Source: Gloeomargarita lithophora Alchichica-D10 (GTDB lineage Bacteria > Cyanobacteriota > Cyanobacteriia > Gloeomargaritales > Gloeomargaritaceae). From it: DNA of 64,000 bases. The first letter of the stretch is position 1. Each line of letters opens with the position of its first letter. The notes beneath the pieces are model-generated. The model searched no databases and was not told the DNA's origin. It worked only from the letters and a program-made list of their open reading frames with translations. Positions 1 to 64,000 of this stretch are shown here, piece after piece. Location of the stretch: the NCBI RefSeq assembly GCF_001870225.1, contig NZ_CP017675.1, positions 1,111,756-1,175,755 on the forward strand. The letters are read 5' to 3'. The translations under genes were made by a program, and so were the position numbers.

Positions 1-1
1 C

Positions 2-226
2 GTCAAAATTGTCGGTTTGATGACCATCCTGCCCCTGGGACTATCCCCCGGCGAACGCCAGCACCTATTTAGCGAACTGCCCGCCCTGGGTGCCCAACTC
101 CAGCCCCACCTGCCCCTCCGGGAATATTCTATGGGGATGTCCGATGACTACCCCCAAGCCCTCGCCGCCGGAGCCACCATGATCCGCCTCGGTCGGGGTC
201 TATTTGGGGAACGCCCCCTGCCTTAA
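2..226 (+). CDS. pipY: PLP homeostasis protein PipY/YggS, C-terminal part
   Basis: Partial gene: the frame is already open at base 2, so the start lies before the window. The remaining 74 residues are the conserved C-terminal end of the YggS/PLPBP family, with YSMGMSDDYPQAL and GATMIRLGRGLFGERP, where the family binds the phosphate of pyridoxal 5'-phosphate on a PROSC-type TIM barrel. The family controls vitamin B6 and amino/keto acid balance and has no known catalytic turnover. In cyanobacteria it is called PipY, encoded after pipX. The following sepF and proC match the usual cyanobacterial neighbourhood, which supports the call. The gene ends with TAA at 224-226. Confidence 0.9.
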   Translation, partial: VKIVGLMTILPLGLSPGERQHLFSELPALGAQLQPHLPLREYSMGMSDDYPQALAAGATMIRLGRGLFGERPLP

Positions 227-761
227 GGTTTTGTGTTTTAGATAACGCACTCTCCCCTAAGCCTGCGCTAAAATAAAAAATCACCATTTTTACTGCGTAT
301 CCCCCATGACAACTCCCAGCTATTCCTGTATCCTGCCGCACCCAAATATCCCCGCCAAGGCCAACCCAGTGACCTTGGGCACCCCCAACTCAGGGCAACC
401 ACACCTTAAAAAAACATGAAAATCACCGCCCCGTTTTGCCCCCATATCAGTATAATTACTTAGTCGAATACATAAAGAAGGGTTCTGTCTCTGCCCCTAA
501 AATTTGGAAATTTTGCCGGGATGTGTTGAATTTTGTTAAAAAAACGGTTACTGTTCAGGTATCATCAGTTTTATTGAAGTACATTGGTAGGCTAATACCC
601 AGACAATCACCTTCTGTGGTTACGGGTAAACATTCGGTGGATAACCGGATTTGCCCCTTGACCAACCCCAAGCCCCCTCCTCGACACCTGTTATGTTCTC
701 TACAGTTGATGTGCTAAATGTTTGCTAACCCCCTTATGCCTGTGACAGGAGCCTATACCCC
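227..761. other. Intergenic region upstream of sepF
   Basis: A 535-bp stretch between pipY and sepF with no convincing gene. An open frame at 436-717 has no family-like motif and odd composition, and is rejected. The 3' end carries an AGGAG ribosome-binding site (about 747-751) 10 bp before the sepF ATG. The length suggests sepF has its own promoter, but no clear -10/-35 pair can be assigned. Confidence 0.5.
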
Positions 762-1325
762 ATGCAATTATTAAAGAGACTCCGGGACTTGGTGAGCCTT
801 GGTGAACCGGTGGAGTATGATTATGACCCTGGTCAACACCAAACACCTGTGCCCCCAATGTCCAGTGCCCCGGATTACCGCGACCCTCCCCGGCGGCGGG
901 AACGGACACCGTTGGCTACCCCTTCTGAACCCTCTACCCCCCGTAATGTGATGAACAACGTGATCGGTTTGCCCACTGCCCATCCCAACTCGTTTGAAGT
1001 CATGGTGATGGAACCCCGTTCCTTTGAGGAGATGCCCCAGGCGATCCAAGCCCTGCGGGAGCGCAAGTCGGTGGTATTGAATGTGACGTTGATGGAGCCG
1101 GATTTGGCGCAACGGGCGGTGGATTTTGTGGCGGGGGGCACCTATGCCATAGATGGTCACCAGGAGCGGTTGGGGGAAAGCATTTTTCTTTTTACCCCCA
1201 ACGGGGTGCAGGTGAGTACCCGTACCTCGGCACCCAATTCCGCCCCGGCGGAAGCCTCTAGTTCCCTGCGGAACACACCGCCGATTTGGACACCGGAGGC
1301 CATGCCTGCCTATCTGGCGCAGTAA
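762..1325 (+). CDS. sepF: Cell division protein SepF
   Basis: 187 residues. SepF anchors FtsZ filaments to the membrane and aligns the Z-ring; cyanobacteria use it (Cdv2) in place of ZipA-type anchors. The N-terminus [20 protein letters not shown] is the amphipathic membrane-binding start typical of the family. It is followed by a low-complexity Pro/Arg-rich linker (about 25-65) and the SepF core (about 70-150), with [38 protein letters not shown] and the conserved glycine/aspartate stretch [20 protein letters not shown]. An AGGAG site precedes the ATG. It lies between pipY and proC, the cyanobacterial order, with 11 bp to proC, suggesting co-transcription. Confidence 0.93.
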
Positions 1326-1336
1326 TTGGTTAATCC

Positions 1337-2134
1337 ATGACCTATCGTTTGGGAGTAATTGGCGGGGGGCGCATGGGGTCAGCCCTGGTTGCGGGTTTAT
1401 TGGCGGAAAAAATTTACACTCCCGCCGAAATCATCATCAGCCATCCCCGTCCCGAACGGCGGCAATTTTGGGCAGATACCTACGGGGTGGGGGTAAGCGG
1501 GGACAATCCAACGGCGGCGGCGGCGAGCCAGGTGGTACTGGTGGCGGTCAAACCCCAGCAATTTGCCCAGGTGGGGCTAGATTTACAGGGGAGTAATCCT
1601 GGGGCAGTTTATATTTCCGTCCTGGCGGGGACAACGTTGGCGACTTTAGAAACCGCCGTACCGGGACGACCCTGGGTGCGAGCCATGCCCAATACGCCAG
1701 TGCAGGTGCGCTCCGGGATGACCGCCTTGGCCTGGGGTGGTCAGGTTAGCGAACCGCAACAGCAATGGGCGGTGCAATTATTTAAGGCGGTGGGGCAGGT
1801 GGTGTGCGTCCCAGAAACCTATCTGAATGGGGTAACGGCCTTAGCGGGTTCCGGGCCGGGGTATGTGGCCCTGCTGGTGGAAGCACTGATTGATGGGGGG
1901 GTGCTGGTGGGACTACCGAGGGCATTGGCGACCCAGTTGGCGTTGCAAACGATTTTGGGAACGGCGCAGTTATTACAACAGCAGTCGCTAAGTCCGGCGG
2001 AACTGAAAGCCCAGGTGATGAGTCCAGGGGGAACGACCAGTGCCGGATTGCTCTGTTTGGAACGCCAGGGGGTGCGGGGTGCCCTGATGCAGGCGGTGCA
2101 GTCTGCCTACCAACGGGCGCAAACCTTGGGCTAG
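1337..2134 (+). CDS. proC: Pyrroline-5-carboxylate reductase
   Basis: 265 residues, normal for the family. Catalyses NAD(P)H-dependent reduction of 1-pyrroline-5-carboxylate to proline, the last step of proline synthesis in the cytoplasm. The N-terminus has the Rossmann motif GVIGGGRMGSAL (about 6-17), the middle has VRAMPNTPVQVRSGMTAL, and the C-terminal half holds the P5CR signature (LAGSGPGYVALLVEAL...GVLVGLPRALA, about 168-198) and MSPGGTTSAGL. It follows sepF by 11 bp in a probable operon. Confidence 0.96.
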   Translation: MTYRLGVIGGGRMGSALVAGLLAEKIYTPAEIIISHPRPERRQFWADTYGVGVSGDNPTAAAASQVVLVAVKPQQFAQVGLDLQGSNPGAVYISVLAGTTLATLETAVPGRPWVRAMPNTPVQVRSGMTALAWGGQVSEPQQQWAVQLFKAVGQVVCVPETYLNGVTALAGSGPGYVALLVEALIDGGVLVGLPRALATQLALQTILGTAQLLQQQSLSPAELKAQVMSPGGTTSAGLLCLERQGVRGALMQAVQSAYQRAQTLG

Positions 2135-2166
2135 GATCACCAAAACCAATCTATTAACGGCTGAAT

Positions 2167-2973
2167 ATGCAGGAATCCATGACCCGGATGTACCAATACC
2201 GCCTCCCGTTCCTGCGGGGGGAATTGGCCGATTTACCAGAGCGTTTAACCCTCAAAGATTTAATGCCCCTGGATCATTACCATTACTGCGGCACGGCGGC
2301 GATTGATCTAGCGATTGAACGTCTTAAGGTTACGCCTGAATCCCAGATTTTAGACATCGGGGCGGGCGTGGGGGGCACGGCGCGTTATTTGGCTCAGCGG
2401 GTGGGATGCCCCGTCACGGGGTTAGAACTGCAACCCCAGTTGTGCCAGATGGCGGGGGAACTTACGGAACGCACCGGTTTGTCCGAGCGGGTAAAATTCA
2501 TCCAGGGGGATATTTTAGAAGGAATTACTGGGCAGTTTGATGCCTGGTTATCCCTGTTGGTGTTTTTGCATATTCCTGAGCGGAAAACGTTATTTTCCCA
2601 ATGTGCCGCCGTGCTAAAACCGGGGGGGCGATTTTATATTGAAGATTATGTGCAATTGCAACCCCTGAACCCCAAGGAGCAAGGGACTTTAGCGCAGATG
2701 GTGGCCTGTCCTGAATTGCCATTTATACCAGCCTATCAACAGCATTTAGAACAGGCGGGTTTTGGTCATATTGCTTGGGAAAATGTCACCCCCCTGTGGC
2801 AGGATTGGGTACAGCAAAGGTTGATGCAATTTCAACATAAACAAGAGCATTACCGCCAAAAACACGGCGATGATTTGGTGCAAAGTTATCTAAATTTCTA
2901 TCAAGCGGTGGCGGATTTATTCAGCGGGGGCAATTTGGGCGGGGTGCGAATGTGGGGGCAATTATTACCCTGA
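2167..2973 (+). CDS. Class I SAM-dependent methyltransferase
   Basis: 268 residues. Motif I is clear (ILDIGAGVGGTARYLA, about 58-73), followed by an acidic ribose-binding end of strand 2 (VTGLELQPQLC), FIQGDIL and a post-motif LKPGGRFYIEDY. The layout resembles small-molecule methyltransferases of the phosphoethanolamine/sarcosine-type group, but the substrate cannot be told from sequence. It follows proC after 32 bp and may share its transcript. ATG at 2167 is chosen; ATGs at 2185 and 2194 are alternatives because no strong ribosome-binding site is visible. Confidence 0.8.
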   Translation: MQESMTRMYQYRLPFLRGELADLPERLTLKDLMPLDHYHYCGTAAIDLAIERLKVTPESQILDIGAGVGGTARYLAQRVGCPVTGLELQPQLCQMAGELTERTGLSERVKFIQGDILEGITGQFDAWLSLLVFLHIPERKTLFSQCAAVLKPGGRFYIEDYVQLQPLNPKEQGTLAQMVACPELPFIPAYQQHLEQAGFGHIAWENVTPLWQDWVQQRLMQFQHKQEHYRQKHGDDLVQSYLNFYQAVADLFSGGNLGGVRMWGQLLP

Positions 2974-2998
2974 TGTTTGGCTACTTCTATCAATTGCA

Positions 2999-3066
2999 AA
3001 TTAGCGGTCGCAGGGGGGCACCCCCCGCACTTGGTTCTTCTGAATATCTATTCGCTATTCGTAATT
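2999..3066. repeat. Dispersed GC-rich hairpin core repeat, degenerate copy
   Basis: Between two convergent genes lies GCGGTCGCAGGGGGGCACC..CGCACTTGGTTCTTCTGAATA..., the core shared by the small elements elsewhere in the window (7174, 33465, 62995). The G-run/C-run pair can form a hairpin and may work as a bidirectional terminator here. No intact terminal repeats are visible. Confidence 0.6.
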
Positions 3067-3083
3067 TTTTTGCTAACATTCTC

Positions 3084-4340
3084 CTACTCGCTCCGTAGCG
3101 CCACAATCGGGTCAAGACGGGCGGCGTGTTGCGCTGGCACTACCCCCGCCACCAAACCCACCCCAGCGGACAACACCAGGGCGGCGACCATTGCCCAGGG
3201 CACCAACACCAGGGGAATCTGAAGCATTTGCGCCGCTGTCCAAGCCATCCCCAGACCCAACGCCAGCCCAATGCCCCCCCCCGCCAGGGAGACCAACACC
3301 GCTTCGGCTAAAAATTGCTGTAAAATCGCCGTTCCCGTTGCACCTACCGCCTTGCGAATGCCAATTTCCCTTGTCCGTTCCACCACCGAAACCAACATGA
3401 TATTGGCAATACCAATCCCCCCCACCACCAGCGAAATGGCCGCAATCGCCCCCACCATCACGGTTAACAAGCCCGTAATTGCGGTAAAGGCACTGATAAT
3501 ATCACTTTGGTTATTGATGCGAAAATCATCGGGCTGGGGGGGATAAATCTGATGGCGAATCCGCAGTAAATTGGTAATTTGAAACTGGGCGGCCTCCATT
3601 TCCTCAGCATTGGGCACCTGCACCCAAAACCCGCTCAGAGCCACCCCTTGCAGGGCATTTTGCCCCACGATCCGCCCCGCCATATTTTTTAAGGGGATAA
3701 ACACCTGGTCGTCCTGATCAAAGCCGCCCGTATTGCCCTTGACGGCCATTACCCCGATGACTTCGTACAAGGCTCCCTGAATCCGCACCCGTTGCCCCAA
3801 GGGGGAATCATTCCCAAACAAATCCCGCGCCACCGTTGCCCCCAGCACCACCAACGATTGCGCCGTATCCAATTCCATCGGGGTAAACACCCGGCCTGTG
3901 GCGACCTGAAATTGGCGCACCTCCCAGAAATTGCCATCCACCCCATTGATCAAAGTCAAGGTATTTTGACTGCCGTGGGTGACCTGCCGTTGCCGGGTCA
4001 GGTAGGGAGCCACCTGTTGTACCGAGGGGGCTTGGGTGGCCACCGCCTGGGCATCCTGGAGGGTTAAAGTGGCCGCATTGCCCGCCCCCTGGCTGATCCC
4101 CCGCACCCGGGGAGAACCCGCTTGGATTTGCAGGAGATTGGTGCCGAGGTTTTGAATCTGTCGCGCCGTCGCCGCCTGCACCCCCTGACCCACCGCCGTG
4201 ACCACCATCACCGAAGCGATGCCAATTACCACACCTAACATTGTCAGAACAGTTCTCAGGCGATGGCTATTCAGAGCCGTCCAGGCCATGCCCAAAATTG
4301 CGCCCCACCCCGCCCCCGTTGATCGTTGGTGTTTTCCCAT
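3084..4340 (-). CDS. MacB-like ABC transporter permease
   Basis: 418 residues. One N-terminal membrane segment (about 20-40, RTVLTMLGVVIGIASVMVVT), a periplasmic MacB_PCD domain (about 45-280), then three C-terminal membrane segments in the FtsX fold (about 285-308, 335-360, 370-400) with VVERTREIGIRKAVGATG, the signature of the type VII ABC (MacB/LolC) family. It lacks the fused ATPase of E. coli MacB. The adaptor gene directly upstream ends 2 bp before this start, so the two form an efflux unit. No ATPase is in the window, so it must be encoded elsewhere. Cyanobacterial DevBCA exporters are related. Substrate unknown. Confidence 0.87.
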   Translation of the reverse strand: MGKHQRSTGAGWGAILGMAWTALNSHRLRTVLTMLGVVIGIASVMVVTAVGQGVQAATARQIQNLGTNLLQIQAGSPRVRGISQGAGNAATLTLQDAQAVATQAPSVQQVAPYLTRQRQVTHGSQNTLTLINGVDGNFWEVRQFQVATGRVFTPMELDTAQSLVVLGATVARDLFGNDSPLGQRVRIQGALYEVIGVMAVKGNTGGFDQDDQVFIPLKNMAGRIVGQNALQGVALSGFWVQVPNAEEMEAAQFQITNLLRIRHQIYPPQPDDFRINNQSDIISAFTAITGLLTVMVGAIAAISLVVGGIGIANIMLVSVVERTREIGIRKAVGATGTAILQQFLAEAVLVSLAGGGIGLALGLGMAWTAAQMLQIPLVLVPWAMVAALVLSAGVGLVAGVVPAQHAARLDPIVALRSE

Positions 4341-4342
4341 GA

Positions 4343-5635
4343 CTACCGCCGGGGTCCCAAACCGGGAATCAGGGAAGGAACTTGGGTGCGAGGGCGTTCT
4401 CCCCGGGGAAAACTCAACAGTACTTTGTCCCCTGCCTTTAACCCTTCGGAGACAGCGGTTTTATCCCCCACACTGACCCCGGTGCGAATCGGCTGAAACC
4501 GGGGCGGGTCAACGGCCAGCAAGACCCCCGTGCGCCGTTCCTGCCGGACAATCGCCACCGTGGGCACCACCAGGGCATCCGTGAGCATTCCCACCTGAAA
4601 TGTCACCGCCGTATTCATCCCGGCGCGCAAACGCTGTTGCGGGTCATCCACTACCAAACGCACTTCAAAACTATTGACATTTTGCTCCACCACCGACTGC
4701 ACCGCAATTTGCCGAATCCGCCCGGTGAAGGGTTGTTCGGGAAACGCATCGGCGTTAATTTTGGCCGCTTGTCCCAACCGCAACTGGGGCAGACTATTTT
4801 CCGGCACCTTGGCGACCACCTGATTCGTAGCCGCCAGGGCAAGCACCGAAGAAGATGTGGCCGAAGACACCGTACTCCCGGAAGTCGTGGGGGTGACAAA
4901 CGCCCCCGGTTCCGCAAAAATCCGGGTCACCACCCCGGCAAAGGGTGCCCGCAGGACGGTATCGTTTAATTGCGATTGAATGACTTGCAACGTGCCTTGT
5001 GCTTGCTGGAGTTGCCCCCGGGCTTGGGCAATCTCTTCCGGGCGAGAGCCGATTTTTTGTAAATCCAAGGTCTGTTTGGCCTGTTGCAGTCGGGCAAACG
5101 CTTGCTCCCGCTCCGTCAGGGAGAGTTCAAAATCCTGCTGGGAAATGGCTCCCTGGGTCAACAGCGTTTGGTTGCGTTTAAGGTTTAATTCCGTTTGTTT
5201 GAGGGCGGCCTGGACTTCCTGCATTTGCGCCTGCGCCTGGGCAATTTCCTGGGTACGATTCCCCGCCTGTAACCGGTCGAAGTTCGCCTGTGCCGCCGTC
5301 ACCTGCCCCTGGGCTTGGGTGAGTTGACCCCGCAAATTGGCATCATCCATCGTGGCTAAAATCTGCCCCCGCTCCACTTGATCCCCCTCTTTCACCCGCA
5401 ATTCCCGCACAATGCCAGCGGTTTTGGGGCTGAGATTGATCGTCCGTTCCGGGCGCACCTCCCCATTCACCTGAATCGTCACCGGCAGACTTTCCCGGGT
5501 CACGGTGGCGGTTCTCGCCTGCGCCTGTTTCTGGGGGCGGGGACGGCTAGCCCACCACCCAATCCCCCCGGCCATCAGTGCCGCTAACCCCAGCCAGGGC
5601 AAGAAGCCAATGCCACGTTTCCGCCAGGTTTGCAC
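4343..5635 (-). CDS. Efflux periplasmic adaptor subunit (MacA/HlyD family)
   Basis: 430 residues. An N-terminal membrane anchor (about 9-28) is followed by the first biotinyl-lipoyl half (GIVRELRVKEGDQVERGQIL, about 69-88), a long alpha-hairpin rich in Gln/Ala/Leu heptads (about 100-215, with an internal repeat of REEIAQARGQLQQA-type segments), the second lipoyl half (LRAPFAGVVTRIFAEPGAFV), then beta-barrel and membrane-proximal domains. Such proteins bridge an inner-membrane pump to the outer-membrane channel. It is transcribed with the MacB-like permease and probably leads the operon. A Ser/Thr-rich insert (about 245-262) sits between lipoyl and barrel domains. Confidence 0.9.
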   Translation of the reverse strand: MQTWRKRGIGFLPWLGLAALMAGGIGWWASRPRPQKQAQARTATVTRESLPVTIQVNGEVRPERTINLSPKTAGIVRELRVKEGDQVERGQILATMDDANLRGQLTQAQGQVTAAQANFDRLQAGNRTQEIAQAQAQMQEVQAALKQTELNLKRNQTLLTQGAISQQDFELSLTEREQAFARLQQAKQTLDLQKIGSRPEEIAQARGQLQQAQGTLQVIQSQLNDTVLRAPFAGVVTRIFAEPGAFVTPTTSGSTVSSATSSSVLALAATNQVVAKVPENSLPQLRLGQAAKINADAFPEQPFTGRIRQIAVQSVVEQNVNSFEVRLVVDDPQQRLRAGMNTAVTFQVGMLTDALVVPTVAIVRQERRTGVLLAVDPPRFQPIRTGVSVGDKTAVSEGLKAGDKVLLSFPRGERPRTQVPSLIPGLGPRR

Positions 5636-5774
5636 CCCGGTTATGCTCCTAAGGTTTTCATTACGATTTTAGACGGACAGACCTGGTAATCCGTTCACCG
5701 CCTTGCCAAAAAGCTTAGGCCAAGGACACCCTCACTGGAATTGTGAACAGAGATTCTGGAGAACCAAGGGCGTT

Positions 5775-5877
5775 GTTCCTAATTAGCCTAAAACTATCAT
5801 ACCCCATCTGCACGATTCGGTTTGGGAGCGGCAACCCCAGCGGGCGTAACAAATTTTTGCCATTATCGGGAGATGGG
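5775..5877 (+). repeat. Left copy of cassette-flanking direct repeat; fragment of terminase-like gene
   Basis: This stretch is an imperfect copy of 7928-8037, the promoter-proximal region and first ~30 codons of the terminase-like gene. Shared blocks include ATCTGCACGA, TGGGAGCGGCAACCCC, CCAGCGGGC, TTTTGCC and TATCGGGAGATGGG. A 9-bp gap and an in-frame TAA show this copy is dead. The similarity also covers about 20 bp upstream of the start codon, and stops abruptly after AGATGGG. The two copies bracket the DUF488/dual-OB cassette. Confidence 0.8.
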
Positions 5878-5932
5878 CAAAACTTGAGTAAGCTGATATA
5901 TCAGAAGAAGTAATGTTTTTTCGATACGGGTC

Positions 5933-6574
5933 ATGCAACCCCTATTTACCATTGGTCATTCCCAGCATTCTTTGGAGAGTTTTATTGTCTTATTGCAACA
6001 ACATAATGTGACTGCTCTAGCCGATGTGCGTTCCATGCCCTATAGTCGGCGTTTACCCCAATTTAATCGCCCAGTTTTAGAAAAAAATTTACCCCAAGCT
6101 GAAATTCGTTATGCGTTTTTGGGCAAAGAATTAGGTGCCCGTCCTGAGGATTCTCACTGCTATGTAGATGGCAAAGCCTTATACGAAAATATAGCGGTCA
6201 CATCAGGGTTTTCCCAGGGAATTAACCGGATTCTCAAGGGTGTGCGAAGCCATCGCATTGCGCTCATGTGTGCAGAGAAAGACCCCGTAACCTGCCATCG
6301 CGCAATTTTAGTTTGTCAACATTTACTACCATTTAACTTAGAGATAGGACATATTCTCACCGATGGCTCCTTGGAATACCACGAAGATTTGGAAGACCGT
6401 CTGTTAAAACTGCATGATTTACAAGACCCAGAACCCAGCAATCAGCTTTCATTATTCAGCGAACCTACCGGACAAAAATCCAGCCGAGAAGAACGGTTAA
6501 AAGAGGCTTATCATAGACAAGGCTTGAAAATTGCCTACGTTGAAAAAGAACATAGTGTGACTAACCATGATTAA
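5933..6574 (+). CDS. DUF488 family protein (first of two)
   Basis: 213 residues. It shows the DUF488 features: TIGHSQHSLESFIVLL at the N-terminus, LADVRSMPYSRRLPQFNR (about 33-50), and the conserved Cys/His motif MCAEKDPVTCHRAIL (about 117-131). The biochemical role of DUF488 is not settled. The fold and conserved C-x(7)-CHR motif suggest a catalytic or nucleic-acid-linked role, often beside defence or stress genes. The C-terminal 60 residues form a charged tail. It overlaps the next DUF488 gene by 8 bp and its codons are AT-richer than the core genes around it, suggesting acquisition. It is the first gene after the left direct repeat. Confidence 0.85.
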   Translation: MQPLFTIGHSQHSLESFIVLLQQHNVTALADVRSMPYSRRLPQFNRPVLEKNLPQAEIRYAFLGKELGARPEDSHCYVDGKALYENIAVTSGFSQGINRILKGVRSHRIALMCAEKDPVTCHRAILVCQHLLPFNLEIGHILTDGSLEYHEDLEDRLLKLHDLQDPEPSNQLSLFSEPTGQKSSREERLKEAYHRQGLKIAYVEKEHSVTNHD

Positions 6575-7004
6575 ACTATTTACGATTGGATTCACCCGTA
6601 AATCCGCCGCTCAATTCTTTGAGGGATTAAAAAAGGTTGGGGTGAAAATGCTGATTGATACTCGGTTAAATAATACCTCCCAATTATCGGGATTTGCCAA
6701 ACAGTCTGACTTACGGTATTTTTTGGATAAAATCACTCAAATTAGCTATGAGCATTGTTTGCCCTTGGCACCAACCCAAGATATTTTAGATAACTATAAA
6801 AAGAAAAAAATTGCTTGGGATGAATATGAAAATTCTTACTTAGAACTCATTCAAAAACGACAGGTAGAATCATTATTAAGTCCAGAACAATTAGACCATG
6901 CTTGTTTCTTATGTAGTGAAGATAAGCCCCATTACTGCCATCGTCGTTTAGCGGCAGAATATCTTCAGTCTCGGTTAAATAATCTCCAAGTCATTCATCT
7001 CTAG
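6567..7004 (+). CDS. DUF488 family protein (second, short)
   Basis: 145 residues, a compact DUF488 domain: FTIGFTRKSAAQFFEGL (about 4-20), MLIDTRLNNTSQLSGFAK (about 28-45) and FLCSEDKPHYCHRRLAAEYL (about 111-130), the same Cys...CHR motif as its upstream neighbour. The ATG overlaps the end of the first DUF488 gene by 8 bp, so translation is probably coupled. It is followed 7 bp later by the dual-OB gene. The fixed order DUF488-DUF488-dual-OB suggests the three proteins act together. Function is not known to me. Confidence 0.85.
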   Translation: MIKLFTIGFTRKSAAQFFEGLKKVGVKMLIDTRLNNTSQLSGFAKQSDLRYFLDKITQISYEHCLPLAPTQDILDNYKKKKIAWDEYENSYLELIQKRQVESLLSPEQLDHACFLCSEDKPHYCHRRLAAEYLQSRLNNLQVIHL

Positions 7005-7011
7005 GATTCTT

Positions 7012-7917
7012 ATGCGGGTTATATGTCTGGCAAATTCCTATAAACATCAAGCCCGATGTATCGCTGGAGTTGCCATTGATTCGGGTGACTGGATACGGCC
7101 TGTATCAGGATTGGAAGATGGCCGGATTCCTGTTGATGATACCCAGATACCCGCCAGACAAATCAGCCTACTATAGCAATATGACACGAGTTACGAACGG
7201 AAATTCCGCAGAACCAAGGGCGGGGGATGCCCCCCTGCGACCGCTGTTCTAAATTCAAATAAGATTGCTATAGATATAGTAGATATTCCCCTAACCGATC
7301 AACGAGGGTCAGGGCATGAACCAGAAAATCGGCTTTACAAAGACCAAGCCTGGAAGATTTTAGGAAAAGCAGAAGTCGTACAGATTCTCTGTTACTGTGA
7401 ACGAGAATTAATTTATCCAGAATTTGCCCGTAAGGTGCCTTTTTCCTATTTAAGTAAAATCAAACCAGCTCGGACGCTACAACTCATTGAAGTTAAACAA
7501 TTACGCTGGGAACGCAACCAATATGGTAAGTGTAAAGCCTTTATTTTAGATGATATTTATAACTGTGCAGACCTAGGTTTCAGTATTACTGACCCGGCAA
7601 TTACTGCGAAAATAAACCCAGACCAAGAGGTGAGTAGTCATTGTTTATTATGTATGAGTTTAGCCCAACCTTGGCAAGGGGGAAATGACCCGGAGCCTAT
7701 GTGTTATCGCTTGGTGGCTGGGGTAATTGAACTCTTACCAGAAATCACCCTCATTGGGCAAGAAATGCAACGGGTGGGTTGGACTATCACCCAAGGTCGT
7801 CATTACTTGCAAAACCAATTTTCCAAACAATCTCGCTATCAATTAATGGCTCGGAAGCCCAAGCATTTGTGCAATTTCTCCAAGGTTTACCCACCGCTGA
7901 GTAGAAGTACCGTTTGA
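7012..7917 (+). pseudogene. Dual OB-domain protein gene interrupted by family A element
   Basis: The N-terminal part (VICLANSYKHQARCIAG, DWIRPVSGLEDGRIP) and, after the inserted element, VDIPLTDQRGSGHEPENRLY match the dual OB domain family, predicted nucleic-acid- or nucleotide-binding proteins found with DUF488. A 97-bp element at 7174-7270 plus a duplicated TA splits codon 54. Removing it gives an uninterrupted frame (ISL-DIVDIP) to the TGA at 7915-7917, about 268 residues. The insertion adds 99 bp, so the frame is kept, and the only stop is the TAG formed at the left junction (7174-7176). The downstream half remains open and could be expressed by readthrough or internal initiation. The C-terminal half has two CxxC-like cysteines (HCLLC) of unclear role. 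Confidence 0.82.
7174..7270 (-). mobile_element. Family A MITE (97 bp) inside dual-OB gene
   Basis: Ends TAGCAAT and ATTGCTA, flanked by TA on both sides (7172-7173 and 7271-7272). The sequence is the exact reverse complement of the copies at 33465-33561 and 62995-63091. It has no coding capacity and a GC-rich central hairpin (GGGGGATGCCCCCC type). TA duplication and the termini point to IS630/Tc1-type mobilisation. Confidence 0.93.
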
Positions 7918-7927
7918 GGGGGGAAAC

Positions 7928-8037
7928 TTTCTAGTTAGACTAGAAGCATGATCCCCTATCTGCACGAACCGGCCTGGGAGCGGCAACCCCGGGAACCCCA
8001 GCGGGCATACCAGAGCTTTTGCCGGTATCGGGAGATG
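7928..8037 (+). repeat. Right copy of cassette-flanking direct repeat
   Basis: This is the intact copy of the sequence whose degenerate twin lies at 5775-5877. It includes the leader with the small inverted repeat TCTAGTTAGACTAGA and the first ~30 codons of the terminase-like gene. The 2.1 kb between the two copies holds the AT-rich DUF488/dual-OB genes. Confidence 0.78.
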
Positions 8038-8538
8038 GGTGCCCAGCGGCAATTGGAACCCTTGAGCCAAGATTATCCTTTAGAGCAATTGCACAAATGG
8101 CTGAGCCGCTGGCAATGGGTGGAGCGCGCCGCCGCCTGGGATCAATACCTGGCAATGTTATGGCAACAGCATTACCACCACCAACAACAGCACCAGCAGG
8201 ATATCTGGCGGCAACGCCAGGAACAATGGCGAGAAACCGAATGGGAATACGTGCGGGCACTGCAACGCAAGGTGGATGCCATTTTGAGCTTACCTGTGAC
8301 CCGGCAACGCACAGTCAGAGATGGGAAAACCGTGATTATTGAACCCATGAATTGGAGTCTGGGGGATGTTGCCCAGCTTGTCCAATTGATTAGCGAATTG
8401 GGACGCAAGGCTTTGGCGAAACCGGAACCTGCCTTGCACCCTCTGCTCACCCTGTTGGCACAGCGGATGTCCCCTAGTGCTTACGGGGAGTTGGTGCGGG
8501 CATTGCAAGAATTTAGTCAGGAGGGGTTGGATTCCTGA
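7948..8538 (+). CDS. Phage terminase small subunit-like protein
   Basis: 196 residues. The N-terminus, with AWERQPREPQRAYQSFCRYR, a spacer and LSRWQWVERAAAWDQYL, resembles the HTH-containing start of terminase small-subunit-like proteins, where a short helix-turn-helix recognises phage DNA. The middle is Gln/His-rich and likely helical (QHYHHQQQHQQ, about 72-85). The C-terminal half has no motif I recognise. No large terminase, portal or capsid gene lies nearby, so this is a solitary domesticated or stranded gene rather than a prophage. Its 5' end is duplicated at 5775-5877. Function uncertain. Confidence 0.6.
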   Translation: MIPYLHEPAWERQPREPQRAYQSFCRYREMGAQRQLEPLSQDYPLEQLHKWLSRWQWVERAAAWDQYLAMLWQQHYHHQQQHQQDIWRQRQEQWRETEWEYVRALQRKVDAILSLPVTRQRTVRDGKTVIIEPMNWSLGDVAQLVQLISELGRKALAKPEPALHPLLTLLAQRMSPSAYGELVRALQEFSQEGLDS

Positions 8539-8596
8539 AGCGCAAAGGGGTATAGCATTGTTATGCCTACTGTCCAACCTCTAAAGGGAGATGCCT

Positions 8597-8914
8597 ATGA
8601 AAACGCTCTACTTTGCGCTGTTTGTCTCTGCCCTGGTTTGCGCTTGCAACGCCACCCCGCCCGCAGCGGCTGACCGTAACGTGGCCTTCTCCTGCACAAA
8701 CGGCGAGAGTGTTTCTGTGCGCTTCTCACCCGCCAACAGCACCGCTGTCTTGATCCGCAACGGCGAAAACATTGAGCTTCAGCAACAACCCAGCGGCTCT
8801 GGTTTCATTTATAGCAACGGCTCCAGTACCATTCGTGGCAAAGGCGATGACCTAACCATCGAGATTGGCCGCATGATGCCCATCCAATGTAAGGCGAAGG
8901 AGACGCAGGCATAA
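8597..8914 (+). CDS. MliC-family lipoprotein (C-type lysozyme inhibitor-like)
   Basis: 105 residues from ATG 8597. That start is favoured over 8591 because GGGAG lies just upstream of 8591 and would be too close. The N-terminus MKTLYFALFVSALVCACN is a signal sequence with a lipobox-like VCAC. The mature part AFSCTNGESVSVRF...AVLIRNGENIELQQQPSGSG...IRGKGDDLTIEIG...IQCKA has the two cysteines and beta-strand pattern of the MliC/COG3895 family, which inhibits c-type lysozyme in proteobacteria. In a cyanobacterium the partner is unknown. No clear co-transcribed neighbour. Confidence 0.72.
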   Translation: MKTLYFALFVSALVCACNATPPAAADRNVAFSCTNGESVSVRFSPANSTAVLIRNGENIELQQQPSGSGFIYSNGSSTIRGKGDDLTIEIGRMMPIQCKAKETQA

Positions 8915-9468
8915 TAAGCCGACTTTGTACTGAGAACTATGCCGCCGGGAGATGCCCCAACAGACCTAGGATATTTCGTTCCATGACCTGATGCGTTTCT
9001 GGGCTGGGACAATTACTCGACCACTTCTGGGGCAAAGGATTTGGACATATTTCCACAAACGATTGGTTTGAGATTCGGCGACTTCAGACCTGTAGCAATT
9101 CCACCCATTAGCCTGCGTGGTGATAGCGCAGTGTGTCCGCAGGACATAGCCATTTGGCGAACAAATGTTCAGAAGAACCAAGGGCGGGCGGTGCCCCGGC
9201 GACCTATTTTTAGAGGTGTCCTTAAGTTAATTAAAAGGCAAGCCTATGGCTTTTTAGGTTTTGACAACTTCCGGGCAAGAACCTTAGCTGGATTCTCTGA
9301 TTAAATAAACTTATCACCTTAAGTCCAGGAGAGCCAAGAAACTTGCGATTTCACCGGTTAATTTACTCCCGTATTTATCCAGACATCACCCCAATTATCT
9401 GCTTCTTAAACAGAATTTTTTGAGGAAGCTACATTCACATTAGCACCATCCCTGGGATTGGGTCAAAT
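8915..9468. other. Repeat-rich intergenic region
   Basis: No convincing gene. At 9087-9227 lies a chimeric repeat: its left part (TAGCAATTCCACCCATTAGC...TAGCCATTTGGCGAACA) matches the reverse complement of the diverged family A copy at 63845-63965. The core AACCAAGGGCGGGCGG follows, and its right end TATTTTTAGAGGTGTCC is that of family C. At 9307-9336 TTATCACC...CCAGGAGAGCC resembles one end of the small element at 47028-47148. An ORF at 8966-9181 (minus) has no family support. Confidence 0.6.
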
Positions 9469-11106
9469 TCAAATACGACACACTAAATCCCCCGCCCGTT
9501 GGGTAAACCGCAGATTTTCCCGATAATCTACCGGACAATCAATCACGGTGGGCACCGATTGTTCCAAAGCTGTTTTCAAAGTAGGAATAAACTCCTCAGT
9601 TTTACTAATTCGATAACCTTTTAAGCCCATACTTTCGGCAAGTTTGACAAAATCGGGATTGCCAAATTCAATATAACGACTATGGCCGTAATGTTGGTGT
9701 TGTTTCCATTCAATCAAGCCATAACCCCCATCATTAAAAATAATCGTTACAAAAGGAGTTTTTGCCCGTAAAGCAGTTTCCAATTCCTGACAGTTCATCA
9801 TAAATCCCCCATCCCCGGTGACCGCCACTACCCGGCGGTTGGGAGCCACCAATTTGGCCGCAATCCCCCCCGGTACCGCAATCCCCATCGCCGCAAAGCC
9901 ATTGGAAATCAAACAGGTATTGGGTTGCAGACAATGATAATGCCGAGCCATCCACATCTTATGGGCGCCCACATCACTGATCACAATGTCATTCTCACCC
10001 ATCACTTGCCGCAAATCATAAATCAGTTTTTGGGGCTTGATGGGAAATTCATTGTCCAGGGCATAGCGTTGATAATCTGCCCGAATTTCCTCCCGAAATT
10101 GCAGGGCATAGGGTGCCGGTTTGCCTTGGCGATGGGTACGTTTGAGAATTTCGTTTAAGGAATCAGAAATATCCCCCACCACTTCCACGATGGGAATATA
10201 ACTGCTGTCAATTTCAGCAGAATTTTGGCCGATGTGAATAATCGGCATCGTGCCCTGGGGATTCCATTTTTTGGGAGAATATTCCACCAAATCATAGCCA
10301 ATAGCAATCATTAAATCCGTATGATCCAGGGCGCAATTAATATGATCCCGCAGTTGTAAACCCACACTCCACAAGGCCAGGGGATGGGTGTAGGGAATCA
10401 CCCCTTTACCCATAAAACTATTGGCAACAGGAATGTTTAAGGCTTCGGCAAATTCGGTGAGGGCTTGATGGGCATGATTTCTAATCGCCCCATTGCCAAC
10501 TAAAATTAAAGGATTTTGAGCATTTTGGATCGCTTGGGCGGCCAGTTCAATACTTTTGAAAGAAGCATAAACTTTCTCCTGGCGGTCCTGTTTGAGGGCA
10601 TGACCAGCGGCGGGCATGGCGGCAATATTTTCGGGCAAATCAATATGCACTGCCCCCGGTTTTTCCTGCTGGGCAATTTTGAAGGCTTTGCGGACAATTT
10701 CAGGTGTAATACTGGGGCGCACAATCTGGGCATTCCACTTGGTAACCGGCGCAAACATCGCCACCAAATCCAGGTATTGATGGGATTCAATGTGCATCCG
10801 ATCCGTGCCCACTTGCCCGGTAATGGCGACCAAGGGTGCCCCATCCAAATTGGCATCCGCCACCCCGGTCATCAGGTTGGTGGCTCCCGGCCCCAAGGTA
10901 GATAAACACACCCCCGCCCGCCCGGTCAAACGACCATAGACATCCGCCATAAATGCCGCCCCTTGTTCATGGCGGGTAGTGATAAATTGAATTGATGATT
11001 GGCTAATGGCTTCTAATAGTTCTAAATTTTCTTCTCCGGGCAAGCCAAAAATGTATTCTACCCCCTCATTTTCTAAACAATGAACCAACAATTCGGCTGT
11101 GTTCAT
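9469..11106 (-). CDS. ilvB: Acetolactate synthase large subunit-type TPP enzyme
   Basis: 545 residues with the three TPP-enzyme domains. The N-terminus has VEYIFGLPGEENLELLEAI with the catalytic Glu that activates thiamine diphosphate (about 47-51 region TTRHEQGAAFMADVYGRLTG follows), a central Rossmann-like FAD/nucleotide domain, and the C-terminal TPP-Mg motif GDGGFMMNCQELETAL...NDGGYGLIEW (about 428-470). It condenses pyruvate to 2-acetolactate for branched-chain amino acids. It is shorter than classical IlvB and close to the stand-alone cyanobacterial paralogue, so a catabolic AlsS-like or related TPP role is possible. No small subunit gene is adjacent. Confidence 0.82.
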   Translation of the reverse strand: MNTAELLVHCLENEGVEYIFGLPGEENLELLEAISQSSIQFITTRHEQGAAFMADVYGRLTGRAGVCLSTLGPGATNLMTGVADANLDGAPLVAITGQVGTDRMHIESHQYLDLVAMFAPVTKWNAQIVRPSITPEIVRKAFKIAQQEKPGAVHIDLPENIAAMPAAGHALKQDRQEKVYASFKSIELAAQAIQNAQNPLILVGNGAIRNHAHQALTEFAEALNIPVANSFMGKGVIPYTHPLALWSVGLQLRDHINCALDHTDLMIAIGYDLVEYSPKKWNPQGTMPIIHIGQNSAEIDSSYIPIVEVVGDISDSLNEILKRTHRQGKPAPYALQFREEIRADYQRYALDNEFPIKPQKLIYDLRQVMGENDIVISDVGAHKMWMARHYHCLQPNTCLISNGFAAMGIAVPGGIAAKLVAPNRRVVAVTGDGGFMMNCQELETALRAKTPFVTIIFNDGGYGLIEWKQHQHYGHSRYIEFGNPDFVKLAESMGLKGYRISKTEEFIPTLKTALEQSVPTVIDCPVDYRENLRFTQRAGDLVCRI

Positions 11107-11252
11107 AACCCCAATCCCATGCCTTTATTTTTTCAGCCTAGTTCTGAAAATCAGATTTGGTGGCTCTTTGTGTCAGAATGCGGCTAAGTTTAACAATAGT
11201 GTTGAGATGTTTACAAAGATTAACATTAGACTCAGAAAAGCCCGAATTGAAG

Positions 11253-13814
11253 TTAGGGTTCAAGCACAAAATTCAATAATTTACCAGGGACATAGATTAC
11301 TTTTTTGATGGTTTGATTCTGCAAATAGCGTTGACCCACATCGGAATCTTTTGCTAACTGTTCCAAAGTGGCCTGATCCGCTTGACTGGGGGCGGGAATC
11401 GTCCCGCGGGTTTTGCCCATGATCTGAATCACCAGGGGAATTTCATCTACCACCAAAGCACTCTTATCTACCAGCGGCCAGGGTTGCCGATGAATGGAAC
11501 CTTTGTGTCCCAATTGATGCCACAACTCTTCTGCCAAATGGGGGGCAAAGGGGGCTAAAAGGGTTAATAATACCTGTATTCCTTCATCAAAAAAACCGGA
11601 GTTTGTACCTTGATAATCGGTCAATTCATTCGTGAGTTTCATCAGACTGGCGATGGCCGTATTAAACTGATATTCTTCAGTAGTATCAGATGTAACCGCT
11701 TGAATAGTTTGGTGAATCACCCGCCGTAAATTGCGTTCGGCACCAGTGGCATCTGAGGTGTTTTTTGGGGGATGTTCCTGGTAATTTTGCACCAACCGCC
11801 AAACCCGGTTCAAAAACCGAAATTGTCCCTCCACATCCGCATCATCCCATTCTAAATCCTTTTCCGGTGGGGCTTTGAATAAGATAAACATCCGAGCGGT
11901 ATCGGCACCGTATTTCCCTAAAACCTGTTCGGGATCAACGCCATTGTATTTGGACTTGGACATTTTTTCATAGAATATCGCCACCGGTTCATTGGTTTCC
12001 CTGTCCCGGCATTCTCCCTGCGGATCAATCACTTGCTCTGGGGTTAAATATCGGCCAGTTTGCACGGTTTTATAGGTCAACCCCTGCACCATGCCTTGGG
12101 TGAGTAATCGTTGAAAGGGTTCCCCAAAATTAATTAACCCCTGATCCCGTAGCACTTTGGTAATAAAGCGGGAATAAAGTAAATGTAAAATAGCGTGTTC
12201 AATGCCTCCCACATACTGATCCACCGGGAGCCAATCATTAACTTTCTCTGGATCAAAAATCCCTTGGTCGTTGTTCGCATCGGCAAAACGCAAAAAATAC
12301 CAGGACGAGTCAATAAACGTATCCATCGTATCGGTTTCCCGCCGGGCAGGGCGACCACATTCGGGACAAGGCACCTGCACCCATTCGGTGAGTTGGGCTA
12401 AAGGCGACAAACCCCGCCCGCTCAGGTTGATATTTTCGGGCAGTAACACCGGCAAATCACTCGCCGGGACGGGCAGTACACCGCAGTGGTCGCAGTGGAT
12501 CATGGGAATCGGCACCCCCCAATACCGCTGGCGCGAAATCAACCAATCCCGCAAACGGTACTGCACTCGCTGTTCACCCCAGCCCCGCTCCTGGGCTGTC
12601 TGGGTGATTTTTTCTTTGGTAATTGGCGACTCTAAACCATCAAATTCCCCCGAATGAATTAAAATTCCCGGCTCTGTGTATGCCTTTTGTAATGGGGTTA
12701 TTTCGCCAACTCCGGGGGGGACAATCACCTGGGTAATCGGTAAATCGTACTGCTGGGCAAAGCTAAAATCCCGTTCATCGTGGGCGGGAACCCCCATTAC
12801 CGCTCCCGTACCGTATTCATACAATACATAGTCCGCAATCCAGATGGGTGCCCGTTGCTGGTTAAAGGGGTTGACCGCCTCAGTCCCCAGGGGTACCCCC
12901 CGCTGGGGCTGGTCATTGGCTGTACGTTCCTCGACGGACAGGTTGGTTAATTCTTGGCACAATTCCTGCACCCGCAACCGGTGGGAGGGGGCGGTTAATG
13001 CTGAAACTAAGGGATGTTCCGGTGCCAAGACCAGGTAGGACACCCCAAACACCGTATCCGGGCGGGTGGTAAAGACGGCAATTTTTTCATCATGACCCAC
13101 TACCGGAAATTCCAGGTATGCCCCGGTGGAACGCCCGATCCAGTTGGCCTGCATGGTTTTTACCCGCTCCGGCCAGCCGCTGAGTTGGTCTAAATCCTTG
13201 AGCAAGGCTTCGGCATAATTGGTAATCCGTAAAAACCATTGTTTCAGTAATTTCTGCTCCACCTGGGCACCCGAACGCCAGGAACGCCCCTCGCTGTCCA
13301 CCTGCTCATTGGCCAGCACGGTCTGATCCACCGGGTCCCAATTCACCTGGGCGGACTTCTGGTAGGCCAAACCCATCTGCCACATTTGTAAAAACAACCA
13401 TTGCGTCCAGCGATAGTACTGCGGTTGACAACTCGCCAACTCCCACCCCCAGTCGTAGCTCAGCCCCAGGGATTGTAATTGCCGCCGCATATTGGCGATA
13501 TTGCTTTCCGTCCAGCGGGCGGGGTGAATCCCCCGGTCAATGGCCGCATTTTCCGCGGGTAACCCAAAGGCATCCCAGCCCATCGGGTGCAGTACCCGAT
13601 ACCCCTGCATCCGCCGCACCCGCGCAATCACATCGGTAATCGTATAGTTTCGCACATGACCCATGTGTAAATTTCCCGACGGATAGGGAAACATGGACAG
13701 GGCATAGTATTTAGGTTGTTGAGAATTTGTACTGGTTTTATCCAACTCCTGTTCCCGCCAGACTTTTTGCCAACGGGGTTCCAGTTCCGCCGGTTGATAA
13801 CGGGGGGGGGTCAT
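11253..13814 (-). CDS. leuS: Leucyl-tRNA synthetase
   Basis: 853 residues, full length. Class Ia synthetase charging tRNA-Leu. The HIGH-type motif is [12 protein letters not shown] (about 46-57) and the KMSKS motif is [10 protein letters not shown] (about 616-625). The CP1 editing domain has [21 protein letters not shown] and the aspartate-bearing [11 protein letters not shown] zinc-like CxxC pair occurs at [20 protein letters not shown]. The ATG at 13814 directly abuts the stop of the PH-domain gene (13815), so it belongs to the rpmH-rnpA operon or is its read-through tail. Confidence 0.97.
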
Positions 13815-14213
13815 CTAGGTGGCCTGCCCCAGGGGGGTACTGGCTTGGCGAGCTTGCGGGTCAATCCGCTCGGTAATGTAGCTGGCTAATTCCCGAAACC
13901 GGGGCAAGGAGCGCAATTCCAGGCGTTTGCCATCTTTTAGCGTGATCACCATATCCCCCCAAAACCCAAACCCGCGGGAGATGGTCACCACTTTGGTAAT
14001 TTCGCTGTAAATCACATCCGAGCGGTTTTGCCCCAGCCAGCCCCCATTCACCGTCACCCGACGGCTGGTAATCCGGTAGCGCAACCAAAGGGCACGGGTC
14101 ACCGCCCCAATAGTCAAAGGCAACCAAATCAAGGTAAACCCCAACACCAAATTTAAGATTAAATCCCCCCGGTGGGGGCCGCCCTCAAAAATCACGTCTT
14201 CTCGGATGCCCAT
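13815..14213 (-). CDS. Bacterial PH-domain membrane protein
   Basis: 132 residues. One hydrophobic stretch near the N-terminus (about 17-42, DLILNLVLGFTLIWLPLTIG and on) is followed by a bacterial pleckstrin-homology-like (YdbS/bPH2) domain: LWLRYRITSRRVTVNGGWLG, SEITKVVTISRGFGFWGDMV, LRSLPRFRELASYI. The gene commonly sits after rnpA in cyanobacteria, before or near yidC. Here yidC is absent and leuS follows directly. Its start overlaps rnpA by 29 bp, implying translational coupling. Role unknown; perhaps membrane-linked scaffolding. Confidence 0.8.
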   Translation of the reverse strand: MGIREDVIFEGGPHRGDLILNLVLGFTLIWLPLTIGAVTRALWLRYRITSRRVTVNGGWLGQNRSDVIYSEITKVVTISRGFGFWGDMVITLKDGKRLELRSLPRFRELASYITERIDPQARQASTPLGQAT

Positions 14214-14556
14214 GAATCATGCCCGCCCGTTGCAAAAGCTGTTCTAATTCTCGCAGAAAATCCCCGTATTGTCCCGTCAACGCCTGGGGTTGCGCCGTGA
14301 TGACCATCTGCCAACCGGGGGTACATTCCGGGAGTAATTGGCGTAGTACCGAGCGCATTTGCCGCTTGAGCCGGTTGCGTTGGACGGCTTTTTTGCTCAC
14401 CTTGGTACTGACCACCACCGCCGCCTGTACCCCCGTGCCTTCCGGGTGGGGTCGGTAACGGAGACGGAAAAATTGCCCCCGCTGGTGCCGATGATTTTGG
14501 TAAAGGGCGGCAAAAACCCGATGACCCCGCAGGCGTTGGCACCGAGCCAGCCCCAC
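14185..14556 (-). CDS. rnpA: Ribonuclease P protein component
   Basis: 123 residues starting at a GTG (14556). RnpA binds RNase P RNA and helps recognise the 5' leader of pre-tRNA. The family pattern is visible: RLRGHRVFAALYQNHRHQRG, RLRYRPHP, then the RNR box VSKKAVQRNRLKRQMRSVLR (about 50-69). It lies between rpmH (1 bp gap) and the PH-domain gene (overlap). The RNA partner rnpB is also in this window at 55958-56313, far away and on the other strand. Confidence 0.92.
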   Translation of the reverse strand: MGLARCQRLRGHRVFAALYQNHRHQRGQFFRLRYRPHPEGTGVQAAVVVSTKVSKKAVQRNRLKRQMRSVLRQLLPECTPGWQMVITAQPQALTGQYGDFLRELEQLLQRAGMIHGHPRRRDF

Positions 14557-14557
14557 C

Positions 14558-14698
14558 CTACACCAAAGCTAACCGCTTGCGCCCCTTGGTGCGCCGGGCT
14601 TGCAGTACCCGCCGTCCGCCGGGAGTCGCCATCCGTGCCCGAAAACCAGAACGGCGTAGGCGTTTGCGACTGGTGCCTTCCAGGGTGCGCTTGGTCAT
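14558..14698 (-). CDS. rpmH: 50S ribosomal protein L34
   Basis: A 46-residue gene. It reads [20 protein letters not shown], then [20 protein letters not shown] and KRLALV, the universal L34 pattern with its Arg/Lys richness. ATG complement at 14696-14698, TAG complement at 14558-14560. It heads the rpmH-rnpA-PH operon and is divergent from dnaA, the classical arrangement next to a bacterial origin. Confidence 0.96.
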
Positions 14699-14841
14699 AA
14701 AAAGTACCGTTACTAGAGTTCACAGGATTTTAGACTATAGCACATAAAGCTTAACCAAGTCAATGGTGGGGGGGGCTATTCACCTGGGGAAAAATGGGTT
14801 AGCCTGTTCCCTATCAACCTCACGAAAAGCCGACCCCTGCC
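14699..14841. promoter_or_regulatory. Divergent rpmH/dnaA intergenic region, possible origin-proximal site
   Basis: 143 bp between divergently transcribed rpmH and dnaA. In many bacteria this interval or its surroundings holds oriC. I see no perfect TTATCCACA DnaA box; TTCACAGG and TATTCACC are weak partial matches. TAGACTATAG (about 14733-14742) could be a -10-like element. It surely contains promoters for both sides; origin function is only a positional guess. Confidence 0.35.
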
Positions 14842-16206
14842 GTGACCGAATCCCTGGAAACACGGTGGCAGATGGTATTGGAGCAACTCCAGCTCCGTCT
14901 AAGCCGCCCTACCTTTGAAACCTGGATTAAGACCATCCGCCCGGACTCCCTGACGGAAAGCCGTTTGCGCCTGCTGGCACCCAATCTGTTTGCCCGCAAC
15001 TGGCTGGTCAAGTCCTACCTAAACACCATCAGTGCCGTGGTGGCGGAGGTGTGGGGCGAACCGCTGGTGGTGGATATTGACAGCGTGGAAAGCGAGATGA
15101 TTCCGGCGACGACGGCCACCCCCGTCCCGACTGTCCCCTACCGGGAAATGGCGGCGGATGCGGAACCCACCTGTTTAACCCTTAATACCAAGTACACCTT
15201 TGGCCGGTTTGTGGTGGGGGCGACCAACCGCATGGCTCATGCCGCCGCTCTGGCCGTGGCGGAATCCCCCGGTCGGGAATTTAATCCCCTGTTTTTGTGT
15301 GGCGGGGTAGGTTTGGGCAAAACCCATTTGATGCAGGCCATCGGTCATTACCGGATCGAAATCAGTCGGGATGCCCGGGTGTTTTACGTTTCCACTGAGC
15401 AATTTACCAACGATCTGATTGAGGCGATTCGCCGGGATAATATGCAACAATTTCGGGAGAAATATCGGGCCGCCGATTTGCTATTGGTGGATGATATTCA
15501 ATTTATTGAAGGGAAAGAATATACCCAGGAGGAATTTTTCCATACGTTTAATGCGCTCCACGAGGCGGGAAAACAGGTGGTGATTGCCTCGGATCGTCCC
15601 CCCGCCTGCATTCCCCGTTTGCAAGAGCGGTTGTGTTCCCGGTTTTCCATGGGTTTGATTGCCGACATCCAAGCCCCGGATTTGGAAACCCGCATGGCGA
15701 TTTTGCAAAAAAAAGCGGAGCAGGAACGGGTGTATTTGCCGGTGGAGGTAATCACTTATATTGCCACCCGTTATACCGCCAACATTCGGGAATTGGAGGG
15801 GGCATTGATTCGCACCCTGGCTTATACGGCGATTTCGGGGGCGGCGATCACAGTGGAAAATGTGGCGGATTTGCTCAATTCGCCGGTACAAATGACCAAA
15901 ACCACCCCGGAATTGGTGGTGGATATTGTCGGGGTAGCCTTTGAGGTACCCGCCCAGGATTTGATGTTCACCACCCGGCGCCGACAGGTGAGTTTTCCTC
16001 GCCAAGTAGCCATGTATTTGGTACGCCAATATACCAGTTTGAGTTTGCCCCAGATTGGTCAATTCTTTGGCGGCAAAGACCATACGACGGTGCTGTACGC
16101 CTGTGAAAAAATTGCCCAAAAACGGGACAGCGACCCCAAATTTGCCCAGTTATTGGCGCAAATCAAAGACCGAATTCACCGCTCGGCTCAGGATTTGGGG
16201 AATTAG
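14842..16206 (+). CDS. dnaA: Chromosomal replication initiator DnaA
   Basis: 454 residues from GTG 14842. Domain I (about 1-85, [20 protein letters not shown]), a short linker, then the AAA+ domain with Walker [18 protein letters not shown] (about 152-168) and Walker [15 protein letters not shown] (about 213-226), sensor II region, and domain IV with the DnaA-box-binding signature [16 protein letters not shown] (about 411-426). It opens the origin and loads the helicase. No dnaN follows, as often in cyanobacteria; a decayed restriction gene and repeats lie downstream. Confidence 0.97.
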
Positions 16207-16246
16207 ATTTGGGCAATTAATATAGCAAATTAAAGTGCAACCTCTA

Positions 16247-16393
16247 TAGCAATCCTAATTGGGTATGGCTACGGCACGCCATCGCTAACGCTATGAGAAC
16301 GGCGATCCTAGGGGCACCGCCCCCGTAATTGGTTCTGTGGAATTTCTGTATGCCTACGGCACGCAGGCTAACGCAAATCGTGTCATATTGCTA
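16247..16393 (+). mobile_element. Family A variant element (147 bp)
   Basis: Ends TAGCAAT... and ...ATTGCTA, with TA on both sides. The right end (CGTGTCATATTGCTA-like) matches family A. The centre is longer, carrying GGCTACGGCACGCCATCGCT-like and GCCTACGGCACGCAGGCTAA-like inverted stretches around the shared core. It sits at the 3' end of the restriction pseudogene; removal gives a TAG here, so the frame was already lost or the target was already truncated. Confidence 0.82.
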
Positions 16394-16395
16394 TA

Positions 16396-17118
16396 GTTTT
16401 CTGTTTTGCCATAGGGATTATAGGGTAAAGCGTAGTAGGCATAATCAACTTGAGGCGGTTTCATCGCTAAAAGTTTGAACATTTTTCCTTTGCTAACTTT
16501 AGTTTGATCGCTATTTGGCAAAGGTGCTTTCAGTTCAAAAGCATACTTTTTATGGGTAGTTTTATTGTCAATAAAAAGATCACAAATAACACTATAGCTA
16601 AGTAGGGTAAGGTTGTCGCCGCAAGATGCTGGGGAACCCGTGGGCTGCGCCCTGCGACCCATATTATGTCAACCTTTGCGTGTTTAGCTATAACAGGAAT
16701 TGGTGAACCTCTCCCTGCTTGAATATATGCGAGTTCCCTTTGCCAATTAGGTTTGACTCGTTGCTGTTGGATTCCTTGACTATATTCTAGCTGATTCAAA
16801 ACTTTTTGGATACGCTTAAGACTGCCGGTACTAACACTTCCATCAATCCGATAACCGAGTTCACAGTTACCGTGTGTCTCTAAAGCAACGGCCTGGGCGA
16901 GCTTCTCCCATACATTGCCAAATGGAGTGACAAAGCGTCGCTCAAAATGAGAACCTTTGAAAATTTCATCGGGTACCAGCGCCGCATAGAGGGGTTTGCT
17001 GGAGCGATGTTTTTCCTGAATAAAAGGATCAATTAATTAAAACTTTGTTCATCACTCTTTCCATGAGGTCAGAGATTACCGCTTGAATGGCTAATGCAAT
17101 TCTCTGTTGCTGATCCAT
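16396..17118 (-). pseudogene. TdeIII-family type II restriction endonuclease, disrupted
   Basis: Reading the minus strand from ATG 17118: an N-terminus RIALAIQAVISDLMERVM, then a frameshift/early stop (TTAATTAATTGA near 17035), then in another frame PLYAALVPDEIFKGSHFERR and RFVTPFGNVWEKLAQAV..., later ELAYIQAGRGSPIPV. A family B element (16595-16690) interrupts here. Beyond it come VICDLFIDNKTT, KKYAFELKAPLPNSDQTKVS and YYALPYNPYGKTENY. These are hallmark blocks of TdeIII-like (GGNCC-type) endonucleases, the ELK motif being the probable catalytic lysine region. Excising the element with one TA restores PIPV-SVICDLF. The C-terminus is lost at the variant A element. A cytosine methyltransferase partner is not in the window. 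Confidence 0.78.
16595..16690 (+). mobile_element. Family B MITE (96 bp) in restriction pseudogene
   Basis: Ends TAGCTAA and TTAGCTA, flanked by TA dinucleotides (16593-16594, 16691-16692). It is similar along its length to the identical 102-bp copies at 46720 and 53674 but differs at several positions and is 6 bp shorter, so it is an older or divergent copy. It contains the core GGCTGCGCCCTGCGACCC. Confidence 0.88.
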
Positions 17119-17252
17119 TTTTAGGTACAAGCTAAACTAGCTTTTTAAGCATCCATCAACCCGCCCTGATAGTAGTCCAAGATAAACATTTCAAAACCCG
17201 AATCCTCATCTAATGCTGGATAGCTCCAAACCCATTATATTTGAACCCGCCC

Positions 17253-18569
17253 CTAGGCCGGTTGCGAACGGGCGGTGGGGTGCAATAAGACCGCATCACT
17301 CGAACGTTTTTCCACCATTTCCCGGGTGATGTGACAGTGGGCAACATCCTGGCGGGACGGTAATTCGTACATCACTTCTAACATCAATTCTTCGATGATA
17401 CTGCGTAAGGCTCTGGCTCCCGTTTTGCGGCGGTAGGCTTCCCGGGCGATGGCCTGCAAAGCCTCCGGGTCAAAGGCCAGTTCGATATTGTCCATCCGCA
17501 TCAGTTTTTGGTACTGCTTGACAATGGCATTGCGGGGCTGGGTCAAAATGGCGGTCAGGGCTTCTTCGTCCAGGGGGTCAAGTACGGCCAAAATGGGAAT
17601 CCGCCCGGTAAATTCGGGGATCATGCCAAATTTTACCAGGTCGTCTGGCTCCACTTCCCGCAGGGTTGAGGCGGTGCGTTGCTCTTTGATTGGCAGGGGA
17701 GTTGCCGGTTCTTCGGGTAACAGAAACCCCATGGATTTTTTGCCCACCCGTTGCTCCACCACCCGCTCCAAGCCCACAAAGGCTCCCCCGCAAACAAACA
17801 GGATATTGCTGGTATTGATTTGAATGCACTCCTGGTAGGGATGCTTGCGTCCCCCCTGGGGTGGGACATTGGCAATGGTGCCCTCCAAAATTTTTAATAA
17901 AGCCTGTTGTACCCCCTCCCCGGACACATCCCGGGTGATGGAGGGATTTTCACTTTTGCGGGCAATTTTATCAATTTCATCAATGTACACAATCCCCTGC
18001 TGCGCCCGCTCCACATCCATATCCGCCACCTGCAACAGGCGCAGGAGAATGTTCTCCACATCTTCGCCCACATAACCCGCTTCGGTCAGGGTGGTAGCAT
18101 CGGCCACCGCAAAGGGCACGTCCAACAGTTTGGCTAAGGTCTGTGCCAATAGGGTTTTGCCACAACCGGTCGGGCCGATTAATAACACATTAGACTTTTG
18201 TAACTCCACCCCATCGTCCGTACCCTGAATTTCTGCCCGCAGGCGTTTGTAATGATTATATACTGCTACTGATAAAACTTTTTTGGCTTCCTGCTGACCA
18301 ACCACGTGCTGGTCAAGGTAATGCTTAATTTCCTGGGGGCGGGGGAGGGGTTCCCCACTAACGCTGGCGGGGGGGCGACTGGGGGCGGGTTTGCGCTTCT
18401 GGGCGGGTGCCATCGCCCGGGCTTCCGCCAACTCCTCCTCCAGAATTTCGTTACATAGCTCGACGCATTCATCACAGATATAGACCCCAGGCCCGGCGAT
18501 CAATTTGCGGACTTGCTCCTGGGACTTGCCACAGAAGGAACATTTGAGATGAGCATCGTAGCGGGACAT
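17253..18569 (-). CDS. clpX: ATP-dependent Clp protease ATP-binding subunit ClpX
   Basis: 438 residues from ATG 18569, preceded by GGGAGG; an upstream TTG (18581) gives 4 more residues but is less likely. Unfolds substrates and feeds ClpP. N-terminal zinc-binding domain (CSFCGKSQ...CDECVELC, about 10-35), Pro-rich linker, AAA+ domain with Walker [18 protein letters not shown] (about 123-139), Walker [15 protein letters not shown] (about 185-198), arginine finger/sensor region and RIGF-type loop [12 protein letters not shown] for ClpP contact nearby. It follows clpP by 27 bp in a tig-clpP-clpX operon. Confidence 0.97.
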
Positions 18570-18596
18570 AAACCCTCCCAAAAAGGATAAACCCGC

Positions 18597-19280
18597 TCAA
18601 ACGGCGGCGGGATAGAGTGTATCACGGGTGAGAACGTGGTCAATCAGGCCGTAGTCCCGCGCTTCCTCGGCGGACATAAAGAAATCCCGATCCGTATCCG
18701 CTTCAATCCGCTCAAAGGGTTGGCGGGTGTGGTGGGCGAGCAATTCGTTCAACCGGCGTTTGTGGTACAGGATTTCCCGCGCCTGAATTTCGATGTCAAT
18801 GGCCTGTCCCTGGGCACCCCCTAAGGGCTGGTGGATCATGATCCGGGAACTGGGCATGGAGAAGCGTTTACCCGGGGCACCGGCGGCGAGCAAAAATGCC
18901 CCCATACTGGCGGCCAGACCAAAACAAACCGTAGATACGTCCGCCCGCACCTGTTGCATCGTATCATAAATGGCCATGCCCGCCGTCACCGAGCCGCCGG
19001 GGGAATTGATAAATAATTTAATATCCTGGCTGGGGTCTTGGGCATCCAGGTAGAGAAAACTGGCCACCAACTGATTGGCTACGGTGTCGTTGACCTGGCT
19101 TCCCAGCACCACGATCCGGGCTTGCAACAAGCGTTCCTGGACATTAAACCCCGTTTCCGGGCGGGGGGGAGCTTCCTGGATCATTTCCCCGGTCAGACTG
19201 GTAATCAGAGCGATTTGCGCCGTGTTGGTAATCATGTCTGTAGCCACCTTGGTCACCCACCAACTGTATTTGCTTCCCAT
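18597..19280 (-). CDS. clpP: ATP-dependent Clp protease proteolytic subunit ClpP
   Basis: 227 residues. Serine protease ring of ClpXP. Catalytic Ser lies in [11 protein letters not shown] (about 119-129), His in [14 protein letters not shown] (about 143-156), and Asp in [15 protein letters not shown] (about 194-208). The ATG at 19280 is supported by GAGG 5 bp upstream, right after the tig stop; the next Met (residue 16) is an alternative. Cyanobacteria have several clpP genes; the copy between tig and clpX is usually called clpP2, the ClpX partner. Confidence 0.94.
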
Positions 19281-19286
19281 TATGCC

Positions 19287-20780
19287 TCAAGCCTCCGATT
19301 CGCCAGGGGTGGCAACGGCTTCACTTGCAACCGGAATCACCACCATCGCTTCCGAGGACGGTTCGGCAACGGCTTCACTTGCAACCGGAGTCACCACCAT
19401 CGCTTCCGAGGACGGTTCGGCAACGGCTTCCGTTGGGGCGATTTCTTCAGCAAACTCCGCCGGGGACACCCAGGTGATCTGCGCCCGCTCCTCCAGCCAC
19501 GCCATCGCCATTTTGAGGCGCAGGGATTCCTTGACCACCTGTTCTAGTTCCGTCCGGGTCAGGTTGGCGGTGGCTTCGGTGCGCTGGGCAAGGGCAAGAC
19601 CCGCAGTGATCTCCTCCGGGTCAGGGGTAAAATTTTCCCGCTCCGCAATCGCCTTGAGAGCCAGAACCCGCTTCACCTGCCGGACAGCAACCGGGAGCAA
19701 CTCCTGGCCAATCTCCTGCACCCGTGCTTCTGTCAGCCACGTATTGAGTTCTTTGGCCTCAATCCCCCGCCGCACAAAGCCATTCAACACATCATTGAAT
19801 AACTCGGTCAAATTGCGCTCTACGAGGGTGTGGGGCACTTCGGTCGTGGTGATTTCCAAAAGGGCATCGGTGAGGGCTTGTTCAACGCCGTTTTGGGTTT
19901 GGTCTGTGGCTTGTTTTTGTTGCCGTTCGGTTAAAAAAGTGCGTAGCTCTTCCATGGTTTCACAATCACTCACGGCCTGGGCAAACAGGTCATCCAATTC
20001 GGGTAATTCCGGTTCTTTCAATTCCTTGAGGGTCAATTCCAAAATAAAGGTTTGACCTACCATGTCTCCCTCCCAAAATTCGTTACTGGTGACCAGGAGA
20101 ACTTCCTTGGTTTCCCCCACCTGCATCCCCACCAGCGCCTCGATTACTTCCGGATAAAATTCCCCCGCTTCCAGGTCAATATCCACCTGCATATCCCGGG
20201 ATTCAAATTCCGATGCCGGTTCCCCCCGCCCCTGTTCCGTCTGCCGGTACGCGTCCAGGTCAATAATTGCCACGTCCCCAGCCTGGGCAGGACGCTCCAC
20301 CGGCACCAGGGTTGCCCTTCTCATCTGGTGTTCCTGGAGGATGTCCTCCACCTCGGCGGGGTCAAATTCGTACTTGGCCGCCCGAATGGGTAAATTTTGG
20401 TAATCCCCCAGGGTGACTTCCGGCCACACATCAATGGCAATCTGGAACACAAAGGGCTGCTGGGGCTGATAATTTTGCACCAGGGTTTCCATCTCATCGC
20501 ACAACTGCGGTTCCCCAATGGTGGGCACCTCAATGTGTTGCAAGGCTTGGGGCATGGTGGTTTCCAGCAGTTCTTCCACCACGGAAGCCCGAATGGAACT
20601 ATCCCCCACGTACTGGCGCAGGATATGGGGCGGGACTTTCCCCTGGCGAAACCCCGGCAGGCGCACGTTTTTCAGGATTTTTTTGAATACTTGCTCGTGA
20701 CGTTTCGCCACCTCTTCGGTAGGGATTTCCACCCGTAAACCCAGTTGACTTTTGGGTAGGGATTCCTGCGTAATTTTCAT
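19287..20780 (-). CDS. tig: Trigger factor (peptidyl-prolyl isomerase chaperone)
   Basis: 497 residues, longer than the usual ~430-470. Ribosome-docking domain with the signature LPGFRQGKVPPHILRQ (about 40-55), FKBP-like PPIase domain (about 155-250), and helical C-terminal chaperone domain. It caps the peptide exit tunnel and folds nascent chains. The extra C-terminal tail after about residue 440 is acidic and built from an 18-residue repeat (EPSSEAMVVTPVASEAVA and a near copy), encoded by a 54-bp tandem repeat. It leads tig-clpP-clpX. Confidence 0.95.
   Translation of the reverse strand: MKITQESLPKSQLGLRVEIPTEEVAKRHEQVFKKILKNVRLPGFRQGKVPPHILRQYVGDSSIRASVVEELLETTMPQALQHIEVPTIGEPQLCDEMETLVQNYQPQQPFVFQIAIDVWPEVTLGDYQNLPIRAAKYEFDPAEVEDILQEHQMRRATLVPVERPAQAGDVAIIDLDAYRQTEQGRGEPASEFESRDMQVDIDLEAGEFYPEVIEALVGMQVGETKEVLLVTSNEFWEGDMVGQTFILELTLKELKEPELPELDDLFAQAVSDCETMEELRTFLTERQQKQATDQTQNGVEQALTDALLEITTTEVPHTLVERNLTELFNDVLNGFVRRGIEAKELNTWLTEARVQEIGQELLPVAVRQVKRVLALKAIAERENFTPDPEEITAGLALAQRTEATANLTRTELEQVVKESLRLKMAMAWLEERAQITWVSPAEFAEEIAPTEAVAEPSSEAMVVTPVASEAVAEPSSEAMVVIPVASEAVATPGESEA
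19311..19430. repeat. 54-bp tandem repeat in the 3' end of tig
   Basis: Two 54-bp units (19311-19364, 19365-19418) and a 12-bp partial third begin GGCAACGGCTTC. The full units differ at one base (A/G), giving Thr versus Ile in the encoded 18-residue unit. The length keeps the frame, so unit number could vary between strains without breaking tig. Confidence 0.92.
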
Positions 20781-20839
20781 GCAATTTAGCCCAATTGTGC
20801 ATATAGTATCTTAGCGTTATTGTGGGCAAAACACAGAGT

Positions 20840-21853
20840 ATGGCGACCTATCGGGTGGGTATCCTGGGGGCAACCGGGGCGGTGGGGGCAGAAATCCGGC
20901 AATTATTGGCGGAACGCCAGTTTCCGGTAGGGGAATTGCGCCTGTTGGCTTCCCCCCGGTCGGCGGGACAAACCCTAGCCTTTGCCGGGGAATCCCTACC
21001 CGTGCGTCCTGTTAGTGCATCAGAATTACAAAATTTAGATATTGTCCTAGCATCGGCGGGGGGCAGTGTTTCCCGTGAATGGGCACCCGTGGCGGTGCAA
21101 CAAGGGGCGGTGGTGATTGACAATTCCAGTGCCTTTCGCCTGGAACCGGGGGTGCCTTTGGTGGTGCCGGAGGTAAATCCCCAAGCATTACAAAATCATC
21201 GAGGCATTATCGCCAACCCGAACTGTACAACGATTTTACTTTGTGTGGTGATTTATCCCTTGCATCAAGCGCAGTCCATTCAGCGGGTGGTGGTGGCGAC
21301 CTACCAATCGGCAAGTGGGGCGGGAGCCAGAGCGATGCAGGAATTGCTGAGACAAACGCAACAAATTTTAGAAAATCAACCGGCGACTACGGAGATTTTT
21401 CCCTACCCTTTGGCATTTAATCTTTTTCCCCACAATAGTCCCTGTAATGACCAGGGCTATTGCCAGGAGGAGCTAAAAATGATTCAAGAAAGTCGGAAAA
21501 TCATGGGTTTACCGGCTTTGCGATTAACAGCTACCTGTGTGCGGGTGCCGGTACTGCGGGCGCATTCCGAGGCGGTGAACTTAGAATTTTCCCAACCCTT
21601 TCCGGTGGCCAAAGCCCAGGAAATTTTAGGGAATAGTCCGGGGGTAGAACTGGTCGAAAATTGGCAAAATAATTATTTCCCGATGCCCATTCATGCTTCC
21701 GGCAAGGATGCGGTTTTGGTGGGTCGGATACGCCAGGATTTGTCCCATCCCTGCGGTTTGGATTTGTGGTTGTGTGGGGATCAAATTCGCAAAGGGGCGG
21801 CGTTAAATGCGGTGCAAATTGCGGAATATCTGATCCAAAAAAATTGGTTGTAA
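20840..21853 (+). CDS. asd: Aspartate-semialdehyde dehydrogenase
   Basis: 337 residues from ATG 20840 (a GTG at 20822 is possible). NADPH-dependent reduction of aspartyl phosphate to aspartate semialdehyde, for lysine/diaminopimelate, threonine and methionine. NADP motif GILGATGAVGAEIRQLL at the N-terminus, catalytic Cys in NPNCTTILLC (about 124-133), and SGAGARAMQEL plus the substrate-binding His/Arg motif VPVLRAHSEAVNLEF (about 236-250). Divergent from tig, with about 60 bp for both promoters. A palindromic terminator-like site lies downstream. Confidence 0.95.
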   Translation: MATYRVGILGATGAVGAEIRQLLAERQFPVGELRLLASPRSAGQTLAFAGESLPVRPVSASELQNLDIVLASAGGSVSREWAPVAVQQGAVVIDNSSAFRLEPGVPLVVPEVNPQALQNHRGIIANPNCTTILLCVVIYPLHQAQSIQRVVVATYQSASGAGARAMQELLRQTQQILENQPATTEIFPYPLAFNLFPHNSPCNDQGYCQEELKMIQESRKIMGLPALRLTATCVRVPVLRAHSEAVNLEFSQPFPVAKAQEILGNSPGVELVENWQNNYFPMPIHASGKDAVLVGRIRQDLSHPCGLDLWLCGDQIRKGAALNAVQIAEYLIQKNWL

Positions 21854-21874
21854 GGCACAAGTGCAGCCAGTCAT

Positions 21875-21965
21875 CTCGCTGAAATGCCGATATTACTGAA
21901 AACCAAGTCTGGGGACTACGCCCTGCGACCCATATTATGCCAACCTTTGCGTGTTTAGCTATAAA
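21875..21965 (+). repeat. Chimeric family C / family B repeat
   Basis: The left part ATCTCGCTGAAATGCCGATATTACTGAAAACCAAG resembles the inner half of family C (compare 31311-31350). The right part GCCCTGCGACCCATATTATG...TTTGCGTGTTTAGCTATA is the right half of family B. The join lies at the common core, so the element looks like a recombinant. Confidence 0.65.
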
Positions 21966-21977
21966 ACACTTGTAAAA

Positions 21978-21997
21978 CAAGGGGCTTAAGCCCCTTG
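21978..21997. terminator. 20-bp perfect palindrome, possible terminator
   Basis: CAAGGGGCTTAAGCCCCTTG is fully self-complementary and lies downstream of asd and of the convergent SDR gene. It has no T-run after it, so it may be a bidirectional terminator or a dispersed palindrome; related but imperfect versions are seen near 47071 and 56470. Confidence 0.5.
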
Positions 21998-22100
21998 CCC
22001 GTACCCCATCAGCGTGAAAAAGGCTACAACTTACCCATCAGGTGAGGGCTAATTTGTTATACGCCAAAATTCAGTTCACAAACTATCCCAGGTGCAACGG

Positions 22101-22811
22101 TTACAACACCCCGGATTGGGGCAACAAAGTTAGCGTCTCAATGCTGGCTTCCGCCGGTAATTCAATCATCTGGCGGATGGTTTGCGCCACAGTCTGCGCC
22201 GACAACATCCCAGAGCGGTCAAAATTAGCGGGCACCGTCTCCCAGATGGGGGTATCCACCGCCCCCGGACAGAGGGCACACACCCGAATCCCGTAGGGAC
22301 GTTCCTCCTGGGCTAAGGTGTGGGACAAGGCCAGTAAACCATATTTACTTACGCAGTACGCTCCCCACTGGGGAAAGACCTGCTGACCGGCGATGGAAAC
22401 CACGTTGATAATCGTGCCTTGTTTTTGCGCCCGCATGGTGGGCAAAATGCCTTGGATACACTGGAAGGCCGCCGTGAGATTCACCGCCAAAATCCGCTCC
22501 CACTCCGCCAGGGGCGTGTCGGCCACATTCGCCAGATGGGCTACCCCCGCATTATTTACCAGCACGTCACACCCCCCCAAATCCTGGCAAATCCGGTGCA
22601 TCAACGGGACTAGCTCCGTCACCACGCCCATATCCTGGGGGTAAAGGTACGCCCGTTGCCCCAAGGCTGCAATCTCCTCGGCCAGGGTAGTCAATTCCGG
22701 TTCCGAGCGGGCAATGAGCGCCACATCCCAGCCATGTTTAGCCAATTCCAAAGCCGTCCAGCGGCCAATTCCCCGCGATGCCCCGGTAATCACAGCACAT
22801 CGGTTAGCCAT
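22101..22811 (-). CDS. Short-chain dehydrogenase/reductase
   Basis: 236 residues from ATG 22811, which overlaps the accA stop (ATGGCTAA). NAD(P)-binding motif [17 protein letters not shown] (about 7-23), NNAGVAHLA (about 86-94), catalytic Ser in NVVSIAGQQ and YxxxK in YCVSKYGLL (about 149-157). Oxidoreductase of unknown substrate. The overlap with accA suggests translational coupling and hints at a fatty-acid or lipid-related ketoreductase, similar to FabG-like enzymes, but this is inference. Confidence 0.85.
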
Positions 22812-23775
22812 CCAGTACCACCCCCATCCGGCGAAATTTATCGTAGCGCTGGCGGCACAGGGTCGCCCCATCCAATTCCCGCAACCGTGCCAGATTGTCC
22901 AGCAGTGCCCGTTTCAGCGTCTCGGTGGCCTGCACTGGGTCAGCGTGGGCGGCCCCCAGGGGTTCGGGCAAAATCTGGTCAATCAGACCTAATTCTAATA
23001 AATCCGGGGCGGTGAGTTTCAATGCCTGCGCCGCTTTCGCCGCCTGGGTGCTATCTTTCCACAAAATAGCCGCACAGCCCTCCGGGGAAATCACCGAGTA
23101 AATGGCGTGTTCAAACATCAAAATCCGGTCGCCCACCCCAATCCCCAGGGCACCCCCGGAACCCCCTTCCCCAATCACCACACAGATAACCGGCACCTCC
23201 AGAGTGAACATTTCCTGCAAATTCACCGCAATCGCTTCCCCCTGCCCCAACCGCTCCGCCTCCACCCCCGGATAGGCTCCCGGCGTATCAATCAAAGCAA
23301 TCAGCGGCAGGCCAAACCGATGGGCGTGGTGCATCAACCGCAGGGCTTTGCGGTAGCCCCCCGGCGAGGCCATGCCAAAATTGCGGGCGACATTTTCCTT
23401 GGTGTCTCGCCCCTTTTGGTGCCCCACAATCAGCACCGCCTGTCCCCCCAATCGGGCTAACCCCCCCACTAATGCCGGGTCATCGCTCCCCCCCCGGTCG
23501 CCGTGCAGTTCCAGCCATTCATCGGTCATGGCCTGAATGTAGTCCAAGGTGGTGGGACGGCGGGGATGACGGGCGACCTTCACCCGCTGTTCGGGACTCA
23601 GACGGCTAAAAATTTCCTGGCGCAACTGCCGGTAATTGCCCACCAACTGCTGCACCCGGTCGGAGACATCCACCCCACTTTCCTGCGCCATTTGTTCAAT
23701 TTGATGAATCCGCTGCTCCATCTCCACCAGAGGCCGTTCAAAATCCAGGATTACCGCTTTCCGTTCCGGGGTCAT
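22804..23775 (-). CDS. accA: Acetyl-CoA carboxylase carboxyltransferase subunit alpha
   Basis: 323 residues. With AccD it transfers CO2 from biotin to acetyl-CoA to make malonyl-CoA. Family blocks: [71 protein letters not shown] and the oxyanion/acyl-binding [17 protein letters not shown]...[11 protein letters not shown]. Lies downstream of the M20 hydrolase gene by 16 bp and overlaps the SDR gene, in a likely rplU-rpmA-M20-accA-SDR unit. Confidence 0.97.
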
Positions 23776-23791
23776 CGGGGGCGTACCAACA

Positions 23792-25009
23792 CTAGGACGA
23801 TTGTGCCATTTTCTGATGCGAAAAATTCTGATGCGAAAAATCCTGTTGCCAAAAATTCCAGACGCTGCTCGCCATCGTCACCACCCCAGTGAGAATGGCC
23901 GCCTCATCCACGGTGAATTTAGGATGGTGCAAACTGTAGTAGGGCTGACCGGCCACCCCCGTCCCCAGGCGAAACATCGTCCCCGGCACCTTTTCCAAAT
24001 ATAAAGAAAAATCCTCCGCCCCCAGGGAAGGCTCGGCTAAAATCTGCACCCGTTCCGTGCCCCAGGCGGAGTGCGCCGACTGCTCCACCAACTGGGTCAA
24101 ACCGGGGTCATTTTGCACCCCCGGCACACCGGTTCTGTACTCCAAAGTGTAACGGGCGTGGTAGGTGGCGCAGGTATTTTGCACAATCCCCTCAATCCAC
24201 TGGGGCAATTGCAGCCGGGTTTCCGGGTGGAGCGAGCGCACCGTGCCAAAGAGTTGCACCTGGTCAGCAATCACATTCGCCGCCCGCCCGCCTTGGATTT
24301 TACCAATGGTCAGGATCATCGGTCGCAGGGCGTTTTGGGTACGACTGATGGCCTGTTGCAAATTGCTAATCACCTGGGCGGCAATCCACACCGCATCAAT
24401 CGCCTCGTGGGGACGGGCACCATGCCCCGATTCCCCCAGAATGGTAATGTCCAGTTCATCCGCCGCCGCCGTCAACGCCCCGTAGCGAATCCCGACGGTT
24501 CCCCCCGGTAGGGCAGGCCAGACGTGAACCCCCAGCAGGGCAATCACATTCTCCAACGCCCCCGCCTCGACCATCCAGCGGGCACCCTGGGCGGTTTCTT
24601 CCGCCGGTTGAAACAAAAACCGCACCCGTCCCGGCAAGGGCACTCCCAACTGGGACAAAACCATCGCCGTCCCCAGGGCAACCGTGGTATGTACATCGTG
24701 CCCACAGGCGTGCATTACCCCCGGAATGCGGGAGCTATAGGCCAAACCCGTTGCCTCCTGAATCGGCAGGGCATCCAAATCCGCCCGCACCGCCACCAGG
24801 GGCGCATCCCCCGTCCCCAAATCCGCCAGCAAGCCAGTTTTGGCCACCGCCTCCCGCACAGTTAAACCACAGGACGACAACACCCCTGCCACATAGGCCG
24901 CAGTTTGCCACTCCTGACCGCTCAGTTCGGGAAACCCGTGGATATGGCGGCGAATTTCTACCAGCCGGGGTGCCAAGGCGGTGGCAATTCCCCGGATGAC
25001 TTCTAACAT
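23792..25009 (-). CDS. M20-family amidohydrolase (N-acyl amino acid/IAA-type)
   Basis: 405 residues. Two-metal peptidase fold with dimerisation lid. Metal-binding motifs: [17 protein letters not shown] (about 99-115), [20 protein letters not shown] (about 130-149), [11 protein letters not shown], and C-terminal [11 protein letters not shown]. The family hydrolyses N-acyl amino acids, hippurate or related amides; cyanobacterial members sit beside ribosomal L21/L27 genes. The last ~17 residues contain a small repeated [14 protein letters not shown] segment, encoded by a tandem TTCTGATGCGAAAAA, which looks like a recent tail extension. Follows rpmA by 4 bp. Confidence 0.88.
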
Positions 25010-25013
25010 CGGT

Positions 25014-25283
25014 TTAAGCGGCGACCTCGTTGGCGGGATAAACGCTCACCTTTTGCTGGGTTTTGCCCCGGCGTTCAAACCGTACCACCCCGTCCACCAA
25101 AGCAAACAAAGTATAATCCCGACCCAAACCCACATTCACCCCCGGATGGAAACCGGTTCCCCGCTGGCGCACCAGAATATTCCCCGCCCGCACCACCTGG
25201 CCGCCGTAGCGTTTTACCCCCAGGCGTTGGGCGTTGGAATCCCGACCGTTGCGGGTACTGCCACTACCTTTCTTGTGTGCCAT
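25014..25283 (-). CDS. rpmA: 50S ribosomal protein L27
   Basis: 89 residues. Peptidyl-transferase-centre protein. It begins directly [20 protein letters not shown] without the N-terminal extension cleaved in Firmicutes, then [20 protein letters not shown] and [20 protein letters not shown]. Lies 34 bp after rplU, before the M20 gene. Confidence 0.97.
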
Positions 25284-25317
25284 CGTTCACCTCTCTGGTT
25301 AATAACCTAATCTAGCG

Positions 25318-25713
25318 TTAAACCGCCACCGCTTCTATTGTTTCTACCACTTCCATCGCCGCCACCGCCTCAACAGCGGTAAATTCCTGTCCCCCCACCA
25401 CAATTTTCTCAATCAAAACTCGGGTGAGTTCCTGGCGATGGCCGGTTTTTTTGCGGGTTTTTTTCTTGGGGCGCATTTTATATATGATAACCTTTGGCCC
25501 CCGCCGGGCATCTAACACTTTTCCCTCGATCCGAGCCTCCGGCACCGTAGGCCGCCCGATCTGCACCTGGCCGCCGCAATGTACCAACAACACCTGCTCC
25601 AGGGTAACCGTTGCCCCGCTCTCCAACCCCAGGGAATTTACGTCATAAAACCGCCCTGGCTCTACCCAGAACTGCTTGCCCCCGACGGCAACAATGGCAT
25701 AATTAGCTGTCAT
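25318..25713 (-). CDS. rplU: 50S ribosomal protein L21
   Basis: 131 residues. Starts MTANYAIVAVGGKQFWVEPG, and has the L21 signature IYKMRPKKKTRKKTGHRQEL (about 75-94). The Ala/Val/Glu-rich tail of about 25 residues (AVEAVAAMEVVETIEAVAV) is longer than typical L21. Leads the rplU-rpmA operon; divergent from the GyrA/ParC homologue with about 100 bp between. Confidence 0.96.
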   Translation of the reverse strand: MTANYAIVAVGGKQFWVEPGRFYDVNSLGLESGATVTLEQVLLVHCGGQVQIGRPTVPEARIEGKVLDARRGPKVIIYKMRPKKKTRKKTGHRQELTRVLIEKIVVGGQEFTAVEAVAAMEVVETIEAVAV

Positions 25714-25814
25714 AACCCTAATTTTAACAACGCAAGTTTTAATTATATGCTTTTGGTTCCGTATCGGTCAAGCTATGGGTCGGCAAGGGGACAGCAAGGA
25801 TTACACTCAAACCT

Positions 25815-28082
25815 ATGGTGAAACCCCGCCCCGCCCGTGACCGGATTGTGCCCACGTCCCTGGAGGAGGAATTGCGCCAGTCCTACCTGGCCTACGCCCT
25901 GAGTGTGATGGTGGGACGGGCATTACCGGATGGGCGGGATGGCCTGAAACCGGTACAACGGCGGATTCTTTATGCCATGTGGCAGATGGGTTTGACGGCG
26001 CAACGTCCCCCCCGCAAAAGTGCCCGGGTGGTGGGGGAAGTGCTGGGGAAATATCATCCTCATGGGGATCAATCGGTGTATGCGGCTCTAGTGCGCTTGG
26101 CACAGGAATTTCACTGTCGTTATCCCCTGATTGAGGGGCAGGGGAATTTTGGCTCGATTGATAATGACCCGGCGGCGGCCATGCGTTATACGGAAGCCCG
26201 GTTGTCGGCGTTTGCTGTCCAGATTTTATTCACGGATTTGCACCCGGCGATTGTGGATTTTCACGACAATTTTGACAGCACCGAAGCGGAACCCCGGGTG
26301 TTACCAGCGCAGTTGCCCTTGCTGTTGCTGAATGGCTGTAGTGGCATTGCGGTGGGCATGGCGACCCAGATTCCCCCCCACCACGCCGGGGAAATCATCG
26401 AGGCTTTGATTCACCTGATTGACTATCCCCACCTCAGCGATGAACGGCTATATTCCCTGCTGCCGGGGCCGGATTTTCCCACCGGCGGCGAGTTGGTCAA
26501 CCCCCACACCATTCCCCAGGTGTATCGCACGGGGCGGGGGGCAATCACGCTGCGGGGGGTGTGGCACAGGGAAACCCAGGGAACGGGGAAGCGGGCAAAG
26601 CCGGTGATTGTCATTACCGAACTGCCCTACCAGGTGGTGAAGGCGGACTGGTTGAGCCGGACGGCGGCCTTGATTCACCAGGGGCGGTTGGGGGGGATTG
26701 CTGACCTGCGCGATGAGAGCGACCGGGATGGGGTGCGGGTGGTGGTGACCCTGAAATCGGGGCAGGAGGTGGCGGAAATTATCCAGCAATTGCTCCAACA
26801 AACGCCCTTGGAAATTCAATTTCATGCCAGTTTTTTGGCCCTGATCGGGGGGCGACCCCAGCATTGTTCTTTGCGGCGGTTGTTGCAGGAATTTTTAGAA
26901 TTTCGGGAATTAACCTTACAACGCAGTTATGCCCACGAGTGGCGGGAGGTGACCCAGCAAATGACGCGTTTAACGGCCTTGCATCAGGCGATTACCCATT
27001 TAGATATAGTATTTACAATTTTAAGACATTGTCAAAGTATTGACCAAGCGAAAGCCGATTTGATGCAGAGGCTGGCATTGACTGAGGATCAGGCGGAAAC
27101 GGTTTTATCTACGCCCCTGCGCCGGTTGACTCGCCTGGAGGCCGAGGGATTGCAAACCCAACTCACGCAACTCACCCAACGCCAGAGCCGGTTGACCCAG
27201 CTACAGCAAGACCGGGGGGAACGATTGCGGGAATTGAAAAAGCAGTTGAAACAATGTCAAAAGCAGTACGGGGGTTCCCGCAAGACTCGCCTAGGCACAA
27301 CTCCATTGTCCGAAGATGTGGGGGTGACCCTGCGGTTGAGTGCCGCTGGGGTGTGGCATCGGGGGGAGCGTCGTCCTGGCCAACAATTGTGCCTGGATTT
27401 GACGGCGGCGGCCTCTAATTTGCGTGACCCCATCCTTTGGCAGGGGGAATTGCGCCCTGGGGAACGGTTGCTGGTGTTTGGCGAGAGGGGGGGGCTGTAT
27501 GAATTGACGGGGCGGGAAATGGCGGGGGGTGCGCCGGGCTGGCCGGATTGGTTCACCTGGGAGGCGGGGCTATTGCCGGTGGTGGTGGATGCCGAAACGA
27601 TGGGGGTGTGGCTGGTGAGTCGGGGCGGCTATGGCACGGTAATGGGGGTGCCTGACCTGTGGCAGGGGGCTTGGGGGTTTCCGCCGGGGGATGGGGTGTT
27701 GGCGGTGGGGACGTGGCAAACGGGGCAGGAGTTATATCTAGCCAGCGGGCAGGGGCGGGTGTGGCGGGGGAAATTGCCCCGGCGTAGTCATGGCAAATCC
27801 CTACTGGTTTTAGCTGCGGGCGAATCCCTGGTGGGGGCGGTAATGGTTACCCGGAAAACGGCGGTGCAAGGGGTGACCGCCGGGGGCGAGTGCCAGGATT
27901 TACCCGCCATGCCCCTGGGGGAGGAGGTGGCTACGGGGGTGGCTTGGGTGGGTTTGGTGGCCGGGTTGGGAATCGCTTACGGCCATACCAACCGGCAACG
28001 GTGGGTGCGTTTGGGAATGGATTTGGCCTTGGGGGAGCAGGTAGTGCGGGTGGTTCAGGTTAGAATGGGCGGGGAATTTTAG
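25815..28082 (+). CDS. DNA gyrase/topoisomerase IV subunit A homologue
   Basis: 755 residues. Type IIA topoisomerase breakage-reunion subunit. N-terminal winged-helix with [20 protein letters not shown] (about 35-54), [20 protein letters not shown] (about 74-93), the catalytic tyrosine in [15 protein letters not shown] (about 119-124), [19 protein letters not shown] and a coiled-coil [20 protein letters not shown] (about 450). The C-terminal beta-pinwheel lacks a recognisable GyrA box (QRRGGKG), so this may be the second cyanobacterial GyrA paralogue, or a ParC-like decatenase, rather than the main gyrase. The gene has its own promoter region upstream. Confidence 0.88.
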
Positions 28083-28104
28083 GAATGATTTTTCCCTATT
28101 AGCC

Positions 28105-29337
28105 ATGACCTATCGTTCGGCCTGGTGGCGACCTTGGCATGATATTGACCTCACCCTGTTGGGGGCGGTGTTGACCCTGACGGTGCTGGGGGTGACGGCG
28201 ATTCGCAGTACCGGGTTGGCGCAAAATACCTGGGATTGGTGGCAACAAAGTCTGATTGCCCTGTTGGGGGTGGGGGTGGTGCTGTTCCTGGCCCGTTGGC
28301 CCTACGAATGGTTGCGCCGCTGGCATTGGGGGATTTATGGGTTGGCCAATGCCCTGTTGGTGGCGGTGATGTTTGTGGGCACTTCGGCGTTGGGGGCGGA
28401 ACGCTGGATCAGTATTGGGGGCTTCCATTTGCAACCGTCGGAGTTTGCCAAGGTGGCGGTGATTTTGACCTTGGCCGCTGTTTTGGAACAGTCGCGGGCA
28501 CCGGTGTTGTGGACGATTGGGCAGGGGGCGGCGGTGGTGGCTCTGCCCTGGGTGTTGGTGTTTGCCCAGCCGAATTTGGGGACGGCGTTGATTTTTGTGG
28601 CGATTACCCTGGGGATGTTGTACTGGGCGAATATTCCCCTGGCGTGGATTGTGTTGCTGTTATCGCCCCTGGTGTCGGCAATTTTATTATCTCTGTCTTT
28701 GCCGATGTGGGGGGTGTGGGTGGTGGTGATGGCGTTGGTGGGTTGGTTTTCCCTACCTTGGCCGCGGATTGGGGGGTTGACCGCCCTGGTGGTGAATTTG
28801 ATTTCGGGGCAACTGGGGCAGGTGTTTTGGGGGTTGTTGAAGGATTATCAACGGGAGCGGTTGATTTTGTTTCTTGACCCGAATCAAGACCCCTTGGGCG
28901 GGGGGTATCACTTGATCCAGTCCCGGATTGCCATTGGTTCGGGGGGGTTGTGGGGGCAGGGTTTGTTTCAAGGCAGTCAGACCCAGTTGAGTTTTATCCC
29001 GGAGCAAAATACGGATTTTATTTTCTCGGTAATTGGGGAAGAATTGGGTTTTATTGGGGCGATAGTGGTGGTGTTTTTGTTTTGGTTGATTTGTTTGCGA
29101 TTGGTGTTGATTGCCCGTAGCTCCCGGGATGGATTTGGCTCCCTGATTGCGATTGGGGTATTGAGTATGTTGATTTTCCAAGTGGTGATCAATATCGGTA
29201 TGACTGTGGGGTTGGCACCGATTACGGGGATTCCGTTGCCGTTTTTGAGCTATGGTCGCTCGGCCATGTTGGCGAATTTTATTGCCCTGGGGTTGGTGGA
29301 ATCCGTGGCGAATCACCGGCGCAAGTCGTTTTATTGA
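28105..29337 (+). CDS. rodA: Rod shape-determining peptidoglycan polymerase RodA
   Basis: 410 residues, about 10 membrane segments. SEDS-family glycosyltransferase that polymerises lipid II with a partner PBP2. Motifs: NTWDWWQQSLIALLGVG, GAERWISIGGFHLQPSEFAK (about 95-114), DPNQDPLGGGYHLIQSRIAI (about 256-275), SFIPEQNTDFIFSVIGEELG (about 295-314), and TGIPLPFLSYGRSAMLANF (about 374-392). It starts 22 bp after the topoisomerase subunit gene and may be co-transcribed. Confidence 0.94.
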   Translation: MTYRSAWWRPWHDIDLTLLGAVLTLTVLGVTAIRSTGLAQNTWDWWQQSLIALLGVGVVLFLARWPYEWLRRWHWGIYGLANALLVAVMFVGTSALGAERWISIGGFHLQPSEFAKVAVILTLAAVLEQSRAPVLWTIGQGAAVVALPWVLVFAQPNLGTALIFVAITLGMLYWANIPLAWIVLLLSPLVSAILLSLSLPMWGVWVVVMALVGWFSLPWPRIGGLTALVVNLISGQLGQVFWGLLKDYQRERLILFLDPNQDPLGGGYHLIQSRIAIGSGGLWGQGLFQGSQTQLSFIPEQNTDFIFSVIGEELGFIGAIVVVFLFWLICLRLVLIARSSRDGFGSLIAIGVLSMLIFQVVINIGMTVGLAPITGIPLPFLSYGRSAMLANFIALGLVESVANHRRKSFY

Positions 29338-29415
29338 GGGCTTTGGTATGATCCCAGGGGTAGCACTGCTGTACAATCCAAACAACTTGTATGAATCGGG
29401 TTCCGCTTGAGTTCT

Positions 29416-30405
29416 ATGGCCGCATTGCAACAGGGATTAACCTTATTTTTTAGTTTGCTGGTGGAGGCGATTCCCTTTTTGTTGTTGGGGGTCTTGTTTT
29501 CCAGCATTTTGTTGCTATGGGTAGAGCCGGAGCAGTTGCTGAAACTCTTGCCCCGCCATCCCTTGGGGGGAGCCATTGCGGGGGCGGTGCTGGGCTGTCT
29601 TTTGCCGGTGTGTGAATGCGGCAATGTGCCGGTGGCGCGCCGTTTGCTCACCCAGGGGATGCCGTCTGCGGTGGCGGTGGGTTTTTTGCTGGGGGCACCG
29701 ACGATCAATCCGATTGTGATTTGGTCAACCTGGGTAGCGTTTCGGGATCAGCCGGTCATGGTCTGGGGGCGGGTGGTGCTGACTTTGTTCGTGGCGGTGG
29801 TGGTCGGGTGGGTGTTTTCGGTGCAGCAGGATTTGCGGCCTTTTTTGCAACCGGCGGTGGCGCAAGCCCTGCCTGTCGGTCAACCGCTCCGGGAACCGGT
29901 GTTGGCGGCGGTACCCACCGGGAATTTTTTTGCCCTGGCGGGGGGGAAAACCCTGCCCCTGGAAACCACAGGCTGGAATGCGTCCCGGCTGTTGTCCCGG
30001 CGGGGGCGGTGGCAGATGGTGTGGGTGAATGCGTTGACGGAACTGCGGGAATTGGGGGGAGTTTTGATCCTGGGCACGGCGGTGGCGGCGGCAATTCAGG
30101 TCTTGACCCCCCGCGAGGTCATCCTGGGGTTGGGGCAAGGGCCGGTGACCTCGGTGGTGGCGATGCTGGTATTGGGCACGGTGGTATCTATTTGCTCCAC
30201 GGTGGATGCGTTTTTTGCCCTGTCCTTTGCGGGGAGTTTTACGGCGGGGGCGTTGTTGGCGTTTTTGGTTTTTGGGCCGATGGTGGATTTGAAAGGGGTG
30301 AGTTTGCTATTAACAGTCTTTCGCCCCCGGGCGGTGCTGTACCTATTTTTGTTGGCGGGATTATTGACCTTTGTTTTAACCTTAGCCATGAATTTGTACC
30401 TATGA
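29416..30405 (+). CDS. UPF0718-family permease (COG0701)
   Basis: 329 residues from ATG 29416 (TTG 29407 possible). About eight membrane segments in two halves. Family blocks: PVCECGNVPVARRLLTQGMP (about 65-84) with the conserved Cys pair, FLLGAPTINPIVIWSTW, SICSTVDAFFALSFAGSF and FLVFGPMVDLKGVSLL. Members are predicted metal or thiol-linked permeases. It forms a pair with the following TIGR03943 gene, 7 bp downstream. Such pairs are metal-responsive in some bacteria (for example ycgR/ycgQ of Bacillus). Substrate unproven. Confidence 0.83.
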   Translation: MAALQQGLTLFFSLLVEAIPFLLLGVLFSSILLLWVEPEQLLKLLPRHPLGGAIAGAVLGCLLPVCECGNVPVARRLLTQGMPSAVAVGFLLGAPTINPIVIWSTWVAFRDQPVMVWGRVVLTLFVAVVVGWVFSVQQDLRPFLQPAVAQALPVGQPLREPVLAAVPTGNFFALAGGKTLPLETTGWNASRLLSRRGRWQMVWVNALTELRELGGVLILGTAVAAAIQVLTPREVILGLGQGPVTSVVAMLVLGTVVSICSTVDAFFALSFAGSFTAGALLAFLVFGPMVDLKGVSLLLTVFRPRAVLYLFLLAGLLTFVLTLAMNLYL

Positions 30406-30412
30406 ATCTGCT

Positions 30413-31129
30413 ATGAATGGCTTTGACCTACTGGCGATTGGGGCGTGGGGGGTTTTACTCCTCAAGTATTGGCTGACCGGGCAGTTGGCGGTGCTGATCC
30501 ATCCCAACTATTTCCCCTTGACCATCGGGGCGGGTTTACTGCTGGTGGGTTTGGTGGGGTGGCAGGGCTGGGTACGCTGGCGAGAACCGGGGCAACCCCA
30601 AGCCTTGGCCGAGGGCAGTCAACTTTTGCCCCGTTCTTGGGGGCGATTTCTATTGCTCAGTACGGCGGTGGTGGGGTTGATTGTCACGCCCCGGCCATTC
30701 AATAGCCAAATTGCCCTGGAAAGTGGGGAATTATTGAGCATGACCCGCACCATGCCCCAACAGTTTCGCCCGGTCAACCGCCCGGAAGCACGTTCCCTGG
30801 TGGATTGGGTGCGTTTGTTAAATACCTACCCGGAACCGGATGCCTACCAGGGGCAAAAGGCGAAGGTGCAAGGGTTTGTGGTGCATCCCCCGGATAGTCC
30901 CAGCAATCGGTTTTTTATTGCCCGGTTTGTGGTCACCTGCTGTGCCGCCGATGCCTACCCGGTGGGGTTACCGGTGGATTTGCCAGAAGCCAAAACCTAC
31001 CAAGCCGATACCTGGTTAGAAATTCAGGGGCAGATGGCAACGGGGCAAGTCAAAGGCCAACGGCGGTTGATTCTGCAAGCGGCTAAAATTACCCCCATCC
31101 AGCCCCCGGCCAATCCCTATTTATATTAA
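30413..31129 (+). CDS. TIGR03943-family permease partner protein
   Basis: 238 residues. Two or three N-terminal membrane segments (about 5-25, 35-58, 78-98), then an extracytoplasmic domain with KAKVQGFVVHPPDSP, RFVVTCCAADAYPVGLPVD (about 172-190; paired cysteines) and AKTYQADTWLEIQGQM, typical of TIGR03943/DUF1980. It acts with the upstream UPF0718 permease; the CC pair could bind metal. Likely one operon. Confidence 0.82.
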   Translation: MNGFDLLAIGAWGVLLLKYWLTGQLAVLIHPNYFPLTIGAGLLLVGLVGWQGWVRWREPGQPQALAEGSQLLPRSWGRFLLLSTAVVGLIVTPRPFNSQIALESGELLSMTRTMPQQFRPVNRPEARSLVDWVRLLNTYPEPDAYQGQKAKVQGFVVHPPDSPSNRFFIARFVVTCCAADAYPVGLPVDLPEAKTYQADTWLEIQGQMATGQVKGQRRLILQAAKITPIQPPANPYLY

Positions 31130-31144
31130 ATATATACTTTGTAT

Positions 31145-31237
31145 AGCAATCTCAGACGATTTATGTGAATAACAAGGCTACATGGCTAGGCCACGCAGGC
31201 TATCAGAACCAGAACGGGGCGATGCCCTGCGACCCTT
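31145..31237 (+). repeat. Diverged family A-type repeat
   Basis: Begins TATAGCAATCTCAGACGATT, contains GGCTAGGCCACGCAGGCTATCAG and the core AACCAGAACGGGGCGATGCC/CTGCGACCC. No matching right terminus is evident, so it is a truncated or decayed copy. Confidence 0.6.
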
Positions 31238-31277
31238 GACTCTCTAAGTATAAAAAGTATAAAACTCTTGCTCACAA

Positions 31278-31387
31278 GGACACCTCTATTTATTCACACC
31301 AGCAGAAAGTTATCTCGTTGGAATGCCCATATTACCGAGAACCAAGGGCGGGGGGTGCGTCTTTGCGCCCTATTTTTAGAGATGTCC
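31278..31387 (+). mobile_element. Family C small element (110 bp)
   Basis: Terminal inverted repeats GGACACCTCTA and TAGAGATGTCC. Interior TATTCACACCAGCAGAAAG and ATCTCGTTGGAATGCCCATA, then core GAACCAAGGGCGGGGGG and GCGCCCTATTTTTAGAGATG. Related fragments occur at 9200, 52705, 56500, 59256, 62330, 62740 and 63966. Non-coding. Confidence 0.75.
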
Positions 31388-31434
31388 TACCCTTGGTGAG
31401 GCATCCACTCCTGGCGATAAAATAATAGGAAAAA

Positions 31435-32481
31435 ATGAGCATCATGTCTTTATCCTTTCACCCCCCCTCCTGGTGCCGTCGCCTGGGGCTGTTGCTACTC
31501 ACGGGTTTGGTGTGCCTGCTCCTGGGGACAGATGCACATTCGGCACCCATACCGGGGCAGATCGTCCGGCTTGACCCCCGCTTGTCCGCCCTCATTTCCC
31601 CCCAGGCGCAACTCGAGCCCCTAGCCACCGGGCTGGGCTGGCTGGAAGGCCCCGTGTGGGACAAAACCCAACAGGCACTTTTATTTTCTGACGTGAAAAA
31701 TAATGTCATCTACCGCTGGCGAGCGGGTGCAGGCATTGCCCCCTACGTTTACCCCAGTGGCTACACCGGCACAGAACCCTTTGCGGGCAAAGAACCGGGT
31801 GCCAATGGCTTAACCCTGGATCGCCAAGGCCGCTTGGTAGCCTGCGAACATGGGGATCGCCGCATCAGTCGCCGGGAACCCAATGGCGAAAAAATTACCC
31901 TGGCGGATCGCTATCAGGGTCGCCGCTTGAATAGCCCCAACGACCTGGTTTATGCTTCCAACGGGGATTTGTACTTCACCGACCCTCCCTTTGGTTTGCC
32001 CCAAGCCTTTGCCGACCCGCTCAAGGAATTACCCTTTAGTGGCGTGTATCGCCTCCGCCCCCAGGGTGAATTGACTTTATTAACCGACCAAATGCGTTCC
32101 CCCAATGGCATTGCCTTTGCTCCTGATGAAAAGACTTTGTACTTAACCGATGTCACCCCTGGGCAAGCGGCATGGCTGGCCTATAGGGTCAAACCCGATG
32201 GCAGTTTGGGGGAAAAACGGGTTTTGGCTGAGGCGACCCCCTGGCAACGCACCCGAAAAGGCGGGCCGGATGGCTTGAAAATTGATACCCAGGGCAATAT
32301 CTATGGTGCCGGGCCGTCAGCGGTGTTTATTTTTGCCCCGGATGGTACTTTGTTAGGACGAATTGAAACCGGTGTCCCCACGGGCAACCTCGCCTGGGGT
32401 GAAGACGGCCACACCCTATTTATCACCGCCAATACCAGTCTGTATCGCATCCGCTTGTTAGCCAAGGGTAATGGGTATTGA
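31435..32481 (+). CDS. SMP-30/gluconolactonase-like secreted protein
   Basis: 348 residues. N-terminal signal peptide (LGLLLLTGLVCLLLGTDAHS, about 16-35; cleavage after AHS likely). Six-bladed beta-propeller of the SMP-30/LRE family: GLGWLEGPVWDKTQQALLFS with the metal-binding Glu, GANGLTLDRQGRLVACEHGD, RRLNSPNDLVYASNGDLYFT with Asn/Asp ligands, and MRSPNGIAFAPDEKTLYLTD. The family hydrolyses sugar lactones or organophosphates with a divalent metal. Periplasmic. AGGA lies 6 bp before ATG 31435; ATG 31444 is an alternative. Confidence 0.86.
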   Translation: MSIMSLSFHPPSWCRRLGLLLLTGLVCLLLGTDAHSAPIPGQIVRLDPRLSALISPQAQLEPLATGLGWLEGPVWDKTQQALLFSDVKNNVIYRWRAGAGIAPYVYPSGYTGTEPFAGKEPGANGLTLDRQGRLVACEHGDRRISRREPNGEKITLADRYQGRRLNSPNDLVYASNGDLYFTDPPFGLPQAFADPLKELPFSGVYRLRPQGELTLLTDQMRSPNGIAFAPDEKTLYLTDVTPGQAAWLAYRVKPDGSLGEKRVLAEATPWQRTRKGGPDGLKIDTQGNIYGAGPSAVFIFAPDGTLLGRIETGVPTGNLAWGEDGHTLFITANTSLYRIRLLAKGNGY

Positions 32482-32500
32482 GTCAGGGGGTCTTATTCAT

Positions 32501-33085
32501 TTAATCCCAGGGATGGAGTAGCTTTTCTGCCCTAAGCGTCAATTCAGGAAATGTACTTGACTTGAGCATATCTTGTCCCTGAAATTCAGTGGGGTGATAA
32601 ACTTTCGCTACTAATAAAAAAATGATTATTTTTTGGTCTTCTGGGTCAATGATCCAGTACTCAGCAATCCCCATCGCCTCATATTCTTGATGTTTCTGTT
32701 GATAATCTCGCTCTCGATTTTCTTTCCCCGGACTGACTACCTCTGCTACCCATAAGGGCGGGTTTTCTATGATAGCTAAATTAGGATTTTGGGTGCGTAA
32801 TGCTGTCCAGTCTTCCCGATGTAAAACACACAAATCTGGTTCTCGTACCGTGCGTATTCCGGTACGGACACCGATGCCACTGCTAAAGATACGAACGGGA
32901 TATTGAAGTCGTTGGCGCTCTTGATAGAGCATTAAAAACAATTGTTGAATAATTTCCCCATGCAACGGACTGGCCACGGGCATGACCACGACTTCCCCCT
33001 CAACTAATTCCGTATGACAGTCCGTACCGGTGTCCGAGGCCAGATATTCCGCAAAGGTAAAATTTTTGGTGTGCGCTTGAGTCAT
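32501..33085 (-). CDS. Uma2-family (DUF820) restriction-endonuclease-fold protein
   Basis: 194 residues from ATG 33085 (an upstream ATG at 33124 adds a non-conserved 13-residue start). Typical Uma2: FTFAEYLASDTGTDCHTELVEGE, the conserved VREPDLCVLHREDW (PDLxVL), PPLWVAEVVSPGKENRERDY (ExVSP catalytic block, about 108-127) and YEAMGIAEYWIIDPEDQKI. The PD-(D/E)XK-like core (E, D, E/K) appears intact. The family is hugely expanded in cyanobacteria; function unproven. Confidence 0.88.
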   Translation of the reverse strand: MTQAHTKNFTFAEYLASDTGTDCHTELVEGEVVVMPVASPLHGEIIQQLFLMLYQERQRLQYPVRIFSSGIGVRTGIRTVREPDLCVLHREDWTALRTQNPNLAIIENPPLWVAEVVSPGKENRERDYQQKHQEYEAMGIAEYWIIDPEDQKIIIFLLVAKVYHPTEFQGQDMLKSSTFPELTLRAEKLLHPWD

Positions 33086-33262
33086 GGAATAGTGACGGTG
33101 AGGTAACTTTATTTTAATCGCCATACTTTGGTTAAGCTAACCCATTGGGGTAATCATGCCCATAGGATAGAGGTGCAGGGTGTATCCCAAAAACGGTTTT
33201 TATCATTTTGGTATGGGATAAAATTAGCTTAGGGAACTGGACTAGGGGTGAGGGTGAACGGT

Positions 33263-34579
33263 ATGCAATGGTTCCGGTTTATTTGGCAGACCCCCGCTCG
33301 GCGACTTGAGGCACTGCCCTCCGCATGGCGGCAGGAATTTTTGGGAGCAATTCGGCAATCGAGCTTGAATAATAGCCGTTTATTTGCCCAATTTATTTTA
33401 GTCTTTATGTTCTTTGCTTTGGTGGGGGTAAGTATTATTCATAACCGGTTCGAGATTTTACCTATAGCAATCTTATTTGAATTTAGAACAGCGGTCGCAG
33501 GGGGGCATCCCCCGCCCTTGGTTCTGCGGAATTTCCGTTCGTAACTCGTGTCATATTGCTATATTTATCAAATACTCATGGTAATGAATTGGTTAATCAT
33601 TGGGATTTCGCTGGCTTTTTTATATGTTTCTCGTCCCTTAAGTCCTATAAAATTTTCCCGCCGATGGGTTCTGCATCGCTGGTATTGTGTATTTATTACA
33701 ATCATTTTTAATGGATTTTTTTACCTCCAATGGCAACGTCTTGGCCATAATTCCGCCTATTTTATCATTCAATTTATTTATGCGGTACTCTGGTTTTATC
33801 CTGACCGATTGGGGGTGTGGTTTTATGGGGTTAATTTCGTTTACTATATGTTGGTTATTTCTACGGGTCACGCTCAGGGTTTAGTCCGATTATCCGGTTA
33901 TTTTACAGGCTTTTCTATCCTCTCGATTACTTGGATAAGTGAACAGATTATTTTGGATTTGCGTCTCCGGGATTTTCAACTGCGAAAAACGGTGGACGAA
34001 CAGGCGCAAGAACTCCAAAAAGTCAATCGGGAATTAAACCAAATTGCGTTTCAAGATAGCCTGACGGGACTGGCGAATCGGCGGGCTTTGGATGACTTTT
34101 TATCTATTGCTTGGACAAGGGGTGCCACCACCCAAATGCCCCTGGCTTTGCTTTTATGTGATGTGGACTATTTCAAACGGTATAACGATGGGTATGGACA
34201 TCCGGCGGGGGATCAATGTTTGCGGGATATTGCCCAGATTTTGCGTCAAACGATACCGGAGCCGGATTTTTGCATTGCCCGCTACGGGGGAGAAGAATTT
34301 GCGCTGGTGCTACCCGCCACTTCAGACTCAGGGGCGCAGGCGGTGGCGCAAAACCTTTTGGAAAATGTGCGGCGGGCGGCATTGCCCCACGCCTATGCGC
34401 TGACGGGCGATTATGTGAGCATCAGTATTGGGATTAGCAGTACCATTCCCCAGCCTGACCACTCCCCTAAAGCCTTGATTTTGTCGGCGGATTTGGCACT
34501 CTACCAGGCCAAGTCCCAGGGACGCAACCGGGCGGTTTATCAGGGGATGTCCCCCAGTTTGCCCCCGGCGGTGGCCTAA
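33263..34579 (+). pseudogene. Diguanylate cyclase (membrane + GGDEF) interrupted by family A element
   Basis: N-terminal membrane segment FAQFILVFMFFALVGVSII is followed, after the element, by more membrane segments (NWLIIGISLAFLYVS and on), a coiled-coil linker (LRKTVDEQAQELQKVNRELN) and a GGDEF domain with FQDSLTGLANRRALDDFL, CDVDYFKRYNDGYGHPAGDQ and an intact active loop ARYGGEEFALVLPA, making c-di-GMP. The 97-bp element at 33465-33561 plus TA adds 99 bp: the frame is kept and only one TAA (33542-33544) interrupts it. A GTG at 33548 immediately follows in the same frame. Excision restores EILP-IYQILMVMNW. The cyclase half may still be made by re-initiation. ATG 33263 is chosen (GTG 33248 possible). 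Confidence 0.85.
33465..33561 (+). mobile_element. Family A MITE (97 bp) inside diguanylate cyclase gene
   Basis: Identical to the copy at 62995-63091 and to the reverse complement of 7174-7270. TA duplicates at 33463-33464 and 33562-33563. Insertion in the opposite reading sense to the other two genic copies, giving a TAA near its end in place of a junction TAG. Confidence 0.94.
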
Positions 34580-34581
34580 AC

Positions 34582-34600
34582 CCGGAGTACAATGGAAGCG
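34582..34600 (+). promoter_or_regulatory. Possible hemL promoter element
   Basis: GAGTACAATGGAAG just upstream of hemL contains a TACAAT -10-like hexamer (about 34587-34592). No convincing -35 is assigned; it lies right after the cyclase stop, which suggests hemL is transcribed separately. Confidence 0.3.
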
Positions 34601-34624
34601 AAATGTTTTCCCGCTGTTGTTGAG

Positions 34625-35938
34625 ATGGATGTCATGGTGGCACCTGTTTGGCATACGACCGAGTCCCAGCGCATTTTTAATCAAGCCCAACGTTTGATGC
34701 CGGGGGGGGTAAGTTCGCCGGTGCGGGCGTTTAAGTCGGTGGGGGGGCAACCCATCGTGTTTGACCGGGTGCAGGGTGCCTACGCCTGGGATGTGGATGG
34801 CAACCGCTATGTGGATTATGTGGGCACCTGGGGGCCGGCCATCTGCGGGCACGCCCACCCTGAAGTAATTGAGGCGATTTGTACAGCGGCGCAAAAAGGC
34901 ACCAGTTTTGGGGCACCCTGTCGCCTGGAAAATGTCCTGGCGGAAATGGTGATTGCCGCCGTGCCCAGCATCGAAATGGTGCGGTTTGTCAATTCCGGCA
35001 CCGAAGCCTGCATGGGGGCATTGCGCTTGGCACGGGCGTTTACGGGTCGGGAAAAAATCCTTAAATTTGAGGGCTGTTACCACGGTCATGCGGACACGTT
35101 CCTGGTCAAAGCCGGTTCCGGGGTGGCAACCCTGGGTCTGCCGGATTCGCCGGGGGTGCCCAAATCGGTGACGGCGGCCACCTTGACCGCTCCCTACAAT
35201 GACCTGACGGCGGTCAAAGCCCTATTTAGGGAATATCCGGGGGAAATTGCCACCGTGATTTTAGAGCCGGTGGTGGGGAATGCCGGGTTTATCCTGCCCC
35301 AGCGGGAATTTTTGATGGGGTTGCGGGAAATCACCCAGCAGGATGGGGCTTTGCTGATGTTTGACGAGGTGATGACCGGGTTTCGCATCCACTATGGGGG
35401 GGCGCAGGCGTACTTTGACATTACCCCGGACCTGACCACCCTGGGGAAAATCATTGGCGGCGGTCTGCCGGTGGGAGCCTACGGGGGGCGGCGGGAAATT
35501 ATGGAACTGGTGGCTCCGGCGGGGCCGATGTACCAGGCGGGGACCTTATCGGGGAATCCCTTGGCAATGACAGCGGGGATCAAAACCCTGGAATTGCTGG
35601 GGAAACCGGGGGTGTATGAACAATTAGAGCAGGTTACCTCCCGGTTGGTGCAGGGGTTGCAGGGGATTGCCGATGAGTTGGGGCATCCGATGTGCAGTGG
35701 CAATTTGAGTGGGATGTTTGGCTTTTTCTTCACCCCTGGCCCGGTGACAAATTACGAACAAGCCAAAGCCTCGGATGTACAAAAATTCAGCCGCTTTCAC
35801 CGGGGAATGCTGGAGCGGGGGATTTATCTGGCTCCGTCCCAGTTTGAGGCCGGGTTTACCAGTCTGGCGCATGGGGAGGCCGAGGTGGACGCAACGCTGG
35901 CGGCGGCTCGGGAGGTCTTGAGCGCATTGCCCCGCTGA
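34625..35938 (+). CDS. hemL: Glutamate-1-semialdehyde 2,1-aminomutase
   Basis: About 437 residues from ATG 34625 (34634 and 34592 are alternatives; the conserved part begins at [20 protein letters not shown]). PLP enzyme making 5-aminolevulinate, feeding chlorophyll, bilins and haem. Blocks: [80 protein letters not shown] and the PLP lysine in [17 protein letters not shown] (about 274). Ends TGATG over the start of the next gene, so the two are translationally coupled. Confidence 0.96.
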
Positions 35939-36345
35939 TGCCAGTCCTGCTGGGCTTTGACCCCGGTCGGGACAAGTGTGGGGTGGTTCTCCGCTCCGCC
36001 AGGGGGGAATGGCTGTTTCAGGAGGTGGTGCCTGCGGCGGCGGCTCTGGAAATTATCTATAATTTGTATCAACAATATCAACCGGATGTACTGGTCATGG
36101 GGGATCAGACCACCCACCGGCAATGGCGGCAACAACTCCAGCAACGCTTACCGGGGGTGAACCTGGTCACGGTGGACGAGCGATATAGTACCTTAGAAGC
36201 ACAAAATAAATACTGGAAACTCTATCCTGCCCAGGGGTGGCGACGGTTATTGCCCCCAGGTCTGCGGCCTTTGCCTCGTCCGGTGGATGATGTGGCGGCG
36301 ATGATTTTGGTGGAACGGTATTGTCAACAGCATTCCCCCGCATGA
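35938..36345 (+). CDS. YqgF/RuvX-like RNase H-fold nuclease
   Basis: 135 residues. RNase H-like fold with GFDPGRDKCGVVLRSARG (first acidic residue, about 6-23), VLVMGDQTTHRQWRQQL, VDERYSTLEAQNKYW (second acidic pair) and DDVAAMILVERYC (C-terminal acidic). The YqgF family processes pre-16S rRNA or resolves junction-like structures; cyanobacteria carry this diverged form. Overlaps hemL (TGATG) and the nagZ start, forming hemL-yqgF-nagZ-pstA. Confidence 0.78.
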   Translation: MPVLLGFDPGRDKCGVVLRSARGEWLFQEVVPAAAALEIIYNLYQQYQPDVLVMGDQTTHRQWRQQLQQRLPGVNLVTVDERYSTLEAQNKYWKLYPAQGWRRLLPPGLRPLPRPVDDVAAMILVERYCQQHSPA

Positions 36346-37829
36346 CCACCCTAGGGCGGCGGTTATTGCTGGGGGCACCGCCGGGGGCGCTTGGCGCAGA
36401 TGCCTTGGCGTTGGTGCAACGGACTGGGGCGATGGGGTTGGTGTTATTTCGCAGTAACCTGACCCAACCGGCGCAACTCCCCCAGCAACTGACCTGGTTG
36501 CGGGAGCGGCTGGGGCGGCCTTTGGTGATGGCCATTGACCACGAGGGGGGGCAGGTGATCCGGCATCTGGAGCGCAGTACAATCTGGCCGGGGAATTATG
36601 CCCTGGGGCGGGTGGCCGAGCGGGATCAGGCACAGGCGGAACTCTGGGCGGAACAGGTGGGGTTGGCGATGGGACGGGAACTGCGGGGGCTGGGCATCGG
36701 CTGGAATTTGGCTCCTGTGTTGGATGTGGTGGGCAAAGAACCCAATCCGGGTTTGGGGTTGCGGGCCTTGGGGAACGATAGCGAACGGGTGACCCAGTTG
36801 GGTTTAGCCATGCTGAGGGGCTTTGGGCAGGCGGGGATGGTCGCTTGCGGTAAACATTTTCCGGGGTTGGGGCGGGCGCAGGTGGACCCCCACCATGAAC
36901 TCCCCCGTTTGGATTTGAGCCAAGCGGAACTGGCGACCCACGGACAACCCTTTCGGGCGGCGATCCAGGCCGGTTTACCCGCCGTGATGACCACCCATGT
37001 GCTGGTACCAGCTTTGGATGAACATAATGTTATTACTTTATCCCGCTTGGCAATCCAGACCTACCTGCGCCAGGAATTGCAGTTTACGGGGGTGTGCGTC
37101 AGCGATGACCTGGATATGGGGGCGATGGCGGCGGGGGGAAATATCGAGGACATTACCCTGAAAACGCTTCAGGCGGGACATGACCTGGCAATCATTGTGC
37201 GGCGGGGGGACTGGGTGGCGGCGGTCATGGATACCTTGACGCAGGCGGCAGACCAGGGGCTACTCCCGGAGCATGGGGAATCCTTAGCCCGGATTGACAA
37301 AATTGTGGCGCAGGCGGACATTGCCCAGGTTTTGCCCAGTACCCAGGCGTGGCAACCGGCTACCCTGTTGGCGGAAAACATCGCTCGGGCGGCGGTGCGG
37401 GTAGTGGGTGACCCCCAAGGGTTGCTGCCGGTACAATGGCCGGTGCGACTTTACCTGCCCGATGTGACCCCGGTGGCGGATTGGGTGTTGTTTGAATCCT
37501 GTTGGTTTGCCCCTTCCCAGATGGCAGACTTACTGGGAATCCCCACGGCTGAAATTGTAACTACATCCCTACAAGAAGCAACGGTTTTGAATTTTATCGG
37601 GGACAACCGTATAACTAATATACTAATTTTATATGATGCCATTCGTTATCCAGGGCAACAATATATGTTAGACCGATTGGCGCAAACGGGTCAGCTTTTG
37701 GTGGTGGTGCTGGTTCGCAATCCTTGGGATGCCCAGCGGGTGCCTGCGGGGGTCACGGTTATTGATGCCGCGGGATTCCGGTCGCCCCAACTAGCGCAGG
37801 TGGGACGGCTACTGCGGGGTACGGGATAG
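36342..37829 (+). CDS. nagZ: Beta-N-acetylhexosaminidase, GH3 family
   Basis: 495 residues from ATG 36342, overlapping the previous stop by 4 bp. Retaining hydrolase that cuts GlcNAc-anhMurNAc in peptidoglycan recycling. Blocks: GAMGLVLFRSNLTQPAQL, VMAIDHEGGQVIRHL, NLAPVLDVVGKEPNPGLGLR, the KHFPG(L)GR...DPHHELP loop with the His/Asp dyad (about 172-191), and SDDLDMGAMAAGGN (nucleophile region). The C-terminal ~160 residues extend beyond bacterial NagZ and resemble a GH3 C-terminal sandwich. Membrane anchor not evident. Confidence 0.87.
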   Translation: MTTLGRRLLLGAPPGALGADALALVQRTGAMGLVLFRSNLTQPAQLPQQLTWLRERLGRPLVMAIDHEGGQVIRHLERSTIWPGNYALGRVAERDQAQAELWAEQVGLAMGRELRGLGIGWNLAPVLDVVGKEPNPGLGLRALGNDSERVTQLGLAMLRGFGQAGMVACGKHFPGLGRAQVDPHHELPRLDLSQAELATHGQPFRAAIQAGLPAVMTTHVLVPALDEHNVITLSRLAIQTYLRQELQFTGVCVSDDLDMGAMAAGGNIEDITLKTLQAGHDLAIIVRRGDWVAAVMDTLTQAADQGLLPEHGESLARIDKIVAQADIAQVLPSTQAWQPATLLAENIARAAVRVVGDPQGLLPVQWPVRLYLPDVTPVADWVLFESCWFAPSQMADLLGIPTAEIVTTSLQEATVLNFIGDNRITNILILYDAIRYPGQQYMLDRLAQTGQLLVVVLVRNPWDAQRVPAGVTVIDAAGFRSPQLAQVGRLLRGTG

Positions 37830-37831
37830 CC

Positions 37832-38689
37832 GTGGCCTGGGTGCGCCGGGGAGTGGATGGACTGCTCTCCCTGCTGGTGGCCTTGGCGGTGGTGGGGGTC
37901 ATGGCTGTGCTGGCCTGGGTGCTGGGTTATGTGAGCTACCGGGGGGGGACGCAAATCCTGCGGGGCGGGTGGGCAATTTTTACGGCTTTGCCCCCGGCGC
38001 CCCTGGGTGGGGTAGGTGGGTTTGGGCCGGCCTTGGTGGGAAGTTTAATCCTGATTACCTTGGCCGTAGGTATGGCTCTGCCCGTGTCGGTGTTGGCGGC
38101 TTTGTATTTGAGTGAATTTTGTGCTTTTTCCTGGTTGGTGCAGGTTTTGAACTTAGGGTTGGACATTTTGGCGGGGATTCCTTCGATCATGGCGGGGGTG
38201 TTTATTTTTGGGGTGGTAATCGTGCATACCCGCACCTTTTCCGCCCTGGCGGGGAGCTTGGCCTTGGCATTGCTGATAATGCCGATTTTAACCACGGCGA
38301 CCCGGCTGGCACTGGGGGCGGTACCGGGGGAGATACGCCAGGGGGCGTGGGCGTTGGGGGCAACCCGCTGGCAGATGGTGACCGGGATTTTATTGCCCCA
38401 GGCGTGGCCGGCGATTGTGAGCGGGCTAACCTTGGGGATTGCGCGGGCGGTGGGGGAAACGGCTCCTCTATTATTTACCGCTTTATTTTCTTCCTATTAT
38501 TTACCCGTGCAAGCGTTAGGCATTCCGGCCCTATTCACCCAACCCTTGGCCTCGTTGCCGGTGTTAATTTATACATTTGCCCTGTCCCCGTTTGCCAATC
38601 AACAGGATTTAGCGTGGGCAGCGGCGCTGGTATTGATTCTTTGCATCTTGGGGTTGAATTTGCTGGCTCGGTGGGGGGAACGGACGTAA
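37832..38689 (+). CDS. pstA: Phosphate ABC transporter permease PstA
   Basis: 285 residues from GTG 37832, 2 bp after nagZ. Six membrane segments of the PstA/CysTW-type family. Blocks: LAGIPSIMAGVFIFG (about 110-124), LPILTTATRLALGAVPGEIR (EAA-loop region: ALGATRWQMVTGILLPQAWP), LGIARAVGETAPLLFTALF. Imports phosphate with PstB, PstC and PstS, none of which lie in this window, so this is a lone copy. It may be a paralogue in the nagZ operon rather than the main Pst system. Confidence 0.87.
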   Translation: MAWVRRGVDGLLSLLVALAVVGVMAVLAWVLGYVSYRGGTQILRGGWAIFTALPPAPLGGVGGFGPALVGSLILITLAVGMALPVSVLAALYLSEFCAFSWLVQVLNLGLDILAGIPSIMAGVFIFGVVIVHTRTFSALAGSLALALLIMPILTTATRLALGAVPGEIRQGAWALGATRWQMVTGILLPQAWPAIVSGLTLGIARAVGETAPLLFTALFSSYYLPVQALGIPALFTQPLASLPVLIYTFALSPFANQQDLAWAAALVLILCILGLNLLARWGERT

Positions 38690-38870
38690 GTTCCGCTCAG
38701 TTGGCAGAGAGTGCCACTGCAATGTCTGGAAATGAACGCACTACCTTGCCATCTATGGTGATAGCAGACGCTACTTTTTTAGGTCGTAATTCACAGCTAT
38801 TGGGGAATAAAAATTTCCTGAGGACAAGGGAATTTTGGGAATCGGTTTTATGCTTAATTTTGAGGCAATT

Positions 38871-39239
38871 TCAGGGAATTACAAGTACGGGACAGGGGGC
38901 AAGATTAATGACTCGAATACTGACGCTTTCCGCCATGCCCTCTTCGGTCAACCCCGTGCCCCGACAGCCCACGATGATCAAGTCCGCATTCATTTCATCC
39001 GCCCAGTCGCAGATAGTAAAGGCCGGTTGCCCCACCCGGACTAGACCGGCGACCGCCATCCCCTGCTCCTGTAAAGCAGTTTGTACCGTGCCCAGCCAAG
39101 TCTCGGCGGCGGCGGCTTCGGGTTCTGTGGGAACCACTGCCAATAGGGTTAAACTCGCCCCACAGAAGGTAACGAGGGCTAGGGCTGGTTCGAGGGGTTC
39201 TTGGTGGGGGTCAAGTGCCAGCAGGACTTTATGAAACAT
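38871..39239 (-). CDS. Universal stress protein (UspA family)
   Basis: 122 residues, slightly short. FHKVLLALDPHQEPLEPALA at the N-terminus, IIVGCRGTGLTEEGMAESVS (G2xG9 ATP-binding region, about 88-107) and VINLAPCPVLVIP at the end. The ATP-binding motif seems partly kept (GCRGTGL...SVS). Cytoplasmic stress-related nucleotide-binding protein of unknown output. Divergent from pgk. About 180 bp between pstA and this gene (38690-38870) holds nothing I can assign. Confidence 0.85.
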   Translation of the reverse strand: MFHKVLLALDPHQEPLEPALALVTFCGASLTLLAVVPTEPEAAAAETWLGTVQTALQEQGMAVAGLVRVGQPAFTICDWADEMNADLIIVGCRGTGLTEEGMAESVSIRVINLAPCPVLVIP

Positions 39240-39325
39240 CGCCGTGGGGGTGACCGCTTCGCCGGTACAATGGGATGCGGAAAGGATACATCAATAATTA
39301 TCCCAGATTTTGGTGGAGGTACCCT

Positions 39326-40558
39326 GTGGCGAAACAATCGGTGGCAGGTCTGGCGGTCAGTGACCTGGAAGGCAAGCGGGTCTTGGTACGGGTGGATTTT
39401 AATGTGCCTTTGGACAAGGAACAGCAAATTACCGATGATACGCGGGTGCGGGCGGCACTACCGACCATTAACTACTTGCGGGAACGGGGGGCAAAAGTGG
39501 TGTTAGCCAGCCACCTGGGGCGACCTTTCAAAAAGGATAAAACCACCGGGGAAGTGAAATTGGTGAAAGAGGGCAATAGCCTGGCGACCGTGGCCGTGCG
39601 GTTGGGGGAATTGTTGGGAACGGCGGTGGCTTTTGCCCCGGATTGTGTTGGCGAGGTGGCGACCCAGGTGGTGCAGGGTTTGGCCAATGGGCAGGTGGCC
39701 TTATTGGAAAATGTGCGTTTCTACGCCGAAGAAGAAGCCAACGACCCGGATTTTGCCCAGAAATTAGCGAGTTTGGCTGATCTATATGTGAATGATGCCT
39801 TTGGTACCGCCCACCGGGCACACGCCTCCACCGAAGGGGTGACCCATTACCTGAAACCGGCGGTGGCAGGGCTTTTGATTGAAAAGGAATTGCAGTATCT
39901 CCAGGGGGCGATTGACCAGCCCCGTAAGCCCTTGGCGGCCATTATCGGTGGCTCCAAGGTGTCCAGCAAAATCGGGGTGATTGAAGCCCTGTTGGACAAG
40001 GTGGACAAGCTGATCCTGGGCGGCGGCATGATTTTTACCTTTTACCAAGCCCAGGGGCTGAGCGTGGGTAAATCCTTGGTGGAAACGGACAAGCTGGATT
40101 TGGCGCAAACCCTGATCGCCAAGGCCAAGGCGCAGGGGGTGGAACTGGTGTTGCCCACGGATGTGGTGGTGGCGGACAAATTTGCCCCGGATGCCCAAGC
40201 CCAGACCGTGCCGGTGACGGCGATTCCTGAGGGGTGGATGGGGTTGGATATTGGGCCTGCCGCCGTGGCGCAGATTCAGCAGGCGCTCCAGGGCTGTCAG
40301 ACGGTGATCTGGAATGGGCCGATGGGGGTATTTGAATTTGACCAGTTTGCGGCGGGCACCCGGCTGGTGGCGGAAACTTTAGCCGCATTGACCGCCCAGG
40401 GTTGTACCACGATTATTGGCGGCGGGGACTCGGTGGCCGCCGTGGAGCAGGCGGGTTTGGGCACCCGGATGAGCCATATTTCCACCGGTGGGGGTGCCAG
40501 TTTAGAACTCCTGGAGGGGAAAATCCTGCCTGGAATTGCCGCCCTAGAGGATGCATAG
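39326..40558 (+). CDS. pgk: Phosphoglycerate kinase
   Basis: 410 residues from GTG 39326, preceded by GGTGGAGGT; an earlier ATG (39275) would add a non-conserved leader. Calvin cycle and glycolysis: 1,3-bisphosphoglycerate and ADP to 3-phosphoglycerate and ATP. Signature [20 protein letters not shown] (about 18-37), [38 protein letters not shown] and the ATP-binding [13 protein letters not shown] (C-terminal). A TACAAT (about 39266) may be a -10 element. Confidence 0.96.
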
Positions 40559-40618
40559 GCTAAAATCGGAAGGCAAGACCGGTATGACTCCCTATGCGTA
40601 AGACCCCAGGCAGGATGG

Positions 40619-43408
40619 ATGGACAAAATCGAATGTTCCAATCCCAATTGCTATAGCCTGAATCCTGAGACCAACCGGTTTTGTCAGGTCTGTAGTGCGC
40701 CCCTGGAATCCGTCTTTTTGTGGGTGACCGGCGAACCTTTGGTGGGGGCACAGTTTGAACGCCTCTACCAGGAACGTTATAGCCTGCGCGGACCCAATTT
40801 ACTGCTGGATTTGCAACCGGGTCGCCAGCCTTTGAGTGCGGAGGGGATTCCGGCGGAGGCACAGCCCTACCTGCGCTTGTTTCCCATGCGGTTGCATTTA
40901 CCCCAAATCCATGCGGTGATGCCGGTGGGTGGTCAACCCCGGTTGGTATTGACCCAGGTGCCTTTGCTCCCGGAGGAATACGGCACCAGTACCCCCCGCT
41001 GGAAACCGGTACAACTTTTGGGGAAAGGCTGGGGAGAAGCGACGGGGTTTCGCCAGTTGAGTTGGCTGTGGCAGATTGCCCGGTTGTGGCCCTTGCTGAG
41101 CTATCAACAGGTGGCGGGGAGTTTACTCCAACCCCAGCTTTTGCGAGTCGAAGGGCCGGTGTTCCGCCTGCGGGAATTGGTCAATGATGGGGGGCAAGCG
41201 ACCCTGGTGCAGTTGGGGGAGTTGTTTTCCCGCCTGGTGCCCACCACCCAGCCCGTGGTGCGGGGCTTGATGGAACGGCTGTGTGAGGCCATGAGCCAGC
41301 AACAGATCACCAGTGCGGAAGAATTGCTCCAGCGCGTTGATCAGGGGATGGATGAGTTTCGCCATACCTGGAACGGTCAGGTCAATGTGGTGGCCTTGAC
41401 CGACCCCGGCCCCACCCGCCGCCGCAACGAGGATGCCTGTTACCCATCTCCCCAACAGGGTCTGCGCCCCACCGGCACCGATGGCTTGCCCTTTGCCATT
41501 GTCTGTGACGGCATTGGCGGCCACGAGGGGGGGGATATGGCCTCCAATTTGGCGATTGAAACCGTCAGTCAGCAACTCAATCCGCGGGTCTTAGCGAAAG
41601 TGGATACCAAGGTGGTGACGGAGGAACTGGCCACCATCGTGTGTAATGCCAACGACCGGATTACCCAGGTAAATAACCAACAGCAACGCCAGGAACGGCA
41701 ACGCATGGGCACCACCCTGACCATGACCCTGCTGCGGGATTATGAGGTATTTTTGGCAAATGTCGGGGACAGTCGGATTTACTGGATCACCCGCTACGGC
41801 TGTTATCAAGTCACCACCGATGATGATGTGGCCTCCCGGGAAGTGCGCCTGGGCTATAACCTTTACCCCCAGGCGTTGAAGCAACCGGCGGCGGGGGCTT
41901 TGGTGCAGGCGTTGGGGATCAATGCCTCCAGTTTGCTCCACCCCACGGTGCAACGGTTCCCCTTGGATGAGGACAGTGTGTTTTTGCTCTGTTCCGATGG
42001 GTTGAGTGATAACAATTTGGTGGATCACTACTGGCATCTGGAAATTTTACCCATCCTAAACGGGGACGTGGATTTAGCCACCGCCAACCAACGGTTGATT
42101 GATTTAGCCAATCAAAAAAATGGGCACGATAACGTCACGGTCGTGCTTGTCCATTACCAGGTAGCACCGGCCAAAACCGTGGCGGGCAATGGTCGCCCGG
42201 AACCGGCGGTTTTGCCAGAAGAACCCACCACCAAAGGCCGCCGGGGGCAAATTCCCGCTACCCAAGGCCGCCGGGGGCAAATTCCTCCTATCCCCCCACC
42301 CGTCCCCCCCAGTCGGCCCAGTACCCCAGTCAAATCCAACCCCCGCCCCAAGTCATTACCCCTGCCCCTAGCGCTGGGGGGACTCGCCGCCGGGCTGGTC
42401 ACCTTGGGTGCTGGGGGCTGGTTGTGGTGGCAAGAAACCAACCAACGGGATAATCCCCTGTACCTAAGCACGGTCATTAACCCCGCTCCCCCCGCTTTTC
42501 AGCCCGCCCTGGTACTCAGCGAATTTAAGGGCTATGTCAATACCCTAGCCATCAACCCCCAGGGCGATCAACTGGCGATTGGGAGCGAAGATGGCAGTAT
42601 CAGCCTGTGGCAATTGCCCGGTGGTCAACCCCAGCGGTTTTTGCGCCGCACCGGCGTTTCGGTGATGGGGGTTACCTTTATCCGCAACGGGCAACAAATA
42701 GCCAGCTTTGACCGCAGTAACCTGGAACTCTGGGGGGTAAACGATGGCCGCCGCCTGGGGCAATTGGTCGGGCCGAAGGGGGTGGTCACCGCCATGGCTA
42801 CCAACACCAGCGGGCGATTTTTAGCGGTGGGGGATGCGAACGGGGCACTTTATCTTTGGGATTTGGACACCGCCGCCGCCACCCCCAGTTTTCGCCAGGA
42901 ACTCCCGGAACTGGGCAAAATTGATGCCCTGGCCGTCAGCCCCGATGGGACGCTCTTGGCCGCCGCCAGCCAAAGCCAGCAGGTGGTCGAACTCTGGGAT
43001 GTCCCCAGCCGCACCCGCAAATATACCCTCACCCGCAAGGACTTCCGCCACGGGATGTGGTCGGTGAGCTTTCGTCCCGATGGTCAGGTGTTGGCCGGTG
43101 GGGGTGGCGATGGCAAGGTGTCTTTGTGGAATGTCAACACTGGGGCGTGGCTGAAAACCCTCAAGGCTCCCGGTATCGTCTATAGCCTGGGATTTAGCCC
43201 CGACAATGCCCTGCTGTTTACCGGCACCGGCACCACCTCCCCCGATAGCCCGGTGATTACCCTCTGGAATCCGGCCAAGGGAACGGCACTGCAAACCCTC
43301 AAAAATCATCAAGAGGCGGTCAAAGCCCTGGCGATTGCCCCCAAGGGTCGCCTGCTGGTTTCCGGGGGGTTGGACAACCAGGCCATTATTTGGCAAGCCC
43401 CGGAATAG
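40619..43408 (+). CDS. PPM-type Ser/Thr phosphatase fused to membrane segment and WD40 propeller
   Basis: 929 residues. Order: an N-terminal zinc ribbon (IECSNPNCYSLN...RFCQVCS; Cys 6, 11, 22, 25), a ~220-residue region of unknown fold, a PPM/PP2C domain (about 255-515) with ALTDPGPTRRRNEDACYPSP, FAIVCDGIGGHEGGDMASN, RMGTTLTMTLLRDYEVFLAN, VGDSRIYWI, LLCSDGLSDNNLVDHYW and NGHDNVTVVLVHY; metal-binding aspartates are present. Then a linker with a duplicated GRRGQIP segment, one membrane helix (about 584-605) and seven WD40-like blades (about 635-929, for example LAIGSEDGSISLWQLPGG, DGTLLAAASQSQQVVELWDV). The phosphatase faces the cytoplasm; the propeller is probably outside. The zinc ribbon-PP2C unit is known in cyanobacteria; the propeller fusion is unusual. 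Confidence 0.88.
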   Translation: MDKIECSNPNCYSLNPETNRFCQVCSAPLESVFLWVTGEPLVGAQFERLYQERYSLRGPNLLLDLQPGRQPLSAEGIPAEAQPYLRLFPMRLHLPQIHAVMPVGGQPRLVLTQVPLLPEEYGTSTPRWKPVQLLGKGWGEATGFRQLSWLWQIARLWPLLSYQQVAGSLLQPQLLRVEGPVFRLRELVNDGGQATLVQLGELFSRLVPTTQPVVRGLMERLCEAMSQQQITSAEELLQRVDQGMDEFRHTWNGQVNVVALTDPGPTRRRNEDACYPSPQQGLRPTGTDGLPFAIVCDGIGGHEGGDMASNLAIETVSQQLNPRVLAKVDTKVVTEELATIVCNANDRITQVNNQQQRQERQRMGTTLTMTLLRDYEVFLANVGDSRIYWITRYGCYQVTTDDDVASREVRLGYNLYPQALKQPAAGALVQALGINASSLLHPTVQRFPLDEDSVFLLCSDGLSDNNLVDHYWHLEILPILNGDVDLATANQRLIDLANQKNGHDNVTVVLVHYQVAPAKTVAGNGRPEPAVLPEEPTTKGRRGQIPATQGRRGQIPPIPPPVPPSRPSTPVKSNPRPKSLPLPLALGGLAAGLVTLGAGGWLWWQETNQRDNPLYLSTVINPAPPAFQPALVLSEFKGYVNTLAINPQGDQLAIGSEDGSISLWQLPGGQPQRFLRRTGVSVMGVTFIRNGQQIASFDRSNLELWGVNDGRRLGQLVGPKGVVTAMATNTSGRFLAVGDANGALYLWDLDTAAATPSFRQELPELGKIDALAVSPDGTLLAAASQSQQVVELWDVPSRTRKYTLTRKDFRHGMWSVSFRPDGQVLAGGGGDGKVSLWNVNTGAWLKTLKAPGIVYSLGFSPDNALLFTGTGTTSPDSPVITLWNPAKGTALQTLKNHQEAVKALAIAPKGRLLVSGGLDNQAIIWQAPE

Positions 43409-43415
43409 CTTACCC

Positions 43416-44312
43416 CTAAGCCGGTTCGGGAATTTCTAGCACCTTTTTCAGACTCACCCGCACGTCCATTCCCAGGTAATCCCCGCTCTCCCCAAACCAG
43501 GAACCGGAGAGGGGCAATACCTGCCCCGGATGGCGACCAATTCCCACCCGGATCAAATCCGTCCCCGCCGTAATCCGATTGGTGGGGTCGTAGGCTCGCC
43601 AGCCCGCCCCTGGTAAATACACCTGCAACCAGGCATGGGTCGTCCCACTGCCCACCATCCCCGTTCCCCCCTGATCCAGAGCCGGGTCGTAGAGGTACCC
43701 CGTCACAAACCGACAGGCCAACCCCAACCGGCGCAAAGCCTCAATCATCAACCAGGCATAATCCCGACAGGTGCCGGAGCGCAGGCGCAGGGTATCCTCT
43801 GGGGCTTGGGTGCCCTCCGTCTCGCGGGCTTGGTAGGTAAACTGCCCAATCGCATCCATCATCCGTTGCAGCACATCCAAGGTCATGTCCTGATCCCCGG
43901 CGACAAACTCCTTTGCCCAAGCGGCCAGATGCCCATCCTGATCCTCCGCATGGGGGCGCATGAATACTACCAAATCAATCCATTCATCCGGGGTATATTG
44001 CACCGGCACCTCCTCGGCCCGCGTCAGCAAAGGAAAATCCCCAATCGCCGGAATGCCAAAATGCTCCCCCCGCAGGCGAAACGTCACCCGCAATTCATCT
44101 CCCGGTTCGCTAAAGTCCAACAACGCCACATTATTGGAAAGGGTGTCCATTTTCCAGCGCACCTGACAGGGCAGGTTGGTGGCAATGGTGTAGCCCAACA
44201 CCCGCCCGTAGGCACTCACACTGGGCAAAAAAATCCCCTGGTGTTGCCCAAAGGTCACCGCCCGCCGATAGCGATAGGTGGTTTGATGCTCTAAATCATA
44301 AATAACCGACAT
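43416..44312 (-). CDS. Transglutaminase-like protein
   Basis: 298 residues from ATG 44312 (an ORF start at 44540 would overlap gatB and has no family match). N-terminal beta-sandwich (MSVIYDLEHQTTYRYRRAVT), then transglutaminase core: LRSGTCRDYAWLMIEALRRL with catalytic Cys (about 174), VTGYLYDP, GTTHAWLQVYLPGAGWRAYD with His (about 223) and Asp. Usually a cysteine protease-like enzyme. Convergent with the phosphatase-WD40 gene (7 bp apart) and divergent from gatB. Confidence 0.88.
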   Translation of the reverse strand: MSVIYDLEHQTTYRYRRAVTFGQHQGIFLPSVSAYGRVLGYTIATNLPCQVRWKMDTLSNNVALLDFSEPGDELRVTFRLRGEHFGIPAIGDFPLLTRAEEVPVQYTPDEWIDLVVFMRPHAEDQDGHLAAWAKEFVAGDQDMTLDVLQRMMDAIGQFTYQARETEGTQAPEDTLRLRSGTCRDYAWLMIEALRRLGLACRFVTGYLYDPALDQGGTGMVGSGTTHAWLQVYLPGAGWRAYDPTNRITAGTDLIRVGIGRHPGQVLPLSGSWFGESGDYLGMDVRVSLKKVLEIPEPA

Positions 44313-44390
44313 AATCTGAAATCCCTCGGCCAGCCCTCCTCCCAGGATTATAGAATGAGATTGGCCTGCGCCCTGGGGATTAAAAACCGG

Positions 44391-45869
44391 ATGACCGCCA
44401 CCATCGCCACCCGCTACGAAACCGTCATTGGCCTGGAAATTCACTGCCAACTGGGCACCGCCACCAAAATTTTCTGCGGGTGTAGCACGGCCTTCGGTGC
44501 CCCCCCCAACACCCAGGTGTGCCCCGTCTGTTTGGGTCATCCCGGCGTATTGCCCGTTTTGAACGAACAGGTATTAGCTGCGGCGGTACAAACGGGTTTG
44601 GCCCTAAATTGCACCATTGCCCCCTACAGCAAATTTGACCGCAAACAGTATTTTTATCCTGATTTGCCCAAAAATTACCAAATTTCCCAGTACGATTTGC
44701 CCATCGCCAGCGACGGTTGGGTGGAGATTGAACTGGCCGATGACCAGGGAAATTTTTATCGCAAACGGGTGACCATCCAACGCCTGCACATGGAAGAAGA
44801 TGCGGGCAAACTCGTCCACGCCGGGGCGCAACGGCTCTCCGGGTCGGACTATTCCCTGGTGGATTTCAACCGGGCGGGGGTACCCCTGTGCGAAATTGTC
44901 AGCGGCCCCGATTTGCGCTCCGGTGCCGAAGCCGCCGAATACGCCCAAGAACTGCGCCGGATTGTCCGCTACCTGGGGGTATGTGATGGCAATATGCAGG
45001 AAGGGTCATTACGTTGTGATGTGAATATCTCCGTGCGCCCGGTGGGGGAAACCCGCTTTGGCACGAAAGTAGAAATTAAAAATATGAACTCATTCAATGC
45101 CATCCAACGGGCGATTGACTACGAAACCAAACGGCAAATCACTGCCCTAGAGAGTGGGGAACCACTGGTGCAGGAAACCCGGCTCTGGGACGAAGCCAGC
45201 CAGCGCACGGTGAGTATGCGGGTCAAGGAAGGCGCCAGCGATTATCGCTATTTCCCGGAACCGGATTTGCCGCCCCTGCACCTCACCCCCCACCAGATAG
45301 ACCATTGGCGTACCCAACTGCCGGAATTGCCCCGTGCCAAACGCCAGCGTTACCAGAGCGACTTGGGTTTATCCGCCTACGATAGCCGCGTATTGACCGA
45401 TGAACGGGCGATGGCCGAGTATTTTGAAGCCACCGTTACCTGCGGAGCCGACCCTAAACTGGCGAGCAACTGGATTAGCGGCGACCTGACCGCCTGGTTA
45501 AAAACCCAAAAACAAGAAATTACCGACTTGAAATGCCCTCCGGCGCAACTTGCCGAACTGATCGGCCTGATCCAAACGGGCACCATCAGCGGCAAAATTG
45601 CCAAGGAACTCCTCCCCGAATTGCTCACCAACGGCGGTTCCCCCCGGTCATTAGTAGCGGCCAGGGGATTAACCCAGGTGTCCGACCCGGCCATTTTGGG
45701 GGCACAGATAGACCAGGTATTGGCGAACCATCCCCAGGAACTCAGCCAGTACCGGGGCGGCAAAACCAAGCTATTTGGTTTTTTTGTCGGCAAAGTGATG
45801 CAACAAACCGGCGGGCGAGCCGACCCCCAACGCACCAACGAATTGCTGAAACAAAAATTGGCACCGTGA
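44391..45869 (+). CDS. gatB: Aspartyl/glutamyl-tRNA amidotransferase subunit B
   Basis: 492 residues from ATG 44391 (ATG 44355 possible but less conserved). GatCAB converts Glu-tRNA-Gln to Gln-tRNA-Gln, needed because cyanobacteria lack GlnRS. Blocks: VIGLEIHCQLGTATKIFCGC, CLGHPGVLPVLNEQV, QYFYPDLPKNYQISQYDLPI, RLHMEEDAGKLVHAG, LVDFNRAGVPLCEIVS, and the C-terminal YqeY-like tail. Upstream TATAGAAT (about 44349) could be a -10 element. gatA and gatC are not in the window. Confidence 0.96.
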   Translation: MTATIATRYETVIGLEIHCQLGTATKIFCGCSTAFGAPPNTQVCPVCLGHPGVLPVLNEQVLAAAVQTGLALNCTIAPYSKFDRKQYFYPDLPKNYQISQYDLPIASDGWVEIELADDQGNFYRKRVTIQRLHMEEDAGKLVHAGAQRLSGSDYSLVDFNRAGVPLCEIVSGPDLRSGAEAAEYAQELRRIVRYLGVCDGNMQEGSLRCDVNISVRPVGETRFGTKVEIKNMNSFNAIQRAIDYETKRQITALESGEPLVQETRLWDEASQRTVSMRVKEGASDYRYFPEPDLPPLHLTPHQIDHWRTQLPELPRAKRQRYQSDLGLSAYDSRVLTDERAMAEYFEATVTCGADPKLASNWISGDLTAWLKTQKQEITDLKCPPAQLAELIGLIQTGTISGKIAKELLPELLTNGGSPRSLVAARGLTQVSDPAILGAQIDQVLANHPQELSQYRGGKTKLFGFFVGKVMQQTGGRADPQRTNELLKQKLAP

Positions 45870-45951
45870 TCCAACTGCCCCCGACTGACGTATGATTATT
45901 GATAATCTTGATCGATGACATTTCCCGTTATCATTCCGCCACAGGCATCCC

Positions 45952-46386
45952 ATGAGCGATACTCCCCAAGAACGTCACCTACTGGTACTCCACGACGATG
46001 AAGGTTCGCGAGCCATCGCCCTGGAAGCGGCCACCTATTCCTTGGGACGCGACCCCAGTAATGCCGTTGTGCTAAATTCTAAAACCGTTTCCCGCCGCCA
46101 TGCGATTTTGTTGCGTTTGCCCAACCCGGAAACCAAGGGCTATCGCTACCGACTGATGGACGGCGACAGCAAGGGCAATCGCAGTGCCAATGGCACCCGG
46201 GTCAATCACAAGGACTGGTCAACGGGTGAGTTAAAAAATGGGGATGTGATCAGCTTTGGGGATGTGGAAGCCCGCTATTCGATTACCATTATGACGGAAG
46301 AAGAATTTAAGAAACACACGGAAACCATTGATTTTCGGAGCATCAAATCCGAAATGTTAAACACCGATGAAACCCAAATGTTCTAG
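45952..46386 (+). CDS. FHA-domain protein
   Basis: 144 residues, a single forkhead-associated domain: LEAATYSLGRDPSNAVVLNS (GRDP, about 24-43), KTVSRRHAILLRLPNPET (SRRH), YRLMDGDSKGNRSANGTRVN (NGTxVN) and LKNGDVISFGDVEARYSI. It binds phosphothreonine on partner proteins; the SRRH Ser/Arg contacts are intact. It sits about 80 bp after gatB. A phosphatase with PPM domain is nearby, but no kinase is adjacent. Confidence 0.9.
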   Translation: MSDTPQERHLLVLHDDEGSRAIALEAATYSLGRDPSNAVVLNSKTVSRRHAILLRLPNPETKGYRYRLMDGDSKGNRSANGTRVNHKDWSTGELKNGDVISFGDVEARYSITIMTEEEFKKHTETIDFRSIKSEMLNTDETQMF

Positions 46387-46719
46387 GTTTTGAACCATTC
46401 AGCCACCGATAACAACCCTATGTGAATTAAAAATCAGCGTCACCGTCCTGGTACTTGGTGCTTCTGAACATTTGTTCGCTACAGCTTTTTCGTTTATTAA
46501 GGGGTACAATAACAGCATTTGGCAAACCAACTTTGAAAGAACGAAGCATTAAGTAGCAATAAAGACACTTTTACAATTTGGTGTATCTGATTATCTTCTG
46601 AATTAGAAAACTGTCGGATAACATGCTATGGCTATGTCCTGCGGACACGCTACGCAAGCTATAGCAATATGATTTGAGATTAGAATTATATTATAAGATA
46701 TACTTGTCAATACAGAGTA

Positions 46720-46821
46720 TAGCTAAGTAGAGTAAGGTTGTCGTCTCAAGATTTCGGAAAACCAATGCGGGGCGGTGCCCTGCGACCCATGTTATTATGT
46801 CAACCTTTACGTGTTTAGCTA
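46720..46821 (+). mobile_element. Family B MITE (102 bp) nested in IS630 relic
   Basis: Ends TAGCTAAGTAG and GTGTTTAGCTA, flanked by TA. It is identical, as reverse complement, to 53674-53775 over all 102 bp. Contains core CGGGGCGGTGCCCTGCGACCC. Confidence 0.92.
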
Positions 46822-46839
46822 TAGAAGGATAAGGATGCC

Positions 46840-47028
46840 ATGATGCAAGATAATCAAATGGAAATGCTGTCTATTTTGGGGGAGTTTATCAAGAGCAATC
46901 CTGATGCAAGAGAACTAAAACGAGCTTTAGCTGTCAGACTGGCTTTGGGGAATACACCTTATTTGGATATTGCTGAACTATTAGGAGTTCATAAGTCATT
47001 TATTACTTTCTGGAAACAAGAATTTTAG
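46840..47028 (+). pseudogene. IS630-family transposase, N-terminal fragment
   Basis: 62 residues: an N-terminal helix-turn-helix of an IS630-type transposase (NTPYLDIAELLGVHKSFITF, about 37-56) truncated at TAG 47026-47028, which is part of the boundary of the next small element. Starts just after the nested family B element. The conserved DDE core is missing, so inactive. Confidence 0.75.
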
Positions 47029-47148
47029 GCTCTCCTAAGTATTTGGTGATAAGTAGAGTTTATACTAAGCCTGGCAAGGGTTTCAGCCCCCTTGGCGAGG
47101 ACAAAGTGTATCTTGTTATACAGTTTTAACCACAAACCCAGGAGAGCC
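47028..47148 (+). mobile_element. Small element with GGCTCTCC/GGAGAGCC ends (121 bp)
   Basis: Inverted ends GGCTCTCCTAAGTATTTGG and CCACAAACCCAGGAGAGCC; flanks AGAATTTT (left) and AGAATTTC (right) look like a 7-8-bp target duplication. It lies at the point where the transposase fragment is interrupted. A similar end occurs at 9307-9336. Non-coding. Confidence 0.6.
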
Positions 47149-47483
47149 AGAATTTCTAGCCTTAATGAATCACGGTAGAGAGCGAAATGAATGGCAATTT
47201 ACTTGTATCTTATTTGCACCAAATTCTCCTGAACAAAATCCGGTTGAGGATGTATGGTTACAAGGTAAAAATTTCTTGAGGACTTTTTGGCATCGACTGA
47301 TAGGGTAGCGTGGTGTAGCCATAATCTTTCCCGATGGTTAAATGGCTCTTTGAGTTTTTCTTGAGCCATCAGAAATTTGATTTTTCTAAAATACAAAAAT
47401 ATTCACCCTGTTCTGATCTCATTTAAGGTTGCTATAGTATCATACCCAGATTCAGCAACGTCAAATAGCCATACCACCTAAAC

Positions 47484-48476
47484 CTACTTTTTCTGGCATA
47501 ATACCAGCGCAAACCAGCCCCGTTCATCCTGCCACACCCGTTGTACCGGCAGACCACAATGGTTTAATTGCTTAGTTAATAACCTAATATCAAATTTACG
47601 GGAAATTTCCGTGCGGATGGTTTCCTGAGCCATTAAAATTACTTCTAAGCCCAGATCAAATAACTTAATAGCTTGATTTTCTAAACTAATTAAGTGCATT
47701 TCAATTTGATTTAATTCTTGATTGTAAAATGCCCAATGTTGAAAATTTTCTGGGTTAAAATTCCCGTTAAATTTATGGTTCAAATGATGTAATATATTAA
47801 GATTAAATTCTGCGGTTATGCGCTGATTGTCGTTGTAAGCTGAGCTTAGGATATTAACATCTTTTTGTAAATCTACTCCCAAAAGAAAATAGTCCCCCGG
47901 TGTTAGATTTTGCTGAATTTGTTGTAAAAAAATGGCTTCTTCCTGGGGCGATAAATTGCCGATGGTACTGCCGAGAAAAATCAATAACCGCTGTTGAAAC
48001 GCTGGGGGCAAGTGGTGCAAAGCAATTTCATAAACCCCCGCCAGGGCATGGATGGACAACTGGGGATAATCGGCCAGTAAATCCAAGGCTGTCGCCTGCA
48101 ACATAGTGGTACTGACATCAATCGGAATATAGGTGAATTTCCCCTGCAATTGCGTATAAGCATCGAGTAGGATTCTGGTTTTGCGAGAACTGCCACTCCC
48201 CAATTCTACCAGGTCACAATTCCCAGTTAAATCCGCAATTTCCTGGGCATATTTGGCTAAAATTCCCTGCTCGGTACGGGTGGGATAATACTCCGGCAAA
48301 CCACAAATTTGCTCGAATAATTCCGAACCCCGCTGGTCATAAAAATAATAACTGGGTAAGGTTTTGGGATCATGGCTCAACCCCCTGACCACATCCAGGC
48401 CGGAATCATGGACTTTTGTTTGTATATTATCACAACAATAGCGACTGATTTTTTGGTCGCATAAGTCATATTCCAT
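47484..48476 (-). CDS. egtD: L-histidine N-alpha-methyltransferase EgtD
   Basis: 330 residues. Trimethylates histidine to hercynine, the first step to ergothioneine. Blocks: LSHDPKTLPSYYFYDQRGSE, LFEQICGLPEYYPTRTEQGI, the SAM motif LVELGSGSSRKTRILLDAYT (about 88-107), YIPIDVSTTMLQ, LIFLGSTIGNLSP, GDYFLLGVDLQKDVN and the C-terminal REISRKFDIRLL-type helix. EgtB, the sulfoxide synthase partner, is not in the window, so the pathway is completed elsewhere or absent. It lies 41 bp after the CruA-like gene. Confidence 0.93.
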   Translation of the reverse strand: MEYDLCDQKISRYCCDNIQTKVHDSGLDVVRGLSHDPKTLPSYYFYDQRGSELFEQICGLPEYYPTRTEQGILAKYAQEIADLTGNCDLVELGSGSSRKTRILLDAYTQLQGKFTYIPIDVSTTMLQATALDLLADYPQLSIHALAGVYEIALHHLPPAFQQRLLIFLGSTIGNLSPQEEAIFLQQIQQNLTPGDYFLLGVDLQKDVNILSSAYNDNQRITAEFNLNILHHLNHKFNGNFNPENFQHWAFYNQELNQIEMHLISLENQAIKLFDLGLEVILMAQETIRTEISRKFDIRLLTKQLNHCGLPVQRVWQDERGWFALVLCQKK

Positions 48477-48517
48477 AGCAATTCCCCCCGATTTTTACCG
48501 TTAGCATAGCACGCCCG

Positions 48518-50521
48518 TCACGGGGTCACCGACAACCGGCGCTCCACCCGTGGCCGCCCCACCCCATAGCCCAGGTGATAACTGCGCGCCAATAATCCCA
48601 GCCACAGCCCCGGCGCATGACGTTCCAACCAGGGTTGCCACTGGCGCAGTAACCCCGGCCACCAGGGGAGCAAAACCGCACTCACCAATGCTTCCCAGGT
48701 GAAGACAATGTAACTCCATAGCCACCGCAGAACTTCCCCCCATCCCGTCAAGGGCAGAATCCAGAGCAGAATCGCTGGGTTTGTCCAGGCGGCTTTGAGT
48801 GCCATGCGGGTAAATTCCCCCCAACCGCTCCGGTCTTTGATAAACCGCTCCGCCACCGCCGGGTCGGTGCTTGCCAACAGGCCAAAAAACGTATTGAGAA
48901 TGGCATTAATTTGCGCCGGGGGCAGTTGTTTCCCCGTCGGCACCATCATCCCCTTGGAAAAGAGCCAGGTCACCGCACTATTCCCCTGGTAGGCACGGAT
49001 GGCATTCAGGTGGTCGGCATTCAGTAAATCATGGCGCAAGGCCGTGTCCAATAAATCCGTCAACCGGGGCAAATTCCGCACCAGAGAACCAAACCCCGTG
49101 AACACCAAAGGGGATTGCAAAGCGGCGGCATCCCCAATACTGACCACCCGATCCCACGCCACCTTTCGTTCCGCAAATGTACTGCTAAAATGCCCCGGAA
49201 TATAGCCAAAGGTCGCCTTCACCCACTGTAATTTTTCTAAATCACAGCGGCGGTACTCCGGGAAAATGTGAAAGAAGTCTTCATAAAGCTCTAATAATGA
49301 GCCGGGATTTGCGGGGCAGGGCTGGTGATAATGAAATAAATACACCGTCAGTTCACCATTCCCAGCCGGAAAAAGCTCCCAAATCAACTGCCGCCCGCGG
49401 GAAATATCCCCATGACTGTGCAGGACATCCCCATAGCGGTGATCCCACACCTGCGGGTCTAACCCCTTGAATACCGCCCCCACCGTCGGGCAAACACTAT
49501 CAAACGCCCGCCCCCCGTTCAACTGCCAAGCAATTGGGGAAGCCGTCCCCATCGCATCTACCAAAAGCCGCCCCGTTACCTGCTTGAGCGCACCCGTGCG
49601 TAAGCACTTTATCTGAATACTGACTGCACTTTGACCTACATTTGCCTGGAGAAATTCACATTCATCCCAAATTTCACCCCCCGCTTGTTGAAGTTTTTGT
49701 CCGGCTAAGGTAAGTAATTTGTTCGTATCCAGGGCAATATTCAGTACCCTGGGGGTATGCAACACCGCCGCCCGCAATTTTTCCGGCACCTCCGGCCAAT
49801 AAAACTGATGAAACCCGTCCTCGTATTCAGAGGCAATGAGCCGTTCCACCTCGGCACTGGTGAATAAATTCAGGTCAATCAGGGTTTGCAATTCCGAGCG
49901 GGAGATATTCCATTCCCGGTTCATGCGACCAAAGGGCAGTCGTTCCAAAAGCAGTACCCGATACCCCAAGCGTGCCATGACGGCGGCATGGATCACCCCC
50001 AATGCTCCGCCCACATAAATGAGATCGTATTCTAACTTTGTACTAACTTCCGCAGAAAAAAGTACTGAATTGATCTGGGAATTGGTAACGCCATTGCGCC
50101 AGCGTTGCTCCCACCAATAGACCCGTTTCAGGTCATACTCGCCGTTAGGAATCCTTTGAAAAAAATGCGCCGTCGCCGGATAATGGGGTGCCAGGGCTGA
50201 AAAAATCGTCTGCTGGCTGAAATCAATCACCGGCAATTCCGGGGACTGGGATGGGAACTCCTGCGCCAAGTCCGCCGTCAACTGCCGCAACCAAGTCTGC
50301 TCCCCTGTTCCCGGTCGCCAACGAAACACCTTGAGATAGGTCGTCCGTTGCAGTTCCCAGGTCACCACCGTCCATTCCCCGCTCCCCTGCTGGAGGTGCA
50401 AACCCGTGGGTAGAGGGTTCACGGTCAAGCCGGGGGCAGTCCACTCCTGCAACCACGCCCGCACCCGCCCCAACGCCGGGGTGGGAATCTCCCGATACAA
50501 AAGCTCCTGCATCACGTTCAT
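48518..50521 (-). CDS. CruA/CruP-type lycopene cyclase-like flavoprotein
   Basis: 667 residues. FAD-binding dinucleotide fold begins late (about 167), after a ~165-residue N-terminal region: YDLIYVGGALGVIHAAVMARLG, LLLERLPFGRMNREWNISRS, GRLLVDAMGTASPIAWQL and SIGDAAALQSPLVFTGFG (C-terminal FAD contact). The C-terminal ~80 residues carry hydrophobic segments. CruA converts lycopene to monocyclic or bicyclic carotenes and CruP is a related paralogue; I cannot tell which. Start ATG 50521 is supported by conserved reading but no strong RBS. Confidence 0.78.
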   Translation of the reverse strand: MNVMQELLYREIPTPALGRVRAWLQEWTAPGLTVNPLPTGLHLQQGSGEWTVVTWELQRTTYLKVFRWRPGTGEQTWLRQLTADLAQEFPSQSPELPVIDFSQQTIFSALAPHYPATAHFFQRIPNGEYDLKRVYWWEQRWRNGVTNSQINSVLFSAEVSTKLEYDLIYVGGALGVIHAAVMARLGYRVLLLERLPFGRMNREWNISRSELQTLIDLNLFTSAEVERLIASEYEDGFHQFYWPEVPEKLRAAVLHTPRVLNIALDTNKLLTLAGQKLQQAGGEIWDECEFLQANVGQSAVSIQIKCLRTGALKQVTGRLLVDAMGTASPIAWQLNGGRAFDSVCPTVGAVFKGLDPQVWDHRYGDVLHSHGDISRGRQLIWELFPAGNGELTVYLFHYHQPCPANPGSLLELYEDFFHIFPEYRRCDLEKLQWVKATFGYIPGHFSSTFAERKVAWDRVVSIGDAAALQSPLVFTGFGSLVRNLPRLTDLLDTALRHDLLNADHLNAIRAYQGNSAVTWLFSKGMMVPTGKQLPPAQINAILNTFFGLLASTDPAVAERFIKDRSGWGEFTRMALKAAWTNPAILLWILPLTGWGEVLRWLWSYIVFTWEALVSAVLLPWWPGLLRQWQPWLERHAPGLWLGLLARSYHLGYGVGRPRVERRLSVTP

Positions 50522-50630
50522 CTCCCCTCAAATTTTGTTACATTATGAGAAGCATCCTTAAAAAAGTTTACAAGTTTCTCATAATTTTTTGGAACCTGTT
50601 TACGCTGTTACTTACTGATTGTGGATCGTT

Positions 50631-50891
50631 ATGGTACCGCCGATTCCCCAGACCCCGGAAGAATTTCAAGCCCTACGGCACCAGCCCCCCAGTGCCGACC
50701 GGATTGCCGTGACCATTGCCGGGGTCGTGCGCTTGGGTCAGGCGGCGGGACAGTCTTTGGCGGAATTGCAGGCGCAAATTTTGGCTGAGGATGGGCTATT
50801 GGAACCGGCCACCCGTTCCTGGCTCAGTCAGTTGATTGCCCAGGCGTGGGAACTGACTCCCCCAGAAGCACCTGCGTCGTGCAGTGGGTAA
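50631..50891 (+). CDS. Small conserved cyanobacterial hypothetical protein
   Basis: 86 residues from ATG 50631 (MVPPIPQTPEEFQALRHQPP). Pro/Gln/Ala-rich with a central amphipathic helix (IAVTIAGVVRLGQAAGQSLA, about 28-47) and LAEDGLLEPATRSWLSQLIA. I do not recognise a domain. Its 3' end overlaps the convergent inositol phosphatase gene by 68 bp. It is in an own-promoter position after a divergent region with cruA-like. Low-complexity shadow of the opposite gene cannot fully be excluded for its last 20 codons. Confidence 0.55.
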   Translation: MVPPIPQTPEEFQALRHQPPSADRIAVTIAGVVRLGQAAGQSLAELQAQILAEDGLLEPATRSWLSQLIAQAWELTPPEAPASCSG

Positions 50892-51684
50892 GGGCTTGGC
50901 TCAAGGCGGCGTGAATCCAGCCATTGGTCGCCAATAACCGCCCGGCAAACACATCTACTGCGTTGCCATCGTAGGCCGTGACCAGGCCGCCCGCTTCCCG
51001 CACCAGCACCACCCCGGCGGCAATATCCCAAGGGGACAAACCCCGTTCCCAGTAGCCATCCAACCGCCCCCAGGCCACATAGGCCAAATCCATGGAGGCC
51101 GACCCTCCCCGGCGCACCCCCTGACAGCGGTGGGTAAGGTGGCAAAATTCGGCGTAGTTATTATCCACCGTTTCCCGGCGGTCGTAGGCAAAGCCCGTGA
51201 CCAGCAAACTGCGCTCCAGGGTTTCCGTGTGGGACACCTGGATGGGTTGGCGGTTACACGTTGCTCCCATCCCCTGGGCGGCGCGAAACAGGTCTTGGTG
51301 TAAGGGGTCAAACACCACCCCCACCACCGGCTGTCCCTGGAACAACAACCCGATGGACACGCTGTAAAAAGGGTACTGGTGGGCAAAATTTGTGGTGCCA
51401 TCCAGGGGGTCAACCGCCCAGAGAAATTCCTGGCGTTGGGATTGCTGTTGCCAACCGGATTCTTCGGCCAGGATGCTGTGGTGGGGGAAATGTCGTTGCA
51501 GGACGCTCAAAACGGCGGTTTCAGCGGCCCGGTCGGCGGCGGTGACCAAATCCCCACTGCGGCCTTTTTCCTCCACTTCCGCCAACTTCCCCCAATAACT
51601 TTGCAGGACGGCTCCCCCCGCCCCGGCGGCCTCGGTGGCAATATCCAGATAAATGGCGAGGTCATTAATGGGAATGCTTTCCAT
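50824..51684 (-). CDS. Inositol monophosphatase family protein
   Basis: 286 residues. Mg2+/Li+-sensitive phosphatase fold: EKGRSGDLVTAADRAAETAV, HSILAEESGWQ (metal-binding Glu), the signature WAVDPLDGTTNFAHQYPFYS (about 90-109), and C-terminal GLSPWDIAAGVVLVREAGG (metal Asp). Substrates in the family include inositol-1-phosphate, histidinol-phosphate and PAP; not resolvable here. It converges on the small hypothetical gene. Confidence 0.9.
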   Translation of the reverse strand: MESIPINDLAIYLDIATEAAGAGGAVLQSYWGKLAEVEEKGRSGDLVTAADRAAETAVLSVLQRHFPHHSILAEESGWQQQSQRQEFLWAVDPLDGTTNFAHQYPFYSVSIGLLFQGQPVVGVVFDPLHQDLFRAAQGMGATCNRQPIQVSHTETLERSLLVTGFAYDRRETVDNNYAEFCHLTHRCQGVRRGGSASMDLAYVAWGRLDGYWERGLSPWDIAAGVVLVREAGGLVTAYDGNAVDVFAGRLLATNGWIHAALSQALTHCTTQVLLGESVPTPGQSTD

Positions 51685-51870
51685 AGAGCCATAGCGGTTT
51701 TTTTCACTATACCGGCCAGGGGCTAATTTTTAAGCATATTTTTCTAAATGTGGGGAAAATGATCGAGTAGAATATAAATCGTAAATTTAACCCATGCTTT
51801 GAGGATGATCATCGGTTATTAACCTAGTTCTTTAGGAACTGGGAGATTTAATTCCATCATCGCTGGGTTT

Positions 51871-52623
51871 ATGGGAGCAGTAAACACGTTGGAAAACCGC
51901 AAAGAACGGATTTTAGTTGTTGACGACGAAGCCAGCATTCGGCGGATTCTGGAAACCCGTTTGTCCATGATCGGCTATGAGGTGGTGACCGCGGCGGATG
52001 GGGAGGAGGCACTCACCGTATTTAAGCGAGAGCATCCCCATCTGGTGGTTTTGGACGTGATGATGCCCAAGCTGGATGGCTATGGGGTGTGTCAGGAACT
52101 GCGAAAAGAATCGGATGTGCCGATTATCCTGCTGACGGCCTTGGGGGATGTGGCGGATCGGATTACGGGTTTGGAGTTGGGGGCAGATGATTATGTCGTC
52201 AAGCCTTTTTCCCCTAAAGAACTAGAAGCCCGCATCCGTTCGGTTCTGCGGCGGGTGGACAAAAATGGGGGTTCTAGCACCATTCCCAGTTCGGGGGTAA
52301 TTACTATCAATAACATCAAAATTGATACGAATAAGCGGCAGGTGTATAAAAACAATGAACGCATTCGGTTGACGGGGATGGAATTTAGTTTGTTGGAGTT
52401 GTTGGTGGGGCGTTCGGGGGAGCCGTTTTCCCGCACGGACATTTTGCAGGAAGTATGGGGTTATACCCCGGAACGGCACGTGGATACGCGGGTGGTGGAT
52501 GTGCATATTTCCCGCCTGCGGGCGAAACTGGAAGATGACCCCAGCAACCCGGATTTGATCCTGACCGCCCGGGGGACAGGTTATCTGTTTCAGCGCATTA
52601 CGGATGTGAATAAACCGGATTAA
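51871..52623 (+). CDS. rpaB: OmpR-family response regulator RpaB (Ycf27-like)
   Basis: 250 residues. Receiver domain with acidic pair and phosphoacceptor Asp: RILVVDDEASIRRIL (about 12-26), VVLDVMMPKLDGYGVCQEL (about 57-75), ILLTALGDVADRITGLELG and VVKPFSPKELEARIR. Winged-helix DNA-binding domain follows: LTGMEFSLLELLVGRSGEPF, RTDILQEVWGYTPERHVDTR, VDVHISRLRAKLEDDPSNPD. RpaB acts with histidine kinase NblS on high-light and photosystem genes through HLR1 sites. Kinase not adjacent. The leader (51685-51870) contains the palindrome AGTTCTTTAGGAACT (about 51826-51840), a possible operator or attenuator. Confidence 0.93.
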   Translation: MGAVNTLENRKERILVVDDEASIRRILETRLSMIGYEVVTAADGEEALTVFKREHPHLVVLDVMMPKLDGYGVCQELRKESDVPIILLTALGDVADRITGLELGADDYVVKPFSPKELEARIRSVLRRVDKNGGSSTIPSSGVITINNIKIDTNKRQVYKNNERIRLTGMEFSLLELLVGRSGEPFSRTDILQEVWGYTPERHVDTRVVDVHISRLRAKLEDDPSNPDLILTARGTGYLFQRITDVNKPD

Positions 52624-52702
52624 AATCACGGCACAATTCCTGTGCCAATCTATCCCTTGGTTATGCAGGTGATGTACGTTTTAATGAACGAGTTTTTCCC
52701 AT

Positions 52703-52798
52703 CGAGGACACTGCTAAAAATAGGTGGCAGGGCACCGACCATGTGCTTGGTTTTGTTGAATATTTGTTCGCTAATCCGGTGGGATTGCCATAGACGTA
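52703..52798 (+). repeat. Chimeric family C/A-type repeat fragment
   Basis: Left end GAGGACACTGCTAAAAATAGGTGGCAGGGCAC is of family C type; right end GTGGGATTGCCATAGA is of the diverged family A type (compare 63950-63965). Core CTTGGTTTTGTTGAATATTTG links them. It lies in the leader before the Uma2 gene. Confidence 0.6.
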
Positions 52799-52844
52799 AT
52801 CCTGCAAATGTTAGGGATTTAAGGATTTTCTCGGAGCTACGATC

Positions 52845-53429
52845 ATGGTCTCAAGTTCTAGCCATGCCTACTTTTCCCCAGAAGAGTATATTGCCATCGA
52901 ACGCATGAGTCCCATCAAACATGATTATATTGCCGGTCAGATCGTGGCGATGGCTGGGGCGAGTAAAGTCCATGTCATCATCACCGGCAACCTCTCGTCC
53001 CTATTGATCAATCATTTGCGGGGAACCCACTGCCTAGCCTATGCCACTGATATGAAGGTACGCCTACCCAAATTGAATCATTTTTACTATCCCGATATAG
53101 CTGTCACCTGTGACGAGCGGGATCAACGTTCCGATGAGGACTTCATTCTCCATCCTAAACTGATCATTGAAGTCCTTTCGGATACGACTGAAGCTTTTGA
53201 CCGGGGAGATAAGTTTGCCAACTATAAGACAATTCCAGAATTGGAAGAATATATCTTAGTCCAACAAAAACAAGCCTTGGTAGAACAATTTCAACGTAAG
53301 TCGAATAACCTGTGGCTTCCCAAAATTTATGGGGCAGAAGATAGGGTTGAATTTGTCAGTATTGATTTTAGGGTAAAGACCGCTGCCCTTTACGAAAATG
53401 TCGATCAATTATTGGGCATCCCTATATAA
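52845..53429 (+). CDS. Uma2-family (DUF820) protein
   Basis: 194 residues from ATG 52845. AYFSPEEYIAIERMSPIKHD, YIAGQIVAMAGASKVHVIIT, KVRLPKLNHFYYPDIAVTCD (PD-D core, about 68-87), PKLIIEVLSDTTEAFDRGDK (E-x-V catalytic segment, about 103-122) and YILVQQKQALVEQFQRK. PD-(D/E)XK fold of the huge cyanobacterial Uma2 family. Follows a chimeric repeat and lies next to the tRNA scar, so possibly carried by a mobile segment. Confidence 0.88.
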   Translation: MVSSSSHAYFSPEEYIAIERMSPIKHDYIAGQIVAMAGASKVHVIITGNLSSLLINHLRGTHCLAYATDMKVRLPKLNHFYYPDIAVTCDERDQRSDEDFILHPKLIIEVLSDTTEAFDRGDKFANYKTIPELEEYILVQQKQALVEQFQRKSNNLWLPKIYGAEDRVEFVSIDFRVKTAALYENVDQLLGIPI

Positions 53430-53495
53430 TTCTCAATGACAGAAAATCATCTCGCTTATGCAGCAATGCCACTTACCCTAATTTGGAACCCAGGA

Positions 53496-53550
53496 AGCGG
53501 ACGAGGGGACTCGAACCCCTGAGGTTCAGCTTGGGAAGCTAATCGAAGCC
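53496..53550 (-). tRNA. 3' half of tRNA-Gly(CCC); attachment-site-like scar
   Basis: On the minus strand TTAGCTTCCCAAGCTGA forms an anticodon arm with anticodon CCC, followed by a 5-nt variable loop, a perfect TpsiC arm AGGGGTTCGAGTCCCCT and the acceptor strand CGTCCGCT. The expected D-arm and 5' acceptor are missing: the upstream sequence (GGAACTCAATAGGGATAGGC) does not pair. Thus only the 3' half is present. A duplicated tRNA 3' end is what tyrosine integrases leave at att sites. Intact gene not in the window. Confidence 0.62.
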
Positions 53551-53581
53551 TATCCCTATTGAGTTCCACGGTCAATGAATA

Positions 53582-53608
53582 AAATTTATACCCAATTTTA
53601 TACCCAGC
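53582..53608. repeat. Paired TTTATACCCA sites beside tRNA scar
   Basis: AATTTATACCCAATTTTATACCCAGC carries TTTATACCCA twice, spaced about 13 bp apart. Such short direct repeats beside an att core can be integrase arm-type sites; that reading is inference. Confidence 0.35.
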
Positions 53609-53673
53609 GACTAAATTTCCACCCCTCAACGGTTTGGTTGGGGGTTCATTCAGCTTGACTATTTAATACTCTA

Positions 53674-53775
53674 TAGCTAAACACGTAAAGGTTGACATAA
53701 TAACATGGGTCGCAGGGCACCGCCCCGCATTGGTTTTCCGAAATCTTGAGACGACAACCTTACTCTACTTAGCTA
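53674..53775 (-). mobile_element. Family B MITE (102 bp), identical to 46720 copy
   Basis: Ends TAGCTAAACACG and CTACTTAGCTA, flanked by TA (53672-53673, 53776-53777). Exact reverse complement of 46720-46821. Not within a recognisable gene. Confidence 0.93.
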
Positions 53776-54065
53776 TAGCTACAATTTCCCAATCAGTTCT
53801 AAGCCCGGTTTTGTACTGCATTGTACCCCGTCTAAAAGGACTGTCAGTTAGTCCTACGGACGTTGCTGAATCTGGGTATGATACTAAAAAAAAGCATAGG
53901 GAAAACTCCGCCCACACCAAAGGTTGAATTAATGACGCACGTAAACTTCATACCTTAAATCAGCAACGCCCAACTTCCCACTATTTTATAAGATGTCAAA
54001 TGGGTTTTGTACAACACAGCAGTCCGATCAGAGCTTTTACAAACGACAAATCTACCCTGCTCTTG
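53776..54065. other. Gene-free remnant region
   Basis: No convincing gene. At 53857-53886 GACGTTGCTGAATCTGGGTATGATACTA is the reverse complement of 47435-47462, right beside the IS630 relic end, so a short shared insertion-derived sequence recurs. Nothing else assignable. Confidence 0.55.
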
Positions 54066-54833
54066 CTAATCCTGTTGGTGGGCAAACTGATAAGCTCCGA
54101 TGGCCGCCAATACCATTGCCATCACCAGCAAAACCAGCGGCGCATACCAGGGAAATTCACCCCCCAAGGCACTCGCCCGCAAACCGATGCTGGCATAGGT
54201 CAACGGAATCAGATAAACCACCGCTTTTAGCAAATTAGGAACGGTGCTGGGGTCAAAAAATGTCCCCCCCAGAAATGACATCGGCACTATCAAAAAATTA
54301 TTATACAAACCCACGGTTTCCAAGGAGGTCACACTTAAGCCTACAATCACGCCCAAACCAGAGAATACCAAGCAATTCAACAGGACTAAAAACAGAAATA
54401 AAGGATTCAAAAAACCCCACCCATTGCCCGTAAAAATTACACTAATAATCATAATTGCTAAAGCAGTTAATAATCCCCGCACCACCCCCGCCATCACCTT
54501 TCCCAGGTACACCCCCAGGGGATGCACCGGTGCTAGGAGCAACTCTTCAAAGGTCTTAGTAAACAACCGGTCGCCACAGATCGAAAAGGTAGTGCCCGCA
54601 AAACTAATGATCATCGAAGACAAAGCCACCATCCCCGGCAAAATAAATTCCAGGTAGGATGCTCCAACCGGCGGTGCGGCCATAGAACTCCCCAACCCAA
54701 AGCCAAAGGCCAGGATATAAATCAAAGGCGAAACCAAACCGGCGGCAAACACCTGCGGCAAACGCACCCGCAAATCCAACCATTCCCCCCAGAAAACCGT
54801 CAGTCCATCCCCCCAAATCCGCATCAGGAGCAT
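54066..54833 (-). CDS. ABC-2 type transporter permease
   Basis: 255 residues with about six membrane segments. VRLPQVFAAGLVSPLIYILA, GASYLEFILPGMVALSSMII, FEELLLAPVHPLGVYLGKVM and FSGLGVIVGLSVTSLETVGL are ABC-2 (DrrB/NodJ-like) features. Exports drugs, lipids or polysaccharides with an ATPase that is not nearby. The ATG at 54833 lies 2 bp after the rpsA stop, so it is co-transcribed or read-through with rpsA. Confidence 0.86.
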   Translation of the reverse strand: MLLMRIWGDGLTVFWGEWLDLRVRLPQVFAAGLVSPLIYILAFGFGLGSSMAAPPVGASYLEFILPGMVALSSMIISFAGTTFSICGDRLFTKTFEELLLAPVHPLGVYLGKVMAGVVRGLLTALAIMIISVIFTGNGWGFLNPLFLFLVLLNCLVFSGLGVIVGLSVTSLETVGLYNNFLIVPMSFLGGTFFDPSTVPNLLKAVVYLIPLTYASIGLRASALGGEFPWYAPLVLLVMAMVLAAIGAYQFAHQQD

Positions 54834-54835
54834 AA

Positions 54836-55903
54836 CTAGACGGTGGCAGGAGCCAACTCCTCCTCCGTGGCCGCAACCACTTCTGCCTCTTCAATAACTT
54901 CCGTCCCCTCGGCCACCTCCTCTGCCCCTTCCGTCTCTTCCGTTAAACCCGCTAGCTTAGCGGCCTGTTTCTCCCGCCAGCGTTGCGCCATTTCCTGGGC
55001 TTTCTCAAACACCAAGCCCCGATCCCGCACCATATCCCCCGGCTCCGGCTCCAACTGCTTCGTGGACAGAGAAATCCGCCCCCGGTCCGCATCCAGGTCA
55101 ATGATCATCACCTTCAACTCATCCCCGACCGAGAAGACATTGTGGGGCGTTTCAATGTGGTCGTGGGAAATTTCCGAAATGTGGAGCAGGCCACTCACCC
55201 CGCCAATATCAATAAAGGCACCGTAGGGCTTGATCCCCCGCACCGTACCAATAACCACCTCGCCGGTTTCCAGTTTGTTCATCTGCCGTTCCACCAGCGC
55301 CCGACGATGGCTCAACACCAGACGATTGCGCTCCTCATCCACCTCCAAAAACTTCAAAGGCAACTCCTGCCCCATCAAATCCTCCTTGGCATGGCGGGTA
55401 CTGATATGGGAACCGGGAATAAACCCCCGCAGACCCTCGATCCGCACCAACGCCCCCCCCCGGTTGATGGCAAACACCACCGCCCGCACCGTCGCATCTT
55501 CCTTTTGCAACTGGCGCACCCGCTCCCAGGAGCGCATATACTCAATCCGCCGGATCGAGAGGGTCAACTGCCCTTCTTCGTTCTCCTCCGACAGGATAAA
55601 AAATTCCCGCATCTCGTCCGCTTGCAGAATTTCCTCCGGGTTATCCACCCGATTGATGGACATCTCCTGCAAAGGAATAAAAGCCGCCGTCTTCGCCCCA
55701 ATATCAATCAAAGCTCCCTTAGGTTCCAGGGCAAACACCGTTCCCGGCACCACATCCCCCGGACTGAACCGGTAATCATACCGATCCAACAAGGCCGCAA
55801 ACTCTTCGTGGGTAAAGCCCACACCCGCTTTCTGTTGACTACCCAAGGGGATTGAACCTCCTAAAACTTTGCTGGATGGAACCAAATCAATAGGGACAGA
55901 CAA
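54836..55903 (-). CDS. rpsA: 30S ribosomal protein S1
   Basis: 355 residues, the three-to-four S1-domain cyanobacterial form (E. coli S1 has six). S1 motifs: PGDVVPGTVFALEPKGALID (about 48-67), VRAVVFAINRGGALVRIEGL (about 137-156), VIGTVRGIKPYGAFIDIGGV (about 215-234; most canonical), plus an acidic tail (ETEGAEEVAEGTEVIEEAE). Unfolds mRNA at the 30S subunit. Divergent from rnpB; the intergenic gap is 54 bp. Confidence 0.95.
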   Translation of the reverse strand: MSVPIDLVPSSKVLGGSIPLGSQQKAGVGFTHEEFAALLDRYDYRFSPGDVVPGTVFALEPKGALIDIGAKTAAFIPLQEMSINRVDNPEEILQADEMREFFILSEENEEGQLTLSIRRIEYMRSWERVRQLQKEDATVRAVVFAINRGGALVRIEGLRGFIPGSHISTRHAKEDLMGQELPLKFLEVDEERNRLVLSHRRALVERQMNKLETGEVVIGTVRGIKPYGAFIDIGGVSGLLHISEISHDHIETPHNVFSVGDELKVMIIDLDADRGRISLSTKQLEPEPGDMVRDRGLVFEKAQEMAQRWREKQAAKLAGLTEETEGAEEVAEGTEVIEEAEVVAATEEELAPATV

Positions 55904-55957
55904 CGATTATATCCCATTCTCCCCGCTTATGCCAAATCCTTTGTTAAAATCAGAGCT

Positions 55958-56313
55958 GGGAGAGTAGGTGCGGCGATTGCGGATGTTTTGCATCTGAGGA
56001 AAGTCCGGGCTCTCGAAAGACCAAAACCGCTGGGTAACCCCCAGGACAGGTGACTGTGCGGAAAGTGCCACAGAAACATACCGCCGATGGCTGGCAATTG
56101 TCAGTACAGGTAAGGGTGCAAGGGTGTGGTAAGAGCGCACCAGCAGTATCGAGAGGTACTGGCTCGGTAAACCCCGGTTGAGAGCAAGGTGGAGGGACAA
56201 GGGTTGGTCTTTTGCCCGTCCCGTGCCCAGGAACCGCTTGAGGTGGCGGGCAACCGTCATCCCAGATAGATAATCGCCCTCGAACAGAACCCGGCTTACG
56301 GCCTAGTCTCCCC
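55958..56313 (+). ncRNA. rnpB: RNase P RNA (type A)
   Basis: About 356 nt. Universally conserved elements in order: GAGGAAAGTCCGGGCTC near the 5' end (P4 5'), the P5-P15 parts, GGTAAGAGCGCACCAG, AGGTACTGGCTCGGTAAACC, AGATAGATAATCGCC and ACAGAACCCGGCTTACGGCC near the 3' end (P4 3'). The 5' GGGAGAGTAGGTG can pair with the 3' CCTAGTCTCCC (P1). Ribozyme that removes tRNA 5' leaders with the rnpA product (14185-14556). Ends are estimated from this pairing. Confidence 0.93.
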
Positions 56314-56737
56314 AGATTTTTGACATCCTGTAGCCCAGACCGAACTAATATCAAGACATGGTGAAATGGAGTTCAAAGTTACAGCATTTTTTACGTTGAT
56401 GGAGTATAAGGGTGGTGTTCCTGTAGCCTATTTTTTAGAGGTGTCCTACAGCATTTTTTAGGCTGATCGGGTATGGGCAAGGGGCTTAGACCCATTATTT
56501 TAGAGGTATTTTAGCATTGAGGACACCTGTATCAATTCAGAATTGGGAGTCCCAGGGCACCGCCCCCATGCCTATTTCTGAGTAATACTGGCATTCCAGC
56601 GAGATGACTTTCTGCTGATACAAATAAATAGAGTTGTCCTTTTATTGAAATTGGGGCTAATTCTCCTCCCCCGCTCAAACCTCTACAAGATTAGTTCTGG
56701 GAGAGGGGCTGGGGGTGAGGGCTAATGTCTCAGAAGC
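56314..56737. other. Repeat-rich intergenic region between rnpB and fructosamine kinase
   Basis: No gene. Carries two or more family C-like pieces: GTAGCCTATTTTTTAGAGGTGTCCT (56427-56451), and 56499-56645 with GGACACCTGTATCAATTCAG at the left and AAATAAATAGAGTTGTCC at the right around CCCAGGGCACCGCCCCCATG. Also GGCAAGGGGCTTAGACCC, a degraded palindrome. Confidence 0.6.
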
Positions 56738-57613
56738 CTAATCGCCAGCCTGAATGATTTGCATCATCATCCGTTCCGCCTGTGGCCAATAGGCACCCCC
56801 AAATAAATTAAAATGATTTAATACATGGTAAAGATTATAGATGATTTTACGTTGAGTATAACCGGATTCTAGCGGCCATTCCGATTGATAACCCTGATAA
56901 AATTCCGGGGGAAATCCCCCAAACAATTCACTCATGGCCACATCCACTTCCCGGTGTCCATAATAAACCGCAGGGTCAAAAATTACTGGGTCGCCCACTT
57001 GGGTAAAAGCCGCATTTCCCGACCATAAATCCCCATGGACTAAAACTGGTTCTACGGGCATCAAACTCAGAATTTTATGCACCTGAATCAGGAGTTTTTT
57101 GGCTTCGGAAAAACGTCCCCCCCGGCGTTGGGCTAAATGCAGTTGATACCCTAAACGACAGGTACAAAAAAAATCCGCCCAGTCGGAGTACCAATCATTT
57201 TTCTGCGGCGTAGTCCCAATATAATTATCCCGTTCCCAGCCAAATTGTTTGCCCCTACTTTCACGGTGTAGTTGGGCTAAATTCTGCCCCATAAAAAGCC
57301 AATTTCCCCGGTTGGTTAAAGCTAAATACTCCAAAATCAAATAGGATTTCTCGCCCGCAACGCCCCAGCCAAACACCTGGGGAATTTTCATCCGATTAGT
57401 TGCGCTTAATGCCTGTAAACCCAAGGCTTCTGTGCTAAATAAATCTAGCTCAGACTCCCGATTGATTTTGATAAAAAACTGCCGCTCCCCATCGCCCACA
57501 AATTGATTGTCATGGCTACAGCCACCCCCCCGACTCCCCTGGGGTGTGCCCGCGAAGGGTCGCCCGGTAATTTCAGAAATTTGCTGGTTAATTTCCTGCC
57601 AAAAATTCATCAT
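56738..57613 (-). CDS. Fructosamine kinase family protein
   Basis: About 291 residues from ATG 57613, overlapping the thiE stop (ATGATGA). Kinase-like fold: SRGGGCSHDNQFVGDGERQ, FFIKINRESELDLFSTEALG (Lys for ATP), VFGWGVAGEKSYLILEYLAL, LAQLHRESRGKQFGWERDNY, PVLVHGDLWSGNAAFTQVGD (catalytic HGDLWxGN, about 203-222) and IFDPAVYYGHREVDVAMSEL (DPA metal motif). Phosphorylates ketoamines (deglycation). Coupled to thiE. Confidence 0.91.
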   Translation of the reverse strand: MMNFWQEINQQISEITGRPFAGTPQGSRGGGCSHDNQFVGDGERQFFIKINRESELDLFSTEALGLQALSATNRMKIPQVFGWGVAGEKSYLILEYLALTNRGNWLFMGQNLAQLHRESRGKQFGWERDNYIGTTPQKNDWYSDWADFFCTCRLGYQLHLAQRRGGRFSEAKKLLIQVHKILSLMPVEPVLVHGDLWSGNAAFTQVGDPVIFDPAVYYGHREVDVAMSELFGGFPPEFYQGYQSEWPLESGYTQRKIIYNLYHVLNHFNLFGGAYWPQAERMMMQIIQAGD

Positions 57614-58629
57614 TTTGCCTGTAATTGCTGTAAAAACTGCTGTGTGGTTGCACCGGGATTTTCCGCATCCATAATCGCTCGCACAATAGCAATTCGTTGC
57701 ACCCCGGCTCCTAAAACCGTCTCGCAATTACTTAAATCAATGCCGCCAATGGCAAACCAGGGTTTATGCCAAGTCTGGGCGACATACGCCACATAATCCC
57801 AGCCCGCCGGGGGTTTGCCCGCTTTGGTCGGGGTGGCATAGACTGGCCCCACACCCACATAGTCGGCTCCGCCCAGGATCGCCCGCTCTAGCTCGTCGGG
57901 ATTGGTCGTTGAACAGCCAATGATGCGCTGGTGTCCTAATAATTTTCTGGCAGTAGGTAAAGGCATATCCTGCTGGCCTAAATGCACCCCATCCGCAGAC
58001 ACCGCCAGGGCAATATCTACCCGGTCATTGATAATAAATAGGGCGTTGTATTGATGGCATAAAGTACATAACTTTTGAGCAATTTCATAACGATTATTAT
58101 CGGTTTGAGGCTTGTCTCGGTATTGAACCAGGGTCAAACCAGATTGCAAAGCCGCCTCAACGGTATTGAACAAGTTGGGACAGGGCATGGTGATTAGATA
58201 TAAATAGGCTTGTTCTAATTTTTGCTGGCGTTGATTTGCGAATAATTCACTTTCCAGTTGATAAATTTGGTAGCGCAATTGTTTCATGGCTTGGGACAAA
58301 TTCACATCCACCAGTTTGCCATATTCTTCAAGTACCCGGAGGGCTTCTTGAGTGCGACAAAAATTGGCTTTTAACAAGGACAAAATATCATCCCGCTGGG
58401 TTTCTTGCGGATGGGTCAATTCTGTACCCACATCCCCGGCGGTGTCACGAGCCGCCCAAAATTCTGGCCGGTGCCAACGGGCAAGTTCTTGGCGATAATT
58501 TTTACATGATTCTGCTAAACTTGATTGATTTAATCCGAACCGATACCATTCTTCAATCACCCGTAAACCTTCCCTGGCGCGGTCAAGGTTGGCATCTAAA
58601 ATTCGGTGTATCCTTCCTAAATCATTCAT
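57610..58629 (-). CDS. thiE: Thiamine phosphate synthase with N-terminal extension
   Basis: 339 residues: an N-terminal ~135-residue helical domain found in cyanobacterial ThiE (HRILDANLDRAREGLRVIEE, EELRVLEEYGKLVDVNLSQA-type segments) and a ThiE TIM barrel (about 145-339) with LTLVQYRDKPQTDNNR, IINDRVDIALAVSADGVHLG, GCSTTNPDELERAILGGADY, VGVGPVYATPTKAGKPPAG and FAIGGIDLSNC. Joins HMP-PP and thiazole phosphate to thiamine phosphate. The 3' end overlaps the kinase gene and the 5' end overlaps the NTase-like gene, so the three genes are translationally coupled. Confidence 0.94.
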   Translation of the reverse strand: MNDLGRIHRILDANLDRAREGLRVIEEWYRFGLNQSSLAESCKNYRQELARWHRPEFWAARDTAGDVGTELTHPQETQRDDILSLLKANFCRTQEALRVLEEYGKLVDVNLSQAMKQLRYQIYQLESELFANQRQQKLEQAYLYLITMPCPNLFNTVEAALQSGLTLVQYRDKPQTDNNRYEIAQKLCTLCHQYNALFIINDRVDIALAVSADGVHLGQQDMPLPTARKLLGHQRIIGCSTTNPDELERAILGGADYVGVGPVYATPTKAGKPPAGWDYVAYVAQTWHKPWFAIGGIDLSNCETVLGAGVQRIAIVRAIMDAENPGATTQQFLQQLQAK

Positions 58630-59248
58630 ATTCTATAATCGGTGAATTTTGTGATTGGGCGATCCCTTCCCAGAGTTTGAGAAACTCAGAGCGCACGGAA
58701 TTGTCCAATTGTTCCCCATAGGTTTCTGGTAAGTTTAATACTCGGATTAATTCTTGCACATCTGCCAAGTCTTTGAGTCGATCTGGGGCAGACAGACCCG
58801 AAGCGAGTTTCAATTCAATGAGGTTTTTCAAGTTAATAATACGCAGGTCATCTACTTCGATAAATACAGACTGAGGGTCGGGAAAACTAATGGGTTTAGG
58901 CCGACCGTCCCCTGGAAATTCACCGGCAATCAGGAATTCAACTCTGACATTGGTTTCTGTATCCCTAAAGGTTTTTTGTGCTCCTGGGAACATGGGCATA
59001 AAACCACGACCAATAATTTTTTCTTGAAAATCCAACAAACCGCTCTTTGTCAATAAAATATTAATATCTTGGGTGCTTCTCTTATAACCATATAAAAATA
59101 GAGCAATACCGCCAACAATAGCGTAATCTATGCCATTTTGTTGTAAGCGGTGGGATAGTTTTCGCAAAGTTTGAAAAATTCTACCTTGTTCCATAAAAAA
59201 CTCGTCTAATTCTAATAAAGCCGTATCCACAGATATTCGGGACATCAT
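58622..59248 (-). CDS. Nucleotidyltransferase-fold protein
   Basis: 208 residues. IDYAIVGGIALFLYGYKRST (about 40-59) followed by QDINILLTK: the GG(x)A...Rx(T)QDI pattern of MNT/DNA-polymerase-beta fold nucleotidyltransferases, but the second acidic residue of the usual D-x-D is Asn (DIN). A later acidic residue (VEFLIAGEF) may act. Similar to uncharacterised or AbiEii-type proteins; toxin-antitoxin role is possible but unsupported. It overlaps thiE by 8 bp. Confidence 0.7.
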   Translation of the reverse strand: MMSRISVDTALLELDEFFMEQGRIFQTLRKLSHRLQQNGIDYAIVGGIALFLYGYKRSTQDINILLTKSGLLDFQEKIIGRGFMPMFPGAQKTFRDTETNVRVEFLIAGEFPGDGRPKPISFPDPQSVFIEVDDLRIINLKNLIELKLASGLSAPDRLKDLADVQELIRVLNLPETYGEQLDNSVRSEFLKLWEGIAQSQNSPIIEYE

Positions 59249-59255
59249 TTCAGAA

Positions 59256-59371
59256 CAACTCTAAAAATAGGTCACAAGGGCATTGCCCCCAGCTTTGATT
59301 CTCCTGAATATACGGTTCCTATCGAGATGATTTTCTTTCATTGTGCATAGATAGAGATGCCCTTATGGTGT
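59256..59371. repeat. Family C-type repeat, diverged
   Basis: CAACTCTAAAAATAGGTCACAAGGGCATTGCCCCC at the left, ATCGAGATGATTTTC inside, and TAGATAGAGATGCCC...GGTGTCCTC at the right. Resembles 52703, 62330 and 31278 copies. Confidence 0.55.
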
Positions 59372-59373
59372 CC

Positions 59374-60162
59374 TCAAGTAACTACTTTTTCTCCGATAAC
59401 ATTCACGACATCCCCAATTTTAGCACCTAAAACCCTGGCCGCATTCCCCTGGTGACAGGCAATTTCCACATAACCATGACTGCCCACTAAGGCTACTAAA
59501 TCGCCGCAAGAAACATCCCCGTAATAACTTCCCCAGGGGATAGTCACCTCCCCCCATGTTATCTGTTGCATCCTGTGATTGGAAACTGCGCTGGCCGGAA
59601 TCGTACTGATTAAATTCCCAAAGTGGTCAATGTATTGGATGTGTCCCCGCCAGCTATTTGCAGTACATACAACCGGCTTAGGGTGGCAATTGACCAGGGT
59701 TTGGGGTTCTATTGATTCGCCTAATTGTGCCAGAGCTACGCCGCTACTCAAATGCGCCGCCACCGGGGCAAAAATATCCCGCCCATGAAAGGTCGGGCTG
59801 GGCTGGGGGGTACGCCAGTATTTGGGGTTATTCAATTGAACAACCGTCTGTAACTGGGGAAATACCGGGGTAAAGACTCCATTATCCGGCCCGACACAGA
59901 TGCCACTCTGGGCTTTGAGGGCAATGGGTCGCCGGGGTCCCCCCACGCCGGGGTCAACGATGACCACATAGACCGTCCCGGTGGGAAAGTAGGGGATGGC
60001 TTGCCCCAACAAAAACTGCGCCGCCACCACTGTATAGGGGGGAATTGCATGGCTGAGATCAATAATTTGCACCTGGGGATGAATGCTCAAGATCACCCCC
60101 TTGACCACACCAACGTAATGATCTTGTACGCCAAAATCCGTGAGTAAAACCACCGGTGACAT
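59374..60162 (-). CDS. SAM hydroxide adenosyltransferase (DUF62/duf-62 family)
   Basis: 262 residues. Blocks: VVLLTDFGVQDHYVGVVKGV (about 4-23), IIDLSHAIPPYTVVAAQFLL, VYVVIVDPGVGGPRRPIALK (DPGVG, about 66-85), PDNGVFTPVF, FHGRDIFAPVAAHLSSG and HFGNLISTIPAS. The family hydrolyses S-adenosylmethionine with hydroxide to adenosine and methionine, related to chlorinases/fluorinases, whose halide-binding residues differ. Divergent from psbI. Confidence 0.9.
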   Translation of the reverse strand: MSPVVLLTDFGVQDHYVGVVKGVILSIHPQVQIIDLSHAIPPYTVVAAQFLLGQAIPYFPTGTVYVVIVDPGVGGPRRPIALKAQSGICVGPDNGVFTPVFPQLQTVVQLNNPKYWRTPQPSPTFHGRDIFAPVAAHLSSGVALAQLGESIEPQTLVNCHPKPVVCTANSWRGHIQYIDHFGNLISTIPASAVSNHRMQQITWGEVTIPWGSYYGDVSCGDLVALVGSHGYVEIACHQGNAARVLGAKIGDVVNVIGEKVVT

Positions 60163-60260
60163 GGGTTAAGACAAGAACCAGACAGAGGTTAACCTAATTT
60201 TGCCAAAATTGGCGCAGGGAGAGTGTTAAGATACAGTCGTTCACAACCTGTTTTAATCCT

Positions 60261-60377
60261 ATGTTGGCTCTGAAATACACGGTTTATGCGACGATAGCTT
60301 TCTTTGGGCTGTTGTTTGTGTTTGGATTCTTGTCCGCTGACCCGTCCCGCAACCCCAAACGCCGGGATTTGGAGTAG
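60261..60377 (+). CDS. psbI: Photosystem II reaction center protein PsbI
   Basis: 38 residues: [20 protein letters not shown] with one membrane helix and the conserved tail [17 protein letters not shown] (about 22-38). PsbI sits beside D1 and CP43 and stabilises early PSII assembly. A TTAAGATAC (about 60226-60234) may be its -10 region. Divergent from the adenosyltransferase gene and about 55 bp before the DUF3769 gene. Confidence 0.95.
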
Positions 60378-60431
60378 GGTTACGTCTGCTGGTGATTTAA
60401 CCCAATTTGGGTGGTGTGAGGTTCGTTCCCG

Positions 60432-62324
60432 ATGCCCTATTTTGCCCCAATTCCGCCTGGAACGTCGTCCCAGGTGATGGCTCTTCAGGATGTCCGTCCG
60501 GCATCGCTGCAGGATATTGACTATACTTCTTTACCCTCCTGGGAACGGATTGTCCAGGCCATAGACCCCAAAGAGCGGGTGGAGGTGGACGCAGACCGGC
60601 AAACTTTTAACGAGCAAACCCAGGTCTTTACCGCCACGGGTAATGCGGTGATGCGCCGCCGGGGGGCGGTGCTGGAGGCGGATGAAATCGAGGTGAATCT
60701 TATCACCCGCAAGGCCACCGCCATTGGGGAAGAAGTGGTCTTTACCCGGGGGGATCAGGTACTGCGGGGCAAGCGCCTGGATTATGACCTGGATGCGGAG
60801 AGCGGGGTCTTTTACCAGGTGCGGGGGGGGGTGCGGCTTCAGGAAGCAGACCGGGGTACCAACCTCATGGATGCCCCCGTTTTGGTTGACCCGGTGGCTC
60901 CCCCACGGGCGGTGTTACCGCAAACCGCTTTTGAACGTCCGGGGCGAGGATTGCAGCGGTTTATGGCGGATGAACTGACGTTTGACTCGAAAGGGGGCGG
61001 CACGGCGACCAATCTGCGGCTGACCAATGACCCGTTTGACCCGCCGGAATTGGAATTGCAAACCCGCAAAGCCACCCTCACCCGTCTGCCCAATGGGGAT
61101 AGTGAGTTTCGGGCCAAGGGGGGGCAGTTGGCCTTTGACCGGCAGATTGCGGTGCCCCTACTGCGGGATCGGGTGGTGATTTCCCGGCGGCGGCGTGACC
61201 CTTTACCGTTTGAACTGGGCTATGACCAACGGGATTTGGGCGGGGTATTTTTCAGCCGTACCTTTGATTTGGTGGATGATCGGAATATTACCTTCCAAAT
61301 TACGCCGATTTTTCTCCTGCAACGCACCATTGAGCGAGGCTTTAGCCTAGGTGGTAATTTTGGCCTCCGTTCGCGCTTGGTTGCAGATGTGGCGCGGGAT
61401 ACGACGGTAAAACTGGATGGTCTGTTGACCCGGTTGGATTTCCGAGATACGGATGAACGCCTGCGGGCACAATTTCGCATTGAGCATCGCTGGTTGCAGG
61501 TCAATAGTGTGATCGCGGATGCGGCCTACCGGCAACGGGTGTTTAATGGTTCCCTGGGCTTTGAGGATGTGCAATTTGGGGCGGGGGTAGCCCTGGCTTC
61601 CAATGAACCCATCACGTTAGACAAAGCCCGTACCACCCAGTTGCAGTATCTATTGAGTGCCCGCATTATCGAAGCCAATAGCGATGATACCAATGACCCG
61701 GATGGGCAGGTATTGCGTACCTTGGGGCGGTATCAGGGGGCGATTGCGCTCACCCGGGGGATTACCCTTTGGCAGGGGAAAGCGTTACCGCCCACGGCAA
61801 CCCAGGGGTTACGGTTTAGCCCCCGGCCTTTGACCCCATCCTTGAGTTTTAGTACTGGGGTATCAAGCATCAACAATTTTTATAGCAATGGCACCACCCA
61901 AATTGTTCTAGGTGGGGATATTGGATTTAGTGGTCAGTTTGGTCATTTTGCCAAAAATTGGTTTGACTATACGGCGTTTAATATATTTTATTCTCCCCGA
62001 TTTCGATTGACCCAAGAATCGCCATTTTTCTTTGACCGCCGGGTGGATCAACAGGTCGTGAATTTTTTCCTGGCGCAACAAGTTTATGGTCCTTTGCGCG
62101 CCACGGCCAATATCGCCGTCAGTTTGGATAATGGGGGGGTGCAGGTGATTGATGCTACCTATGGTTTAGAATACAGCCGCCGTACCTATGGGGTTTCCGT
62201 ATTTTTTAACCCGGAGCGGGCTTCCGGGGGAATTTTGTTTCGTCTGAATGAATTTAACTGGGCGGGCAACCCCGAACCATTTCTGGATCGGGATCAGATT
62301 GCTCCTCGTTTGGATGTGCAATAG
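60432..62324 (+). CDS. DUF3769 LptD-like outer membrane protein
   Basis: 630 residues. An N-terminal LptA/OstA-like segment (RVEVDADRQTFNEQTQVFTA, GNAVMRRRGAVLEADEIEVN, VVFTRGDQVLRGKRLDYDLD; about 56-125) then a long beta-rich C-terminal half with alternating aromatic strands (DYTAFNIFYSPRF, QVIDATYGLEYSRRTYGVSV) ending in a strand and GNPEPFLDRDQ. This is the cyanobacterial DUF3769 family, predicted to take part in LPS transport or outer membrane assembly, replacing LptD. No clear signal peptide at the chosen start (60432); the true start may be further in. Confidence 0.85.
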   Translation: MPYFAPIPPGTSSQVMALQDVRPASLQDIDYTSLPSWERIVQAIDPKERVEVDADRQTFNEQTQVFTATGNAVMRRRGAVLEADEIEVNLITRKATAIGEEVVFTRGDQVLRGKRLDYDLDAESGVFYQVRGGVRLQEADRGTNLMDAPVLVDPVAPPRAVLPQTAFERPGRGLQRFMADELTFDSKGGGTATNLRLTNDPFDPPELELQTRKATLTRLPNGDSEFRAKGGQLAFDRQIAVPLLRDRVVISRRRRDPLPFELGYDQRDLGGVFFSRTFDLVDDRNITFQITPIFLLQRTIERGFSLGGNFGLRSRLVADVARDTTVKLDGLLTRLDFRDTDERLRAQFRIEHRWLQVNSVIADAAYRQRVFNGSLGFEDVQFGAGVALASNEPITLDKARTTQLQYLLSARIIEANSDDTNDPDGQVLRTLGRYQGAIALTRGITLWQGKALPPTATQGLRFSPRPLTPSLSFSTGVSSINNFYSNGTTQIVLGGDIGFSGQFGHFAKNWFDYTAFNIFYSPRFRLTQESPFFFDRRVDQQVVNFFLAQQVYGPLRATANIAVSLDNGGVQVIDATYGLEYSRRTYGVSVFFNPERASGGILFRLNEFNWAGNPEPFLDRDQIAPRLDVQ

Positions 62325-62869
62325 TGCTTGGACACCGCTAAAAATAGGTCGTAATACTGCCCCCGTTATGGGTTTTCCAGCATCGCTACATTGCAGCGAT
62401 GGCATTTTTTACGGGTGCGCGTCAATAGAGATGCCCGCTTATGAAATAATACCAATTCACCAAAATCAGGCAACACATTCAACAAAAGGGTCGCAGGGCG
62501 TAGCCCCGCATTGGGTTTTATGTGAAGACAACATTTAGGACACTTCTATAATGGGACTTTGAGAGAAACTGGCTCCTAAACGGCCTCAGACCTAGACACA
62601 GCAATTGTTTTACCTCGATCAGCATATTTTCTTGATGCGACTGGGTTCCAGCCATTATTACCTTGCCGATGTGTTTTGCCTGTCTTGCTTGAGCTTGAGC
62701 CTGTTTTAGGGCTTAAAACTTATAAAGTCCCAATAAATTGAAAATTAGCGGTCGCAGGGGCACCCCCCGCCCTTGGTTTTCGGTAATACTGGCATTCCAG
62801 CGAGATAACTTTCTGTTGGTGTGAATAAATAGAGGTGTCCTTTAGAGAATTGGTATAAATTCAGCTTGT
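62325..62869. other. Repeat-rich intergenic region
   Basis: No gene. Contains a family C-type fragment at 62330-62437 (GGACACCGCTAAAAATAGGT at left, GTCAATAGAGATGCCC at right; interior hairpin CATCGCTACATTGCAGCGATG), a core copy with family B flavour at about 62496-62550 (GGGTCGCAGGGCGTAGCCCC, then AGGACACTTCTATAATGG), and one at about 62748-62840 (GCGGTCGCAGGGGCACCCCC...AATAGAGGTGTCC). Confidence 0.6.
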
Positions 62870-63820
62870 TTAGCGATTAAAAGGGTCTTGCTTTTGTGTC
62901 AGGGGTAATACTCCTGGAACCGAATTGGTTAATCGCTTGATTGCCAGTTCAATATGACCTGCATCTGCCTCACAACCAATAAATTGCCGACCTATAGCAA
63001 TCTTATTTGAATTTAGAACAGCGGTCGCAGGGGGGCATCCCCCGCCCTTGGTTCTGCGGAATTTCCGTTCGTAACTCGTGTCATATTGCTATAGTAATAA
63101 AGTTGCCACCCCCGTTGTAGCAGAACCAGCAAACGGATCAAAAACCAAATCCCCTGGATTGGTACTGGCTCGCAGGCATCGAGCCACTAGAGCAACGGGT
63201 TTTTGGGTTGGGTGTTTACCGTAAAGTTTTTCGTCTTTGCCAGGAGCAGAAATCCGCCAAACATTCTTCATCTGTTTATCGCCATTCTCCGCCTTCATTT
63301 CCTTATAGTTGAAGGTGTAATGTTCCTTGCCCCGGCGGGCTTTTGTTGCCCACAAAATTAACTCAGTTGCGTGGGTAAAACACCGACATCCTAAATTTGG
63401 CGGGGGTGCGGGTTTTTCCCAAATAATATCATTGAGAATCCGAAAACCAAGCTGCTGCATTGCAAAACCCACGGAAGGATACACATGCAATGTACCGGTC
63501 ACCCAAATCGTACCCGTTGGCTTGAGTAAACGGTAACAAGCGGCTAACCACGCCTGATTAAACGCATGGTCTTGGTCAATACCTTGGCTACGATCCCAGG
63601 CTCCTTTATTAACTTTGACCATCCGACCAGCCACACAGGTCATGCCATCATTAGAAAGGTTGTAAGGCGGATCCGTCCAGATACAATCCACACTTTCCGC
63701 AGGTAATCTAGCCATGAGTTCTAAACTATCATCGCGATATAAATGCGATAGTCCCTGCTCCGATGTCCAGACTAATTGGGGTTGAACTGGTAATTGGAAG
63801 GCCATAAAAATTACATTCAA
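62870..63820 (-). pseudogene. Adenine-specific DNA methyltransferase interrupted by family A element
   Basis: ATG complement at 63820. N6-adenine (N4-cytosine type) methyltransferase: DCIWTDPPYNLSNDG carries DPPY (about 44-58), then FNQAWLAACYRLLKPTGTIW, PAPPPNLGCRCFTHATELIL and the SAM motif PGDLVFDPFAGSATTGVATL (about 220-241). The 97-bp element (62995-63091) follows TLLL; its junction forms a TAG. Past it the frame resumes GRQFIGCEADAGHIELAIKR to TAA at 62870-62872. Removing the element and one TA gives TLLL-GRQFIG, an intact ~283-residue enzyme. The insertion adds 99 bp with one stop. Active-site residues remain, so the truncated enzyme lacks only its C-terminal end. Confidence 0.85.
62995..63091 (+). 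mobile_element. Family A MITE (97 bp) inside methyltransferase gene
   Basis: Identical to 33465-33561 and reverse complement of 7174-7270. TA duplicates at 62993-62994 and 63092-63093. Read along the methyltransferase gene, it is in the same orientation and phase as the dual-OB insertion, so both start with the junction TAG. Confidence 0.94.
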
Positions 63821-63842
63821 GGTTGGGTGGCGACTTGATAAA

Positions 63843-64000
63843 CTACAGCAATCGGATTTGCATTAGGAGAAACGGTCGCAGGGGCGTAACTCCCGGACTT
63901 GGTTCTCCTGAATTTCTGTTCGCCAAATGGCTACGCCACGCAAGCTATCGGGTGGGATTGCTATGGAGGTGTCCTGTGACTAAATAGAGGTGCCCGAGCG
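63843..64000 (+). repeat. Diverged family A repeat plus family C end
   Basis: CTACAGCAATCGGATTTGCA at the left, core ACGGTCGCAGGGGCGTAACTC and ACTTGGTTCTCCTGAATTTC, then GGCTACGCCACGCAAGCTAT and GATTGCTATGG at the right (about 63962). Followed by a GGAGGTGTCCTGTGACTAAATAGAGGTGCCC segment of family C type, running to the window end. Confidence 0.6.

What the first reader, a model, noticed from the sequence alone, without database searches (positions are those of the whole stretch)
5775..8037. DUF488-DUF488-dual-OB cassette bracketed by direct repeats of a neighbour gene
The 2.1-kb AT-richer block holding two DUF488 genes and a dual-OB gene lies between an intact copy (7928-8037) and a decayed copy (5775-5877) of the leader plus first ~30 codons of the terminase-like gene. 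Homology ends abruptly at the same AGATGGG. This suggests the block arrived as a unit (or by recombination) at the start of that gene and duplicated it. Two DUF488 proteins with CHR-type Cys motifs, overlapping by 8 bp, plus a predicted nucleic-acid-binding dual-OB protein, look like a functional module, possibly a conflict or stress system.
Basis: partly seen in the sequence, partly recalled or inferred. Interest (0 to 1): 0.78.

Follow-up and report, generated by a model that had tools for sequence, protein, structure and literature searches.

The report
Relocated, broken copy of PDC-M45 cassette
Three side-by-side genes that bacteria of many phyla keep together, and that a database already lists as a possible anti-phage system, sit here in a cyanobacterium where one of the three has been broken by a small jumping element; the repeats around them are scars of local duplication and gene relocation, not of the genes arriving by insertion.

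Summary
The repeats are real: window 5776-5877 is a decayed copy of 7928-8039, the 5' end of the terminase-like gene. The insertion model fails. Two congeneric genomes carry DUF488-DUF488-DuOB directly upstream of that gene with no repeat, and two others lost the cassette but keep the DuOB 3' end. A second partial copy (5'-end copy + spacer + DUF488 codons 1-45, same junction) lies 1.7 Mb away at the ancestral site. So the repeat is a lineage-specific partial duplication, and the block was later relocated whole. The 'dual-OB gene' 7435-7917 is only the 3' part of a DuOB gene (start 7012) split by a ~103-bp MITE and also frameshifted; the genome has no other DuOB. Both DUF488 genes remain intact and under purifying selection. 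The trio is a genuine module: order DUF488a-DUF488b-DuOB in cyanobacteria and DuOB-DUF488a-DUF488b in other phyla. It matches PADLOC's candidate system PDC-M45. On prophage contigs and small plasmids DUF488a is replaced by mSLOG-DUF4326. Likely function, inferred: DuOB brings cysteine enzymes to altered nucleic acid or nucleotides in conflict or repair.

The parts
5738..5772 (+). remnant of the genome's MITE family next to the left edge of the relocated block
   Evidence: 80% to 7188-7222 over 35 nt; MITE match
5775..5877 (+). decayed copy of the leader and first ~31 codons of the terminase-like gene
   Evidence: shares derived bases and junction with L024 5243-5356
5878..5932 (+). native 5' spacer of DUF488a, fused to the decayed copy
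   Evidence: 89% to L024 spacer; weakly alignable to the HcyBio-DUF488a spacer of G004/G002
5933..6574 (+). DUF488a (PDC-M45B-like), 213 aa, intact
   Evidence: Pfam 4e-24; PDC-M45B 1.6e-74; dN/dS ~0.08-0.10
6567..7004 (+). DUF488b (PDC-M45C-like; DUF488-N3a over cut-off), 145 aa, intact
   Evidence: Pfam 1e-19 and 1.7e-8; PDC-M45C 2.2e-64; dN/dS ~0.08-0.11
7012..7170 (+). 5' fragment of the DuOB gene (DuOB positions 1-48)
   Evidence: Pfam DuOB 1.3e-13; stop at 7174
7171..7274 (+). ~103-bp MITE inserted in DuOB, 10-bp inverted ends
   Evidence: 55 matches in the genome, about 24 of them 94-100% identical
7275..7904 (+). 3' part of the DuOB gene, with a 1-bp deletion near 7850; ancestral stop 7902-7904
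   Evidence: Pfam 1.1e-10; comparison with G004/G002 proteins
7928..8039 (+). intact leader and 5' end of the terminase-like gene (parent of the repeat)
7948..8538 (+). terminase-small-subunit-like gene, genus-restricted neighbour, not part of the module
   Evidence: phrog_6299 4e-13; found only in the genus among 39 genomes
8925..9076 (-). remnant of the DUF760-like gene that follows the terminase-like gene in relatives; marks the right part of the relocated block
9336..9675 (-). right flank: end of the acetolactate-synthase-like gene and its downstream, duplicated (96%) at G000:C1 ~85.2-85.6 kb

Best explanation
This is a decaying copy of the PDC-M45-type module DUF488a-DUF488b-DuOB, present in the genus before these species diverged. 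History (shown by comparison): the ancestral order was HcyBio-like gene, DUF488a, DUF488b, DuOB, terminase-like gene, DUF760. In this lineage a copy of the DuOB 3' end plus the first 31 codons of the terminase-like gene came to lie between the HcyBio gene and DUF488a, by partial tandem duplication plus deletion or by one templated insertion at a GAGTA(A/G)AA microhomology. The block was then relocated to its present site between hlyD and the acetolactate-synthase-like gene, leaving a stub at the old site. A MITE and a 1-bp deletion broke DuOB. Mechanism (inferred): in the intact module DuOB, with two OB folds, binds nucleic acid and holds two related cysteine enzymes of the DUF488 fold, which remove or transfer a group on a modified or damaged nucleic acid or nucleotide. 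It serves in conflict with mobile elements, or in repair. Here the two enzymes persist under purifying selection without their OB partner.
For: Congeners with cassette but no repeat, and congeners with cassette loss. Same junction and shared derived bases at L024. Block flanks and remnants. MITE copies and frameshift. Conserved order abD (37) or Dab (31) in 80 genome loci, with short overlaps between neighbours. PDC-M45A/B/C matches. Invariant C-x7-CHR in both DUF488s. DUF488a and DUF488b are homologous (hhalign 98%). DuOB model (pLDDT 96) weakly resembles BrxL, p202 HIN2, SSB and POT1 OB domains. Defence genes near some loci (Hma, Dpd, Mza, PD-T4-6, MADS). Stand-alone DUF488b beside uvrA/uvrB in formaldehyde islands. 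PMC9503650 places the swap partner DUF4326 in the rhodanese-phosphatase superfamily.
Against: No activity is known. Fold matches are weak (E about 1e-3 for DuOB, 0.01 or worse for DUF488b). The defence-neighbour tally has no control set. No uvrA/uvrB within about 6 kb of the triads. Purifying selection is measured over the whole branch and may predate the MITE. The order of the duplication and relocation steps is not uniquely fixed.
Confidence: 0.62

Rival explanations
1. One reading: the cassette inserted at the start of the terminase-like gene and duplicated the target (a long target duplication or recombination).
For: Direct repeat flanks the cassette with abrupt ends; cassette AT-richer than flanks.
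Against: Three genes without the repeat in G002 and G004; DuOB 3' remnants in G003 and G005; the same junction at a second site with only DUF488a codons 1-45. No integrase, transposase or terminal inverted repeats at the edges.
Confidence: 0.04
2. The module is an anti-phage defence system (PDC-M45) in the strict sense: DuOB senses or binds phage nucleic acid and the DUF488 enzymes are the effectors.
For: PADLOC-DB candidate; patchy distribution, DuOB in 30 of 195 cyanobacterial genomes; broken copies in several genomes; defence neighbours; carriage on prophage contigs and plasmids.
Against: Candidate status rests on gene neighbourhood; no experiment found; no control for the neighbour tally.
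Confidence: 0.35
3. The module is a nucleic-acid repair or adduct-removal system rather than immunity; DUF488b acts on bulky or aldehyde-type DNA damage, with DuOB or UvrA/UvrB as the damage-binding partner.
For: DUF488b relatives sharing about 57-63% identity with a triad DUF488b sit next to uvrA or uvrB in formaldehyde-detoxification islands on three plasmids; OB folds bind single strands.
Against: Stand-alone DUF488b only; no uvr genes at triad loci; plasmid islands may reflect one lineage.
Confidence: 0.25
4. The DUF488 genes here are already functionless leftovers and the locus is only genomic debris.
For: DuOB broken by MITE and frameshift; cassette lost in G003 and G005, partly lost in G001 C8.
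Against: Both DUF488 ORFs intact with dN/dS 0.08-0.11, like the neighbouring genes.
Confidence: 0.25

Closest known systems
PDC-M45 (PADLOC-DB 2.0.0 phage-defence candidate; A = DuOB, B and C = DUF488 proteins)
   Same: All three families, adjacent, same strand, overlapping or closely spaced genes; strong model matches.
   Different: In this genome component A is split by a MITE and frameshifted; a partial duplication precedes component B; the locus was relocated.
DuOB-DUF488b-mSLOG/DUF4326 operons on prophage contigs and plasmids
   Same: DuOB and DUF488b are homologous and adjacent; the third protein again carries a C-x(n)-CH motif in a rhodanese-phosphatase-type domain (PMC9503650).
   Different: Order D-b-X; DUF488a replaced by mSLOG-DUF4326; not matched by PADLOC models for X.
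Stand-alone DUF488 beside uvrA/uvrB in plasmid formaldehyde islands
   Same: DUF488b-type protein with the C-x7-CHRR and NN.SQL motifs.
   Different: No DuOB, no DUF488a; partners are excision-repair genes.

Membership tests
PDC-M45 | component B (DUF488a) matches PDC-M45B | tested here: met
   1.6e-74 over 3-209
PDC-M45 | component C (DUF488b) matches PDC-M45C | tested here: met
   2.2e-64 over 3-144
PDC-M45 | intact component A (DuOB) | tested here: not met
   Split by MITE, in-frame stop, frameshift; no other DuOB in the genome. Orthologue in G004 matches PDC-M45A 2.4e-29
PDC-M45 | genes adjacent in one operon-like run | tested here: met
   5933-7904 on + strand, 8-bp overlap between a and b
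PDC-M45 | anti-phage activity | not testable with these tools
   needs phage assays; no report found
Pfam DUF488 (PF04343) | score over the curated cut-off | tested here: met
   85.9 and 71.4 bits vs 22.2
Rhodanese-phosphatase superfamily | catalytic Cys at the end of a strand, loop, Arg at start of a helix in a Rossmann-like fold | tested here: inconclusive
   Model: strand 112-116 ends at C116, helix from 125, CHR at 124-126; PTP matches not significant
Pfam DuOB (PF22557) | two OB folds, score over cut-off | tested here: met
   Both fragments over cut-off (51.9 and 42.3 vs 27 bits); model of a relative consistent with OB folds
Transposon-like or target-duplicating insertion | empty site in relatives without repeat, target duplication flanking the insert | tested here: not met
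   Relatives without cassette keep DuOB remnants; relatives with cassette lack the repeat

The most novel reading that the evidence does not exclude
The DuOB/DUF488 modules are a widespread nucleic-acid adduct-processing system. An OB-fold reader works with a conserved cysteine enzyme (DUF488b) and an exchangeable second cysteine enzyme (DUF488a, or mSLOG-DUF4326), and the same DUF488b core has been paired with UvrA/UvrB against aldehyde damage.
Probability: 0.22. Interest if true: 0.72.

Novelty: new member of a known kind. Interest (0 to 1): 0.42.

Why it matters
The repeat story closes as ordinary genome decay and rearrangement, which removes a false lead about cassette insertion. The module itself is worth testing: it is conserved across many phyla, has no known activity, and its two natural variants (mSLOG-DUF4326 in place of DUF488a; stand-alone DUF488b with UvrA/UvrB) point to a shared substrate that simple assays could find. 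A cyanobacterium that keeps both DUF488 enzymes without the OB partner is a natural test of whether the enzymes act alone.

Tried and rejected
Insertion model: rejected by congeners. Relatives in the PDB by sequence for DUF488b and DuOB: none. Fold search: only weak OB and PTP-like matches. Structured RNA near the locus: none. Close DNA relatives on plasmids: none. DUF488b in isolated phages: none for either the window or a prophage version, so phage carriage rests on IMG/VR contigs. Literature on the system: the paper from which the DuOB/DUF488-N3 Pfam names probably come (by my recollection, Burroughs and Aravind 2020) is not held; PDC-M45 is not named in the library. UvrA/UvrB near triads: none. 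A claim that the terminase-like gene belongs to the module was considered and dropped: it is genus-restricted, GC 56%, and persists where the cassette is lost.

Full report
WHAT WAS CHECKED. The repeat is present as described. 5776-5838 and 7928-7990 are 79% identical, and further in-register pieces reach the shared end GGGAGATGGG. It is far beyond chance (blastn E about 3e-14). Two DUF488 ORFs overlap by 8 bp and score well over Pfam's cut-off. The block is 42% G+C against 53% for the window, and the orthologous genes of G002 and G004 have the same low G+C, so the AT-richness is old.

THE DUAL-OB GENE IS BROKEN. DuOB starts at 7012. Its frame meets a TAG at 7174 inside a ~103-bp element with inverted ends CTATAGCAAT/ATTGCTATAG, of which the genome holds 55 matches, about 24 of them 94-100% identical. 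Compared with G004 and G002 the end is also out of frame through a 1-bp deletion near 7850; the ancestral stop is 7902-7904. A family search finds no other DuOB in the genome.

HISTORY OF THE REPEAT. In G004, and in G001 where contigs allow, the order is HcyBio-like gene, DUF488a, DUF488b, DuOB, terminase-like gene, DUF760. G002 has the same DUF488a-to-DUF760 run at another place. Neither G002 nor G004 has a second copy of the terminase-like 5' end. G003 and G005 lack the cassette but retain DuOB's last bases (TGAGTAGAAGTACC) upstream of the terminase-like gene. In the window's genome the ancestral site (L024, C1:2814000-2824500) still has the HcyBio gene, then DuOB's last bases fused to its stop codon at GAGTA(A/G)AA, then the terminase-like 5' end up to the same GGGAGATGGG, then the DUF488a spacer and DUF488a codons 1-45, then unrelated sequence. 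The decayed window copy and the L024 copy share the junction and derived bases such as ATTCGGTTTGG. They therefore descend from one event, before the block moved. 'HcyBio-like' is my own naming of the conserved 385-aa neighbour from its sequence; it was not checked against a family library.

RELOCATION. The block now lies between hlyD and an acetolactate-synthase-like gene, which are far apart in G002 and G004. A DUF760 remnant with stops follows the terminase-like gene at 9076-8925, so the block moved as a whole. The right flank is itself a breakpoint: 9336-9675 is 96% identical to a stub at C1 ~85 kb that keeps the old downstream neighbourhood. How the block moved is not shown. The names DUF760 and acetolactate synthase are likewise mine from the sequence.

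IS IT A MODULE? Yes. Among 195 cyanobacterial genomes DuOB occurs in 30, and nearly all full-length DuOB genes have DUF488b, usually with DUF488a, beside them. Of 80 loci from a scan of 85,000 species, 37 read DUF488a-DUF488b-DuOB (cyanobacteria) and 31 DuOB-DUF488a-DUF488b (other phyla), with most exceptions being broken or truncated variants of these. The scan kept only the best 80 of more than 570 relatives, so the full range is wider. PADLOC-DB names the three proteins PDC-M45A, B and C; that 'PDC' means phage-defence candidate is my own knowledge.

VARIANTS. In 22 of 38 IMG/VR loci the order is DuOB-DUF488b-X, X being mSLOG plus DUF4326; four of eight plasmid loci examined are the same. 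[quoted passage not shown] Its CxCKPxxCHGD end resembles the DUF488 end CSExKPxxCHRR, a short match of moderate support (hhalign 45%). DUF488a and DUF488b are clearly homologous (98%). So the second enzyme slot seems exchangeable; this is inference. On three plasmids a stand-alone DUF488b sits beside uvrA or uvrB in formaldehyde-detoxification islands.

MECHANISM. Shown: invariant C-x7-CHR in both enzymes; a confident DuOB model with weak similarity to OB domains of nucleic-acid binders; in the DUF488b model the first cysteine ends a strand and CHR begins a helix, the layout expected of the superfamily. Inferred: DuOB binds nucleic acid and the cysteine enzymes act on it or on a nucleotide derived from it. 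Defence genes occur near several loci, without a control. Immunity and repair both remain open.

STATE OF THIS COPY. DUF488a and DUF488b have dN/dS 0.08-0.11 against G002 and G004, like the terminase-like gene (0.08) and HcyBio (0.07). They were kept under constraint for most of the branch; whether they still work since the MITE came in is unknown.

Noticed in passing
L154, L156, L162-L171 and others (IMG/VR contigs); plasmid loci L234, L237, L238, L239: DuOB-DUF488b-(mSLOG-DUF4326) operons: the second DUF488 is replaced by a different cysteine-motif protein. Some viral copies lie near terminase large subunit genes.
   Followed up: partly
L232 (pKp55, IncC), L233 (Comamonas), L236 (Aeromonas p1): Stand-alone DUF488b next to uvrA or uvrB inside formaldehyde-detoxification islands with frmR, fghA or formaldehyde dehydrogenases.
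   Followed up: partly
window 7171-7274, and 55 matches genome-wide: A small inverted-end element with many near-identical copies, also fragments at 5745-5772, 9168-9197 and in L024; copies in relatives are more diverged.
   Followed up: partly
window 9336-9675 and G000:C1 ~85215-85554 (L240): A 340-bp duplication (96%) at the breakpoint next to the acetolactate-synthase-like gene; breakpoint-edge duplications seem to recur in this genome.
   Followed up: partly
window 8591-9076: An MliC-domain gene (8591-8914) sits where the 3' half of the DUF760-like gene should be; the rest of DUF760 is a remnant.
   Followed up: partly
L050 and L057 (same-class cyanobacteria): DuOB in a 560-580 aa open frame that continues into what looks like a WD40-type beta-propeller repeat region (by eye).
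   Followed up: no
DuOB C-terminus of G004 and L044: The last ~46 residues match the end of the slr1353 family model (6e-18 for L044), below that family's cut-off.
   Followed up: no
G039, G178, G092, G035, G078: DuOB is split, stopped or truncated in several other cyanobacteria too, suggesting frequent loss of this component.
   Followed up: no
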